Source: Charina bottae
Lineage: Eukaryota; Chordata; Lepidosauria; Squamata; Charinaidae
Length of the DNA stretch: 64,000 bases
Reading direction: 5' to 3'
Assembly: GCA_023362775.1 (NCBI GenBank)
Contig: JALMGJ010000018.1
Location: forward strand, 21,619,105 to 21,683,104
Below the pieces are notes generated by a model. That model did not search any database. It saw only the letters and a list, made by a program, of their open reading frames with translations, and had not been told where the DNA came from. The position numbers and the translations under genes are program-made. Below, piece after piece: positions 1 to 64,000 of the stretch. Positions within the stretch are counted from its first letter, which is position 1. Each line of letters starts with the position of its first letter.

Positions 1-3000
1 GGGCAACTCCCTCGGGTGAAAGCTACCGGAGGACACTTGCTGCTGAAAGACCCCCAGGGGACCCTTCCCTTGTGACAGCAGCGACTCCACTCACAGGTGT
101 TCCAGGCAAGCCAAAGGCACTTTGATGGCCACCCACCACCACCAGAGAATCCAAAGACAGATTCCACCCCAGCCGCTCGCCTCGCTGACTCCACTATTCC
201 TCTTCCTGAATGGCAGGAGATGGAAGTCTAATTCACCAAGAAATGCCCGATGCAGTGGCCCGGAGAGGCCAGTCTCCCCCACCCAGTCGAAGGACTCCAG
301 GCAGTTCTTTGAACAGCAGCATGAAGGCAGCCCACCACAGCCTTCTTCTGGGATGTATCCCAACTTCCCAGTCTATCCTACCGTCCTGGGACTTTCTGGT
401 GGCTTCCATTCAAGTATTAATCAGGGCTGACCCGCTTAGCTTTTCCAAGATTAGCCAAGGTCAGTGTTGTCTGGCTCCTCGCAGGGCAGGGTGAAATAAC
501 TCGGGGTACACCCATCTTTTTATAAGGGACCATGTTGCTTTTTGCCTCTGTCAAACTCTAGGAGCAACAGCTAAACCCTTGACTGACTAAAATGGGAGGT
601 TTGCTCTCCGATGCAAGATCAGCCGGGTCCACAACGCTCTCATTTCTGATCTTTGCAAATGAGTAATCCACAACGAGGCTGATTTATCTGTTCTGGAGAC
701 ACTCCAGAAGATCACTCAGGTGCTATGGGACTCGGTACCATCCAGCATGTCTTGGGGATTGCTCAAAAGACTTCCGGGTTAAAGGCTGGTGGCCTTGCTG
801 CTAGTCAGGATGTCTTAACCCTTTGACCGGGGTAGATGTCATAATGCCCAAGCCATTACTATTAGACTTTAAACTGGGGGGAAAAACAGGAAAAGAGTGT
901 AGGATCACTCCATTCTGTTCTTTGCTGCAAGGTTGACAGCATCCTGAATCAGAAAAATAGGGAGGATTCAGTCCATTTCTCCCATATCCTGCTGATGTCA
1001 GAAGATACCACCACGACTGTTGGTACTGCTACTAGTATTAGTACTACCACTTCCCCCTCTTTCTTTAGCCACATCTGTGCAGAGCGTGGTTTGGCCGTGA
1101 AAGAAAAGCTGATCCTCAGTGGCCCAAAGCTTTCCAAATATACAGATAATCCACGGTTTTGAATTCTGGGCCGCTGCAATAGAGGCGTTCCACTAAAATT
1201 GGATAAGCGTTCTCGATCACGATGGAGGCAGAAAAACTGGGGAGACCTGGTCATCCTTGGGGAAATGATTCCTCATTGAAACTTGGCAGGGCCTTGCTAA
1301 GCCCTCAAGGTTTCTGAGATCCCAAGATCAAGAGCAAGCGGCTTTGGCGTGGCCCAGTAAGGTCGGCTGCCCAGCTCCACACCCTGAAGGCATCCCGCAA
1401 AGGCAGAGCCTGGAAGATTGAGATGGAAGGAAACGAGAAGGCAGGCAGCTGTGGAGGAACATCTGCCTTTGAGGGAGGCGGAGAACGACAGACGAGCCAG
1501 CTCTGCACCTGCAGAAGGAGTGCCCGGCAAAAGTGGCAGGACAGGAAGTGGCATCAGGGTTCCTAAAAAGACGTCAGCTTGACATACTTTCGCTTCGCTT
1601 CCTGAGCCACACCCTGGACCAGGAGAACCAGGAGAGGACAAGTTTCCCTAACACTCCCACGCCGCCTTCTGGAGCGTGTCTCGGCACGCTCTGCCAGAGA
1701 AAAAGGCCGTTTGCTTCCCTGCACGCCATTCCCTCAAGAGCTGCAGAGAAAGGCGGGGGCAGCCCTCCGCTGCAGGCTGGAACAGAGGCCGTGCAGCCAG
1801 CCCTATTGTTCTCTGCCTTTCCAGCCCTGCAGGGAGACCAGAACAGCGAGGATTTCTTGCCCTAGTTGGAAATGCTGCAAATTTTGGCCAAGGTGTCCCG
1901 AATCCTCTTCCAAATCCTAAGATTTGAACCCTGCATGGAGCAAAAGAGGTGTCCCCACCACCTGTTATTTGTAAGATGCCTCTCATCTCCTGGACAGCAG
2001 GCAGGGTGCTAGCTTCCAGAAAAAATTAGAGGGGAGAGGGCAGAGTTGACTAAAAGAAGCAGCTGAGCCAGCTGGGATAGACCCAAGGAAGCACGAAGCC
2101 TTAAATAACGCATCTACCAGGCTGAAAAGTGCCCAGTTCTACCACCAGCGCCCCACCCAAATAAATGGATTTCTTCCTAAGCATCAGGGAGCCACGGGGG
2201 GGGGGGGGGCTTTTTCCACAGGGACCAAGCATGACCAGCCCGCAGGTGTGTCTTTGCTAGGGGCACACCCCCCAAATAATTTCGGGCACAACCCTGCAGG
2301 CACTCAGGCTGTGATCAGATTTTTAAAATGAGCAGCCTTCGGGGGCTCGGAAGAGGCTTTGACTTTGTGGGGAGGAGGCCAGCCAGGGTCAATGGGTGGA
2401 GCCATGCTGCTACGGCAGGCAGGACCCTGCCCCTGTTTTGGCGCAGGCATGCACATTTCATTCTGAACCTACTGTTGGGCTTCCACATGGAACGTCATGC
2501 AATTCCCACCTCCAAATGACGGGACGGCCCGGTTGGGGCTAAGGAGCCCAATGCTGCAGGGGCGCAATGACGCCCAGGGTCGGAGCCCCGCCCCGCCCCA
2601 CCCCTGGGAGGTCAGGCAGATCATCTCTCCTCCTGCACAGAACCGCGTTGCCTTCTCCCATCCACGGGACCGAAGCAGAGGCAGGCCAAGCCTTCTCCGG
2701 TATGGGCAGGGCCGAGAGCGGTTTCTCATCTCCCGTAGCTGCTCCCAACCCTTGCCCGGCGTTCTCAGGCAGAGTAGTAATGCCAGTGACTCAGGCTAAA
2801 TTTAAACCATGCCTCTCGCTTTGTTCGGTTTGGCAGCATCAGGAAATGAAAGGGTCGGAGCAGCTTATTAGAGGCTCCGGGAAAGACATGCGTCTCCGCT
2901 GCGCTCAGATGATGCCTCCCTCCAGCCCTACAATTCTGAACGGCTCGGCATCAGGAAAAGCACGTCTGCACGGTGGCAGCGGAGACGTTCTTTGCAGTGC

Positions 3001-3914
3001 ATCTGGCTTGTTAAAGGTCCCAGAAAACTCCCCAGTTCTGGCCAGGAGAGAAGAGAGTCACACAAGCAGGACTGTTGTTATCCCCGATTTACTTGAAAAC
3101 CCTAATTTAAAAAGATGCCTGCTAGGCAGAAAGCCGCAGAGCCAAGCCAGGAATGACAGGAGCAGCGGTCCAGCACATCTGCAAGGCGACAGCGGAGGAA
3201 TGCTGCTGCAGAGGGATGCTGTCCCAGATTCTGTTCTGGGAAAGCCCAATTTATCAGAAAGGATTGGGTGGCGGGCGAGGGAAAGGATGCGGGCCACAGC
3301 ATTGCTGTCAATGCCAACAGAGAAAATACCCCCTTTTTGCAACATGGCAGCTTCTCCTTTATACTGGAGGTTTGAATGCAGACCCAAAGTTTTATCCATC
3401 TGGACTTTTCTCAAGCAGCTACTGCATGTTAAGTTACTGCCACTGCAAGCAAGCAGAAGGAAGAATCACACGCAGTTTTCCGGCACAGAAAAGGGGAAAA
3501 ACGGGTGCCAAAGAGGCAGGAAAGATACAACCAAAATTATGACTCTACAGCTGCCCTAGGAGAAAAGGCTAAAGGCTTTGGGCTGAGAAAAAAGAGACAG
3601 GCTCCGGGGGCAGGCATCATGAGGCTTGACGTTCCTCACCCTCCTTTAAAGGACACACACTTGAGCTTAATGGCAGAAAGTCACATTCTTAGAAAAGAGA
3701 AACGGTTCTACGGCTCTTGGCTAACCGGCCGAAGTCACTGCCCAAGGTGCAGCAACAGCCACAGATGTGGACGGTTTAAAGAGAGGACCAGACACACTCA
3801 CAAAGGAAAGGGCTTGCCGGGGACTAACAGGAAGACAGGGATCTCCTCCCTGGCATGGCCTTGGCACTTCCACGGCTAATGCCGAGGCTGCTGTGCCCCA
3901 GCGGGGCCTGGACA

Positions 3915-3976
3915 GGAATTCTGGGAGCTGAAGTCCACACGTCTTCAAGTTGCCAAGGTTGAGAGACGCTGCTCTA
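3915..3976 (-). repeat. hAT-type MITE, single arm
   Basis: One arm of the common palindromic MITE: 'ggaattctgggag', 'agtccacacgtcttcaag', then 'ccaaggttgagagacgctg'. The end is diverged (gagagacgctg where other copies have gagaaacactg), and there is no opposite arm. A near-identical arm with the same 3' end and the same following bases (ctctag) lies at 4362-4424. Confidence 0.7.
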
Positions 3977-4286
3977 GGGGGAGTCTTGTCCATTTCCCTT
4001 ATAAGAGAGTTAAAACACACAACCCACAGGCGTCCTAACGTTGCAGCCTCCTCTGTTTGGCTTGCAGACCACGTCACGCTGGGCACGACCGGCCTTTTTC
4101 AGCAGCGCTGCCTTTATTTCTTCCTTTGCATATGGCCGAGAATATTTGCATTTCACTCAGCAATGTGAGCATTTTGGCACAGAGGCTTTTCTATCCCTCA
4201 GCCTAAAAGTCCCCCACCATTTCCAGAGCATGTTAATGTCCTGAAGGAGCAGGCGGTTTATCACTTCAGCACATCAGGGACTCTGT

Positions 4287-4287
<1 letters not shown>

Positions 4288-4334
<47 letters not shown>

Positions 4335-4364
4335 TTTGCTGGCTGGCTGGCTGGCTGGCTGGGG
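4288..4364. repeat. (TG)n then (GGCT)n microsatellites
   Basis: About 21 TG dinucleotides (4288-4330) pass through a short TTTG link into six GGCT units (4338-4364), directly joined to a MITE arm. Confidence 0.95.
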
Positions 4365-4424
4365 AATTCTGGGAGCTGGTCCACACATCTTAAAGTTGCC
4401 AAGGTTGAGAGACGCTGCTCTAGA
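4362..4424 (-). repeat. hAT-type MITE, single arm
   Basis: Starts 'ggggaattctgggag' and ends 'ccaaggttgagagacgctg', the same diverged terminus as the copy at 3915-3976. The GGCT microsatellite may have grown from the 'ctggctgggg' centre of this element. Confidence 0.7.
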
Positions 4425-5345
4425 CTAATTCAATACAGAATTGAGAAAACAGCAGCCTTTGGAATTCAGACACCAGAAAACAGAGCCCTGGTCAGTTTGG
4501 CAACTTCAGGCTGAGCCGAAATGAAATGAAAGAATAAAACCCTTTTCCAAAACGAAGAACAAATGACTTCAGGTAGATGGATCCCACCGTCACTTTCTCC
4601 CTTCCTAGGCCTGTAACCACAGCAAAGGTGATTCTTTGATCTTCAGAGTCTTTACCTACAGACTGAAGAGGAGCAGCCCAGATTTCCACCTCATCTGGGA
4701 TTTCTGGGAAGGAGGCCAAAATGCAGCGTTTTCTTTTTCTTTTTCTAATAAAGCTAAGCTTCTTTCTTAGTAGCACACTCTTAATTTTATCTACAGCAAT
4801 GGCACCCTCCATAAAAAGAATATGACTTCTTTCAAGAGCAAGGGATAAACAAAACAATTCCGCACCAGTTCCCAAACCGCCATCCCCACAAGTGGTTCAT
4901 GGCATTCTCTCCATCTCAACAAGGGCGTTTAGAGGAGCTGATTCTGAGACAGTCTGAAATCTCTCAATTCTCTGCCACGGAATTGTGCAAAAGGACCCTT
5001 CGGGTCAGTCGCTTTTCAAGCCACAGGGTTAATGGAACATGCTCCGCACATCCCTGGGCTAGAGAGAACATCAGAAGAAAAACTAAAAGAGAGGAAATTC
5101 CAAGAATTCTCCCAAAATGGATAAACCTCAAAAAATCTGGACGATCTCTAATCGTTTCCCATCCCAAGCAGGGAGAATTGCTCCAGACTTTTTCAAAACA
5201 AAGCATAAAATGTGTTACCACCAGAAGCCACCCAGTCAACATTTTGCTTTCAGCATTATTGGCTTGCAAGATTAATTCCCCAGGACTTCCACCACCACCA
5301 AACCCCCCATTGACAAGAGAATCTCTTTGCATCTATCTATCATCA

Positions 5346-5346
<1 letters not shown>

Positions 5347-5420
<74 letters not shown>
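5347..5420. repeat. (TCTA)n tetranucleotide microsatellite
   Basis: About 18 pure TCTA units, with a degenerate start from about 5330. The track keeps frames open, which explains the tyrosine/leucine/serine/isoleucine-rich open frame across it; that frame is not a gene. Confidence 0.97.
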
Positions 5421-5421
<1 letters not shown>

Positions 5422-6389
5422 GGTTGGCTGCTGCGATCCTCCTAGAATGGAGTGAATACCAGCTGGTGTTTAATGTGGATTACCTGGCCCAAAAATGGTT
5501 GCGTCCTTCTGGGGCCTTTAAAGTCTTCCCTGTTCCAAATCCTCTGCCGGTATGGAAATGAGATGTAAACAGCTCCTTCTTTTACAGGAAAGGATGTTAT
5601 TTTTTCTGCAAAACCCCCATCTGGGTGTGCCTCAGACTCCAGTGAGGCCAAAATAACCATTATGTTCCCCAAAGTCTGGCGACCTTTATTTATAGATCCA
5701 CCTCTCTGATATTTAGGGAAAATGACCTCATAGCTTTGGGGTTTTTAAAATACAATAACATCTCTAGAAGCACCAGAAGAAGAAAGTCCACCGGGGGCAG
5801 CTCTGAACTGGCAGGTTGTTTTCGGTGTTATCTTTAAGCTACCCGCCGACCCCCAAATTGCCAGTCTTACACATGCCCCTTTCAAAGCAGAGCAAACAGG
5901 AACCCTCTTCGGACTGAATCTATGTTCACGTACGTGTGCGGAAGGCTTCCAATGTAAAACAAATCAACAGGGCAACAGTTCCATTTCAGGTCTGCGGTGG
6001 AGCAATATTTGAAACCCTTCTTGGATCACCTGGCCAAAACGGACAGGTGCATCTGCAGATTCCATATATGGATACTGGCGGGGAAGGGAAATAACCGCCT
6101 CGTCAAGAAAAGCATCATGATCCATAGAAAGAGGATTAAATACCATTTGTTCATGACCCAAAGAAACCACCCATTGTTCATTCATGCTGCTATGCGCTCC
6201 TGGATCTATCCAATTAGACTGAAACCAGCCAACAGTCAGCTCCATACCCGTGTCAAAAAAAAGCAGTAAATCCCTCCCTAGTTCGTTCTTAGGAAAATAA
6301 TCTTTTAATTTGGCTTTCCTATAAAATGTTATTTCTGCTTATTTTGTTAAGCATCCAGCTTTTAGGGAAGCCTACAAGGTATGTTCCTT

Positions 6390-6697
6390 GATGCCAGGCT
6401 TGTCGACCGGAAGATCGCAAGTTCGGAGGTTCGAATCCCTAGCCCTGCATGCGGAGTGAGCTCCCGCACTAGCTCCAGCTCTTGCCAACCTAGCAATTCG
6501 AAAGCATGCAAATGCAAGTAGATTAATAGGTACCACTTCGGTGGGTAGGTAACAGCATTCCGCACGCGTCATGTGGCCACATGACCGTGGAAGCGTCTTT
6601 GGACAACGCTGGCTCTTCGGCTAACAAACGGAGATGAGCACCGGCCCCTAGAGTCGGACACGACTGCACAAATGTGTGGGGGAACCTTTACCTTTTT
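6390..6697 (+). repeat. tRNA-derived SINE (CTTTACC-tail family), 5'-truncated
   Basis: It matches the fuller copy at 22828-23140 from 'gatgccag' onward. It has a polymerase III B-box-like 'ggttcgaatccc', the segment 'tagagtcggacacgactg' and the tail 'cctttacctttt'. The A-box head is missing. A (TATG)n tract follows at about 6704-6725. Confidence 0.8.
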
Positions 6698-6789
6698 ACA
6701 AGGTATGTATGCATGTATGTATGTATTTTCTATCCCTTTATTATTTTTATAAATAACTCAAGGTAGCGAACATACCTAATACTCCTTCC

Positions 6790-7150
6790 TCCTCCTCATT
6801 TCCACACAACAACAACCCTGTGAGGTGAGTTGGGCTGAGAGAGAGTGACTGGCCCAAGGTCACCCAGCCGGCTTTCATGCCTAAGGCGGGACTAGAACTC
6901 TCCTGGTTTGCCATTGGCTCCTTCCTAGGGCTGAGAGGGAGGGACTGGCCCAAGGTCACCCAGCCGGCTTTCATGCCTAAGGCGGGACTAGAACTCACAG
7001 TCTCCTGGTTTGCCATTGGCTCCTTCCCAGGGCTGAGAGACAGTGACTGGCCCAAGGTCACCCAGCCGGCTTTTGTGCCCAAGGCGGGACTAGAACTCAC
7101 AGACTCCTGGTTTCTAGCCCGTTGCCTTAACCACTGGACCAAACTGGCTT
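6790..7150 (-). repeat. Sauria-type tRNA SINE with internal tandem units, reverse orientation
   Basis: On the minus strand the tRNA-like head is at 7150-7080, with 'ggttaaggc' and 'gagttctagtcccgcc' (B-box-like). The body 'ctgggtgaccttgggccagt' follows, repeated three times with starts 96 and 102 bases apart. The overlapping open frames with repeated 'GLELSWFAIGSFLGL' or 'ALGMKAGWVTLGQS' peptides are translations of this repeat, not genes. Confidence 0.85.
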
Positions 7151-10100
7151 TCAGGTATGTCAGACTCATCTTCCCCCATGGCAGTGTTTTGACTGAAGGC
7201 GATGGGGAACAGTTCAGCCTGTCTGGGGAGGAAGGAGCCATCATCCTGAGGAGGACTCAGCACCAGCACTAGTGGCCTCTTGAGGAGCTTTTAAGCTGCC
7301 CGAGGAGTCACTTCCCTGAATGAGCTCAGCATTCATGCATTTCAAGAAAGGAATGCAAGCAGGAAGCCAGATCAAAGGTGGAGGCCATGTCTGGAATCAC
7401 AGCAAAATACGTCTCTGGCCAAGCCATTTAAGGTAACTGCCAAGGATTGCAAGTGCGCTGACACGGGAGAAATGCCTGGTCCCCTAAGTTAGGGAGTTAG
7501 CTTTTCCCAAAGACCCCAAAGGGCTACCGATCCACACAAATTCGTCCCCCCAGGCTGTCCCTGCACAAGTCATTCAGCCCTGATGCAGCAAACTGAGAAC
7601 GGATGTCAACAGATAAATTATCTGCCTGGGCCGAGCAGCTGCGTTGCAGGCCCACTGCTCCTTCTGATTGTTCTGGGGCACTTGAAGTTGGTCTCTCTTG
7701 AGAGTGGTCAAATCTAGGAACTTGGCTCTTTTTCTAAAAAAGCAAGAATGCACACCTCACTCTTTCAAGTTTCAGTCTCTAGATATTTCTCATCTTAAGC
7801 ATATGACTGGAACAGGTTTGTTTTGATTATCTGAGGAGAAAGGAGAGGTAGGAAAGGAATGGATGAATGAATGAATACAAACTAGCAAAATAAAGCTTTG
7901 ATTTAAGGATGCGGAGAAAAAACTACTACTTTGTGGATAGAAAATATGCATTTAGTGGCTTGCTGGATTGGGGCAAAAGCGTCCTATATAGAAACAACAT
8001 TTCCTTTTTGGATACCTGCGTTTCTCAAATTGTTACATTTTGAGTTAGGACACTGGACTGCAAGAGAGTGTAATGCTGCCAGGAGCCATGTGGCTGTTCT
8101 CTTTTGCGCACAAGTGTGTCACAAGCAGCTGTTTGCAACATTTGTTGTAGGGAGGAGAAAGACTGGCTTCGCTGTGAACACTTGTTGCAAGGGGCGTGGG
8201 GCAAAAGGAGAGCTTCCGATCCACCACCAAGTCTTCAAGGTATCTATCTTATCCCGTAGAGTTGAGGGCTCACAAAGAATATGTCTCGACAACGGCTGTT
8301 CATTGCTAATATTGGCCCGCAAGGCTGTTAAGGCGAGGGACTGTTTGGACAGATGCTTTGCAAAGCCTTTGAAAATAAAATCCACCAAGCAATGCCTTTG
8401 GTTTCAAATAACATTCCATTGAAATGAATAAAGAAAGAGGGCCTTCGTTTAATTTGCATTGCACCAAGGGAGAACAATGTGCACATATACATTAAAAGCA
8501 GCTAAAATCTCAGGAACTCTTTTTTCTTGCAAAATTTGGCCATATCATTGTATTACACCTCCAAGTTGCCAGTTCAGAGTGATAACAACTTTCCAAATTC
8601 AGCTGCGCTAAGGCCATGCCTGGCCTAAAACCACCCTGTAATTTTGAAACTAGTGGCAGTTTTGAACAATTCAAGCGACCGAGTGCTGCGGAGCAGAACT
8701 CCTACAATTTCAGAAAGAAGGTTCAGAGTCTGTTCACTATCAGGGAGTAGCAAAATTTTTAAAAAGCAAACATACCCATCAATAAAACAGAGCTTGATCG
8801 TGTTTGCATAATCTGATGACACTTTCTCCCATAGTTTGCATCAAGCAGTTCCTTTACTCTGGTCAGCTGACTAAAATGTTCATATCCTGCCAGCTGCTAC
8901 AGCCATTAGCTCTGGCAGACTTGCCCTGTCAAGGCGGACAGGAAGGGAGGTTGAAAGAACTTGAATTGCCTTTGTTAGGAATCCTTCAGCCTGAGCAAAG
9001 GAAATTCAGTACAATCGAATCACCAGTTAAAAGTATTTCAAACGCACATTCTACACACTGCCATTAGCTCCATCACAACTGCAGTTTAAGGCAAGGAAAG
9101 ATGCAGATTATTATCTATTTATTTATATACTGCTGACTTCCAAGAGTCAAGGTAGATAGGCCCTAGTATCCAGTAGGTGGAATATCAGATGTAAGAGGAA
9201 ATGCAGAATGTCTGCACTGGAGGGAAAAGAAAAATGGGTTGCGATACCACGTTTGAGATTATGCCATTTGTGAAGGAAATGGTTTTCTTTGTAGCGGCCC
9301 GCTGACAAATGTAGCACCTAGCATAAGTCTGCCTGTTCATTGTCTTCTGCAACTGGCACCCTCCCCAGATCAGCTGGACTACACCTCCCATCACAACCAC
9401 AGGCAGGGTGAAAGGAAGTTTTTTCTTGTCTTAATGCCCTACGCAGTGTGGACAGAGGGGTTGTTCTGGAACTCAGAGAAACCTAGGAAAATTCAGATTT
9501 TGCCAACGAAGGGATGGATGGATGGAAAATGGAAAAGAAATCAAACCAAGAGTGAGTATTTCTGTAGAACTGTGAAAGGAGACAGTTTGAATTAATTGTG
9601 TGTTCTGTCAAGCCAGGAGCTTGAGCGAGCTTTGCCCATGGGCAAAAGACAGGTTGGGACTAGCATCTTTCGCTCTTTCCCATCTGAGGGGAACACCCAC
9701 TTCCCTCTTTCCCAAATACTATGTGCATAAATGCTTTCAGACCACAATCCCCACAATCTTGAGCCCGCTGTTGGACTGCAGACCTCCTGGCTGAAATATT
9801 TGGCTTACTTCAGGGGGTTTTCCTTGCCTTTTCCCCACCTCGTGGTTTTTGTAATGTCTCACTTCCCAAGAGAAGTCACAAATAGGTCCATGTTGTTGTG
9901 CCATTTTGATTAGCCCTAGTAAGGACATTATCCAAGTGGCCATTCACATTTCCTGAGTGGACACATCGACGATTGCATTTTGAATCATAAATATATCCCG
10001 CTGACCAAGGAATACTTAATTCTTTGGGAGTTTGAGGATAGCTAAGACAACAGCCCAGGGTCCCTCCTTGTGGGGGAGATGGGCGGTGATATAAATGTGG

Positions 10101-10759
10101 ATGAATAAACTCACTCTGAAAAAGGGCCACCCTGTGTATTTTCCAGAGACCTTCTTAAAACACCAGAAAGATAAGACTGAGTGTTCAGCCTCAACTGTAT
10201 TTCTAACATCCTCAGATATTCCACATCTGCTTTACATCAGCAAGGAATGAGGAACTATACAAGAGTAAAGCATATTTGCTATGACAATGTTCCACCAAGC
10301 ACAACACACAAGAAATCCCAACAACTCAAGTCAATCAGCTTTACATACCAAGTCAGAAGTAATTCTGGCAAATAAGCATTTTTTGCGACCACATTTCTAA
10401 AAACAGAAATACCATAATGGACAGCAATATGCACTTTTTAAAAAGTCATCATAAAGTAAGCAATATGGCTTGTATCTGAAACGTCTGCAATCTGCCACAA
10501 GTTTACCTGAAAGTGAATCCCACGGAATTTAAGAGCCTTGCTCATGAGTAATACATATATTTCCAGCAGAAGAAAAGATTGCCAGAAGGTAATGGCAGAG
10601 GAATCAAGAGCCTTGAATTGAAGAGGCAGAGAGACTGAAATGCCCTTTTAAAAGAGCAAAGAAACACGAGGTGGGTTGCTCAAGGCATGAAGATCTCCTG
10701 GAAGATGCTTCTCCAGATGACTACCTACGGTCAGAAGATGGCAGCAGCAAAGAACAGAA

Positions 10760-10833
10760 CAGGGTTTCTCAACCTGGGCCACTTTAAGAAGTGTGGACTT
10801 CAAGAATTCCCCAGCCAGCGTTGAGAAACCCTG
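10760..10833. mobile_element. Short hAT MITE with 8-bp target duplication
   Basis: Termini 'cagggtttctcaac' and 'gttgagaaaccctg' are perfect inverted repeats. The flanks carry an exact 8-bp duplication, 'gaacagaa', at 10752-10759 and 10834-10841. The interior keeps 'gtgtggacttcaagaattcc' from the family centre. Confidence 0.85.
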
Positions 10834-11602
10834 GAACAGAAAGTCCCCAAACAGGGTCACGTATTTGGGACCAAGGCTGAAGATGCGATGGGAGCCCAGC
10901 TGCAATTCGACATTTACAGCGTAATTTTAAACACCTCTATCATGTGTCCCCACCCCCCACAATTAACTGTCATTTTTATAATCATGTGCAAAAGTTATTA
11001 AACTTTCCTCTAGGTCAGATTATTCCGTTATGCAAATCCATGCAGCCGCAACGCTCGCCCAGAATTTATCTTGACTTTGGCAGCTGCAGAGATAGAGATC
11101 TGCCTGCAAGAACTAAGATTCTCTCTGAAGTTTCACACACTTGGTTGGGTTCACCAACCAAGCCACACCAGGGTTTGCTGAAGCAGCCGCCGTTGGCTAG
11201 GCTCATGCATAACGTTAAGCCATAAACCAAGGGGTGCCAACCACTATGGCTGGACGTACCCCCAAATCAAACGGAGGACAGGGTAGCTCAGCCGTAATGC
11301 CCAAATTCTGCCATTAGGATCCCTCCCAAACTCGCTTGCAGGTAAAATCCGTTTATGTACGAGACTGGAAGATAAATGTCAGTGCCTCCAACACAACCCA
11401 AAGCTTGTTTACGTGCCAGAGATTCTCAGCCTTCCCCAAGAGGGCCCTCGGTGCCCAGGATGCCTCTCTGAGCAAGTGTTTCCCTGAAGCCAGAATGCCC
11501 TTTTCACTTCGTTCAAAATTTCTAACAACAGCGCCGAGCAACTTTACTTTGTTCCCCAACTCTTTCCTAAAACAAGGCCTGTAAGAGGAGAGCCAAAGTT
11601 CA

Positions 11603-11731
11603 GGACGACTCTGGCCGCACCAGGGCAGACTAACCAAGTTTATTAAAAGGCAGAAGTGTTTGCAAAAGCTTCTGCCTTTTAATAAAATTGGGTTAGTCTG
11701 CAAAGGTGCTGCCAGAGTCCTCTTGATTTCT
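11603..11731. repeat. Large imperfect palindrome
   Basis: Two arms of about 60 bases surround a short loop near 11655-11665. The inner 32 bases of each arm are nearly perfect complements ('gcagactaacc' to 'ggcagaag' against 'cttctgcc' to 'ggttagtctgc'); the outer part, around 'gactctggc', has mismatches. It looks like two inverted copies of a dispersed repeat. Confidence 0.75.
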
Positions 11732-13849
11732 AAAGCAAACTCTGTGCCTGTTCAAACGATTTTACCCTTTTCCTCCCAAGACCACATTTCCCAGCCTCCC
11801 AGGGAGTCAGGCTAAGCTCCCATTATCCCCCTCTCCAGCAGGGCGGGATCGCCCTTGTGGTCTTGCCCATCTGGAGGGAGCCAAGTGGGCAGAACGGATC
11901 GATCTTGTGACTCCTGCAGCTGTTTTATAAAATGTTCTCCCTTTAAACAATGTTCTCTGCTTCGTTTCTCACTTCTCGTTCTTCAGTATAAAGCTGCTTC
12001 AAGAAGGTGAATTCAGAGGTGCCTGTTGCACTGAACAGCTTTTTCTACCCGCAGAAAAGAATAAAAACAGGAAGTGGCGTTTGGGGCTATACCCTGCAAT
12101 ATATTAACTGTAGCTTGCTTGGGTCACCCAGCGCTTCAGGAGGTATCAATAATACTTTTAGGGAGGAAAACGTACTGAGGTGAGAGTAAAACCACACATG
12201 AATTTTCCCGAGTTTCCTCTCTGCTTCGGGAATGTCTGACTTCCACCTTTGGGTCTGGATGCAGCTCAGCTGCAGCTGTTTTCCGGGAGCGAGCTTGCTC
12301 ACAACTCCCTCATTTGATGCTGAGGCTCTAAGGTTTAAGCTTACAACCTCTCTGAAACTCTGCCAGTTTTGACATTTGACAGGAAATCTGAAGCAGGCAA
12401 GGAGCCGAAAGAGAAAAGACAAATGGTCTGTAAGCCGCCCAGAGTCGTAAGTATGAGACGGGTGGTTATATAAATTGGAACCCTAAATAAAGTGAATGAA
12501 AGGAGGTCCTGGAGAAACCTCATGCGTGGACATGCAGTCATTTGACCCAAAGGCTCAGGGCCACCTTCCCCTGCTCCTTGGCACATTGGTTGTGCCCGGG
12601 GCTGCCCGAATTTCCCATCAGTGCTCCCCCTTTGCTGCCCCAGCAGCCCCCCTTCCTCTGGAGGAGAATAAAGCTCTTCTCAAGAGTGTCTCTTGGAGGG
12701 CCTGACCTGGGGAACCTCGGGCGGGATCCGTCCCGCGGCAGAGGGATCAGCCTGAATCAGCCCATTGAGGAAGATGCCCTGGCGACAGTGGGGGGCGCCT
12801 CCCCTCCCCAAAGTCAGCAGGAGTTCACTCCCGACCCTTAAACCAGGATTAGGGTTTCCTGCATTAGAAAGGAGGGCCTTGGATTCATCAGAGCCACATG
12901 CAGGGAACCCCGGCAAGGCCCAGGAAGGGCTCCTTCCACCCACATCTTCCCCCCAGCTAGACTGGCCCACCCTCCCCCCAAGAGGAGGCGCACCCCCCCC
13001 CCCCAGCTCCAGCGAGTGCTGCGGAAGGCCATGGGGGAGCTTCCCATGCTCCTGACTTTGGGATGCTCCGGCTTCCTTGAGCAGCTTTGTTGCTGCTGAA
13101 GCTGTCTCAGGCGGGGGGGGGGGGGGGAGTTTTGAACGCTGGGTGGGACCCCCAGCAAGAGGTAGGGAAGCAATTCTGGGTGCACGCATGGCTCTCTGGG
13201 GGCGAGGCTTTGGCTCGAGGGGTGCCGCAGGAGAGGCTCGAGCGAAACCAGGCTCGCCCCAGTCCCGAACTCGATGCCAGCTGCTCCCTGGCAGAGTCTG
13301 AAAAAGGGGAGGCCGCCACGCGGAGCCCAGGTTGTTGGGGTGCAGCAGAGAGCAGGCTCCGCTTAGAAAGGTGTGTCAGGGACGAGTTTCTGCAGGGAAA
13401 CCTCAGTGTGTCACGGTCCAGACTTGCAGGAACACCCATTCTGTTTTCATTTGCCACCTCTGGATGACTGATGCGCCGGAAGCAGAGCAGCGCAGTTCTG
13501 GGCACCACGCGTCCTGCGTTAAGGACGGGCCCCTCGGCTCGGTAAAGCAAAGGGAGGCGCCCCAAAGATTCCGTCGAGCCCCTTAGCCTGGGACGGGCAG
13601 GACTGTGCCATCACGCGGGTCCTCGGGCAGTCAGCCAGGGTGGGGCTGGGGGAGCCACGTGCGGAGGCATCCCTGAAAGGGGGAGCCCTGTGCACACTGC
13701 CCCCCCGCTGAGTGGGTGAAAAGGCTGCCTGGCCATGTGCCCCTGAAAGAATGGCACCAATTTCCCCACCAGCCCACGCAAGCATCTACCGCCGGGGCCA
13801 CTTCGCGCTTTCACAAGCAACGGGCAACCCGGATGGAAACTTCCGACGC

Positions 13850-14700
13850 TCCCACCGAGTTTTCCACCGCGCTGCGGGCCCCGGAGGGATTGGTGGGGGC
13901 GGCGCCTGCGTCTGCCTACGGCTGGACCCGGCCGAGGCGGCGCCGCAGAGGTGCCGGGGGGTGGGGCACGGGCGCGCCCCTCTGGGTCTCAGCCCCCCCG
14001 AGCCCTCGCTCCTCAGCGGCCGCCGGCAACGCCGGGAAGCCCTTGAGCGCCGTTCCCCCCGCCCCGTCTGCCGGCAGCCCCCAGGTGGGGACCCGCATGG
14101 AAGCGGCGCCGGGAGTCCCTGCCACGCGCAGCCCCGGCCAGCTAGGCGCCCTGGCGAGGGGCGGGCGACGGTAGACTGCCCCTGGGACTGGAGGCTCCCG
14201 ATGAGCCGCGCCCCGCTCTTTTCAGACCCCTCGCACTGAGCCGAGACCGAAAGGGGCTCCCCTCCCGGCCGCCGTCCCGGGGCCGCCCGCCCTGCCCGAA
14301 GCTCGCCCGGCCGGGCATCCGCAGCCGCGCTCAGCCCGCCGCCAGAGTCCCCCGCCCAGCCGCTGCGCTACTTACGGCTCGGCCGCTCCGCCCTCCGGCT
14401 GCTTGCCCGCTGCTGCGCTCCCGCCGCTCTCCGCTCCGGCTGGCACCGCTCGCCCGCCCCGCCCAGCGAGCGCCGCCCTACCCCGCCCGCCCGCCCGCCC
14501 GGCTGGGATTGGCCGAGCAGCCGCCCGTCAAGGCCGGGGGCGGGCACTGGGGGAGGGACCAGCGCCCCCCGCCCCCGCGGCTCTCGGGGCGCTGCGCTCG
14601 CTTGGCTGCTCGGGCGCTGGAGTGAGCTGGGGGTGGGCAGCGGGAGTTGCGCGGAGGTCTTCTCCCCGCGGCAGGACTTTGCCCCCCCCCTCCACCCCGC
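13850..14700 (-). promoter_or_regulatory. CpG-island promoter, leftward gene proposed
   Basis: Very GC- and CpG-rich DNA with repeated GC boxes (ccgccc) and an inverted CCAAT box ('gattggcc', ATTGG at 14508-14512, so CCAAT on the minus strand). A consensus splice donor on the minus strand lies about 130 bases downstream of the CCAAT box. This is the usual layout of a housekeeping-type promoter that transcribes leftward. No TATA box was seen and the start site is not defined. Confidence 0.6.
14376..14470 (-). other. Putative non-coding first exon (5' UTR), possibly PLS3
   Basis: On the minus strand the sequence reads 'GAGCC|GTAAGTAG': a near-perfect donor with the exon's last base at 14376 and GT at 14375-14374. 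There is no start codon in good context before the donor, so the exon would be untranslated. The upstream limit is arbitrary. In human Xq23 the order LRCH2 - LUZP4 - PLS3 puts PLS3 next on this side with this orientation, so PLS3 exon 1 is the leading guess. There is no protein-level support. Confidence 0.35.
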
Positions 14701-14877
14701 TCAGCGGCGTTTAGGGCTCGACTAACTGAGTGGGACGCTTGTGGGGTCCGGAGCTCCCCTCCCCAAGCCTGGGCTGCCCGTAATGTTGGCGGACGCCCGC
14801 GCTGAGCCCGTGGGTGCCAGGAGGGGTCTGGGAGTAAGGTGGCCCTTCCTCCCCAAAGCGTGGCCGTTCCCCTAGGA

Positions 14878-15020
14878 CAGTGTTTCTCAACCTTGGCAAG
14901 TTCAAGCGGTGTGGACTTCAACTCCCAGAATTGCTGGCTGGGGAATTCTGGGAGAATTGCTGGGGAATTCTGGGAGTTAAAGTCCACACATCTTCAAGTT
15001 GCCAAGGTTGAGAAACACTG
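14878..15020. mobile_element. hAT-type palindromic MITE with perfect 8-bp TSD
   Basis: Terminal inverted repeats 'cagtgtttctcaaccttggc' and its complement ending 'gagaaacactg' enclose a 143-bp fold-back element. The flanks are an exact 8-bp duplication, 'ccctagga', at 14870-14877 and 15021-15028. The CAGTGTTTCTCAACC-type end and 8-bp duplication are hallmarks of hAT elements. The element is non-autonomous. Confidence 0.93.
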
Positions 15021-18000
15021 CCCTAGGAAGTGCTGGGCGCTGCTCAGAACCTCTGCCGGGCTTTCAAGCCCTGTAGTCTCCAAGCTGCCTCTGTTTGTGA
15101 AATAATTGCACATTCTGCTCCTTCCTGTTTCTTAACCAAGCGGGTTTCTATACTTAATTTCCTTTTCATGAAGATGGCTTTTTAAAGCAATTTTTTCTCA
15201 TCCTCCTCCTCCTCCCAGGTCCCTCCACTCGCTGACCCCCAGCAAACCACCCAGTCCGAGCGCTTGGCAAGCGACAGGGTGGCAGCGCCCTCTCCAAGGC
15301 GGAGTCCATCCATGGCTGGCAATGGACCTAAAGAAGTCCTCCTAGGAAACATGTATGTCCTTCCAAGATCAAACAGGTGGCCAGTATCAGTAGATGCCCT
15401 CTTGTCCACAGTGAGATGCTTCTGGCCTGCCCTTGGTTGGCATTGAATGCTGCCTTAAGTGGGCCATACCTTGATCCAACTTCAAGGTGGCATCTACTTC
15501 TTCTTCTTCTTCCAAATCAATCCACTCCAAGATGAAGTCCTCTTGAAAGTTATGGACTGTACCACATCTATCTATCTATATGTCTGTCCACCAGCAAAAA
15601 TAACAAACAAGGAAGTTTTAGACCTCACCAAGCCAGAAATATCACTGGAAACTATCATGCCTTATTTTGTCATGCCAGGCGTTCAAATTCCCTAGGAAAA
15701 TGTATTATGCTAGGAATGGTTGGAGGTCCTAGAAAAGAACATGCTTTGGTGCATGCTTGGTAGGTACCACCAAGCAAGATAACTTTATTTAAAGCTAGAA
15801 ATGTTAAACAGCGTCGTAAAATATTGGCACGTCAGGTCTTGTGATGCTGTAGCCAAGTGGGAAACCATGGATTTTGCACACGGAGAAATGGGCTTCTCCC
15901 CACTTAGCAGGGAGCGCCAGAGCCTGGCAGGGCTGTCACGAGACTCCTCTGGGTCAGCAATTGGTCTCCTCCCAGGATGTGCAGAGCTGAGGAGCAAACA
16001 AATCCCGGCCCTCTTGGGCAGGACCGTCAGCTGCTTTTCTAAAGGAAGAACTGACTGAAGGGGGCTCTGCGGAACAACAGAATAGGAGGATTTGTCATCC
16101 TTTTAAGCTTCGCTTTGGTAAACTCAACCTCCGGGCAAATGTTATTTTCAGCTCAAGTGGGGCTTCCTGCCTGCCTGCAGGCTTAACTGGCTTTTTAAAA
16201 AGCTTTCTGCGTATGCCCACACACGGGCAGTCGGTTTTCTCTGCTACAATAAAAACTAACCAAAACAAGTATCTCCTTTATTTATTTAAATTTATTGGTC
16301 GCCAACTCCAGGGGACCCTGGGTGGCGTACAAAACTAGAGAAAACATAAAAACAGCTAAAAACGTTAAGTCAACAGACAGCCCGGCCCAAAAATGGCAAC
16401 GAACTCTCTCTGATAAAGTTCCTCAAAGATCTTCGTGTTTGACCGCGAGTGGCCTGATCTGGCGTCAGAAAGTTCAGTGGTCCACCGAGTGCCCTGCCAC
16501 ATTCCCAAGTGCCCCTTAAAGATGTCAAGCGTTTCTCCCTCGCCCATTAGCCTTCTTTAAAATTCTGCGGGTTTACTTCATCTAAAGGGGCCCCCACTTT
16601 GAACCATTTGCTTTCCTCTCCCAAAGACGTCGCTGTTCAATTGATCCTTTTGGGCTTCTCCTGCCACAGAGTGGGGCATTTTCTTTCGTGCCTCATGTTG
16701 GCCTGGCAAATACATCCCATGAAACCATGGCTTGCTCAAGTGCGAATATTCAATAAGCCACCATGGGCTGGGTGCGCATCTCCAGTTAGTCCACAAGCTG
16801 CAAGGACATGGCCAGGAACGATATTGGCCAAGGAAGTCGAAGCTCCACCTCGGGGCATCATACCGGGGTATCATCAAAAAGATGGTGGCCACAATACAAT
16901 AGTGTGGTACACAAAAAAACAGGCAGAGCTTGGATCCCACTGTTGCGTCTGCCATCTTGACTTTTTGACCACACCCTGCTGGCACCCTGGTGCCATTTAG
17001 GGTGCAACCCCATGATTTGTGTTCACTAGACAGCAGAATTCATAGCCGTCGAGAAGCAAAGAGAGGTTCCCCCTCATGGACATTTTGTGTAAAAATGAAA
17101 AAAAACGAACTTGTGATTTATGGTTTTGTTGATGAGACAGGATAGATTATGGAAAGAAGAGAGACATGATATAACTTGAAGGAGAGAGGTTAAAATATAA
17201 TTGTACTTATAACTGCTTTGAAGATCGGAAGCCACTACTTTGCATCTTTCTTTATATCTTTATCTTTTTTCTACTTTCTTCTACCTTTTTTCTTGTTGCA
17301 CTTTTAGCTTTTTCTTTCATTCCTCCCTTTCCTTTTCCTTTTCTTTGTATTAGTTCTTATTATTGCTGATAAAAATTTCAATAAAAGTTATATATATATA
17401 AAAAGAAAAGCAAAGACAGATTCCATCCCATCTGCCTCAAACATCTCTTCTTCTTGAAGGCAAGTCTTGGGTTTCCCTCTTTTGTAACTCCCATATGAGT
17501 CCCTGGGCAGCTGTCCGATCCACCCATGGGGACAGGGAGAGCTGCCTGCTCAGCAGCTGTTGCGGGAACGCAAAACCCAGGCTCAGGGTGGGGAAACTTG
17601 GGGCCCCCGGGGTCTTCCAGCTGAACGAGAGAACGAGGGTCCGAAACAGCAGCACAGAGAACATGGCCAGGAACAATACTGGCCAAGGATCCAACCCTCC
17701 AAGACATCCATTGGTGTCTCCTGCACTTGGAGATCAGGGCTGGGATGGAGATGGGCTGGAGGCCAGGGGCACCTGGCGGAAGGGTTAAAAAAGTCTTGGC
17801 TTTTTTGACACCCTCCCCCAGCGGACACTCCTGGTGAAAGCCATTTTTAAAGCATTCTGGCCAACTATAGTATTAGGCTAATGTTTCTGAAATGAGTGCC
17901 AGCATGGTGCCACAGTCAAGGCATTGGGCTAGGACTGGGCAGGCCAGCCTTGCGGGGTGACTTTGGGCCAGTTCCGCCCTCTTGGCCTGCCCTGCCCTAG

Positions 18001-18889
18001 GACAATGGCAGAAGGGGGTGCTGGTCCTCTGTCTTGAGCTCCTGACGGAAAGGCAGGTGTCCATCTAACAAGCCAATCAATAAGCACCCTTGGGTATCAG
18101 ATATCAATATGAAAAGTGGTTCTGCAACAGCCCAGCCTCCATCGCCCTCGGCTTCCATCACATCTCTGCCGGGTTGTGCTCCTAAACTGAAAAAAAGAGA
18201 AGTGGCGCTGCTCCGTTGCACACATTGCCCCATCTTTTCGATCACCTCCCCTTGCTAATCATGCAATAGTCTCCAGCTCCATTTCTCACATCACCACTTC
18301 CCTAAATGTTCTGCAGAGACCCAGCCAAGGCAGGTGCCTGCGACTTATGGCTGATGGGCTTGGCTGTGGCTCTTCAAGAGGCGCGCGGTCCGTTCCAAGA
18401 GGGCCCGGCGGTGTTTCCCCAGGAAGGCAGGGGGAGGAGAGCCGCGAATGGCCATCGGTGCCTCTGGGAACGCAGCTTGGCATGGGTGTTGGCACTGCAG
18501 GAAATAGGTGGAGTTTTGGAAGATGACACATTTGGAATAGGAACAGTTGCATTTGGCTGCATCTTGGTTGGGATTAAACAGCCCCTTTCTGACCTTTCTC
18601 TCTTCCTCTCTTCTGTTCCATCAGGCTAGATATTCAGGGTTTCTGCTGTGACGTATTTTCTGGGCTTGCAGGCACATAAGGCAACAGAATTAGAAGTGCT
18701 TTTTTAAAGATTAAAACACAGTGTCTATAGTAAGAAAAAAAAATCAAAGCTACAGAAACAATGCAACGGGAGCAATGAAGTAATATCCAAACAGTCCTGC
18801 TAGAAATGGGGATGGGATGAGAGAATTTCAACACGTGAGGACCAATACTAAGATCAATGATTAAAAAGAGATTATGAACTAATAAACAC

Positions 18890-19000
18890 TTTAACATTTG
18901 GGTTTTAGGACACTCTGTGCATATTTGATCTTGGTGATTTTTAGAACAATTAAGTCTTACGCTCATATTATTCAGCCAGAAATAATATTTGTGCATTGTC
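18890..19000. repeat. 111-bp direct repeat, left copy
   Basis: By eye it is identical, base for base, to 19181-19291. The copies flank a 180-bp segment. Both begin 'tttaacatttggg' and end 'tttgtgcattgtc'. Confidence 0.95.
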
Positions 19001-19180
19001 CGGTGGTGCCAGGGCTCCAGAGCTAGTACGCCAGGGGAATGTGCCTGACAACTGGTGGGGAGCCCTTCCTCGAACCCTGACACATGTACTGTCCCCCAGT
19101 CCCTGGTTCCAAATGCCACAGCAGCAGCCTCAGGACTCTTGGAATGACTTTGTATGGAAGGCTGGTCCTGCAATTCCCAA
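19001..19180. mobile_element. 180-bp insert between exact 111-bp repeats
   Basis: Starts 'cggtggtgccagggctccag'. Its first 48 bases recur at 22764-22811 in a different context, so it contains dispersed repeat sequence. The rest is not recognised. It could be an insertion with an unusually long target duplication, or filler at a tandem-duplication junction. Confidence 0.55.
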
Positions 19181-19291
19181 TTTAACATTTGGGTTTTAGG
19201 ACACTCTGTGCATATTTGATCTTGGTGATTTTTAGAACAATTAAGTCTTACGCTCATATTATTCAGCCAGAAATAATATTTGTGCATTGTC
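19181..19291. repeat. 111-bp direct repeat, right copy
   Basis: Exact second copy of 18890-19000. The 291-base spacing is a multiple of three, which is why a minus-strand open frame across both copies repeats the same peptide; that frame is not a gene. Confidence 0.95.
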
Positions 19292-20662
19292 TTTCTTAAA
19301 CATGGAAGAAAGTTCTAAGTTTGAGCAGAAATGAAATGAAAGTATAGGTAGTGTTTTTCTAGAGTCCCAAAAAGTCCGAGTTAGTTTTCTCCCAGAATTC
19401 CTTTCTAGGTGGCCGTGACTCTATCCAGAAGACCCCCAAATACAATGCTGGCCCATTGTAGGAGAAGGTTCGCCTTCCCAGGCTCCAGCCTGGCTCCCCT
19501 GGTCAGGAGTGCAGTAAACAATGGCCACATCAGCTAATCACTTTTTAGGCCTTTTCTCCGCAGGGGGAAAACCTTGAGATTTGCTCCCTGCACAATGGGG
19601 TTGATATGGCTAGTAGGGGAAGAGGTGGATGGGGGTGATCTTTGACCCCATTCTTTGGGTTAAGAATGACTTCTGCCTAGGACATGCTGATAATACACTG
19701 CCAAGTATCAGATCACCTTCCACGTTCAATTTGCTGTTTTGTGTCATGGCCCCTCCCATTTCCTGGAGCCTTGAGAAATGCACTTAAAAGGTGATGAAAA
19801 GGAACAAAACTGGAGGATGTGGTTTTTGTGCATGAGGGTGCTTTTCCCCCAAATAACATTGCTCAACTGCTGTGTTAACAGCTTGAGACAGAAGATGTGA
19901 ATAAAGCTGGAGGTATGGAGATAGGCAAAGTTAAAGGCACACATTCATGCCACGAGGGTTTTGTGACATGTCAAAAAAACATTCGGGTAGGGGATGGATC
20001 TGATCTCTTATCATGGAACAGCGACTGCCACTGGCCAATGATGGTTACCAGAGGGAGAACAGTAATTATAATAATAACCTTTATGGGCCACTGATCCTGA
20101 GAACGAGGAGCATCTGTTGCCATATCCAACTACTTGGGCCCTGTGTCTCAGGGGAGAGAGCTGGCTTCCCTGAGGTTGCTCTGGATCAAAGTTTTAACCG
20201 CCACCCTAATGGTTCTACCCGTGAGGAGCATACAAAAATAGATAGTTCTAGACCATCAACAGAGCTTCATGCAATCTCTCCAGTTTATTTATTTATTTAC
20301 TATTTAAATTTATATGTCTGTTCTTAAGTCAGGTGCCCCACTGTGCAGTTGCTCTCAGCTTCAGGTTTTCTGGATGATACAGATTCTCTGGATCCATTTC
20401 AGTACAGCTTCAGATCAATGGATTCCCTTGGTGGATGACCTGTGTTAGGAACTGGAGAGAGGGAATGTCCATCTTGAGGGATCTGTCATTGGCTTTCAGT
20501 CCTACAGAACATGGTAAACATCTGGATTGGACTTGGGGTTGGCTTTGGTCTGTTCTGGAGAAAGGTAGTCCTGAGGAACACCATATTTTTGTCTCTTTGA
20601 CTTACAACATCCCTCAAGTTGGGTCTAGTCTTTTGCCGTTTAACATAACTGTGTTTCCAGGA

Positions 20663-21325
20663 TGAAACCCGACTTTTATCTTCCACTCGTCTAGATTCCA
20701 GGAGGTTGTTGAGGACCTGAACGAGTGGCTCAGAAACCGCATTGGGCAGATGAGGACCATCAAATTCAGACTGAACTCAGGCAAGTCGAGACACTCTTGG
20801 ACAATAAAGCTGATTTGGAAATTTGCTTTGAACTTTGAATGCGATAGGAATTCTCTTGAAAACCGAAGACCTGGAGGGCTCTCAATTGTGCTGGCCGGGA
20901 ATTCCTGGAGCTTTGGCACAACATGTCTGAAAGCCACTAGATAAAATAATAGAAAATGCATTTATGAGGAGAATGATCTATAGGGACTAGATTTTCGTTT
21001 TCTCTCTTTCTCTCTCTTTAATGTTTACGTACTGTACCTGTTTGGCACTTTTTGTATCCACAGATTTTGTTTCTATTGATCCCATTATTTGCACATAAAA
21101 GTGCAGGAGGAAGAATCAGGGGTCCTGAGTGAGAATTGGTCTCACCCTGGTCACAGGCACAGTTCCTCTAAAAAAAAATTAGACTAATTTTTGTCCCCAG
21201 CATCGTGGACATGATTTTGATGAATTTGATGGTCCTCATCGGCCCAATACAGCTTCTGAGCCACTCTTTCGGGTCCTCAACAACCTCCTGGGATCCAGGT
21301 GAGTGGAAGATAAGACGAGTTTTCT
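20663..21325. repeat. Imperfect inverted repeat, arms about 100 bp
   Basis: The left arm 20663-20770 ('caggaggttgttgaggacc', 'cgagtggctcagaa', 'gatgaggaccatcaaattca') reappears inverted, with mismatches, at 21219-21325 ('tgaatttgatggtcctcat', 'ctgagccactc', 'ggtcctcaacaacctcctg'). About 450 bases separate them. I do not recognise the family. Confidence 0.75.
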
Positions 21326-22177
21326 CCATCCGGATACATTCCTAAAATTCCCGGAGGCCATGCTGGAAACGGAGGTCCAGCCCACCTGAACTCGGAGCTG
21401 CAATACTGCACATGGCTGCTCTCCACGGTGGTGCTGAAGAGCAGCAGAGGACAGTCCTTCTTTGGGTGAGTAGGGCAGAACCCAAGAGCCCGGGTTGCTG
21501 TGAGACTCCCTGGTTTAAGACTTGCTTTGAGAACTCCTTATTTTTCTCTCTTGCTGTTCTGCTCCTCGTCCTTTGCTCTCTGCCACTTTGAAACCCGATG
21601 AGAAGATGGCAGAGCAGCTTTTCCTGAGAAGTCTTGGCACATGGGACATCCTTTTCCAGGCTCTCCGACTGTCTTCCAGACTTCTGGGGAGTCTGTGTAA
21701 ATCAGTATCTGAGCCCAGCCAGAGGGCTTCCACCCCAGTGCCTAAGTTGCAAAACAGTGGAAGGACTGCAAATCGTCTTGCAATACTCAAAAACTTGGCC
21801 AACACTACAGAAATATTACAGCGGACAAGAGGGACATCACGAAGCCTGCACCGAAGACCTAATCAGCCCTAACAAACTCAACTTCTGGAGAGCAAAGAGG
21901 GATGCTCCGTCTCTGCTCCTTCCTACTCAACAGCGGAGCTGTAACTGTGTCCACGGGCTTTGTGTGATTCGGACACCCTACAGCACACCCACTTAGGCTA
22001 ACAGGTGAATTAAGAGAATAAGACTAGTAGAAGAACTGGTCTTAGACTGTTAGCAACTTACCACGTCTTGTCATCAAATCTGACCTTCAGGGTTGCATTG
22101 GTTCTTCATAAATCTTGCTTTCATAAAAGCAGAAAATGTTACTTTGACTTTACCCCTCACCTAGGAACTTTATCTTG

Positions 22178-22318
22178 GGATATGTCGATGAAGGTTCTCA
22201 GTCATCCAGGTGGAATTGTCTGTAGCTTGAATCATGTCAACTGGATTTCTATTTTCTCAGTGGAAACGTTTCGCTCCTTATCCAAGGAGCTTCTTCAGTC
22301 TGAGCAAAGTTAGTAAGG
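22178..22318 (-). repeat. Penelope-like fragment with hammerhead-like core
   Basis: Single copy of the unit that forms palindromes at 45.4 and 46.2 kb. On the minus strand it reads 'ctgaagaagctccttggat' then 'aaggagcgaaacgtttcc': a 7-bp stem with a GGAT loop followed by GAAAC. This motif resembles the hammerhead ribozyme found in the terminal repeats of Penelope-like retroelements (established for that group; assignment here is inference). Confidence 0.55.
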
Positions 22319-22827
22319 GAATCCTTAAATATGTTTCTAGGGTGGCTGTGTGACCTTGCACCTGTGGCTAGGTCATGGTTATTTGAGATGTTTATTTCTA
22401 AGTCTTTTTACCATCCAAAGGAGGATTTATCTTGGGATCTCCCCCTTTTTGCAAAATGCCCCAAATCAACAAGGCCTTTCTTAAGGCAAGAAAAGGAAAT
22501 CAGCCAAGTCACTCCAGTAAAAAGGAAAGCCATGAAAGCAGAGCGGGAAGTAAAATAGGCACCAAGGGGAAACGCTGAACTTCCTTGTTTTATGAATGCA
22601 CATTTGATAAATGCAATGGAAATGCATGCCAATTATGAGCAAAAGAGGTAGTAGCTCGAGCTTTTTGCATTGTTTTGTTTTTCCCAATGTGAAGGCTGTT
22701 ATAGGGGACTGAATCTCCAAGGAATGGGTCATCTCTTCCCAGGTGGAGATCCTGTCTGGACTTCCGGTGGTGCCAGGGCTCCAGAGCTAGTACGCCAGGG
22801 GAATGTGCCTGAAGGCTATGTTAACAG

Positions 22828-23140
22828 AGTAAGGGGCGTGGTGGTTCAGCGGGTAAGATGCCAGACTTGTCGATCGGAAGATCTCAAGTTCGGAGGTTCG
22901 AATCCCTAGCCCTGCGTGCGGAGTGAGCCAACCTAGCAATTCGAAAGCATGCAAATGCAAGTAGATAAATAGGTACCACTTCAGTGGGATGGTAACAGTG
23001 TTCCGCGCGTCATGCCGGCCACATGACGGTGGAAGCGTCTTCGGACAGCGCTGGCTCTTCGGCTAACAAACGGAGATGAGCACCGGCCCCTAGAGTCGGA
23101 CACGACTGTGCAGGGGAAACCCTTACCTTTACCTTTTTAC
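22828..23140 (+). mobile_element. tRNA-derived SINE (CTTTACC-tail family), near full length
   Basis: The head 'ggggcgtggtggttcagcgg' with 'gggtaagatgcc' is A-box-like, and 'ggttcgaatccc' is B-box-like. The body runs to 'agtcggacacgactgtgcag' and the tail 'ccttacctttaccttttt'. An 8-bp duplication, 'gttaacag', flanks it at 22820-22827 and 23141-23148. Related copies lie at 6390 and 57234. Confidence 0.85.
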
Positions 23141-23493
23141 GTTAACAGAATCTTGCAAGTCAGAAAGTACAAATCTCCCGCCATCTCTTTTTACAGCCAG
23201 ATCAATTAGGGTGGATCCTTTCTGAGTTTCTTTCTCTGACCATTAAGCTGCTGTGGGCTCCTCCCTCTTTTATCTGATCATCCCCTAGGCAGCATCTCTT
23301 CCCCTCGTCCCTCAAGGTTATTCCCACATACCACTATACCTACAACTTATTTATTTACTTATTTTCATTTGTCTTGTCATATATGTTGGTATTTTTACTG
23401 TACATGTTTCATCTATTATTGTACTGTATACTTCGGAAGCTCCTAAGACTCATTTGATTGCAGCAAGGTATAAATAGGGTTTATCGTCTAGAA

Positions 23494-23764
23494 CAGGGCT
23501 TTCCAAAGTTTTCCCGCGGCGACACACCAACCGCCGTTGGTGTGCCGCCGCGGGAAAACCCGGAAGTGCCGCCGTTGCGGCAGCACACAAAAACCCGGAA
23601 GCGCTGCTGCCGCTTTTGGGTTTTTGCGCGCTGCGGTTGGTGTGTCGCCGCGGGAAAACCCAGAAGCGCTGATGATGATCAGCGCTTCCGGGTTCTGTGG
23701 CGACACACCAGACTGTGTGTGGCGACACACTTTTGTGTCGCGACACACAGTTTGGAAAGCTCTG
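23494..23764. mobile_element. GC-rich hAT-type MITE with perfect 8-bp TSD
   Basis: Ends 'cagggctttccaaa' and 'tttggaaagctctg' are inverted repeats, and the flanks are an exact 8-bp duplication, 'gtctagaa' (23486-23493 and 23765-23772). The interior is CpG-rich and strongly self-complementary, with repeated modules ('gcgacacacca', 'cgcgggaaaacccgg', 'agcgcttccgggtt'). It has no coding capacity; the open frames across it are artefacts. Confidence 0.88.
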
Positions 23765-24567
23765 GTCTAGAAGGTAGCATACCAACGGATTTTCAGCGAG
23801 AGCTTAGGCAAAATTTCAGCAAGATGAAAGTCTCGCCCAATTCATGTTCACTCAGAGGTTCCTCCATATGAATTGGATGGAATTAATCCTCGAGTCATGG
23901 TACCGAAACTCTGGTCAAGCAAGTCTTATTTTTAACTCACAGTAGGAACAAGCTGTGAATTGGGAAGCTCACAATTTTTTAGTTCCATATTTTACTTCCA
24001 TATTTTGGATCTACTTCTTTGTTTCCCAATCTTAAGAGCTTTTGCAGTCATTTTCTTTTTTCAAAATTTGGGGTTAGCAAAAGCGGGAGAGCACAGTAAA
24101 TTTTCCTTGCTGAGATGGTGGCATTTCCACACCTCCTTATGTCAATATCAACCCAATAGCCACATAAATAAATGGGGGCCTCTTCGTGGCCTTCCTTCCT
24201 GGAGATGTTGGGCAGCCTGGTGAGGAAGTGATTGCTGACCTGGACATGCAGGGCGGAGCTCCTGCTTTCAAAACTAATTTCATGGAAGGACAGAGGCGGC
24301 TGGTGATAAAGTGTGGGGCGAAGGGACCACATCTGCCCCAGCCCCAGCTGCAACCGATGCGTTGACTTAGAGAACAGCTCCTTGAAAAGACAACCATGTC
24401 TTAATGTTGTAAACCGCCCAGAGTCCACTGTCGTGGAGATGGGTGGTCATAAATTCGAATAATAAACAAACAAATAAATAAATAAATAAACCAACAATGA
24501 AGAAAGGGCTACGGTGGGTTCACCTCCACAGGCTGCATTTCACCATGAGTCTCCTTGTGGGCTAGAG

Positions 24568-24745
24568 CAGGGGTACCCAACCTTTTGGCAGCAGGGACCG
24601 GTCGTGGAAGACAATTTTTCCACGGACCGGGGGGGCGGGGTTTGCAGGTGGGAGCCAGTTGTGCGGACGGGGGGCGGGGTTTGCAGGCGGGAGCCAATTG
24701 TGCGGATGGGGGGCGGGGTTTGCAGGCGGGAGCCAATTACTTTTT
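24568..24745 (+). mobile_element. hAT fragment with internal 39-bp tandem repeats
   Basis: The 5' end 'caggggtacccaacctttt', followed by 'cagggaccgg', 'gtggaagacaatttttccac' and 'ggaccgggg', resembles a widespread vertebrate hAT family (OposCharlie-like; assigned from memory). It is followed by about three copies of a 39-bp unit ('gcggggtttgcaggcgggag', cytosines at 24636, 24675 and 24714). No 3' terminus was identified. A short CA tract lies at 24790-24815. Confidence 0.6.
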
Positions 24746-25603
24746 TAACTGCTGTTCAGCTTCACTGCTGACACATGCATGTGCATATGCACACACAGAC
24801 ACACACACACACACTAACAAATTGTATACCAGGGACAATAAAAACAAAAATCCTTTGCTTTGTCTGCTCTGACATAAACTAAGCCATCTTGAATAATTTT
24901 TAACTTAAATTCTGTTCTCCATCCTTACCACATTTCTTTAATTTCCATTTCATCCAGCTTCTTTAATCTTTAATCATTTGAGCATCAAATAAACTGAAAT
25001 TTACAATCAAACACTCATTACTTTGGATTTTTTTTTACTTTTTAAATTAATTCCATCACAAAAGCAAGGGACTAAACTAAGGAAGGAAATACCCTCTTGC
25101 GGGCGTCTTTTTTTATTAAAGAGTCTTTGTCTGAAGTTGATTCATTTTCAGCATCTCTCTCTCTCTTTTTCTTCTCCTCCTTCTGGAAAATTCACCCCTG
25201 CAGAAACCGCATTACATGAAAGGATGCTTTTTTTTAACATTTTGGATTCAGTTCCAAAGAAGAGTATTTAGAAAAAGCCAGAAAACAGATAATATATGTA
25301 TGATGAAGGGGGCCTCACTCTGAGCCTCTTAGCCCAGAATTCCTTTTCCAGACCAATCGATGGACAGACATGGATGAAAATGGTTTCTCTTCAACCTAAT
25401 GTTCTTCAGATGTGGACTACATCTCCCATGAGCTGGAGTCCCACAGCCTCCTAGCAGGCTGGGAAAGATAGGCGTTGTATCCCAACTCATCTGGAAGGCA
25501 CCAGGCTTGGAGAAAGAGGTCTTATGGTTTGGGTTTTGTAGTTTTTGTTGTTATGTGATTCTACTATTGAGGTTAAGGGTCACCTTACAATTTGCAGATC
25601 TTT

Positions 25604-25660
25604 GAAGTTGAAGTCCGCCCATCTTAAAGTTGTCGAGGTTGAGAAATACTGATCTAACAT
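25604..25660 (-). repeat. hAT-type MITE, single diverged arm
   Basis: Contains 'gaagttgaagtccgcccatc', 'ttaaagttg' and 'gaggttgagaaatactg', an old copy of one arm of the common palindromic MITE. Confidence 0.6.
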
Positions 25661-27044
25661 GTTCCACTTTATCATGGGATCTCAGGCTTGTTGGCCAAAC
25701 CAGGTTTTAAAGGCCTTGGAAAGTTGGAAAGGACAATTTAAATCCATTATTCTGTATCCCACACTCTGGAATGACGGACAACAGGTCTTGACTCTCTTCA
25801 ACGTAACCTCCTGAAGAATTCTATCACGCATCCTCCTGCTCAACTTTCTGCAAGGCCAACATACCCCCCCCCCAATTCCCTCCCTCTCCCCCAGCCAGGA
25901 AGGCTTAGTTTCCCTCCCTGGCCATTCTTGCTGTCTTCCTGGTCCGAACCAGTTTCTCTGGACCTTTGCTAAGGGTTCTTTCCAACCTTCTTCCCATGGT
26001 CAGCTCTGACAGCCAGGGAACAAGACTTCTCAAGCTGGAGGAACAGACTTTCTTCCTAACCAAGGAATCTACTTAAACCCTGAAGCAAAATCCTTGATTG
26101 TATTCCTGTGAACCGCCCCCTGCAATCAGTGAGGAAAGTTATGACAATTTAATAAATAGAACATGCCCCCCTCCCATTTCATCTCCCTTCTTGGGGAAAG
26201 AGGCGCGCCGCAGGCAGCCCAGCTCCCAGGGATCGGATTCCCAGTGGATCCCTTCCCTCCATCTCCTTTTCAGGGCAGGCGTATTATTTTCAGCTGCAAG
26301 ACTTTGCCTCTCCCCAGCAAACTTTCAGAGACAGAACTGCATTCCTGTGGTTTCCTTCGGCTTCGGGGCAGCTCTTGGTTTGCTGCCTCAAAGCAGCAGC
26401 AAGGGAAAGTTGCTGCCCCCCCCACCCACCTTGCAGAGCCCCTCTCTCTTCAGACAATCACCACTTAATATTGGGTCGGGAGCATTAAATCCCCCCTCCC
26501 TAAAATTCATGTGGACATCAACACTGTTGCTTGGTGGGAGAAGAAGAAGGGGGGAGTGAAAATTCAGACAGATCAAACTGAATTCAGTGCCAGATATTTT
26601 GGGTTTATGCCTTTGGCCCAGACTTGCGGACACCCTTCCTTCTTGAACAGATGTGAGCTGGAAAACATGGCGGGTTTTTCTGCCAGAGACTTGATCCTCA
26701 TGCAGACCTTGAGTTTGGTGGAAAGAGAACAGGAGTTTTACGTCCCATCTTGTGCCCATCTTGGCAGTTTTCAGGACTGTTCGTATCAAGGATGCCTCTT
26801 TCTAGCATGTAAGAGCTCAGGTAGATGGAGATGTAAGTTCTAGATAGCCTTGGTTCACCTATACCTGGTCTATCTGGTCAGGAAAGGGATCCTGAGTCTG
26901 GCTTTCGCCTCTGCGAATCGTGCCTTAAGTTACAGCACTCCATCAAAGGACTGATAAGGCTGAGGGGCATCTTGGATACGGTGGATGGGTTGTTTCAAGG
27001 TAGGGACAGTGGAAGCTGCCTCACGCCACATTAGCAAATCTGGG

Positions 27045-27305
27045 CTGGTACTGATGATTAAAGGCAAAACTGAAGTACTTTGGCCACATAATGGCCATAT
27101 CCTGTCTTCTGATACCCTGGAGAAGATGCTGATGCTGGGGAAAGCGGAAGGCAAAAGGAAGAGGGGCCGACCAAGGGCAAGGTGGATGGATGATATTCTG
27201 GAGGTGACGGACTCGACTGTGGGGATGGCAACGGGCCGACAGGAAGCTCTGGCGTGGGCTGGTCCATGAAGTCACGAAGAGTCGGAAGCGACTGAACGAA
27301 TAAAC
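27045..27305 (+). mobile_element. BovB (RTE) LINE, 3' end
   Basis: The translated strand contains the end of the BovB reverse-transcriptase frame: 'LEKMLMLGKAEGKRKRGRPR' followed by a WMDDI block. The non-coding tail ends 'agtcggaagcgactgaacga'. It is 5'-truncated, as is usual for LINE copies, and too short to be active. Confidence 0.85.
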
Positions 27306-30300
27306 AACTGATGATCAGGATTAGCAATCCAGACCCCAGGCCAGCCCTTCAATGCTTTAACTAAAGACCTGCCAACTTCTGTTTCCAAATCAGAGTTCAA
27401 CCATCTCTGGAGGAAGGAAAGGCCACCTTTCCACAGAGAGTCCCCAGCAGGGGCAGTTACTCAAGGACCATGCGTTGAAGGACAGGGGCGCAATGTGCCC
27501 AATATGGGACAGAAATACCCTTTTGGTTGGTGTTAATAATAATCGTTGTGATCATTAATTCCATTCTCAAAGCTTCTGAGGATGGAAGACCATAATGAAA
27601 ACCCAGAGACAGAATAACGAAATTATCAATGCATCCGTGACAAGAAGCAGTAAATAAAAAATTGAGAAAGGAGGATGAGAAAGACAGGGCGGGCATTCAG
27701 AACCCAGGGAAGGAGAAGAGGAAGAAGGAACAAAGGTGACTGTGCCTGAGAACATTCTTGTTCCGTTTTTCGAAGTACCTTTTCCTTCCAAAAGATGAAA
27801 GGCCCTTGACAAAGCAGCTAAGGAGACTGAAATGGGAAGTGGGGCACTTGATGAAGCTTTCCAAAACACACCTCCAGTTCTGAGTTAATCAATAGGAGGC
27901 TAAAAGCTATAGAAGGCAAAGCTAAATATACCTAAAATGGTTTTGAAATAATTGCCGTGGAGAAATGTTCCCTCCTGAACCACCGTATGTCTAATTTCCT
28001 CCTTTGCTGTCACTGAAGGTCCTTGCGAAGTCAGAGCCTGACGGCCCTCTTGCTGGCTGAAGGAGGAAGCTGCGAAGCCCCTCCCGCTTCTCCTTCCCAG
28101 CTGCTGTCTTCTTCCCCCTTTCCCCCTGGGGGCAAGGCTGCCTCCATCCCTTCTTGGGCCTCTGGAATAACTTCACTGACACGTTTCCTCCCTGGAGGGG
28201 CCACAGCAGCTCCACCACCCTCCAGGACCAACGCTGGAGCAGGGGGTGCGGAGGCCTCATCACGCTGCGGTGTTTTAAACCATTTCTGTTTATGGCACAA
28301 GCACCTGCGGCAGAAGCCCGCAGCGATGCAACGGTTTCAGGTGGCTTTTAAGAAGTCCCCCGTTTCCATGGGCATCTGCAGAACTTTGCAGAAAGGCAGC
28401 TTCTTCTCTTCCCCCTCCGGTGGAGTTCATGTTTTCGCTTCCTCTCCTTTGGGGCTGTGACTTTCGGCTCAATGCCCGTTCAGTTTCAGTCCTTGGCAGG
28501 AATATCAAGCTAGATGTTTTCAAATGACAATCGTGCAAATATTCACAGTTTCACGGTGAATATTGGTTCCATTTTGCTGGGCTCAGCTCATGGTCCTGCA
28601 TGGACAAACGTTTCCCATGCTGATCTCTCTTTCACAACAACAACAACCCTGCAGCTCATCCAAGGACATTCCAAAAATGTCTGTGACCCCATTCATCCTC
28701 TGTATCTCTACTTTCCTTAATCTTGCCAGATACTATATAATCCCTTTCTAGTCTGTGCTCCATTTCCAAAACATGCTCAAAATATATGAGTTTTGGTCCT
28801 GGCTCCTGAACTGTTGCAGTTCATGGTCCTTTCAGCAGCATCTCCATTTCTCCTCTAAAAACACACTCAGTGTAGCAAAGCTGCTAAACTCCTGAATTGG
28901 GGCTACTTTCTTCATATTGTGGGTTCAACAGGATGTGCTCAAAAGAGTCGTGGTGGTGGCTGCAACAATGCAGTCAGAGCTCTGTGATGCACATAAAAAA
29001 ACAGGTGGAGCTTCAGTTGCACTGCTGTGGCCGCCATCTTGACTTTTTTGACCATACCCTGAAGGCCACACCCTGCAGATATCTCCGTTGCCAGATATGA
29101 AGAGTTGGGGGAAATGGTAAGGTCCCCTTTGAGTCAAACTCAACTGTTAGTTACCTCATGGGTATGTTGTTTTCTTGGCAATGCTACAGAAGTCACGGAT
29201 AAATTCCAGGTTTATTTTGATCGCCCAGCCTAGCCGACAGGCACATGATTTCCTATAGGCCTCCCATCCAGGTACAAACCTGGTTCAGCCCTGCTCAGGT
29301 TTCCCAGATCAGCCAAGAGGTAGCTGAGAAACAACGTACCTTTTTTTAGTTCTTGGTTGGGTGACAAGGAAAGAGGGGGGGAGAGACCCTTCTCTCTACC
29401 CCCTTCCTATTTCGATTCTACCTTGAGCAGGGAGGTGGTAGGTCATCATCTCCACCAACTGCCCTGGCAAGAAAGGGCCGGATTCCTCTGTGGCTTCTGT
29501 TGCCACTGAGCCAAGGGCAGGATATCCAAACACCGATGCTAAAGATGGGTATAGCATGGATATAGCTCTTTGTTTTGGATCCGGGCTGGTCCAGAAATAG
29601 GACCAGCTGGCAGGTTTTTTTAAAACTGCCTCAAAAGGACCAAATTTAAACCCTCTTTCCCAGGCTGTGGTTTGAGGAGATGAGAAGAAATTCTTGCATC
29701 TCAAACCTGCGCTCGGCTTTTAGCGCTTAAGAACAGCCTTCAGCTGGCGGCCAAGCGTGTCCAAAAATAGCAGGAGACAAATTTTTGGCTCGATAGGAAA
29801 ACGTGCACGTTCCGGGACCTGCTGGTTTGCCGGTGCCTCTGCAAAGACCTGATTGTCTAACGGGGGTCCTTTTCCCTCCCACTGCTATTTTGGGCTGTGA
29901 AGCAACCGTTTTCTTACTTGCCTGTTGCACTTCTGAACAAATTTAGATTGCGGGGTCTGGCTGCTCTGGGGGTGATTTTCTCGGCAACGTCCGCTTCTGT
30001 TTTGAACCTCAACAACCTTCCCTGAAGAAGCCACTTAGCCTGGAAACGGCTCAGGGTGGGTATCAATTTGGATGCTGGGGGGGGGGGGGCGGGGGTGACT
30101 GTCTTTTTAGGCATGGTGGAGACCTGACCGAGCGGAGCCAGGAGGCAACGAGGGGGAGGCTGTGACGCACAGCAGTAGCTATGATTGGGAGGGAAGATTT
30201 TCAGTGAAATGGGGGCCTTTGCATCATTTTGTAGCCAGATTAAGCCTGCTTTTGGACTTACAAAACGGCAGGAAATTATGCTACTATTTTTCAGCAGTTG

Positions 30301-30344
30301 TAACATCAGAGGACGACAACGCTTTAGTGCTCCAGAGTGTAGAG

Positions 30345-30480
30345 CAGTGTTTCTCAACCTTGGCCACTTGAAGACGTGTGGACTTCAACTCCCAGAATTC
30401 CCCAGCCAGCATTAGCTGGCTGGGGGATTCTGGGAGTTAAAGTCCACACGTCTTCAAGTGGCCAAGGTTGAGAAACACTG
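30345..30480. mobile_element. hAT-type palindromic MITE with perfect 8-bp TSD
   Basis: Both complete arms are present: 'cagtgtttctcaaccttggc' to 'cagccagc', then the complement back to 'gagaaacactg'. The exact 8-bp duplication 'gtgtagag' flanks it (30337-30344 and 30481-30488). The arms share the variants 'gccacttgaag' and 'gacgtgtgg', almost without mismatch. Confidence 0.94.
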
Positions 30481-32645
30481 GTGTAGAGGTTTTGCAACTT
30501 GCACTGAATCTTTGGTGTTCTGAAACTAGGTGTGCTCCTGGAGAGATTTCGTTTGGACGCGAGATAAGTTGTGTATCCCAAAGCTGACTCGAAATTACTT
30601 CCTTGGAACTTTGCTCACCCTACTTAGATCAGAGGCAGCGTGCTGGGCTCTGGTTCGGCCGGACCCAGCTGGGAACTGCACACAGCGTTTCAGGATGGGC
30701 TGATCCTCCTGCAGCTGGCCCTGCCCTTTCCCTGGGCTTCTCCCCGAACGGAATTTCTGCAGACGCAGAGACGGCTCGATCCCGATCCGGTTGGGGCTCG
30801 TTCGCTCTTTTCTTCCTCTGCAAAGCTTCCCGATGACGCGTGGATCCCTCCCTCTGGTTTCTCATGGCCCCATTTTGGCAACTGTCTTCTCTCCCTCAAC
30901 CCCTCGCTTCGCGCGGGATTTTCGCTCTGTAAAGAGATTTGGGGGCTAAATGCTGCCTCCAATTTTAGCTCCCCTGCCTGGGAGGGGCACCAGGTTTTGT
31001 CTTGCAGGCCTCAGCCCAGTTGGCATCCTGTACCCAGCAGAGGAGAGCATTCAAAAGGCGCCAGCCCACAATTCTCCCTCTAAAAATAAGAAGCCCCGGA
31101 GGCTGCAGAATGAGAAAGGCTTCGTCTTCTCCCTCTGCTCCTTGAAAAGAGAGCGGAGACCTTTGTTGCCCTGGCCTGCTGCTGCCGCCGCCGCCCTCCC
31201 AGCCCCCTTCGCTTTTTATCTGCCGGTGGTTGCTGGCTGCATAACCTCAGTGTCAAATCTCTGAGCCGAACCAGCTTTCAACCCTCCCGGTGTCTGAGAG
31301 GATCTCCAGTAATGGGGATCTAATGGACTAAAAGCCCAGGGCATAAATAAACCATGGGGAAAGGCTCCCTTGGTGGCTCAAAGCATCCTTGTTGTCGGGG
31401 AATGTGGGCTCCCAGGAGTGAAGTCCAAAACGGGATTTGAAGACTCGGTCAGCCCACTTCTGCTGGACGGGGGGGGGGGAGGGGGGAGTGATGCGAGTTG
31501 TTAACTTTTGAGGGTTTTTCAGGCCAGAAGGGTTAACTTTAGGGCAGTTTGGTGGCTGAAGGATCAATCTGCAGCAAGGGCTGGGGTGGGGGGAGGCAGG
31601 GCCTTCGCCTTCCTAACGTCCACCCCACCGAAGGAAAGCCGTGCCAAGACACGGAACCCACGGAGGAAGGTGCGTCTTCCCACGTGGCTCCGTTGTTTCG
31701 GATTGCAGCCAGGGACCGGACCGGAGGCTGGTTCGTTCTTGTGAAAACAAGGATGGGTCCCAAATTTGCCCTTCCCAGAAGAGCAGATGAAGAACTCCAG
31801 GTGCGGGTCCCCACGTTGGAGTTTGGTGGCCGCTGCTCCCCCAGACCTTGGCCAGGGCTTGGGAGAGATACCTGTTTAGATGCCTTTTTGGCGCTAGGCA
31901 AAGATCTCTTCCTTTGCCAAGGCCTCTTCCATTTCTTAATGGACTTTTTCCATTTCTGTATTTTAATTCCATAACTTCTCATCGGCTTTCAGGGATAGGT
32001 CGCTGTTGGCGCTGCCCTTCGTCCTCTAGCGCAGCCTTCTCCAACCAAGGACGTTCGAGACGCTTGATTTCCCCAGGGGAAGCCAGGAACCATGCCCCTC
32101 ACATCTCTGCGGGGCAGTGGGCGGGGAAATATGCTCTTTTTCGGAGTCCATCCACATGCGCTGCTTACGGTGCGCCCAGATGTTACTTGTAGAAAACATT
32201 CCCTTGCGACTCCAGCTTGCCCTGAAGCAGCTCAAAGCCACCTCGGGCGCTCCAGTGCGGAAGCGGTGTTTTCCCCCTTTTCCCGGTCCGAGGTTCCCGT
32301 GTGGACAGTCCAGGGCCCCCGGAGGAAGGGCTTTGGAATCACCTGGTGATCTGCTCAGGTCCAGTTGGCCTCGCGGGTCTGCTGTGTGAATATGCCCTCC
32401 CTGCCGGCCACAGGGCCTGCACTCGTTCTGCAACGTTATTCTGGCGGTAAGGGAAAACAGACCCCAGCTTCCACAGCCAATTTATTTGCTGTATTTTAAT
32501 GGGGATATTAACTTATTGCCTGCAGACTGCTAGAAAAAACAGCCAAAATACCGGAGAATGCCCCACAACAACATCTTTCTCACACACCCCAAATTCCATT
32601 TCTTGAATGCCAGCTCTTAAGAACACTTATGCAGCTGCATACATG

Positions 32646-33052
32646 TAGTCCTCGCTTAACGACCACAATTGGGACCAGAATTTTGGTTGCTAAGCGAAGC
32701 GGTCATTAAGCGAATCCAACCTGATTTTACAAGCTTTTTTGCAGCAGTCGTTAAGCAAATCACGACAGGTGTTAAGCAAACCACATGGTTGTTAAGCGAA
32801 TCGTGCGGTTCCCCATTGATTTTGCTTGCCAGAAGCCGACTGGGAATGTAGAAAATGGCAATCACATGACAATGGGACGCTGTGGTGGTCATAAATGCAA
32901 ACCGGTTGCCAAGCACCCAAATTGTGATCATGCGACCATGGGGATGCTGCAATGGTTGTAAGTGTGAGGACCAGTCATAAGTCGTTTTTTCCAGCACCGT
33001 CGTAAGTCTGGACCATCACTAAATGAATGGTTGTTAAGTGAAGACTACCTGC
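32646..33052. mobile_element. MITE-like element with 'gtagtcctcgcttaacgacc' ends
   Basis: The left end 'gtagtcctcgcttaacgacc' pairs with the right end 'ggttgttaagtgaagactac'. The interior repeats the theme 'gttgttaagcgaatc' several times. No convincing target duplication was seen, so the superfamily is undetermined. Confidence 0.6.
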
Positions 33053-34448
33053 ATCCTGAAAAGAAGGTGACAGCAAACCACATCCTCACGGTTGTGAAGG
33101 AATCTCCATGGAGGTGTCCGTGAAGTCAGCAGGAGTTGAAGGCAAACCTGAAGGAGGCTTCAGGTTAAAACACCTCCGGCTGAACAAAAAGCAAGTTAAA
33201 AAGAAACCGGCCAAGCCAAGAATGAGGAAGATGCTCCTCTGACGCTGTAAGATTTTAGCTTTTTAATTCTTCCTCTGAAGGATGCCCAGAGCCGGCACAT
33301 CATTCAATAAGTGAGGCGTCCAAGCAAATGGAGTGCAAATAATTTCCAGCTTGCAGCCAGATTAATGGGCCTGAGCTCCAGAGCTGACAAGTGGCTGCAA
33401 TTTATTTTGCACTCCTTGGCTTAACTGTGTGCCAAGTAAACAATCAGGTAGATCAGCTCACCAGTATATTTACTTTCTTTTCGTGGGTAGCTGCTCTTAA
33501 AAAGGAGGAGGAAGGAATTTTAGGTGGCCCAGGAGGCTTTGTCTCTCGGGGTCTACTCTGCAAAGCAGGTCAGTGGGCCCAGACATTGTTCTGCACAACA
33601 GGGTTGTGAGGCTGTAGCAGGTTGCGCATAAGAGGCACGGGGAAGATGCTTTCCTTTTGGACAATTAGAATGCAAAAGAGGGGAAGCAGACAGTGCAAAC
33701 TGCTTCCAGGAAAATGGCATGGACGTCGCCAGGGGGCATCAAGGGTTGAGCTCTTCTTGAAGCAAACTTTATTCTAAAACGGGTCCAGAATTGCAGGGGA
33801 AAGAGAATGCGAAGTAAAATAGATACGAAAAGCAAGTGTTAGCACGTCAGGAAGCATGCCGTATTTGCAGATGCATCCGTGGACGTGTGTGTGTTCGTCA
33901 AAAACAGTCAACACGGCAGCCGTGGCCCGGCAGTCCAAGCCCTGCCCCTTTTCTAGGTGCATCAAGTGACCCCCCCCCCAGAGGACACCCTGGCATATTT
34001 TGTTTCCACCACTTTGGCTTGGCTCTCCTCCTGCAATTTCCGTGTCATTTTCCAAAGCGTGTCTTTCAGAAAATGTAGCAAAGGTAGCAGAGAGAATGAA
34101 GGGCAACCACTTCCTGCCCACAGACTCTCGAAAAGCATCAGTTACCAAAAAAGGAGGGAGGAAGAATATTTGTGTCAATGAAGGAAGCACACCCTGATTT
34201 CTAAGAGCAGACAAGCATGGCTGGTAAGCGGATGAATGGCAGTTGCGAGTCTTGCTTTCAAAAGGAAAACATATGTTCTTGCATCAGGTGCTTGTCTATA
34301 AAGATGGAAGGAAAACGCAGGCAGGAATCAACAGCAAGAGGCCTGTTCAAAACCGCTCTTTAAATCAAGGCCCTTCTCCTGAGTCAGGTCAAGTTGATCT
34401 TCACAATTGCTGCTGAAAATGCAAGAAGATCTACACCTCAATTGATGT

Positions 34449-34487
34449 GGGAGGGAGGGAGGAAGGGAGGGAGGGAGGGAGGAAGGC
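34449..34487. repeat. (GGGA)n/(GGAA)n purine tract
   Basis: Imperfect GGGA/GGAA tetranucleotide track, purine-only on the plus strand. Confidence 0.9.
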
Positions 34488-35462
34488 TGAGATGAAGCCA
34501 AAGCCTTATTAACAAATTAAGAATGAACGAATCTTTCAGACAGATTATTATGTCTCAGTTGTTAAGGTACTTTATTCGGTGTATGTTTTCTTCAGTATAA
34601 CATTAGAGGAGGACAGATCTTGCTGAGGATGAATCAACCTGGTTTCTACAAAGGGATGTCCTAGTTTATCCATTGTTAAGTCATGGGGCAATTGTGCACA
34701 GGAACATTCAAGGAGATGTTGACAAGGCTTTCTGTACAAAAGCAGCAAGGACCTGGGGCCTCCCAGAGAAAGAGGTAACGCGTGGGCCCTCCTAAAGAGG
34801 GGCAAGGGAAAGCAGCAAGGTGCCCCCCTTTGGGGCTGACACCAAAGGGTCCAAGCTCGTAAAGAAACTGTGAGGAGCTCCCCCAGAATCAATCCCAAAT
34901 GGGAGTTGGGTCTCCACCCGTGGGGTCAAAAAGTCCGGATGGCATCTGCAACTGCCTGGGCAGAGCCTTGCCCCTTGTTTACATGGGCCATGTGTGTCGT
35001 GCACATTAAAAGGGGATGAAGCTTTGATCGTGTGGTTGCAGCCATCATCCGTGGGTGTAAGCAGTTGGTTCAGCTGAAGCAAGCATCAACTGGGACACTT
35101 TGGGGCAAAAATCTACTTCCTTCATGGACAGACTGGTGATGCCTGAGCTGGTCTGAGTGACCAGAAACGAAAGCGTCAAGGGGGACACATAAATCCAGTG
35201 TTTGGCAGCTGTGAAGAGTGAGTTTCAATGAATAATTTTCTCGATGGCTGCATCTCTTCATGCAGAACATCAGCCTGGAGCTGGAGAAGGTGCTGGAAAA
35301 AAGCCGGCCAACTGAAAAATTTGCCGGGGTAGTTCCCCTATGCAGAGCTTTGCAGGCAAGTAAAGGAGAGAAGCTGGTCAAGGTGGGGGACCAAGGGGGA
35401 CCTTTCCATGACAGGCAGGAGATACCAGAGAGGTCAAAGGAAGAACATCTACTCCGTAGCAA

Positions 35463-35529
35463 GGCTGGCTGGGGAATTCTGGGAATTGAAGTCCACACGT
35501 CTTCAAGCGGCCAAGGTTGAGAAACACTG
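35463..35529 (-). repeat. hAT-type MITE, single arm
   Basis: One arm, 'ggctggctggggaattctgg' to 'ccaaggttgagaaacactg', abutting directly a SINE that begins at 35530. The partner arm is absent. Confidence 0.8.
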
Positions 35530-35747
35530 GTGTAGGGGTTTAAGGCATCAGGCTAGAAACCGGGAGGTGGTGAGTTCTAATCCCACCTTGTGCACGAAGC
35601 CAGCTGGGGCTTGGCTTGGGCCAGTCACTCTCCCTCAGCCCTAGGAAGGAGGCAATGGCGAACCGCTTCTGAAACCTTGCCAAGAAAACGGCAGGGACTT
35701 GTCCAGGCAGTCTCCGAGAATCCGACACGATTGAACGGATTAAAAGG
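35530..35747 (+). mobile_element. Sauria-type SINE, full length with BovB-like tail
   Basis: The tRNA-like head ('ggtttaaggcatcaggctag' A-box-like, 'gagttctaatccc' B-box-like) leads to the body 'gggccagtcactctccctca' and the 3' tail 'gagaatccgacacgattgaa'. The tail resembles the BovB LINE 3' end, as expected for a SINE mobilised by BovB. This copy has a single body unit, unlike the expanded copies at 6.8, 46.1 and 53.3 kb. Confidence 0.85.
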
Positions 35748-36615
35748 CCCATGCATCTTCTCCGCCGGACTCCCCTGCACACAGTTCCTCCCAAGCAGCC
35801 TGTTGGTGAAGGAGCCAAAGAGAGAATTTCATAAAGATGTAGCTTGCCTGGCTGGCAGCCACCAGGAGCCACCATCTGTCAGGCGGCCGGGGAAGCAAAC
35901 CAAGCTGCGCAGCCAAAGCTTGTCTTGTCTGGCCCCCTGCCAGAGGAGGGAGCAAAAACGCCCCTCTGCTAATGGCTGCGTTCATCCAAGGAAGCTCATC
36001 AGTTTTGGAAGGACCAGAAGACCGGCAGGAATCCCAGCTACCTTCTCAGCCCGCCCCGCCTTGCTCTCCTCCTCTGGATTTCCGGCCTCCCCCCTTCTCT
36101 CAAGTTCACGGAAACGTTGGCAGTGCCAGCCGTCCAGCGGGGGATTGGGGGACGGGGCGGGGGCATGAAGGAATCACTAGGAGAACTCAGTGCCCTCGTC
36201 AGGGGAAAATGATACCAGGCCCAAGGAAGTTTTCAGACATCACATGTTTCTCCAGCACCGGTTTCTAGCGATGACTCAATTCCGCCCTCGGGTTTTTCAA
36301 GTCATTTCTTGCTGCTTGGGAGAAACCGACTTTATCTTCTCAACCCTTTTCAGCGCCACGCCCCCCTAACCGCTTTGCTGACAAGCTGGGTTTGCTCCTT
36401 ATCAGACCTCCTCCGCTGTCCGGGACACCCAAAGGAGCAGCCTCCCCCCAGGTGACACTTTTGACCCACAGGAGGATGGCTGTAGCCTGCTGCATGAACC
36501 CGGCTAGGAATGCTGTTTTCTGCGTTGTTGCAGAACACCCGTTAGCTTCCTATCCAGACAGTATCGAGGGGCAAGCTGAATACAAAAGCATTCATTTACA
36601 GCAGAGGCTTTAGGG

Positions 36616-36739
36616 CAGTGTTTCTCAACCTTGGCAACTTTAAGATGGGTGGACTTCAACTCCCAGAATTCCCCAGCCAGCGTGAATTCTGGGAGTTGAA
36701 GTCCACCCATCTTATAGTTGCCAAGGTTGAGAAACACTG
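36616..36739. mobile_element. hAT-type palindromic MITE with 8-bp TSD
   Basis: Complete fold-back with flanks 'ctttaggg' (36608-36615) and 'cttcaggg' (36740-36747), a 7/8 match. Both arms carry the private variant 'gatgggtgg/ccacccatc', where other copies have 'gacgtgtgg' or 'gatgtgtgg'. Confidence 0.92.
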
Positions 36740-36884
36740 CTTCAGGGGGTTACAAGGGAAGCGATCAAAAGCCTGCATTTCACAGGAGCCCCCCAAGCAG
36801 GACAGAAGTCTTCCCTCCTGCTCTTATTCCTCTGATCTTGGGCGGGGGAGGGAAGCCACCCTGGTGACTGGGAGCCATTGGTTA

Positions 36885-37172
36885 ATTGATTAATTATGTG
36901 CCATCAAGTTGGCATTGACCACTAGCAACCATGTAGATAGATTTTCTCCAGGAGGATCTGTTAGCCTCATCCTTCAGGTCTTCCAACCGTGGCCCCATCG
37001 CCACTGTAATTGAGTCCATCCCCTGGGAACCATACCCACCACCAATTTATCTTATCTCCTTTTAAAGTCCTGGGTGGAAATGGTGGTCACTACATCTCCT
37101 GGCCCCCAATTCATCATTCTGGGAGTTGAAGTCCACCCATCTGAAAGTGGCCAAGGTTGAGAAACACTGCAC
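36885..37172. repeat. Old interspersed repeat followed by MITE arm
   Basis: 'tatgtgccatcaagttggca' to 'cttcaggtcttccaac' resembles the tail of an ancient LINE/SINE family that I cannot name. At 37115-37172 there is one MITE arm ('ctgggagttgaagtccaccc' ... 'gagaaacactg'). Confidence 0.5.
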
Positions 37173-38356
37173 TACACCAAACCGTCTCTCTATAATCTTA
37201 ATAAGCATGTGCTAAAATGGAATAACACAAGGATTGTTCAGAACAACTGCAGCGCTTTGGGGTTGCCAGAGAGTTGAGAACTTTTTAAACAATGGAAAAA
37301 GAATAAAAAAGGGGCTTGTGAGCATCCCATCAGCATCCAGGGGGCCACTGTGGAGGAAGCCTTTGCACCATACCTGCGCTTTCGGACCTTACGTGTTCCA
37401 GTTGTAAACCACTTTATTTTTAGTGGCTTCCTCTTGGTTTCTGTGGCTGCTTTTGACCTTGTTGCATCCCACCCAGAGTCCAGGAAAATTGGGGTGAGTT
37501 AGAAATATTGTTAATGAATGAATGAACGTTCACATTAACAATCTGGAAGTATGTGTATCTGTTTGAGTCTAGAAGGGGGGGAAAAGCAACAATAATAGAT
37601 GCATTTGGTTAATCAATACTTTAAGAACATCTTGGAATACTTTTTATTGTCAGTGGAAGAACCTGGGAGGAAAATCCATAACCCCACCCCCCTCAGTTGC
37701 AATTTTCTCTTCTATATGCTGCATGTCCCTTGTTTCTCTGCAATAGGATGTGCAAGCCACTGGTTTGAACCCAGAGAGGCTGTAGCCACTGTGGGAGAGA
37801 GAAAAGTGTTTTTATTATTGTTGTTGTTGTTTTCCAAGTGGAAAAGCTTCTACCAGGAGCAGAGCAATGGCTGGGAGAAAGGCAGCAGAATGGATGGATT
37901 AGAATGGTTAGCAGCTGCTGCCCCCTGGTGGTGGCTGGGCTTTTCCAAAGGGAAACGGGTCCAGATGCCCAAGCAAACGCAAGGCAACTGTGTTGGTCTA
38001 TCTGGGGCAAGCTTGGTTATGATGAAAGCAGAAATGGAAGGACCTGAAAGGGGCCCTTTGGGGACTAGACGCACTGACGTAGGAAGAAGTCCTGGACGCA
38101 GTGGCGGACCTACATTTTTGGGGCCCTGATCTTGAACTGTTACTACACTATATTATTAATATTATATATTTTTTAAAAACCACTTCTCATACAGTAGACC
38201 CAAAATTTTTAAGCAATGTGGACTAAAGCCGCTTCTGGGGCCCCTCCGGGATTAGCAAACCAGCTAAGGGTGCAGTACAAGGCAAGCCAGCTTTATGAAG
38301 GTGCCCCTCAATTATGTGGCAAAGAATTACCCTGCTAGTTCAGGCTCTAAAGTAGC

Positions 38357-38362
38357 TTTATT
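38357..38362 (-). terminator. Candidate polyadenylation signal of the UIF-like gene
   Basis: On the minus strand this is AATAAA, about 570 bases after the stop codon at 38932. It would give a 3' UTR of ordinary length. No transcript evidence is available; other AATAAA-like matches are possible. Confidence 0.4.
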
Positions 38363-38931
38363 CCGTTTGCTAGAGCTTGACACAATCCTCCAAATATATT
38401 ATGCATCCGGTAGACACAGTGATGATGTCAGACATCATGACTTCATCACCCCAAGGATGTGAATTATATAAATTGCACAATTTACATCATTTGCACAACG
38501 ATCGCATGACAGAGGTGATGTCACTGCCCCACCCCAGGTCTGTAAAGGTGCTTTTCAGGCCAAAGAAATAAAGAAAGAAAAATATTCATTCCAGGTTCAG
38601 TTGACTCACGCCGGTGGCCCCGGCTGGTAGCAATGGACTTGCTCTTTCCTTCCCAGCCACACGAGGCCGTGAAGAGGCAGAGGTGCAGATACCAGAAGAC
38701 CAAGAGCCGGAGATCTTTCTCAGCAGGGGCCTCCTGAGAGTGGCTTGGTGAGTCTAAAGCGGAGACACTGCTCAGGTGAAAGCAGGACCTCTGGAGGTCG
38801 CCATCTCCACTGAGAAGGCTCCTCCCAAGCTGCAGTTGGTGAAAGACCTCCCCAGGCAGTCTCAGACGATTGGTGGCCTTTGAGGGCTGACCCCTTTCCT
38901 GCTTTGGCCTGATTCCACCCAAGGGAGAGGG

Positions 38932-39027
38932 TTACGGCAGAGTGACCATCCGGCTTGTGACGCGTCCTGCCACGAAGCGGCATTTGTGCCCCAGCCCAGA
39001 GAATCGTTCGTTCATGGTCACGCTGGT
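38932..39027 (-). CDS. UIF-like gene exon 9 (last coding)
   Basis: Acceptor 'cttctttag' ends at 39028; the stop TAA is at 38934-38932. It encodes 31 residues beginning TSVTMNERF, matching FYTTD1 TGMTLNERF, followed by a basic stretch containing RFVAGRV and ending MVTLP. FYTTD1 ends with RFVTVG. It starts in phase 0. Confidence 0.85.
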   Translation of the reverse strand, partial: TSVTMNERFSGLGHKCRFVAGRVTSRMVTLP

Positions 39028-42000
39028 CTAAAGAAGAAAGACAAGTTGCATGTCTAGGAAGAAGCTAAGAGGAAACTCTCCTGAACACGAGCCAGATGTC
39101 CTTCTGGGGGAACGCATGCAGGATCCCTCCCTGAATGGGAATCAGCATCATCCAACCTTCCCCATCCTGAAGTCCTTCCTCTGGGACTTCAACTCCCAGA
39201 ATCCTTAGCAAGCACAGCCATGCTGGGGAGGCCCCAGGTGGAGAAACCTGGTTCAAACTCTCAGGACTGGACCATCGGTCATATCCAGTCCCTTCTTCAC
39301 AAGGCTGCACAGCCTGGGCTTGTAGATTTGGATTTTAACCTCAGCTGGAAAAGTATCTAGGGGCGTCTAACCCTCTCCTTTCATTCCAGGGTCCAGCTCC
39401 ATAGATGTCTTGAGGGGTCACGAGGGAGGGGATCATCCCTGGCCTGGGAGAGTTCTCAACCTGGTTAGCCATAGCACGGAAGTTGAATCTTAGAGGCACT
39501 CCTCTCGGCTGGCGGTGGGGCGGTGGGGTCTGGCTGTTCCTCCTCCTCAGGAAGGGGCGCCTGGGTCCCGGCCTGTGAAACACCCACAACATGGAAAAAC
39601 CCCAAAAGGGAAGGAAAGTGGACGTAGCCCGTTTCCCCCGCTGCTCTGATCTGCCAAGAGGTCACCTGAATCTTTCTTGTAGGTCTGACACAGGATTCGC
39701 CTTTCCCAGCTACAACATGCTCAAAAGGCACTTCTACCATTTTTTAAAAATGTACAAAAGAGGGAGGAAAGAGGAAAGAGGGAGATTTATCCCAACTTCT
39801 GGCCATGTCAAGTTGTTAACAGGCTACAGCAATGTTTCTCAACTTTGGCAACTTGAAGACGTGTGGACGTCAACTCCCAGAATTCCCCAGCCAGCATGAA
39901 GTCCACACGTCTTCAAGTTGCCAAGGTTGGGAAACACAGGGCTACAGGGATGTGAAAGGGCAGGCTGGCCTATCTGCTGATTCTTCTGGCCTTTCAACGG
40001 CCAGGCCAAGCCATCCTTTTGGCTCTTTCTTCGCCTGCTGACGCACCGAGGGGCTGCCCGGTGGGGTCAAAGCAAACAAGCATTTTCAAAGGTCCAAAAT
40101 CCTGGTCTGCGTGTGTCGCAGATCACCTTTGGTGAGACTGTTGCTTCCGAATGAAAATTCCCTCCTGCAGATCCAAGATCTCACAGTCCGGTACCCAGAA
40201 ATCCAAGTGCCCAAGGAGGGGACGGAGGCTGTAGGGAAGCCAGAACACTTACCCCTTGAAGTGGCTGGCCTGGGGGTTAGACACAGAGACGGTCAGGACG
40301 GCCCCAGAAGTGGGCTGCGTTTGCCACCTGCCAGAAAAGCAAAGCCAGTCACTTTTCAGTTAAGACAGTCTCCCTTTTTTCCTGAAGAAAAGGGTATCTT
40401 CTTTGCTATTTACCTTCTCATCCTTGAAAGTTTCCCCTCCATTTTGGACTTGATTTGCTGTTGGGGGAACAGGAACGACAGGCATAGAAGTGAAAACAAG
40501 CAACATGCTTACAGGAAGAGAGGGCTGGCTACCAAGGAGGAGGCTAAGGGAGGAAGCTTCCTTGGCACCTGAGCGGGTCAATGTTTCCCACAACCACCAG
40601 CTTCTATTACTTAAAAAGAATTAGACCAATGTATTGAGGAATGGGGCCTCCATGTTCAAAGGCAGTCTACCGTGAGGCAGCAATGGTTGAAGACAAAGAG
40701 CAGGAGATTGCCCCGTCTCAGCATTTCTAAAACAACAGTAAGCAAGTAGAATTTTGACCTCATCCACAACTGTCTGTGAGTCTCCAGCAGAGGAGAAAAA
40801 AGTTATTCAACAGGGAACCCCAGGCAGACTGCTCTGCCTCAACTCCTCATCTGTAAAATGGGTAGATAATGAAGATCAGCTTTTCAGGATTATTGCAAGG
40901 AGTGGAGGAAAAGGAAACATGCCGGTGGGAAAATACTAAACGTGGCTAATTGTACACAGTTTCACTAATTGCTGTATGGATTTTTAGACTGACTGAAACC
41001 AGAGGGAGAGGCCGGTAAATTCCTCTTCATTTGGTGAATCTGCCACCCATGGCAGAAAAGGAGGCAAAGGCTGGGGAGGGGGTGGGGAGAGAGAAAGAAA
41101 ACTGACCCGTTTGTTGAAGCTGAACCTGGATTGGCTCTGGAAGAAAACCGGTGTTCGTTTTAATTGGAAGGGCCTGTTATGGGCAGGAAAAAAGGGCCTC
41201 CAATTAATAAATTTATTAATAAATTAATAAATGCAGCCATAGGTGCCGTTCCCAGGTCTGTAATCCAGTGTTTCTCAACCTTGGGCACTTTCAGATGTGT
41301 GGACTTCAACTCCCATCTGAAAGTGCCCAAGGTTGAGAAACACTGCTGTAATCTGAAGTGAGGTGTGCACGAAGTTTGTTATTTGAGGTTGCAGAGTGTC
41401 AGAGTTCCCAAGATTTGGAGGCACACTGACATGCTCCTTCGGTCTCCCACCGGGGCCTCAAATTCACCCTCTCCCTGCCGCCTCGCCTGGACACCGAAGC
41501 CTCCTCGGAAAACCAACTGGAGGCTCAGAGACGGCCCCGCGCCCCGCGTTTAAACCAACCAACCTCCGAAATGGCGGAGACGACCCTGCAGCTTTGAAGG
41601 CTTCGGCTCTTGCAGGCGCTTCTGGCGGGGGGCCGGCGGGGGCTCCATCGCGGTCCCTGCCCGGGGGGACTTTCCCTGCCTTGTCCTGGAAAGCAGACAC
41701 AGCAGCTGACCGCCTTCCCTGCTCTGGCCTCAGCAGGGCTGGGTTTCGGCAACTCAGAGCCCCTTGGGGAGGGGGGAGGGGGGCCCTGCTCCTACCTGCT
41801 GGGCAAAGGCTGCCCGGTTGAGGGGGCTCCTGCCCTGCATCTGCCCAGCTGCTCTGGGCCCTGGGCCGCTCATCCTACTCCAGAAGGGCTTCCGGGTCCA
41901 TTGCGGCTTCCTAAATCCTCTGGGAAATCTGCTAGATCCTAAAGGAGCACCACCTTTTGATTGGGGTTCCTGGGGTAGAATACAAATTCTCTACCACCCA

Positions 42001-43557
42001 CCCCTAGATGTGTTAATCCACAGTGTTTGCCCCCCCCCATCCCGTCGTCCCCACCCTTTGGCAGAAATTGCTGGAGGCCCCAAGACTTCATCCTCTTCCA
42101 TCTGCAGGCCAGTTTTTCAAATGAGAAATGAGTTTTTCCCCAATCAGAGGGAGACCTTCTAAGGGCATTCACACATGCAAAGCCACCCCGAGCTTCACTG
42201 AATCCAGTCTTCAGTTCCCCCAAGGGGAGTCCCCAAACTGAGCCTGGGTACAATGGCACGCTCCTGGCGCTGCTCCCCAGTACCCACTTGCCAGCAATTC
42301 GGGACTGATATGCCACCTCCTTCAGCCCTTCCCCAGGAGGGCACCAGATTGGGGAGGCCTCTCTCCGACTCTCTCCCTCGGCCCACCTGGCAGGGCTGGT
42401 AGGACCCAGCTCAGGAATCGGGGCCTCCTGTTGCCGGAGGCAGCGTTCCCGTTCTTCAGCTGCTGCCTCCAGGGGTTGTTCCGCTGCGTCCGCCCCTTCT
42501 GGTTGCGCTTGATGATGTCGTCTAAAGAGGGCACAGACACAGCCCTTGCACTCCTGCGCCACCTTCCCCAGGGCACGCGCAAGGCAGCTCAACAGAAAAA
42601 CCCGGCAAACCCCCGGCCAGAGCGGTAAAGCGGGTTGCAAGGGGTCACTTACTGTACCCGGTGCGTTAAAAACAAAAATCCTCGCGTTTCAGTGGACAGG
42701 ACGCTTACCGGAAGCAAGAGCCGACACCAAGGGCATCGCACCCCAAGGATTTCAAGAGCTTGGGCGAAGGGAGAGGGGACCCGGTGTGATTCCTTGCCCT
42801 GTTACACTAGTACAGCCAGGAACGTTAACCCTCTCCAGGAACGCTCCTGGAACGGGATGGAGACGCTTTGCCGCCGCCTTGTTTTCCCACTCCCCAAACC
42901 AGCTCTGGCAGCCGCCGGGCCCGGGCCGGGAGATATTTCCAGCCGGCTGACTTCACGGAGGGCCAGGATGTGCCCGGCGGATCCCGTGCCAGGGAAATGC
43001 CTGGCCGCACGGCTAATCCCGCTCAACGGAGGCGCTGGCAGGGCGCCGGCTCTATTTCTGGCCGTTGGAGCTTGGAAGCGCGACGGGGAGGGGGGGCGAA
43101 ACGCCCCTTTGCGGAGGGGAGGGGGGAGACCGAAGCGCGGGGACGGAGGGGGGGGGGAGGTCTAGAAGAAGAGGCAGAAAAGTGAAGGGGGAGAACAGCC
43201 GGTGACGGGGTTGAAGTGTCTGTTTTCGGGGGGGGGGTGGCTTCGGCCGGAGTTAACAGCGTGGGAAAGGACAGTTTTGGGGTTCCGGAGCACTGCGAGA
43301 ACGAACTTTCCTTGACCCCCCCCCCCCCATGCTGGCTCCCACCGGGCGGCTGAAGGGCAGTCGGAGGGTGTCTCAGCTGTGGCTGCCCCACCCCGCCTTC
43401 CTTATCCGGTCCCCAAGCGAGAAGGCAGTCGGCGCCCCCCGAAACGCAGCCCCCGACCCTTTCCCCGGGGGCGGAAATCCTCACCCAGAGACAGATCGAT
43501 CTCCTCACGGGGGGCGCCGGCGCCCGGCTCTTGCTCCCCGGCGCCTGGCACCTCCAT
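38932..43557 (-). CDS. UIF/FYTTD1-family mRNA-export adaptor, nine coding exons; candidate LUZP4 ortholog
   Basis: Predicted 288-residue protein assembled from nine exons (43485-43557, 42387-42521, 41796-41938, 41564-41685, 41107-41173, 40414-40457, 40253-40327, 39461-39572, 38932-39027). All have GT-AG sites and compatible phases, and the total is 867 nt including the stop. Residues 20-29, IDLSLDDIIK, are a UAP56/DDX39-binding motif as in ALYREF and UIF. Residues 196-213 (WQTQ..SGAVLTVSVSNP), 242-257 (PRGVPLRFNFRAMANQ) and 258-266 (TSVTMNERF) match FYTTD1's C-terminal blocks in order, and SPLNR in exon 3 matches FYTTD1 SPMNR. FYTTD1 is about 318 residues, so this is essentially full length. 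Such proteins link spliced mRNA to UAP56 and NXF1 in the nucleus. The gene is divergent from LRCH2, in the place of human LUZP4. It differs enough from FYTTD1 to be a paralog rather than FYTTD1 itself. Exon 4 is the least certain. Confidence 0.85.
39461..39572 (-). CDS. UIF-like gene exon 8
   Basis: Acceptor 'gtttcacag' before 39572; donor CAG|GTTGAG after 39461. It encodes a Pro/Arg-rich segment (PRRPFLRRRNSQTPPP) and then PRGVPLRFNF, close to FYTTD1 PKGVPLQFDI. It completes a codon split after two bases and ends in phase 0. Confidence 0.88.
39830..39939. mobile_element. hAT-type palindromic MITE with perfect 8-bp TSD
   Basis: In intron 7 of the UIF-like gene. Ends 'caatgtttctcaact' and 'ttgggaaacacag' are mutated, but the 8-bp duplication 'ggctacag' (39822-39829 and 39940-39947) is exact. 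Confidence 0.9.
40253..40327 (-). CDS. UIF-like gene exon 7
   Basis: Acceptor 'gcttttctggcag', donor AAGGG|GTAAGTG. It encodes WQTQPTSGAVLTVSVSNP and then QASHFKG; FYTTD1 has WRTSTTNGGILTVSIDNP. This is the strongest single similarity block. It begins with the last base of a split codon and ends after two bases. Confidence 0.9.
40414..40457 (-). CDS. UIF-like gene exon 6 (44 nt)
   Basis: Acceptor 'cctgttcccccaacag', donor GAGAAG|GTAAAT. The small exon encodes QIKSKMEGKLSRMR plus a split Arg. Only this phase reads through into the WQTQ block without a stop or shift. It corresponds to FYTTD1 LDDVVAKRTRQ before WRT. Confidence 0.8.
41107..41173 (-). CDS. UIF-like gene exon 5
   Basis: Acceptor 'ttttttcctgcccataacag', donor AAACGG|GTCAGT. 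It encodes PFQLKRTPVFFQSQSRFSFN then KR, comparable in place and character to FYTTD1 TRQATFLFRRGLK (aromatic and basic). It completes a codon split after two bases and ends in phase 0. Confidence 0.75.
41266..41345. mobile_element. Very short hAT MITE hairpin with perfect 8-bp TSD
   Basis: 80 bp in intron 4 of the UIF-like gene. The arms 'cagtgtttctcaaccttggg' to 'ctttcagatg' are exactly complementary to the other arm. The target duplication 'ctgtaatc' (41258-41265 and 41346-41353) is exact. The arm variant 'ttgggcactttcagatg' is private to this copy and present in both arms. Confidence 0.94.
41564..41685 (-). CDS. UIF-like gene exon 4 (frame uncertain)
   Basis: Acceptor 'tctgctttccag', donor CGGAG|GTTGGT (weak). 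Its length satisfies the phases of both neighbours (starts phase 0, ends after two bases). In that frame it encodes a Pro/Ala/Gly-rich segment with no resemblance to FYTTD1. The next frame reads a basic Lys/Arg/Gln/Pro-rich peptide (APRQKRLQEPKPSKLQGR) with more typical codon choice. The exon is probably real, but its reading frame or exact limits need transcript evidence. Confidence 0.5.
41796..41938 (-). CDS. UIF-like gene exon 3
   Basis: Acceptor 'ggtggtgctcctttag', donor CAGCAG|GTAGGA. It encodes a basic, aromatic segment (SSRFPRGFRKPQWTRKPFWS) ending GRSPLNRAAFAQQ, comparable with FYTTD1 GISPMNRPPLSDK at the end of its third exon. It completes the codon split in exon 2 and ends in phase 0. 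Confidence 0.8.
42387..42521 (-). CDS. UIF-like gene exon 2
   Basis: Acceptor 'tgtgccctctttag'; the exon begins AC GAC ATC ATC AAG and supplies the second half of the UAP56-binding motif (DDIIK). It then encodes a basic region (KRNQKGRTQRNNPWRQQLKN). The donor is CTGCCAG|GTGGGC. The break inside the motif, after one base of the first Asp codon, is also how I remember FYTTD1 being split. Confidence 0.88.
43485..43557 (-). CDS. UIF-like gene exon 1 (start codon)
   Basis: The ATG at 43557 has strong Kozak context (gagccATGG) and is the only in-frame ATG before the motif. The exon encodes 24 residues: a short Gly/Ala/Pro/Glu-rich leader, then EEIDLSL. The donor CTGG|GTGAGG leaves one base of the Asp codon, which exon 2 completes. 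It lies in a CpG island (about 43.0-44.9 kb). Confidence 0.87.
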
Positions 43558-44399
43558 GGCTCTGGGGACGGACGGGGAAGGGGGCAGGCCCAGGCCGCCG
43601 TCGGGTATCCCAGCCCCGCCCCGCCCCGCCCCGCCCGGGGGTCGCCAGCAGCCGGTCGGGCGCAGCGCGGCCCGGAGCCTCCTCGTCCCGGGCGGGAGAG
43701 CGCACAGCTGAGCCAAGCAGCCGCGGACAGCGGGGTCCCTCCCCCGGCCTCCCTTCCGAAGCCACTCGAGAGAAGCGAACGCCTCTTCCCCCCTTTCATT
43801 AATTTCCCTTTCATGGAGGAGGTCAGCCCCGAGAACCGCGGGCCAAGGTGCACCCCCCTCTGGGCGAAGTTGGGGCCCCCTTCGATTCTACCGAGGGTCC
43901 TCAGGGCTCCGTGCCCTGAGCCCGGGACGCCCGCGAAGTTCAGGAAAGAACCCAACAGCAGCTCGCGGGGGGCGCGGGGACCCAGCCGCTCGGTTCGTCT
44001 GCCGGAGGCAGGCAGGCAGGCGCCGCGGCTTGCGGAATTGGGGCTCCCCGGTTAGAGGAGCAGCAACAGCCCCCCCTCCCCGAAAGGGGCACCTCCGGCA
44101 GGGCGGGCCTGGCCGGTGGCCCCACATGTCCTTCGCTTGGTTGCCCCGTGCCCGGGTTGGAAGCGCCGCCCGAATGCAGAGAAAGACAGGGCCGCCGCCT
44201 TTATTACTTGCACCCTCCGAATTACGGCCGCCGCCCACCCTCGAGCAGCCAGAGGGGAAGCCCTCTTCTCCCGCCCCTCCGGACCCCTCCCTGCCGCCGG
44301 AGCCCGAGCGCCCCCCGCGCCTCCCCGCAAGAGGATCGGGCCGCGAGCCCCCGCCCCAGCTCTCGCGGGAGAGGGAGGCGGGGAGGGGGCGGCCGGGCC

Positions 44400-44870
44400 G
44401 GCGCTCGGGGCACCAGCCGCATCTGCGTGTTGGGCCCCTCCAGCATGAAGCAGGGAAGACCCTTTCGCCGAGGAAAACGGCGTAGGACAGGAGCGCCTCC
44501 GGCTCGCGCGAAGCCGCCTCGAAGAAGCGCGGGCGCCGCCCTCGCAATCCAGGTAGAGCCGGAGGCGGCCGGCAGGAGGGAGGTCCTCCGGCAGCAGAGC
44601 CCAGACGCCCCTCTGCGCGGCCCCCGCCCCCGGCCCCCTCCTCCTCCTCCCCGCGGACCCCTTCATCACCCCCACGCCCAGCGTGCCCACCCCCCGAGGT
44701 CACCTCCACCTGGCAGCAGTGCTTCCCCCAGGACGCGGGGCGTGGTGTCGAAGGCCGGGGGCGGATGGCCGGGCTGCTGCCCAAGTTGGCGGCGGCGTGG
44801 GTCACGATCTTTCTGGAGGCGGACAGCAGCAGGTGGGAATGGGCCGACACGCGATCCAGAGTCACGTTGG
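44400..44870 (-). pseudogene. PRY-SPRY (B30.2) pseudo-exon, several frameshifts
   Basis: After an acceptor-like 'cctcttcaag' (ending 44871), the minus strand encodes recognisable PRY-SPRY pieces in order but in different frames. They are a NVTLD...LLLS start, an FDT..VLG piece, a QVEV piece, a TLGVGVMK piece, a VWALLPE...RLYLDCEGG piece, an RFFEA...GERVFP piece and a final TQMRLVP piece. At least five frame changes occur in about 420 bases, several at C or G runs. No RING, B-box or coiled-coil exon was found upstream. It is most likely a decayed TRIM/butyrophilin-type B30.2 exon; assembly indels are the alternative. Confidence 0.75.
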
Positions 44871-45188
44871 CTTGAAGAGGAAGAGGAGAGAGAAACCGTT
44901 TCACCAGTGGGGCCAAACCCCATTCTCCGGCTTGGCTCAGACCAGCTGGGGCTGCTGGGAGTTGTAGTTCGGGTATCCCTGGAGAGCCACTGCCCCCTGC
45001 CCCACAAGACAGACCAGGAAGGCTTGGCCGGTGGGGGCGATCCCTTATTCCCCACCTGGAAGCCAGCAGGCTTGGGAGGAGGCGGCTGGCCCTCCCTGCT
45101 GTGCCGGGAGGCACAGCATACTTCCCTCTGGTTAGTATGGAGAAGAGAGGAAGACACTCTTTCCGACAGAGGTTTGCACCCAGGCCTT

Positions 45189-45985
45189 TTGTTGTTGTTG
45201 TTCAGTGGTTTAGTCGGGTCCGACTGTTCGTGACCCCATGGACCATAGCACGCCAGGCCTTCCTGTCCTCCACTGTCTCCCGGAGTTTACTCAAATTCAT
45301 GTTCATGTTCATTACATTGGTGATGCTATCTAACCATCTCATCCTCGACCGTCCCCTTCTCCTTTTGCCTTCAGTCTTTCCCAGCATCAGGGTCTTTTCC
45401 AGGGAGTCCTCTCTTCACATTATGTCTATGAAGGTTCTCAGTCATCCAGGTGGAATTGTCTGTAGCTTGAATCATGTCAACTGGATTTCTATTTTCTTAG
45501 TGGAAACGTTTCGCTCCTTATCCAAGGAGCTTCTTCAGTCTGAGCAAAGTTGGTAAGGGATTACCTTACCCTTACCAACTTTGCTCAGACTGAAGAAGCT
45601 CCTTGGATAAGGAGCGAAACGTTTCCACTAAGAAAATAGAAATCCAGTTGACATGATTCAAGCTACAGACTCTCTTCACATTAGGTGGCCAAAGTATTTG
45701 AGCTTCAGCTTCAGCATCTGTCCTTCCAATGAGCAGTCAGGGTTGATTTCCTTCAGGATTGACTGGTTTGACCTCCTTGCAGTCCAAGGGACTCTCAAGA
45801 GTCTTCTCCAGCACCCTATCTGGCAGGGCAGTGCCATCATACCCAGTAAACCCCCTTGTTGCCTTCTTTTCTTGCACAGCTCAAAGGCACCACCATCTGT
45901 CTGGCCAAGGGCTCTCAGGGCTTCAACCCCATGGAGTAATTTTTTGGACAAAATAGTGGCCATTTTCACACATGAAACATGCACT
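45189..45985 (-). mobile_element. BovB (RTE) LINE fragment, split by a palindromic insertion
   Basis: Reverse orientation: the minus strand encodes the BovB C-terminal block (MLGKTEGKRRRGRSRMRWLD, then LSKLRETVEDRKAW) at 45387-45202. On the far side of the insertion it encodes an upstream RT segment ending LKLKYFGHLM (about 45984-45676). The two halves join cleanly once 45423-45669 is removed. Confidence 0.85.
45423..45669. mobile_element. Palindromic Penelope-like insertion 1, 14-bp TSD
   Basis: A unit starting 'tgtctatgaaggttctcagt' runs to 'gcaaagttggtaaggg', then turns back as its own reverse complement to 'catgattcaagctaca'. The arms are about 110 bases. The host BovB sequence 'ctctcttcacatta' is duplicated at 45409-45422 and 45670-45683. 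The inner hairpin core is 'ctgaagaa' with GCTCCTT/AAGGAGC (45598-45604 with 45609-45615) and then GAAAC. It has no coding capacity. Confidence 0.85.
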
Positions 45986-46094
45986 ACAAATGTTTCTGGT
46001 GTGGAGTCCTTGGTGCTCTCTGAGCTTGGTGGTTTTTTAAAAATTTTATTTTCTATCCCACCTTTATTATTTTTATAAATAACTAGAGGCGGTG

Positions 46095-47068
46095 AACATA
46101 CCCAATACTCCTTCCTCCTCCTATTTTCCTCACAACAACCACCCTGTGAGGTGAGTTGGGCTGAGACAGGGACTGGCCCAAGGTCACCCAGCCGGCTTTC
46201 ATGCCTGAGGCGGGACTAGAACTCTCAGGCTCCTGTCTATGAAGGTTCTCAGTCATCCAGGTGGAATTGTCTGTAGCTTGAATCATGTCAACTGGATTTC
46301 TCTTTTCTTAATGGAAACGTTTTGCTCCTTATCCAAGGGGCTTCTTCAGTCTGAGCAAAGTTGGTAAGGGAATCCTAAACTAGGAACATATTTAGGATTC
46401 CCTTACCAACTTTGCTCAGACTGAAGAAGCCCCTTGGATAAGGAGCGAAACGTTTCCATTAAGAAAATAGAAATCCAGTTGACATGATTCAAGCTACATC
46501 TCAGGCTCCTGGTTTGCCATTGGCTCCTTCCTAGGGCTGAGAGAGAGGGACTGGCCCACGGTCACCTAGCCAGCTTCATCCGTAAGGCGGAACTAGAACT
46601 CTCAGTCTCCTGGTTTGCCATTGGCTCCTTCCTAGGGCTGAGAGAGAGGGACTGGCCCACGGTCACCTAGCCAGCTTCATCCGTAAGGCGGAACTAGAAC
46701 TCTCAGCCTCCTGGTTTGCCATTGGCTCCTTGCTAGGGCTGAGAGAGAGTGACTGGCCCACGGTCACCTAGCCAGCTTCATCCGTAAGGCGGAACTAGAA
46801 CTCTCAGTCTCCTGGTTTGCCATTGGCTCCTTCCTAGGGCTGAGAGACAGGGACCGGCCCAAGGTCACCCAGCCAGTTTTCGTGCCTGAGGTGGGACTAG
46901 AACTCTCAGTCTCCTGGTTTGCCATTGGCTCCTTCCTAGGGCTGAGAGACAGGGACTGGCCCAAGGTCACCCAGCCGGTTTTCGTGCCTAAGGCAGGACT
47001 AGAACTCTCAGTCTCCTGGTTTCTAGCCCATTGCCTTAACGGCTTAACCACTAGACCAAACTGGCTTG
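46095..47068 (-). repeat. Sauria-type SINE with about seven body units, split by an insertion
   Basis: On the minus strand the tRNA-like head ('tggtctagtggttaagccgt', 'gagttctagtccc' style) is at 47068-46990. The body unit is then repeated; equivalent 'actagaact' positions on the plus strand are 46592, 46693, 46794, 46896 and 46998 (spacing 101, 101, 102, 102), with further units on the other side of the insertion 46236-46498. Open frames across it are repeat translations. Confidence 0.85.
46236..46498. mobile_element. Palindromic Penelope-like insertion 2, 13-bp TSD
   Basis: Same unit and fold-back as insertion 1, inserted in the SINE array. The host sequence 'tctcaggctcctg' is duplicated at 46223-46235 and 46499-46511. 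Its two arms share variants absent from insertion 1 (gccccttggat for gctccttggat; ccattaag for ccactaag), so the arms are copies of each other. Confidence 0.85.
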
Positions 47069-47329
47069 CAGACGTTTGATTACCTGACTAGGTAACATCA
47101 TCAGTGCGAGGGAGTGTGGGGTTGGATGAACTACCAAGGAGAAAACGACACCCCCACCAACACTGGCAGGGCAACCTCCTGTATATGAACACCTAATTCC
47201 ATAGGACATTCCTTGACGCTCTATCAGAAGAAAGGAAGCAGCAGCCCAGAAATATACAGCTGAGATCTCCTGTTCTTAGCGTTTTTTAAAAGGTGCGCAT
47301 GAAATTCGGGGGGCTTGAAAAGGAAATGA

Positions 47330-48067
47330 AAGGTGAAATTCGGGGTGCCTGAAAGCGCCGTCGCGAGTCCCAAAGCAGACTCCCCGCACGGGGAGGAACT
47401 CCTGCCGGGAACCCCTCCAGCAACGCAGAAACCAACCGCCGCCGGGATTCCCGGGTCCTTCCAGCCGCCAGCCCCGCCCACTCATCACCTGCAGCCCCGC
47501 CCCACCGAGGCCGCGGGGAGGGGCCTGGGCTCGCGCCTGCGCGCGAGGTGCGCCCGTCGCCGCGCCTGCGCAGAGCCGGCCGCCGCGAGCATTGTGGCGG
47601 GGCGGCGGCGATGGCGGCCGGGCAAGGCGGCGGTCCCACGGCCAGCAGCGACGGCGGCGGGGGAGGCGGCGGCGGTGGGGGCGGCGGCCCCGCGTCCTCG
47701 TCGTCCCTGCCGCCGCCCGGCCCCCCGCCCGCCCCGGCCCCCCCGCCGCCGCCCCCCCCGCCGCCGCCGCCCTGCGCCGAGCCCGGCCCGGCCTTCCTCG
47801 GCCCCGGCCCCGGCCTGGGGCTGCCGGCCCACCTGACGCTGCCCTACGCGGCCTGGGGCGCGGCCGGCGGCGGGGGCGGCGCGGGGCTCTCTACCGGCGG
47901 CGCCGCGGCCTCCGCCGCCGCTGCCGCCGCCGCCCCCTCGCCGGGCCGCAGCCTGGAGAAGACGCTGGAGGAGGCGGGCAGCTCCGGCCTGCTCTGCCTC
48001 AGCGGCAGGAAGCTGCGCGAGTTCTCGGCCGCCGCCGCCTACGACCTCAGCGACACCACGCAGGCCG
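47330..48067 (+). promoter_or_regulatory. LRCH2: LRCH2 CpG-island promoter and exon 1 region
   Basis: GC-rich island covering the 5' UTR and exon 1. Two identical 'gcgcctgcgc' sites (47533-47542 and 47562-47571) read GCGCAGGCGC on the other strand and fit the NRF1 consensus. The start codon follows 40 bases after the second. No TATA box. The exact transcription start is not known. Confidence 0.6.
47611..48067 (+). CDS. LRCH2: LRCH2 exon 1
   Basis: The ATG at 47611 follows ggcggcg and gives MAAGQGGG, as in human LRCH2 (MAASQGGG). 152 residues: Gly run (about 15-26), Ser/Pro-rich and poly-Pro tract (about 28-54), Gly/Ala-rich stretch (about 82-108), then the conserved SLEKTLEEAGSSG and the first LRR-like segment ending DLSDTTQA. 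The donor GCCG|GTGAGC leaves one base of an Asp codon. The low-complexity tracts are GC-rich and probably length-polymorphic. Confidence 0.95.
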
Positions 48068-51000
48068 GTGAGCTGGGCCCATGGTGCGCGGCGCCCCGCG
48101 GCCCCTCGCTCCGGCAGCCACGGCCCCCTCATCCCCGCCCGCTGCCTTACCCTGTGCCCGCCGGCATCCCCGGTCTGACCCCTGTGCCCTCCCCCTCCTC
48201 CTCCCCTCTCCCCAGAAGGGTCGCACCAGGACCCATCATCCCGCCTACTGCTCGGCTCACCAACGCCCATCATCCCCAGTCTGACCCCTTAGGCCTTGTC
48301 TCGAGGTCCCATCATCCCCGCCTGCTGACTAAAGCTGTTCCCTCCGGCATCCCCAGTCTGACCCGTGCCCTGCTGTCCGGGTCCCACCCCCTCCCCTGCT
48401 CCCCAGAAGGGTCGCCCCAGGACCCATCAGCCCCGCCACTGCATAACTTTCTGCTCTCTCACACCCATCATCCCCAGTCTGACCCCTTAGGCCCTGCCCT
48501 CCAGGTCCCATCATCCGCTGCCTGACATTCTGCTGCATAGGCCGTGTCTCTGCTGTCACTGGGTGGCCGGGGGGGGGGGTCTGAAGGGCCCCTTGCTTTG
48601 CTTGCTTTCGTTGACCTCTGGGGGTGCAAAATGGGGCTCCTTCGGGCCAACGGGGAGGAGGGGTTGGTTCGGGATTGTTGCAGGGCTGGGAGTGAAGGGG
48701 CGGGGCTGCAAGGGGGCCCCAAGGGGGGCTTGGCTTCATTTAGTTGGCAGTTAATAAGGTGCTGCTGCCCTAAGGTTGCTGTGGGATGCCCACAGGGCTG
48801 TGGAGGGCAGGGGTGGGATGGGTGGCCCGGAAGGCAGGCGTGAGAACGGTGGGGACCGAGGAAGGAGGGGGAGCAAACCAGAGCAGGGGGGAGCATTTCA
48901 CTGAGGAGGGGGGGGTGAGAAGACGGTAAATTATGCCAAGGGTGGGCTGTTTGTGTGTGAGCAGGTAGAAGGGAAGTTCTTGGTGCAGTTTGGGATACAA
49001 GGGGGGTGGAGGCAGGTCTTGGCAGAGGAGCAAAATAAGGCGGAAGATGCAAGTAACTGTAGATGGAGGGAGCTGCCATCAGTGGCAATTTCCTCTAATG
49101 TAGATGAATATTATGGCTGGATGTAGACTGGGCGCTGAGGATTGAAAAGTAGCAATCGGTAATGTGTCTTTGAGCTGAACGAGGGAAGGTTGAGAAACAG
49201 AGATGCAGTGTGCTACACAAATAAATTTGCACACTGGCTTTTAATGTTCAGAAATACCATTTATTATACTGTTATATTATGCAAGCCTAAGCTTTAGCGA
49301 AATAGCAGTTTTATATAAGTTGGATCAGGCTAGCCTTCAGAAATGTAAATTATGTTAAATCCATCCTCTTGTTTTTCTGTTCCTCAAAAGTGACTTTACA
49401 AGATTGTAAAAAACTTAGTTGGTAGCTTTCTCATTCTAAATGCAGGGGTGCAGCAGCTCTTCTGTCAGTGAATGCTCAGGGCTGTGGTGGTTTCCTAATT
49501 TGCTCTGTTTAACATCAGAAAAATTTTCCTCTGAAAACATCAGAATGTCAGGTGAAAAACTAGATTATGGTTTGCATAATTACGGGTAGGTTTGCTTGCC
49601 CATGATGAGCTTCAGCCTCAGGAGTTGCAGCATCTGGCTGATCTGTTCTGGTCTTGTGAACTGAATGAAGCGGGGCGTCCTTGACTGTCCCTGAAGTTCC
49701 CAGGAGTCAAGCTTGACCTAAAACCACGTATCATCAGGCCTTGCTTAACTTGAAGTAAAATTCATTCCTGATTTTTTCTCTCTCTGTAAATCTAAGGCAT
49801 AATTAATAATAAGCAGAGAAGCTTGGATGACAGGAGGCACATAGATAGATTTCCGTTCTGCTCCCAAGCTATGAAATGTACTTCCTTGGCCTCGGTTCTT
49901 CAGTCTGTTTCATTTCTAATCTTAACCCACTTTCAGAAAAAGTGCCAGGACACATCTTTGGCATGGTCATCTGAGTTAATAATGACTTTATTACTGAAGT
50001 GTGTATTTTAAAAGTTTACTTATTTTTGTTACTTTGTCCACCACCTTGAGAGTTCTGTCAGATGGAAAGGTGGAATATAAAATCTAATAATAATAAATGC
50101 TGAGAAGGGCTCACCTGGAGCAGCTGTCCACGAAGAAGCCCACATAGAGCTCATCCAAAGCATTCCTTGAATGTGTGTTTTTTTAAATAAAATCTTAAAA
50201 TGCTATCTAGCGGAATGCACAAGCTTTAGCTGCCAGTTACTGTGCAGGCAGAGTTATTGTCCAGGAGGTTCCTGTTCCATGTGTTCATTTGTTCAACAGG
50301 AATAGAATGTGGCTTCCTGAATACTACTTGTTTTAAAAGGACCCCTAATGCTGATAATTACAGAGGAGAAATTTAATGTTGCAGGCAGTGTCTCCTTAAG
50401 GCACAAAGATCAAACCAGAGCGACTGCCAGTGGTTAGAGAGTTGCCGGAATGAAGTGGTAAATGATGTCGCTGCCTGGTTTGGATATAAAACTTGGGAGG
50501 TTTTTCACTGCTTTTCGTTGGGAGAAACGCCAGGCCCAAGCGCTGTGCCAGAAGAATAGCGTTCAAACCGATCTCTTATCTGAGCCTTGTATGGCAGTTG
50601 CGAGGCTGAGAGTCTTGAAGCGTTCTTCCATTGTGCAGATGTTGAAGCACTCCAGTTGAACATGCATTAGCAATTGTTAAATCAATAATCATACCTGTTG
50701 CCTTTGCCATCCAGACCAGGCACACCTTGATTTCTGTCCTTAGGAGTTCTGCAGAGGAAAAGAGGCCCACCAAAGACCCGTAGAAGGACCTTTAAGGAGA
50801 ACATTAAAGAAATACCTTGTGCTGTGATGCAAGGCCAATTGAGCCAAATTCTGAATACTTCTTCCTGATCAGTAACCTAGCTTTCGCATTCAGTGCTAAC
50901 TATAATAACTTCTTGGCCATGGAAGAGTGGCCCACTTACAGTATGCAGTAGTATTCAGAATGGGAATAACTGCGATTATTTATTTATTTATTTATTTATT

Positions 51001-54000
51001 TGTTTGTTTGTTGAATTTCTATAACCGCTCATCTCCCCCTCAAGGAGGGACCTTTAAGGATTAGAGGACCTTTGTGTAGAAGATGCTTTAGCTTAGTGTT
51101 TCTCAGCCTTGGCAGTTTTAAGATGTGTGGAGTTCAACTCCCAGAATTCCCCAGTCCCCATTGAAACTGGTGGTAGGTGGTTAATGTCACAGAAGATGCT
51201 ATAGATACCTGGATGTCATCTTTAAGAGGTGTGCAAGCTGGCTGAGAACAACTCTTACAGCATCTCAGCTCAGACAGTGTACCTGTCAACAACTTTATGT
51301 AGTATTGGGGATATAAGGAAGAAGCCCATGGTTCGAAGCTAAGAGACTGAATGCCTGCAGAAGAGTGCCTCCTGTCCTCCACTGGGTAGGCAATCCAAAA
51401 AGATGGCATAGTTGATGTTGGCGAAAAGGTTGCATGGTGCCCTGGAGATTTAAGGAGGTCACATTTCCCTTGTCCCATTTCCAGAATATAAGTTCAGGGT
51501 GACAGATGCAATGTCCTAAATAATTCTGCTATGTAGACTTTGTGTCGTAATCTCTGCTTGCTATCCTTCCACTGTATCATCGTTTTGCATAACCCTTCCA
51601 GCTATTCCACACATCACAATAAGCCAGGATTGTGGCTTGTGATGATAGAGCAAAGATGCTGATAGAGCAGAGATGCCTTGGGCCACACAACCTCACCTGC
51701 TTCTTTTTACAATAAAGAAATAGAGAAGCTTTTCTCCAGGTTTTCTTAGAGTTTGTACTGGGGTTATTTGCCCATGTACGCCAAAAACAAATCCTGACTT
51801 TGAACCTGAGCAACCAGGAAAGATACATTCCTTCTTGTAAATGAATTAATACACGCTTTCAATTTCACAGCTGAGCATGGTGCAAATGACAGGTCAACAA
51901 TGCCGCTTGTTAGGCTCCAGTTTTGATTGTAAGCCTGGGCAATATATCCTTATTGAAGATTCTGCTGCTTCTGCCCATGGCAGATAAACCAGGAAGGAGA
52001 GAAATTAATGCTGAAGATTCAATGGATTTTCTACAACACCTGTGATTAGTATATATATTAAAAAGTAGCAGTGTCTTAAAGGCTAATAAATGTTTCATGG
52101 CATTAAGATTCCTGCAGTGCCACAAGACTCTTTGTGTTTTTTTTACAACAGACTAACACAGCTTCTCCTCTGGATATTGATTAAAAATGTTTCTCTTCTC
52201 TCCATCCTTCCCACCCCCTTGTGTTAACTGAAAGTGATAGAGTTCAGTTGAAACAGGGAAAATCCAGTCTAGATTTACAGTTTCCTCAAACAGAAAGAGG
52301 CAACCTTGAACTTAATGCACAAAGCTGTAATTTAGCTGCTTAAGCTCCTTTCACACCCCAGAAGCTTTCCGGCATTATCTGCATTTGGAACAATTATACT
52401 TTGTAATTAAAATGTCAGATTTTGGAAATGACATCTGCCTCTTCACCCATGGCGGACAAATTCAGCCTTTTGTACAGAGTTAGGTGGGATATTCTTGTTT
52501 TCAAGCTAAATCCGCTGGGCTGTTTGCCAAAATGTTACTTTTAAGTACTATTTTAAAAAATGATGAACAATCATTGTTGACAATAATTGACAATCGGTAC
52601 TTGTCATTGGTGTTCTCCCACCTCCACTCTAGGACCTGATCTGGAAGAAAACAGATTGGCGATTTTGGAAAGTGCAAAATTATACTTCCTTTCCCATTTC
52701 TTCCTGCAGCGAACAGGGCTTCTCTGAGATTGTAACCCTTCCTTTGCCGGCCTGTCAGTGCGAAGCCCGGCTAATGAACACGATAGCAGAGCTGTTATTA
52801 ACATGTGGTAAAAGTAGAATTAGGGTCTCAGAGCTGTGCTGGTGATCAGCAGACACAGGTTCTGATTGAGTGGAGCGCCCCATCTCTGCTGGGGGGGGAG
52901 CCAGGGTATGAAAACATGCATTTGAAGGAGAAAGGGAGTGCAGTTCTAGAAGGCTTTGGCTTGGTGACTCCTGAAGGCTGGCATCCTGGCCAATTAGCCT
53001 GTGGTGAGAAACATGCTGCCTTTGTAACTTCAGAGCTTTCTTCTTTTGATTTAACCACAATCTAGTGAGGGCAGCTCTGCAGCTGGTAGGCCAGCCAGTG
53101 GGAAATGCTTTGCTGTGTTCAACCACAAACACACTGAGTTGTCATGGTAGGGGTCCCTGGCTGTTGAACAGATTCTTGACTAGGCTCAGGGAGGAGGGAC
53201 AGCTGGCCAAACTCTCGGACTCATCATGACTAACCCTAAACTGTTGTGGCTGTTTCCCACTAGGTAGCTTTTACTCAGCTGCTTAACAACAAACTGGAGA
53301 GCCAGTCTGGTCTAGTGGTTAAGGTGCTGGGCTAGAAACCAGGAGTCAGAGAGTTCTAGTCCCGCCTCAGCCCTAGGAAGGAGCCAATGGCAAACCAGGA
53401 GACTGAGAGTTCTAGTCCCGCCTTAGGCATGAAAGCCGGCTGGGTGACCTTGGGCCAGTCACTGTCTCTCAGCCCTAGGAAGGAGCCAATGGGAAACCAG
53501 GAGACAGAGAGTTCTAGTCCCGCCTTAGGCATGAAAGCCGGCTGGGTGACCTTGGGCCAGTCACTGTCTCTCAGCCCTAGGAAGGAGCCAATGGGAAACC
53601 AGGAGACAGAGAGTTCTAGTCCCGCCTTAGGCATGAAAGCTGGCTGGGTGACCTTGGGCCAGTCACTGTCTCTCAGCCCTAGGAAGGAGCCAATGGGAAA
53701 CCAGGAGACTGTGAGTTCTAGTCCCGCCTTAGGCATGAAAGCTGGCTGGGCGACCTTGGGCCAGTCACTGTCTCTCAGCCCTAGGAAGGAGCCAATGGGA
53801 AACCAGGAGACTGTGAGTTCTAGTCCCGCCTTAGGCATGAAAGCCAGCTGGGGGACCTTGGGCCAGTCCCTGTCTCTCAGCCCAACCCACCTCACAGGGT
53901 GGTTGTTGTGGTGAAAACGAGGAGGAGGAAGGAGTATTGAGTATGTTTGCTGCCTTGGGTTATTTATAAAAATAATAAAGGCGGGATATTAAATAAATGA

Positions 54001-57000
54001 ATAAATAAATAACAAGATAATACAAGTGTCATTAATGCTAGGAGTTGTGTTGCTTGGAACTTAGATTGCAGAAATTATAATAGAAACCCTAAGCAAGCAG
54101 ATCTTTTCTATTACAGACTAAACCTTTCCCAGTTAACATCAGTAATGTGCATGTTACTTTTCAGAAGTAAGCCTAATCATGTTAAATAGAACCTACAAAC
54201 ACATTTGCATGTGAAAGGTGCAATTTTATACATACTTATTAGGAAGTAATCCAATTGAATTCAGTGACTTTCTCCTGAGCTTACATGCACATGGGATTGT
54301 GCTATAAATTTGCAAGATCTTTTTCCCCCCCATTAAATGTATGTGCCTAATTATATTATTGCTGCTGGTTTATTTCTTGCTGCTCATCACTTCCTGAATA
54401 CTAAGATTAAATGGATTTCTGATTCTAATCCGGGTGGCTCATACCTTTGGCACCATGGCAAAGAAATAAATCTGAACTTAATCATTTGAATGAAAACCCG
54501 ATCAAGCCAATTAGGCTTGAGAACTCACAAAGATGTGTTCAGATATTCAGAAGCTGGAAGGCTGTCTCTGTAGTGAGAAATGCACAGTATTATGTGCTGA
54601 AGGTTTTTGTAGAGCTGATAGATCTAGAGTGCAAAGATCCAGGATCATTTGATTGCAGCAACAAGATACACGGGGGATTTATTCTTGGCACCCATGCATG
54701 TCTAGATTTCTGTTCCCCTGATCTCTAGGTATAACTTTGGTGACATTAATATGCAGAATTTCAAGAATTAAAGAATATTTTTCCTATTACTGCCTGTCAG
54801 TCTCCATAAACTAGAAAGCTCTTTGAGTAGAACGTTTGACTAGACACGTGGACCTTACTGAGCAACACTTTTTCTGCAGCTAGGTTCCCCCCTTCCCAAT
54901 TTTAATAGTTTTTCATAGCCACTCAAGGGTACTCACAATAGTCGCATACAGTTGAATAGATACACCCCCCCAAAAAAAGTTGGGAATCCAACAGTGGAAG
55001 AAAGTAGCATGTTCATGCAGCAACCTTTGTGTCCCAGAGGACCCTGAAGGTGCCCTGTCTCCCCCATGAAACTGCCAGCATTCAAAGACCGTAATCGGAG
55101 AGATGATGCTCATCTCTCAGGTGTGTGGAAGTTCTGTCTGCTGGTGGAGGTGCTCCATCAAGGAGACGCTTCTTGGTGCCACTTGAAGGCCGCCTTATTC
55201 TACCTGGCATTTTAAAGTATTTAGGTTTGATATTAATATATTCTAAAAATGGTTTTTGCCCATTCTTAGAACTTAGAATATCTAAGTTCTAGATAGAGCA
55301 GCTAGAGTCAAGTATGGCCAATAAATCTTTCTCATAAAAATATTCTAAGGTTTAATGTTTCCCAAATTCATTGGTATCTCAGTAGGAGGATTACTAAATG
55401 GTATTTTTTATTGCATACAGTTTTGTAAGTGGTATTTCCAACCCCATACAAGGCCCTGGTTCTTAGTATGCAAAGCAGAAAAGTACCCTGACGGCTTCCC
55501 CTTTTTTTCTGGCCGAATGAGTGTTCGCAGTGGTCTGCAGACAGGGAAGGGGAAGCTGTGACTTTGGGAAGGATTAATCAGCCTTCCGTGCTTGCTGTTC
55601 ATGTGACAACAAAGAGCACAAAGGGATGAAGGCAAAGAAACCCGGTTCTGTACCTCGTATCTGTATAATGTTTGCATTCATCTGTGCTGCTGTCCTCTGG
55701 TTCTTGCGCTTTCTTTTTACCTTTGTTTGGAAAGGCCTACTAAATCAGCAGGCTGATGGTGGAAATATTTGCATGTTGAAAAGAATAGCTTAAAAGAGCT
55801 GAATTTCTCCAAAGACAATATGGCTATTTCTCAGGCTTGTTTTATTGGGCACTAGATTGCTGGGAGAGGATGCTATAGAGCAGCAGCAGCAGCAGAATAT
55901 TTTCATGATATTGTGCGTTGTATCTACTGCACCATCCAGGCACACAGTATTCAAAGGGTTTTGCAAGAAAGACGAGGGGTCCCTGCCTCAGCTGCAGAGG
56001 GACCAATGAGGTTAAGCAGAAATAGGGTGGCCAGATGGTTAGGCTCCATTCAGTTGGAAGGAAGATTAAAGGGCCGAGATGGCCTTTGCTGGTCAGGAGG
56101 AATCGGCTTCTACTTGAGGAAAATGGATGGTTGGGGGAAAGCGCTGTAGTGAATTCTCTTCTTCCCCTCCTAGAAGGGCAGGTCATGGTAAGCTTCTAGC
56201 TGTGCCTACTGCATTCTAGCAGAAGGTAACCCCTTCCCAACTTATAGCCTGTAATTCCAACCATAGAATTGCTTTATAAAATCAAATTACTGGTGGGTCA
56301 TCCACACATCCTCTGGACCTCCTTCAGGAATAGGACACTTGATCGTTAACCAGAAGATGAGCCCTGGAAATACCTTCTCCTGCTTTCCCTTTTTAGACCT
56401 TTCCAAGAACAGATTTACTGAAATCCCTCCAGATGTGTGGCAGTTTGCGCCGCTTGAGACATTGAACTTGTATCACAATTGCATCAAATCTATCCCTGAA
56501 GCCATTAAAAACCTACAGATGTTAACATATCTCAATATCAGGTAGGTACAGTTTCCTTCTCATTGCTTCACATCAGAGGGAGCCGCCTTGCACAAGATGA
56601 CCAGGAAAACATTTGCCACTCCATGCTGTTTACAGCTCAGAGGTTGCCAAAATGTTAAATTGTATACGGAAGTCTACCTTTGATCTTGATATTTCTCTTT
56701 CACAATATGGTGTTTGAGATGCAAAAGCAATCACTTGGTATTTCAGGTTTCGGTTTCTAGGAGTTAAGTGAATGCTGAAAGAACATTGCTAATCTTGCCT
56801 TCTTGTGGGAAAACAGCTGAACTGGCCGCAGTACTAGAGAACTATTTTTTTTTCTCAGTGAAAGGAATGTTGTTCTGTATGTTGTGGCTGCTACTTTCAA
56901 ATACGCCATGAAAGTGAAAATCATGAGTTCATCTCATGCTACATACATCTAAATTAGCAGGAGAGGAGGAAAAACTAAGGCAGTTGGGCAGGAGAAAAGA

Positions 57001-60000
57001 TCATAGAAAAGTGAAGTTGCCCCTCAGATTCACAAAAAGAGTGCAGGGAGGAGAGGAAAATGTGGGAAGACCTTATAAAGACCTATTCTCCCTCTGCACC
57101 CACCCACCCACCCCCTATTGTATATAGCTATTGTAGGTGTTGAATATTCTGTTTCCGCATGTGCACATGAGACGAAACAGCATTGCCAGAAGGGCTTTTT
57201 ATATATTGTGATCTACCAGCAGGGCTTGTAAAAAGGTAAAGGTTCCCCCCGCACATTTGTGCAGTCGTGTCCGACTCTAGGGGCCGGTGCTCATCTCCGT
57301 TTGTTAGCCGAAGAGCCAGCGTTGTCCGAAGACGCTTCCACGGTCATGTGGCCGGTACTGAAGCACTAAATGCTGAGTCAATTTAAATGGAGCACATAGT
57401 GGTTTTAATTGCTTCTGCATCCCAAAGCAGGAACAATTAATAGCTGCTGGATATTAACCCCAAATGTCTTTGTTTCTCTCTAGTCGAAATCTCTTATCTA
57501 CATTGCCAAAATACCTGTTTGATCTGCCACTGAAAGTTTTGGTTGTCAGCAATAATAAGCTTGTGTCTATTCCTGAAGAAATTGGAAAATTGAAAGACTT
57601 AATGGAATTGGTATGTGTAATTGTTTTATCCTCCTTTATATCCTTAAACCATCTAGTCCTCAGTTTGGCTTCACCTTTGTTTGTCAACAAACTGAACTGC
57701 AACCTGTAGAAAAATTAATTGCCTAGAACAGTAATGGGCAAGCTCCGGTCTTGTGGCCCCAAGTTCATAAAAATCTCATCTGCTTGATTTATTTATTTAC
57801 TTATGTTCAGTCAATGTCTGTTTACAAAACAGAGTGCAAGCTTTTGAGTTTCCAAGAATGCTTTGTCTTGCAAATTAGGTGAGTTTTTTGTTTTTTTGCT
57901 TTGGTGTGTGTGTGTGAGAGAGAGAGACAGACAGAGACGGAATACCATTGAGTTAGTTTTGACTCCTAGTGAATGCCAGGATAGGTCCATACAGTTTTTT
58001 GGCAAGATTTCTGGAAGTGGTTTGCCCTTGCCTTTTTCCTAGGGCCGAGAAAGCGTGTCTGGCCCAAAGTCATCCAACTGGCTTCATGCTTAAGGCAGAA
58101 CTAAAGTTCACCTCTCTTAGTTTCTAGCCTGATGCCTTAACCACTACACCAAACTGGCTCTCTGTTATTGCATTATAGTTACTATAATATTGAACTTTTT
58201 GTCTCACATCCTGCCCCTTCTGCCTGCTTTCTCCTCTCCTACTGATACAGTTCAGGGTTAATAATATTCAAAGGATGTTTTACATCGTAAAAGCTTCATT
58301 TGTGAGACAGGTATGGAATATACGGATCAGTAGTTCTACAAGAATTCTCATTGCCTGGTTCTGTGCACTACAAGTACAGAGAAAGGCCTGGAGAGAAGAT
58401 GTGAAGACCTTTCAAGAGAGGTTGAAGGAGTTAGCTGTGTTTAGCCTTGCAAAAAGTCAGTTGAGGGTGAAAGTGATAGCCCTGTTCAAAAACCTAAAAG
58501 ATGATGATGTCGAAGCAGGTCAAGATCTGTTTAGAATTCAGGATACAAGATACTGCCAGAAGGCAGGTTCTGAGTTTAAGAGCAGCTTGGTTGTGGAACC
58601 AAGAGCGATGGCGGGCTGCCCGTCACTGGATGTGCTAAGCAGAGGCTGGAGAGTCACCTGTGGGAATTGCTTTCATTTGGGCTCCTGGGGGCTGAACTCG
58701 GGGGCCCCAAGAGGCCCCTCGGGCTCTAAGACTCTCTGGCTTATTTATTCCAGCGAGATGCCTTCTTTGAAGGCAGAGCCAAAAACATGTGTTTAAGAGA
58801 ATCCTCCCCTTTCTAGCAAAACTCAGGCGTTTCCTAGCCTCTTTTAAAAAACAGGTCTCTCTCTCCAAGAAGCATATTCCCTTGGTTAAGCCATTCGTGT
58901 CAGGAACCGCTTGTTAAATTTTTGGACATTCTGATTCTCTATTTCTCAACTTAGGATATTAGCTGCAATGAGATCCAGGTCCTTCCCCAACAAATAGGAA
59001 AACTGCACTCGTTAAAAGAATTAAATTTAAGAAGAAATAATCTCCATATGTTACCTGATGGTAAGCAATACTCCATCTTCTCCCAGCCTTCTTTTTCAGT
59101 CATTGAGACACACGTTTTGTAATGTCTGAATCCCACTTTTTTCCTCCTTTATAATTAACAGAATTAGGAGAGCTTCCCTTGGTCAAGCTGGACTTCTCTT
59201 GTAATAAAATCACAGAGATTCCTGTATGCTACCGGAAATTACGTCATTTGCAAGTCATCGTTTTGGATAATAATCCAATGCAGATACCACCAGCCCAGGT
59301 TTGTGAATCGCCCTTTTTTCCGGTTCAGAAGCGCAGTGGGGGCATGGATGGCCTTCAGCTTCTTTCGTCTTCACTCGGCTGCTCTGTGGATCTGTTTGGC
59401 CACGTCATCGGGTGGAAGCTCCTTTTCTGCCTGAGTGCCTCTCGGTGCTCCGTACACCAGAGCTGGAGAGGGGAGGGGCCGCTCTCTGTAAGTTGGGTTC
59501 TGGAAGGTCTCTCCTGAAATCACCAAAGCTGTGGGGAAATGAGCTAGTTTTCCGCTTCACCATCACCACGTGAAGTTGATGAATACGTTGGGCCCCGTCC
59601 GTTGCCCCAGGAACAGATCGGTAGTTTAGGGAAATTTACGTTATGATTTTTCCAGTTGCCCCCGTCCCACACACACATCTGGGAAATGAAAAGGGTTCCA
59701 AAGTTTTCTGTCAACCCACCTGACTTGAATTTTGTGTTGGTGTTTTTTCCTATCTGCTTCTTAACAGATATGCTTAAAGGGCAAAGTACACATTTTTAAG
59801 TTCCTTAGTGTTCAGGCATGCCTCAGAATGGACAAGAAGCCAGACTCTCTGGATCTCCCTTCCCTGGGAAGAAGGATCCCTTCTCAGCCGCTCACAGACA
59901 GGTAAAGCTGCCTTTCCTTCTCAGGAGGTAAAAAACGAGCACTTGTAAACGCTCAGAGCCTGTTCTGAGCCTCACGCCATGCCAGGAACTTCATCACTCC

Positions 60001-63000
60001 TAGGCTAAGGTTATTCTACTTGTCCCGTTCCTGGCCCTGCCTCTCACGGTGTTTCCGGTTTTCTCTCCCCTCCCCGTCATCTCTTTCCCCCTTGCATGTC
60101 AGTCATCACTGCTAAGGGATAGCTAGGTTAGCTTGCTGGGCCTAGGAGCAAGAGCCGTGTCTCTGTTCTCTTCGGTGTGGGTGAGATTAGACGCATACCC
60201 TTCCTGGTTTAAGCCAACTGCAGCTTGTCATCTATATACTACTAAAAGTCTCGTGTCTGTTTGATACTTTGTAACCTTTAACTGGGCAAAACGGTGCATC
60301 ATAAGCCAACAATTTTTGAACCAAGGTGCCTAAAATGGGCTAACTTACAGGATGCGTCCAAAATCCGGGACCCATGACTCCTGTGGGATTTAAATTTGGC
60401 AAATTTTATAAAACATTTTATGACATAAAAGTCATCATAAAACGTTTTATGACTTAATTCAAGATGTCATAAAACATTTCCTGTGGTCAGCTCCTGATGT
60501 TTGACTGTGCTGTACAGTTCAATATGAATGACATGGGCTATTTTCGAGGCAGATGCATCTCTGAATATCTCCCTGAATTTTTAAGAACTTTCCAGTGAGG
60601 GCAGGACATTAGAAGCTCTGCCTTTGTTGAAGGCACTGAGGAATCTGGTAAGGGAATATCTCTGAAATGATGACTCAGCGGGTCACGGGTTGTCCAGTTG
60701 TGTCTCAACCAGTTCAGGCCGTTCAGGCCTGGCCCATGTCATCAGCATCTCTCTCTCCCTCCCTCCTGGCCATGCTGCTGGGCATTCTTTGGGAAGGCCA
60801 CCGGCTTCCCCAATCATGGTCTGTCGAAATGAACCCAGGCCCAGCCAGGCTGGAACCAAGTGCTCCAGCCCCTCCTTCAGAGGGTACAAGAGCAAGGGAG
60901 CGGTGTCTGTCTGAGTCTTGGACTGACTGACTCTTGTCTGCTAAGTCGATTGAGTGCTGGATCTGAATGGGTTCCTTGAAATTACGAGCATGATAGCAGT
61001 GTCTGGATAAGGAAGAACGGGCACATAATGAGAGGGTGGAGGCCCAACGGGGGGTCAGCCATAGACTGTAGGGCAAGGAATGAACTATAGGTAAGATTAA
61101 GGTTAAGTGTCACTTTCTTTCCCACGTCCACAGGGCTTAAACGGACTCCTGAAATTCTTCTTCCACTTTCTTCCACTTACTTGCATCCAGAACAGTTTTA
61201 CTAAAGGAGAAGTCTGCCATCTGCTGCCAAAACCACTATATTATATCTTTAGGTAGAAGGGGGTGAAAATCAGAGTACTCCTTCTCTTCAGTACAGAACT
61301 TTGGGGATGGTTTTTTCCCCACAAAATTATTTGCAAATACGCAGTCAATATCATGACCAGGTGTCCCTCTTTTTTTGATCCCGGACTTTGGACCTCTTCA
61401 TCTGTGTAATCTGCCGAAAAATATTTTTAAATAGAGAGTAGATTCTTAACTGTAGTGCCAAAAAAACCCACCAAAAACACCAGTGTGTTTCTGCAATTGG
61501 ATCAGGGTCCTTCCTCTGCTGGGATTTTGATCAGTACATTTAGAAGGTAAGGGAGGTGACCTTGACAGAACTACGCAGGAACCATTACGTAAACAACAAG
61601 GGCTGAAACGTTCTTCACGTCCTGGGAAGCAAGATAGTATTTCGAGGTGGCTTAGGGAGGCCCCTCCATGATTCATTGGGGTATGAGAGGGAGGGGAGAT
61701 AAAGCATAATCAGGCTTTCAAGTTTCTGTTACTTATCCATAGTGTATACACAGGAAGTTTTAGGTATTTAGTTACAGTGACGGTGGCAGCAGAATGTTCA
61801 TAGCACAGAAGTTCTTTTTCTTACTAAGTTCAGCTTCTAGTCTGTGACCTGACCCTAGTAAATGCGCCCATGTATTTCTGAGCATGAAATAGTTCCCCAT
61901 CACAAAGACCTCTGGGAGCTGGAAAGTCAGACCCTTCACCGTCTGTGGATACCGTCATCAGGCCTCCCATGTTCTGCTCCAGGCCTCGGTACACAGTCTA
62001 TCTTCAGGAAACTGATCGCAGTTCTTTGGGGAGCCGAAAACAGCTTCCCAGTGTTAGTAACAGATGGTTCTCCTCTATTACAGTATAGAAGACTTTTACC
62101 CCAATAGAAACCACGGCCCAGACTCTGGAATTGGTAGCGATAATGGCGATAAAAGATTATCCACCACAGAAGTAAGTTGTCTCTTTTCTACATTGTTGAA
62201 AAGGAGAGGACTAGGTCTTTTTTCCCTTTTCCCATCAGTTTTGGGAAAGATCTCTACTTTTTTTTTTTTTTTTTTGCTTGAAGTACCTGTCTGATAAATC
62301 TTTGCAGTCCATTTGATTTCACTACGTGTGTTAGAAGTTGCACTATAGTACAATGAAGCAGCATGCATCAGCCTCCCTACTCTGGTGGCTCCAGGTGTGT
62401 GGCGACTTCACAACTCTCACAGTTGCATGGCCAGCTTGTGCAGGAATCGCATCGCAGCACAACTGGTGAGCAGGGAATGCCGCATTAACTTTGTGTTGCG
62501 GATTTGATAGCAAAAAAAAAAAAGTCAAATTTCCCTGAAATGTTGCTTTTTTATTGGTTAGGTACATGAAACTAGAACCAGCTGAAGCATTTCTGGATGT
62601 GCTTTTGACAACCATTTACTCACTGAATGAATGTCTGGATTGGATGATCCATAAAAGAAAGACGCGTGCCTTCTGCTTTCTCAGAAATGCTCTAGTTGTG
62701 ATCCTGTCATCGCACTGGCCTCTTTAGAAGATTGTTTTATAATGAGTGTGCATCAGAAAAACAAGTGCAGTGTATTTGTGATGTTCTTAACTGTATTTCC
62801 ACCCCCACCCTCAGCCATCTGATGATGACACAGTCAGCCTTCACTCTCAGGTTTCGGAATCCACAAGGGAACAGACCCTCCGGAATGACAATCAGTTGCT
62901 CGGGAACAAACCTGAGTTGCATAAAGGTAAAATCCTACATCCCTGGTGGTCTAGCAGATGTCTACGTTTTGGGGATCCCCGGGGTTCTTTAGGGAGTGAC

Positions 63001-64000
63001 TGCCCTGGTTCAAATGGAAGTCAGAGTGCAGCACAGCCTTATGCCCTCCAGATGTGCTAGGACTGCAACTCCCAGCATCCCCAGCCAATCCTGACACATT
63101 AAGGGGGTGGCTTAGCAATATGGGAACAGGCTGCAGCGAGCCTCAGATGTATACATCCAGATCAGAAATGAAAGAGAAATGAAACTTATAGTTAAAATTA
63201 AATTATAGTGTAGCCGGCTGTCCCCATCGCAGATGTTTGACCCCTCCTTTCTCTTCTCTGAAAACCCCTTTGCACACCTAACCTAACAATAGTTCTTCGT
63301 TATTGTGTAAAAACACAGCGTGGCTAATTTAAAAGCAAAAGGGAGTGGTTTGATCTTCTTGTGGCTGCTCAAGGGGAGGAAGGAGTTGGACAAAACTTGT
63401 TGCAGTGCAAAATTACAGCCTTTTGGTATCTGAACCGAAAGGGGCGTACTAGGTACCCCTCAGGCTCCCAAGCCCTTGTGCCGATCGTTTGAGTCAAGCC
63501 TTTAAGGGTCCACGGCGTGGCGTAGAAGCAGCGACGAGAGGGCTCTACCCCAGCCCGTGCTGGGTTTGCCTTTGGGGGGTTTTGACAGTCCCAAGCTGGC
63601 CTGTTACCTCTGAAGGCGGATGGAAGATGAGTGAAACGTGTCTGTGTTTGCCCGAGCCTTAGAGATAGGTGCCTTTACACATTCAGTCGAACAATATATC
63701 CCCCTCTCCTGTCTGTCCCATTCTTTCCTTCTTGCCTAATCATTAGACCCCGATGTGTGTGATTACCTTGATCCCAGCTCAGAGGATGTGGCTGCTTGTG
63801 ACCAAGGAGATCCCCAGACTGGGCCGTCCATCATCCGTTACGTTAAGGTAGCCGCGTCTTAAAAGCGTACGACGTGAAGGAGCAGTGGAGGCTTTCTGGC
63901 TCCGAAGTTAAATAATGTGACTTCTGCACCCCTTTTTTCCCTTCCTCTACCCCCAATATTCTGTGCAAGGAACGAGGGAAGCCGGCCGAGAAGCCCCAGA
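47611..64000 (+). CDS. LRCH2: LRCH2, 5' part (exons 1-9 and start of exon 10)
   Basis: Leucine-rich repeat and calponin-homology protein of the LRCH family, cytoplasmic scaffold-like proteins. Coding exons are 47611-48067, 56397-56541, 57484-57610, 58955-59060, 59162-59298, 59768-59901, 62084-62171, 62815-62926, 63747-63847 and 63970 onward, all GT-AG with matching phases, giving 479 residues in the window. Human LRCH2 is about 765, so the C-terminal calponin-homology domain lies beyond the right edge. The N-terminus (MAAGQGGG, then Gly-, Pro- and Ala-rich tracts) and blocks such as EEAGSSGLLCLSGRKLREF and MEDFYPN-like IEDFYPNRNHGPDSGIGSDN favour LRCH2 over LRCH1, 3 and 4. LRRs occupy about residues 125-325. 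No frame breaks were found. Confidence 0.95.
48150..48520. repeat. Imperfect tandem duplication, unit about 200 bp
   Basis: 'ccccagaagggtcgc' recurs about 201 bases apart (near 48211 and 48412), and 'cccatcatccccagtctgac' about 198 bases apart (48266 and 48464). Two diverged copies of a C-rich unit just after the exon 1 donor. Confidence 0.75.
51097..51163 (+). repeat. hAT-type MITE, single arm
   Basis: 'agtgtttctcagccttggca' to 'cagaattccccag', one diverged arm in LRCH2 intron 1. Confidence 0.75.
52065..52175. repeat. Dispersed reptile repeat fragment
   Basis: 'gcagtgtcttaaaggctaat' ... 'gtgccacaagactctttgtg' ... 'cagactaacacagct' is a phrase I associate with a common sauropsid interspersed repeat. 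The outer arms of the palindrome at 11603-11731 share the 'gactct...gactaac' theme. Family not named. Confidence 0.45.
53298..53965 (+). repeat. Sauria-type SINE with five 102-bp body repeats
   Basis: The tRNA-like head 'gagccagtctggtctagtgg' with 'ttaaggtgctgggctag' and 'gagttctagtcccgcc' starts the element. 'gagttctag' then recurs at 53407, 53509, 53611, 53713 and 53815, an exact 102-base period, with a truncated unit at 53351. The end 'cccaacccacctcacagggt' leads to an A/T-rich tail. 102 is a multiple of three, so long repetitive open frames exist on both strands; they are not genes. Confidence 0.92.
56397..56541 (+). CDS. LRCH2: LRCH2 exon 2
   Basis: Acceptor 'cctgctttccctttttag', donor ATCAG|GTAGGT. 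Encodes DLSKNRFTEIPPDVWQFAPL and onward: two LRRs including the LNLYHNCIKSIP repeat. Starts after one base and ends after two bases of a codon. Confidence 0.97.
56542..57483 (+). other. LRCH2: LRCH2 intron 2
   Basis: Unique DNA plus a SINE fragment at 57234-57355 in reverse orientation. No other feature seen. Confidence 0.85.
57234..57355 (-). repeat. tRNA-derived SINE (CTTTACC-tail family), 3' fragment
   Basis: Reverse copy of the family at 22828: 'aaaaggtaaaggttcccc', 'gtcgtgtccgactctagggg' and 'ccggtgctcatctccgtttg'. The 5' half is missing. Confidence 0.85.
57484..57610 (+). CDS. LRCH2: LRCH2 exon 3
   Basis: Acceptor 'tttgtttctctctag', donor GAATTG|GTATGT. Encodes SRNLLSTLPKYLFDLPLKVL, then VVSNNKLVSIPEEIGKLKD: the third and fourth LRRs, identical in my recollection to human LRCH2. 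Ends in phase 0. Confidence 0.97.
57611..58954 (+). other. LRCH2: LRCH2 intron 3
   Basis: Contains a (TG)n/(GA)n tract near 57900-57935 and a diverged Sauria-type SINE in reverse orientation at about 58010-58165 (ends 'gccttaaccactacaccaaa'). The 173-codon open frame at 58275-58796 has no family signature. Confidence 0.8.
58010..58165 (-). repeat. Diverged Sauria-type SINE
   Basis: The minus strand carries 'tttggtgtagtggttaaggc' (A-box-like head) and the body phrase around 'tgggccagacacgctttctc'. A single unit, older than the copies at 46 and 53 kb. Confidence 0.75.
58955..59060 (+). CDS. LRCH2: LRCH2 exon 4
   Basis: Acceptor 'tatttctcaacttag', donor CTGATG|GTAAGC. Encodes DISCNEIQVLPQQIGKLHSL, then KELNLRRNNLHMLPD. 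Phase 0 start; ends after one base. Confidence 0.97.
59162..59298 (+). CDS. LRCH2: LRCH2 exon 5
   Basis: Acceptor 'tttataattaacag', donor GCCCAG|GTTTGT. Encodes ELGELPLVKLDFSCNKITEI, then PVCYRKLRHLQVIVLDNNP and MQIPPAQ: the last LRRs. Reading past the donor gives an unrelated tail, so the splice is real. Confidence 0.96.
59299..59767 (+). other. LRCH2: LRCH2 intron 5
   Basis: Short unique intron; nothing else seen. Introns 4 and 8 are likewise without recognisable features. Confidence 0.85.
59768..59901 (+). CDS. LRCH2: LRCH2 exon 6
   Basis: Acceptor 'cctatctgcttcttaacag', donor GACAG|GTAAAG. Encodes ICLKGKVHIFKFLSVQACLR, then MDKKPDSLDLPSLGRRIPS and QPLTD: the end of the LRR domain and the start of the linker, nearly as in human (KYLNIQACCRMDKKPDSLDL). 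Ends after two bases. Confidence 0.97.
59902..62083 (+). other. LRCH2: LRCH2 intron 6
   Basis: 2.2 kb of unique DNA. Around 60400-60480 the phrase 'cataaaacatttt/cataaaacgttttatgac' recurs four times in direct and inverted form, a small local hairpin cluster. No exon was recognised. Confidence 0.8.
62084..62171 (+). CDS. LRCH2: LRCH2 exon 7
   Basis: Acceptor 'ctcctctattacag', donor ACAGAA|GTAAGT. Encodes (S)IEDFYPNRNHGPDSGIGSDN then GDKRLSTTE, an LRCH1/LRCH2-specific linker block. Phase 0 end. Confidence 0.97.
62172..62814 (+). other. LRCH2: LRCH2 intron 7
   Basis: Contains a T17 run at 62259-62275 and an A-rich run near 62512; otherwise unique. Confidence 0.85.
62815..62926 (+). CDS. LRCH2: LRCH2 exon 8
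   Basis: Acceptor 'ttccacccccaccctcag', donor CATAAAG|GTAAAA. Encodes PSDDDTVSLHSQVSESTREQ then TLRNDNQLLGNKPELHK, matching the human PSDDDTVSLHSQVSES block. Ends after one base. Confidence 0.96.
63747..63847 (+). CDS. LRCH2: LRCH2 exon 9
   Basis: Acceptor 'ccttcttgcctaatcattag', donor GTTAAG|GTAGCC. Encodes (D)PDVCDYLDPSSEDVAACDQG then DPQTGPSIIRYVK, parallel to human VYDFVDPNTEDVAVPEQG, but with a shorter and different end. The linker is less conserved here. Confidence 0.88.
63970..64000 (+). CDS. LRCH2: LRCH2 exon 10, start (cut by window end)
   Basis: Acceptor 'cccaatattctgtgcaag'; the first ten codons read ERGKPAEKPQ in the expected phase, in the place of human KEKCSEKSRK. The exon continues beyond the window. 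Confidence 0.7.

Follow-up and report, generated by a model that had tools for sequence, protein, structure and literature searches.

The minus strand of the 64-kb window (the whole stretch of DNA that was analysed) carries a candidate FYTT-like gene at 43557..38932, made up of nine exon-like segments. On the plus strand, an LRCH gene begins about 4 kb away and runs in the opposite direction.

Structure of the candidate gene

The features of the candidate gene are listed from its start codon onwards.

43485..43557, minus strand: exon 1 (coding), in which CCCAGAGCCATGGA holds the start codon; first half of the UAP56-binding motif (UBM), IDLSL; donor TGG/gtgagg
42387..42521, minus strand: exon 2, with the second half of the UBM, DDIIKRNQK, and an arginine-rich stretch
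41796..41938, minus strand: exon 3, arginine-rich, with the SPLNR block AAGQMQGRSPLNRAAF (41805-41852) at its end
41564..41685, minus strand: exon 4, of uncertain end (alternative intron starts at 41560 or 41518, or exon skipped)
41107..41136, minus strand: exon 5, a micro-exon of 30 nt (or 28 nt, from 41134), encoding QSRFSFNKR
40414..40457, minus strand: exon 6, QIKSKMEGKLSRMR; donor AAG/gtaaat
40253..40327, minus strand: exon 7, with the WQTQPTSGAVLTVSVSNPQ block
39461..39572, minus strand: exon 8, with the PRGVPLRFNF block and the weak donor CAG/gttgag
38932..39027, minus strand: exon 9, with the TMNERF block, then the stop codon
38357..38362, minus strand: AATAAA, a likely polyadenylation signal ~570 nt past the stop codon

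The IDLSL and DDIIK halves of the UBM are separated by an intron of phase 1, placed within the first Asp codon of SLDD, and a phase-0 intron follows the SPLNR block. The start codon lies in a good sequence context. The conceptual protein, which is probably disordered over much of its length, is strongly basic (pI 12.0, net charge +37), which fits RNA binding. A preliminary description of the locus had assigned the named motifs to this interval of the minus strand in the order in which they are listed here, and their positions, strand and order were all borne out. The same description had proposed nine exons that join without a frame break into a protein of 288 residues. The nine segments and seven of the eight joins stood, but the exon 4/5 join did not, and the length of 288 residues was not reproduced.

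In the first-drawn model, which used the best-looking exon 4 donor and the first exon 5 acceptor, the 4/5 join was the only one out of frame. The join was in frame with an AG two bases downstream (275 aa), with the weak donor TTG/gttggt (277 aa) or with the donor CCA/gttggt (290 aa), and none of these three models contained an internal stop; skipping of exon 4 also kept the frame (235 aa). Donors were scored with a simple matrix and ranked against all GT sites on the minus strand of the window. Six of the eight donors outranked 95% of these sites, whilst the donors of exon 4 (GAG/gttggt, 89.6%) and exon 8 (CAG/gttgag, 65.9%) were weaker. The exon 8/9 join recreates the Q-T of QTGMTLNERF in the human FYTTD1 sequence that we assume here.

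Past the weak donor, the exon 8 frame stays open for another 39 codons before it meets a stop (39344-39460, minus strand), so that intron retention would yield another C-terminus. Two intronic regions of the gene, at 39.83-39.94 kb and 41.27-41.35 kb, contain short fold-back pairs in which a sequence stands beside its own reverse complement; judged by eye, we take these to resemble a squamate short repeat.

The neighbouring LRCH2 gene

The neighbour, which the preliminary description had missed, was located by tblastn with human LRCH1-4 sequences that we assume to be accurate.

47611..48066, plus strand: LRCH2 exon 1, an open frame, head to head with the candidate gene
56396..59821, plus strand: LRCH2 leucine-rich-repeat exons (56396-56539, 57482-57610, 58955-59059, 59161-59304 and 59765-59821)

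LRCH2 gave the highest bit score at all six matched exons. The exon at 56396-56539 was 91.7% identical to LRCH2, 64.6% to LRCH3 and 52.1% to LRCH4, and 60.0% identical to LRCH1 over a slightly longer stretch; the corresponding values at 59161-59304 were 85.4% (LRCH2), 79.2% (LRCH3), 70.8% (LRCH4) and 60.4% (LRCH1). At the 19-residue exon 59765-59821, LRCH1 equalled LRCH2 in identity (84.2%). The lower LRCH2 identities at exon 1 (35.8%) and at 58955-59059 (65.5%) arise because the alignment enters unalignable sequence, and the bit score is unaffected. A PDB search with an LRCH2 exon returned general leucine-rich-repeat proteins among the matches listed (the best 60 of 128). By the comparison with LRCH1-4, the plus-strand neighbour from ~47611 is LRCH2.

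The start regions of the candidate gene and LRCH2 are marked by two GC-rich stretches, one at 43-45 kb and the other at 47-49 kb (GC 0.66-0.72), and GC content falls to ~0.50 at 45-47 kb between them. What we take to be a BovB-type LINE fragment lies between the two genes at ~45.2-46.0 kb, and may split what was formerly a single GC-rich divergent promoter region. We presume that human LRCH2 and LUZP4 are likewise arranged head to head. In a copy-number table, the human Xq23 order is given as HTR2C ... IL13RA2, LRCH2, RBMXL3, LUZP4, PLS3, AGTR2 (PMC4804090), and a table for human 3q29 lists DLG1, FYTTD1, LRCH3, RPL35A, IQCG and LMLN (PMC4776409). A search of the window, which extends ~38 kb on the far side of the candidate gene, with an assumed PLS3 sequence found no credible PLS3 exon (best E 0.54).

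The window also contains three tandem arrays of a related 101-102-base unit, at 6832-7113 (2.8 copies), 46499-47022 (5.2 copies) and 53366-53883 (5.1 copies). The first and third of these have long open frames on either strand, and the ORFs predicted there are thus spurious. A separate array at 24630-24738 has a 39-base unit (2.8 copies, 95% matches). Repeats in the window were our grounds for taking its source to be a squamate.

Family membership and comparison with FYTTD1 and LUZP4

The spliced candidate matched the Pfam profile PF07078 FYTT (length 310, cut-off 21 bits) with 63.2 bits and an E value of 3.4e-17, and the 235-aa model without exon 4 scored about the same (64.3 bits). When five exon groups (1+2, 3, 4, 5-7 and 8+9) were scanned singly against Pfam, three matched FYTT in an order collinear with the gene: exons 1+2 covered profile positions 16-55 (20.4 bits, E 3.8e-4, just below the cut-off), exons 5-7 covered 199-233 with 22.2 bits, and exons 8+9 covered 249-308 with 28.4 bits. 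Neither exon 3 nor exon 4, scanned singly, had a Pfam match. Five blocks of the assumed human FYTTD1 sequence were used as six-frame probes of the window, and all five had their top match in the candidate gene, the SPMNR probe in a tie at 28.0 with 38865-38912, directly past the stop codon. The UBM, EEIDLSLDDIIKRNQK, is identical to the assumed FYTTD1 sequence at 11 of 16 residues. These matches point to a protein-coding, real-looking gene that is a new member of the FYTT (UIF/FYTTD1) family, and they bear out the FYTTD1-type assignment of the preliminary description.

An origin of the motifs by chance was rejected on the FYTT profile match, the collinear exon-group matches and the five block probes, and a retrocopy of FYTTD1 was rejected given the eight introns of the candidate model. 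A PDB search with the whole protein returned two chains, neither of them meaningful (E 0.65 and 0.73). With the UBM peptide, ALYREF/REF filled four of seven rows (E 0.35-0.92) and bacterial GpsB the other three (E 0.29-0.35), so that this search alone proves nothing. ALYREF (THO complex subunit 4) resembles the candidate in its N-terminal UBM (7znk chain L; the E value of 0.66 is not significant by itself), but the whole-protein PDB search gave no match to it beyond this motif.

The candidate shares with FYTTD1/UIF the UBM, SPxNR, LTVSV/I, GVPLxF and NERF blocks in identical order, a basic protein and an adjoining LRCH gene. Local alignment with the assumed FYTTD1 sequence scored 170, compared with 66 for the best of 1000 shuffles, and the similarity was concentrated in the blocks. 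An ortholog of FYTTD1 would match closely along the whole profile and have LRCH3 as its neighbour. The assumed human FYTTD1 sequence reached 585 bits on the FYTT profile, whereas the candidate reached 63.2, and LRCH2 adjoins here where LRCH3 does in man. On this evidence the candidate is a paralog of FYTTD1, and the earlier proposal that the gene had diverged too far to be FYTTD1 itself is upheld.

LUZP4, also called HOM-TES-85, is a cancer-testis antigen. Our comparison used a human LUZP4 sequence that we assume to be accurate. Residues 51-80 and 238-287 are letter-identical to the portions published in PMC4822317, and two published primers translate to residues 60-65 and 113-118. PMC4344508 describes LUZP4 as an export adaptor, discovered by BLAST with the ALYREF UBM, in which the UBM binds UAP56 and the arginine-rich region behind it binds RNA; the protein binds NXF1, complements loss of ALYREF and, in human, carries RS-H repeats and a leucine zipper. 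A review describes LUZP4 as conserved in vertebrates (PMC5095910).

Five 16-residue blocks common to FYTTD1 and the candidate were scored at every position of LUZP4, with 1000 shuffles for comparison. LUZP4 has kept the first two of the five, in the same order and with similar spacing. The score of the UBM block at residue 24 was reached by none of the 1000 shuffles, and neither was that of the SPLNR block, PSGFKSGQHPLNGQPL, at residue 96 or of a 20-residue version of it; the limits of the SPLNR block were chosen after inspection of the alignment, which makes its shuffle count look better than it should. No match to the three C-terminal blocks was found in LUZP4, where 957, 649 and 916 of 1000 shuffles did as well. 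SLDD and the SPLNR block lie 84 residues apart in the candidate, 85 in FYTTD1 and 75 in LUZP4. In the six-frame window, an SPLNR profile reached the LUZP4 score of 27 at 1 of 127,906 positions, which is the candidate gene, itself part of the profile.

The gapped whole-protein score of candidate and LUZP4 was weak, being reached by 5 of 1000 shuffles, and after the UBM the figures were 56 of 1000 for the candidate and 16 of 1000 for FYTTD1; with gapped scores of 42 (candidate) and 44 (FYTTD1), the candidate shows no measurably greater similarity to LUZP4 than FYTTD1 does. Full-length LUZP4 had no Pfam FYTT match, and its residues 1-119 reached FYTT at a sub-cut-off E value of 0.013, with unrelated families at similar values (0.014 and 0.06). 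Assignment of LUZP4 to FYTT by Pfam was therefore rejected, as below the cut-off.

LUZP4 resembles the candidate in its LRCH2 neighbour (human order, PMC4804090), in the similar spacing of a UBM and an SPLNR-type block, and in the arginine-rich stretch after the UBM. It differs in its RS-H repeats and leucine zipper and in the lack of LTVSV, GVPL and NERF blocks. In man, LUZP4 is expressed in testis and tumours. RS-H repeats and a C-terminal leucine zipper were not seen in the conceptual candidate protein, whose C-terminus carries the FYTT blocks in their place. Should the FYTT form be the ancestral one, their absence makes the candidate look less like human LUZP4 but does not weaken the case for common descent. 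The retained blocks suggest that LUZP4 belongs to the FYTT/UIF family, and the LRCH2 neighbour tells which member of that family the candidate is; taken together, the neighbour and the retained SPLNR block indicate that its human counterpart is LUZP4, which the preliminary description had named solely as a profile for comparison. In the literature consulted, we found no statement of a descent of LUZP4 from the UIF family; the supplementary synteny analysis of PMC4344508 may already show part of this relationship.

Proposed origin and function

We consider it probable that the candidate is a protein-coding FYTT gene, head to head with LRCH2, that is best regarded as the squamate ortholog of LUZP4 in an ancestral UIF-like form. 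That form would comprise a UAP56-binding motif, a basic arginine-rich middle, the SPLNR block and C-terminal LTVSV, RGVPL and NERF blocks. FYTTD1 (by LRCH3) and LUZP4 (by LRCH2) would then be duplicates of one ancestor, most simply through the early vertebrate genome duplications. Human LUZP4 would have kept the 5' part, from the UBM to the SPLNR block, with RS-H repeats and a leucine zipper replacing the remainder. With somewhat less assurance, we favour the broader proposal that LUZP4 is the genome-duplication twin of UIF/FYTTD1, arising from an LRCH-FYTT pair, with the full UIF form in reptiles and a C-terminus rebuilt on the mammalian X.

According to PMC2828547, human UIF binds UAP56 through its UBM, binds RNA although it has no recognizable motif for doing so, and exchanges UAP56 for NXF1 as its binding partner. 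By analogy with UIF and LUZP4, the N-terminal motif of the candidate would dock on UAP56/DDX39, its basic regions would bind RNA, and the protein would pass mRNA to NXF1, as one of several partly redundant adaptors alongside ALYREF and UIF. The combination of a UBM, an arginine-rich stretch, a pI of 12.0 and a net charge of +37 makes NXF1 adaptor the most likely function of the candidate.

The chief rival to orthology is that the candidate is a FYTT paralog at LRCH2, and that LUZP4 is an independent protein that gained a UBM and stands beside human LRCH2 by chance. In its favour are the weak gapped similarity between candidate and LUZP4 (reached by 5 and by 56 of 1000 shuffles) and the lack of a FYTT match to LUZP4 at the cut-off, and a UBM alone has been found in several otherwise dissimilar export factors, as PMC4344508 and PMC5095910 report. 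Against it stand the shared LRCH2 neighbour (human order, PMC4804090) and the SPLNR block, which lies in the same order at similar spacing, was matched by 0 of 1000 shuffles and has a profile score (27) found at a single window position, that of the candidate, itself part of the profile. We regard an independent origin as unlikely.

Two further readings concern the candidate itself. It might be a decaying or dead copy, in which the blocks persist whilst the 4/5 join and the exon 8 donor are defunct; the weak donors GAG/gttggt and CAG/gttgag would fit such decay, as would the out-of-frame state of the obvious 4/5 join. Against this, seven of the eight first-drawn joins hold, the in-frame models lack internal stops, exon 4 can be skipped in frame, and the gene has a good start-codon context, an AATAAA and a GC-rich stretch at its start, so we give decay only a small chance. 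It is still less probable that the candidate is the species' own FYTTD1, diverged or misassigned. In line with that reading, each of the five FYTTD1 blocks tested occurs in the candidate, and their order is kept. On the FYTT profile, however, the candidate reaches 63 bits where the assumed human FYTTD1 sequence reaches 585, and its neighbour is LRCH2 rather than the LRCH3 of the human gene list (PMC4776409).

Vertebrate mRNA export employs several adaptors, the origins of which are unclear, and the main interest of the candidate gene lies in the link between UIF and LUZP4. The place for annotators to search for such genes is beside LRCH2. If the candidate is indeed the reptile LUZP4, then LUZP4 and UIF would form one family, the redundancy of adaptors in human cells would be simply explained by their origin, and an unmodified form would be at hand for studying how LUZP4 shifted to testis and tumours.
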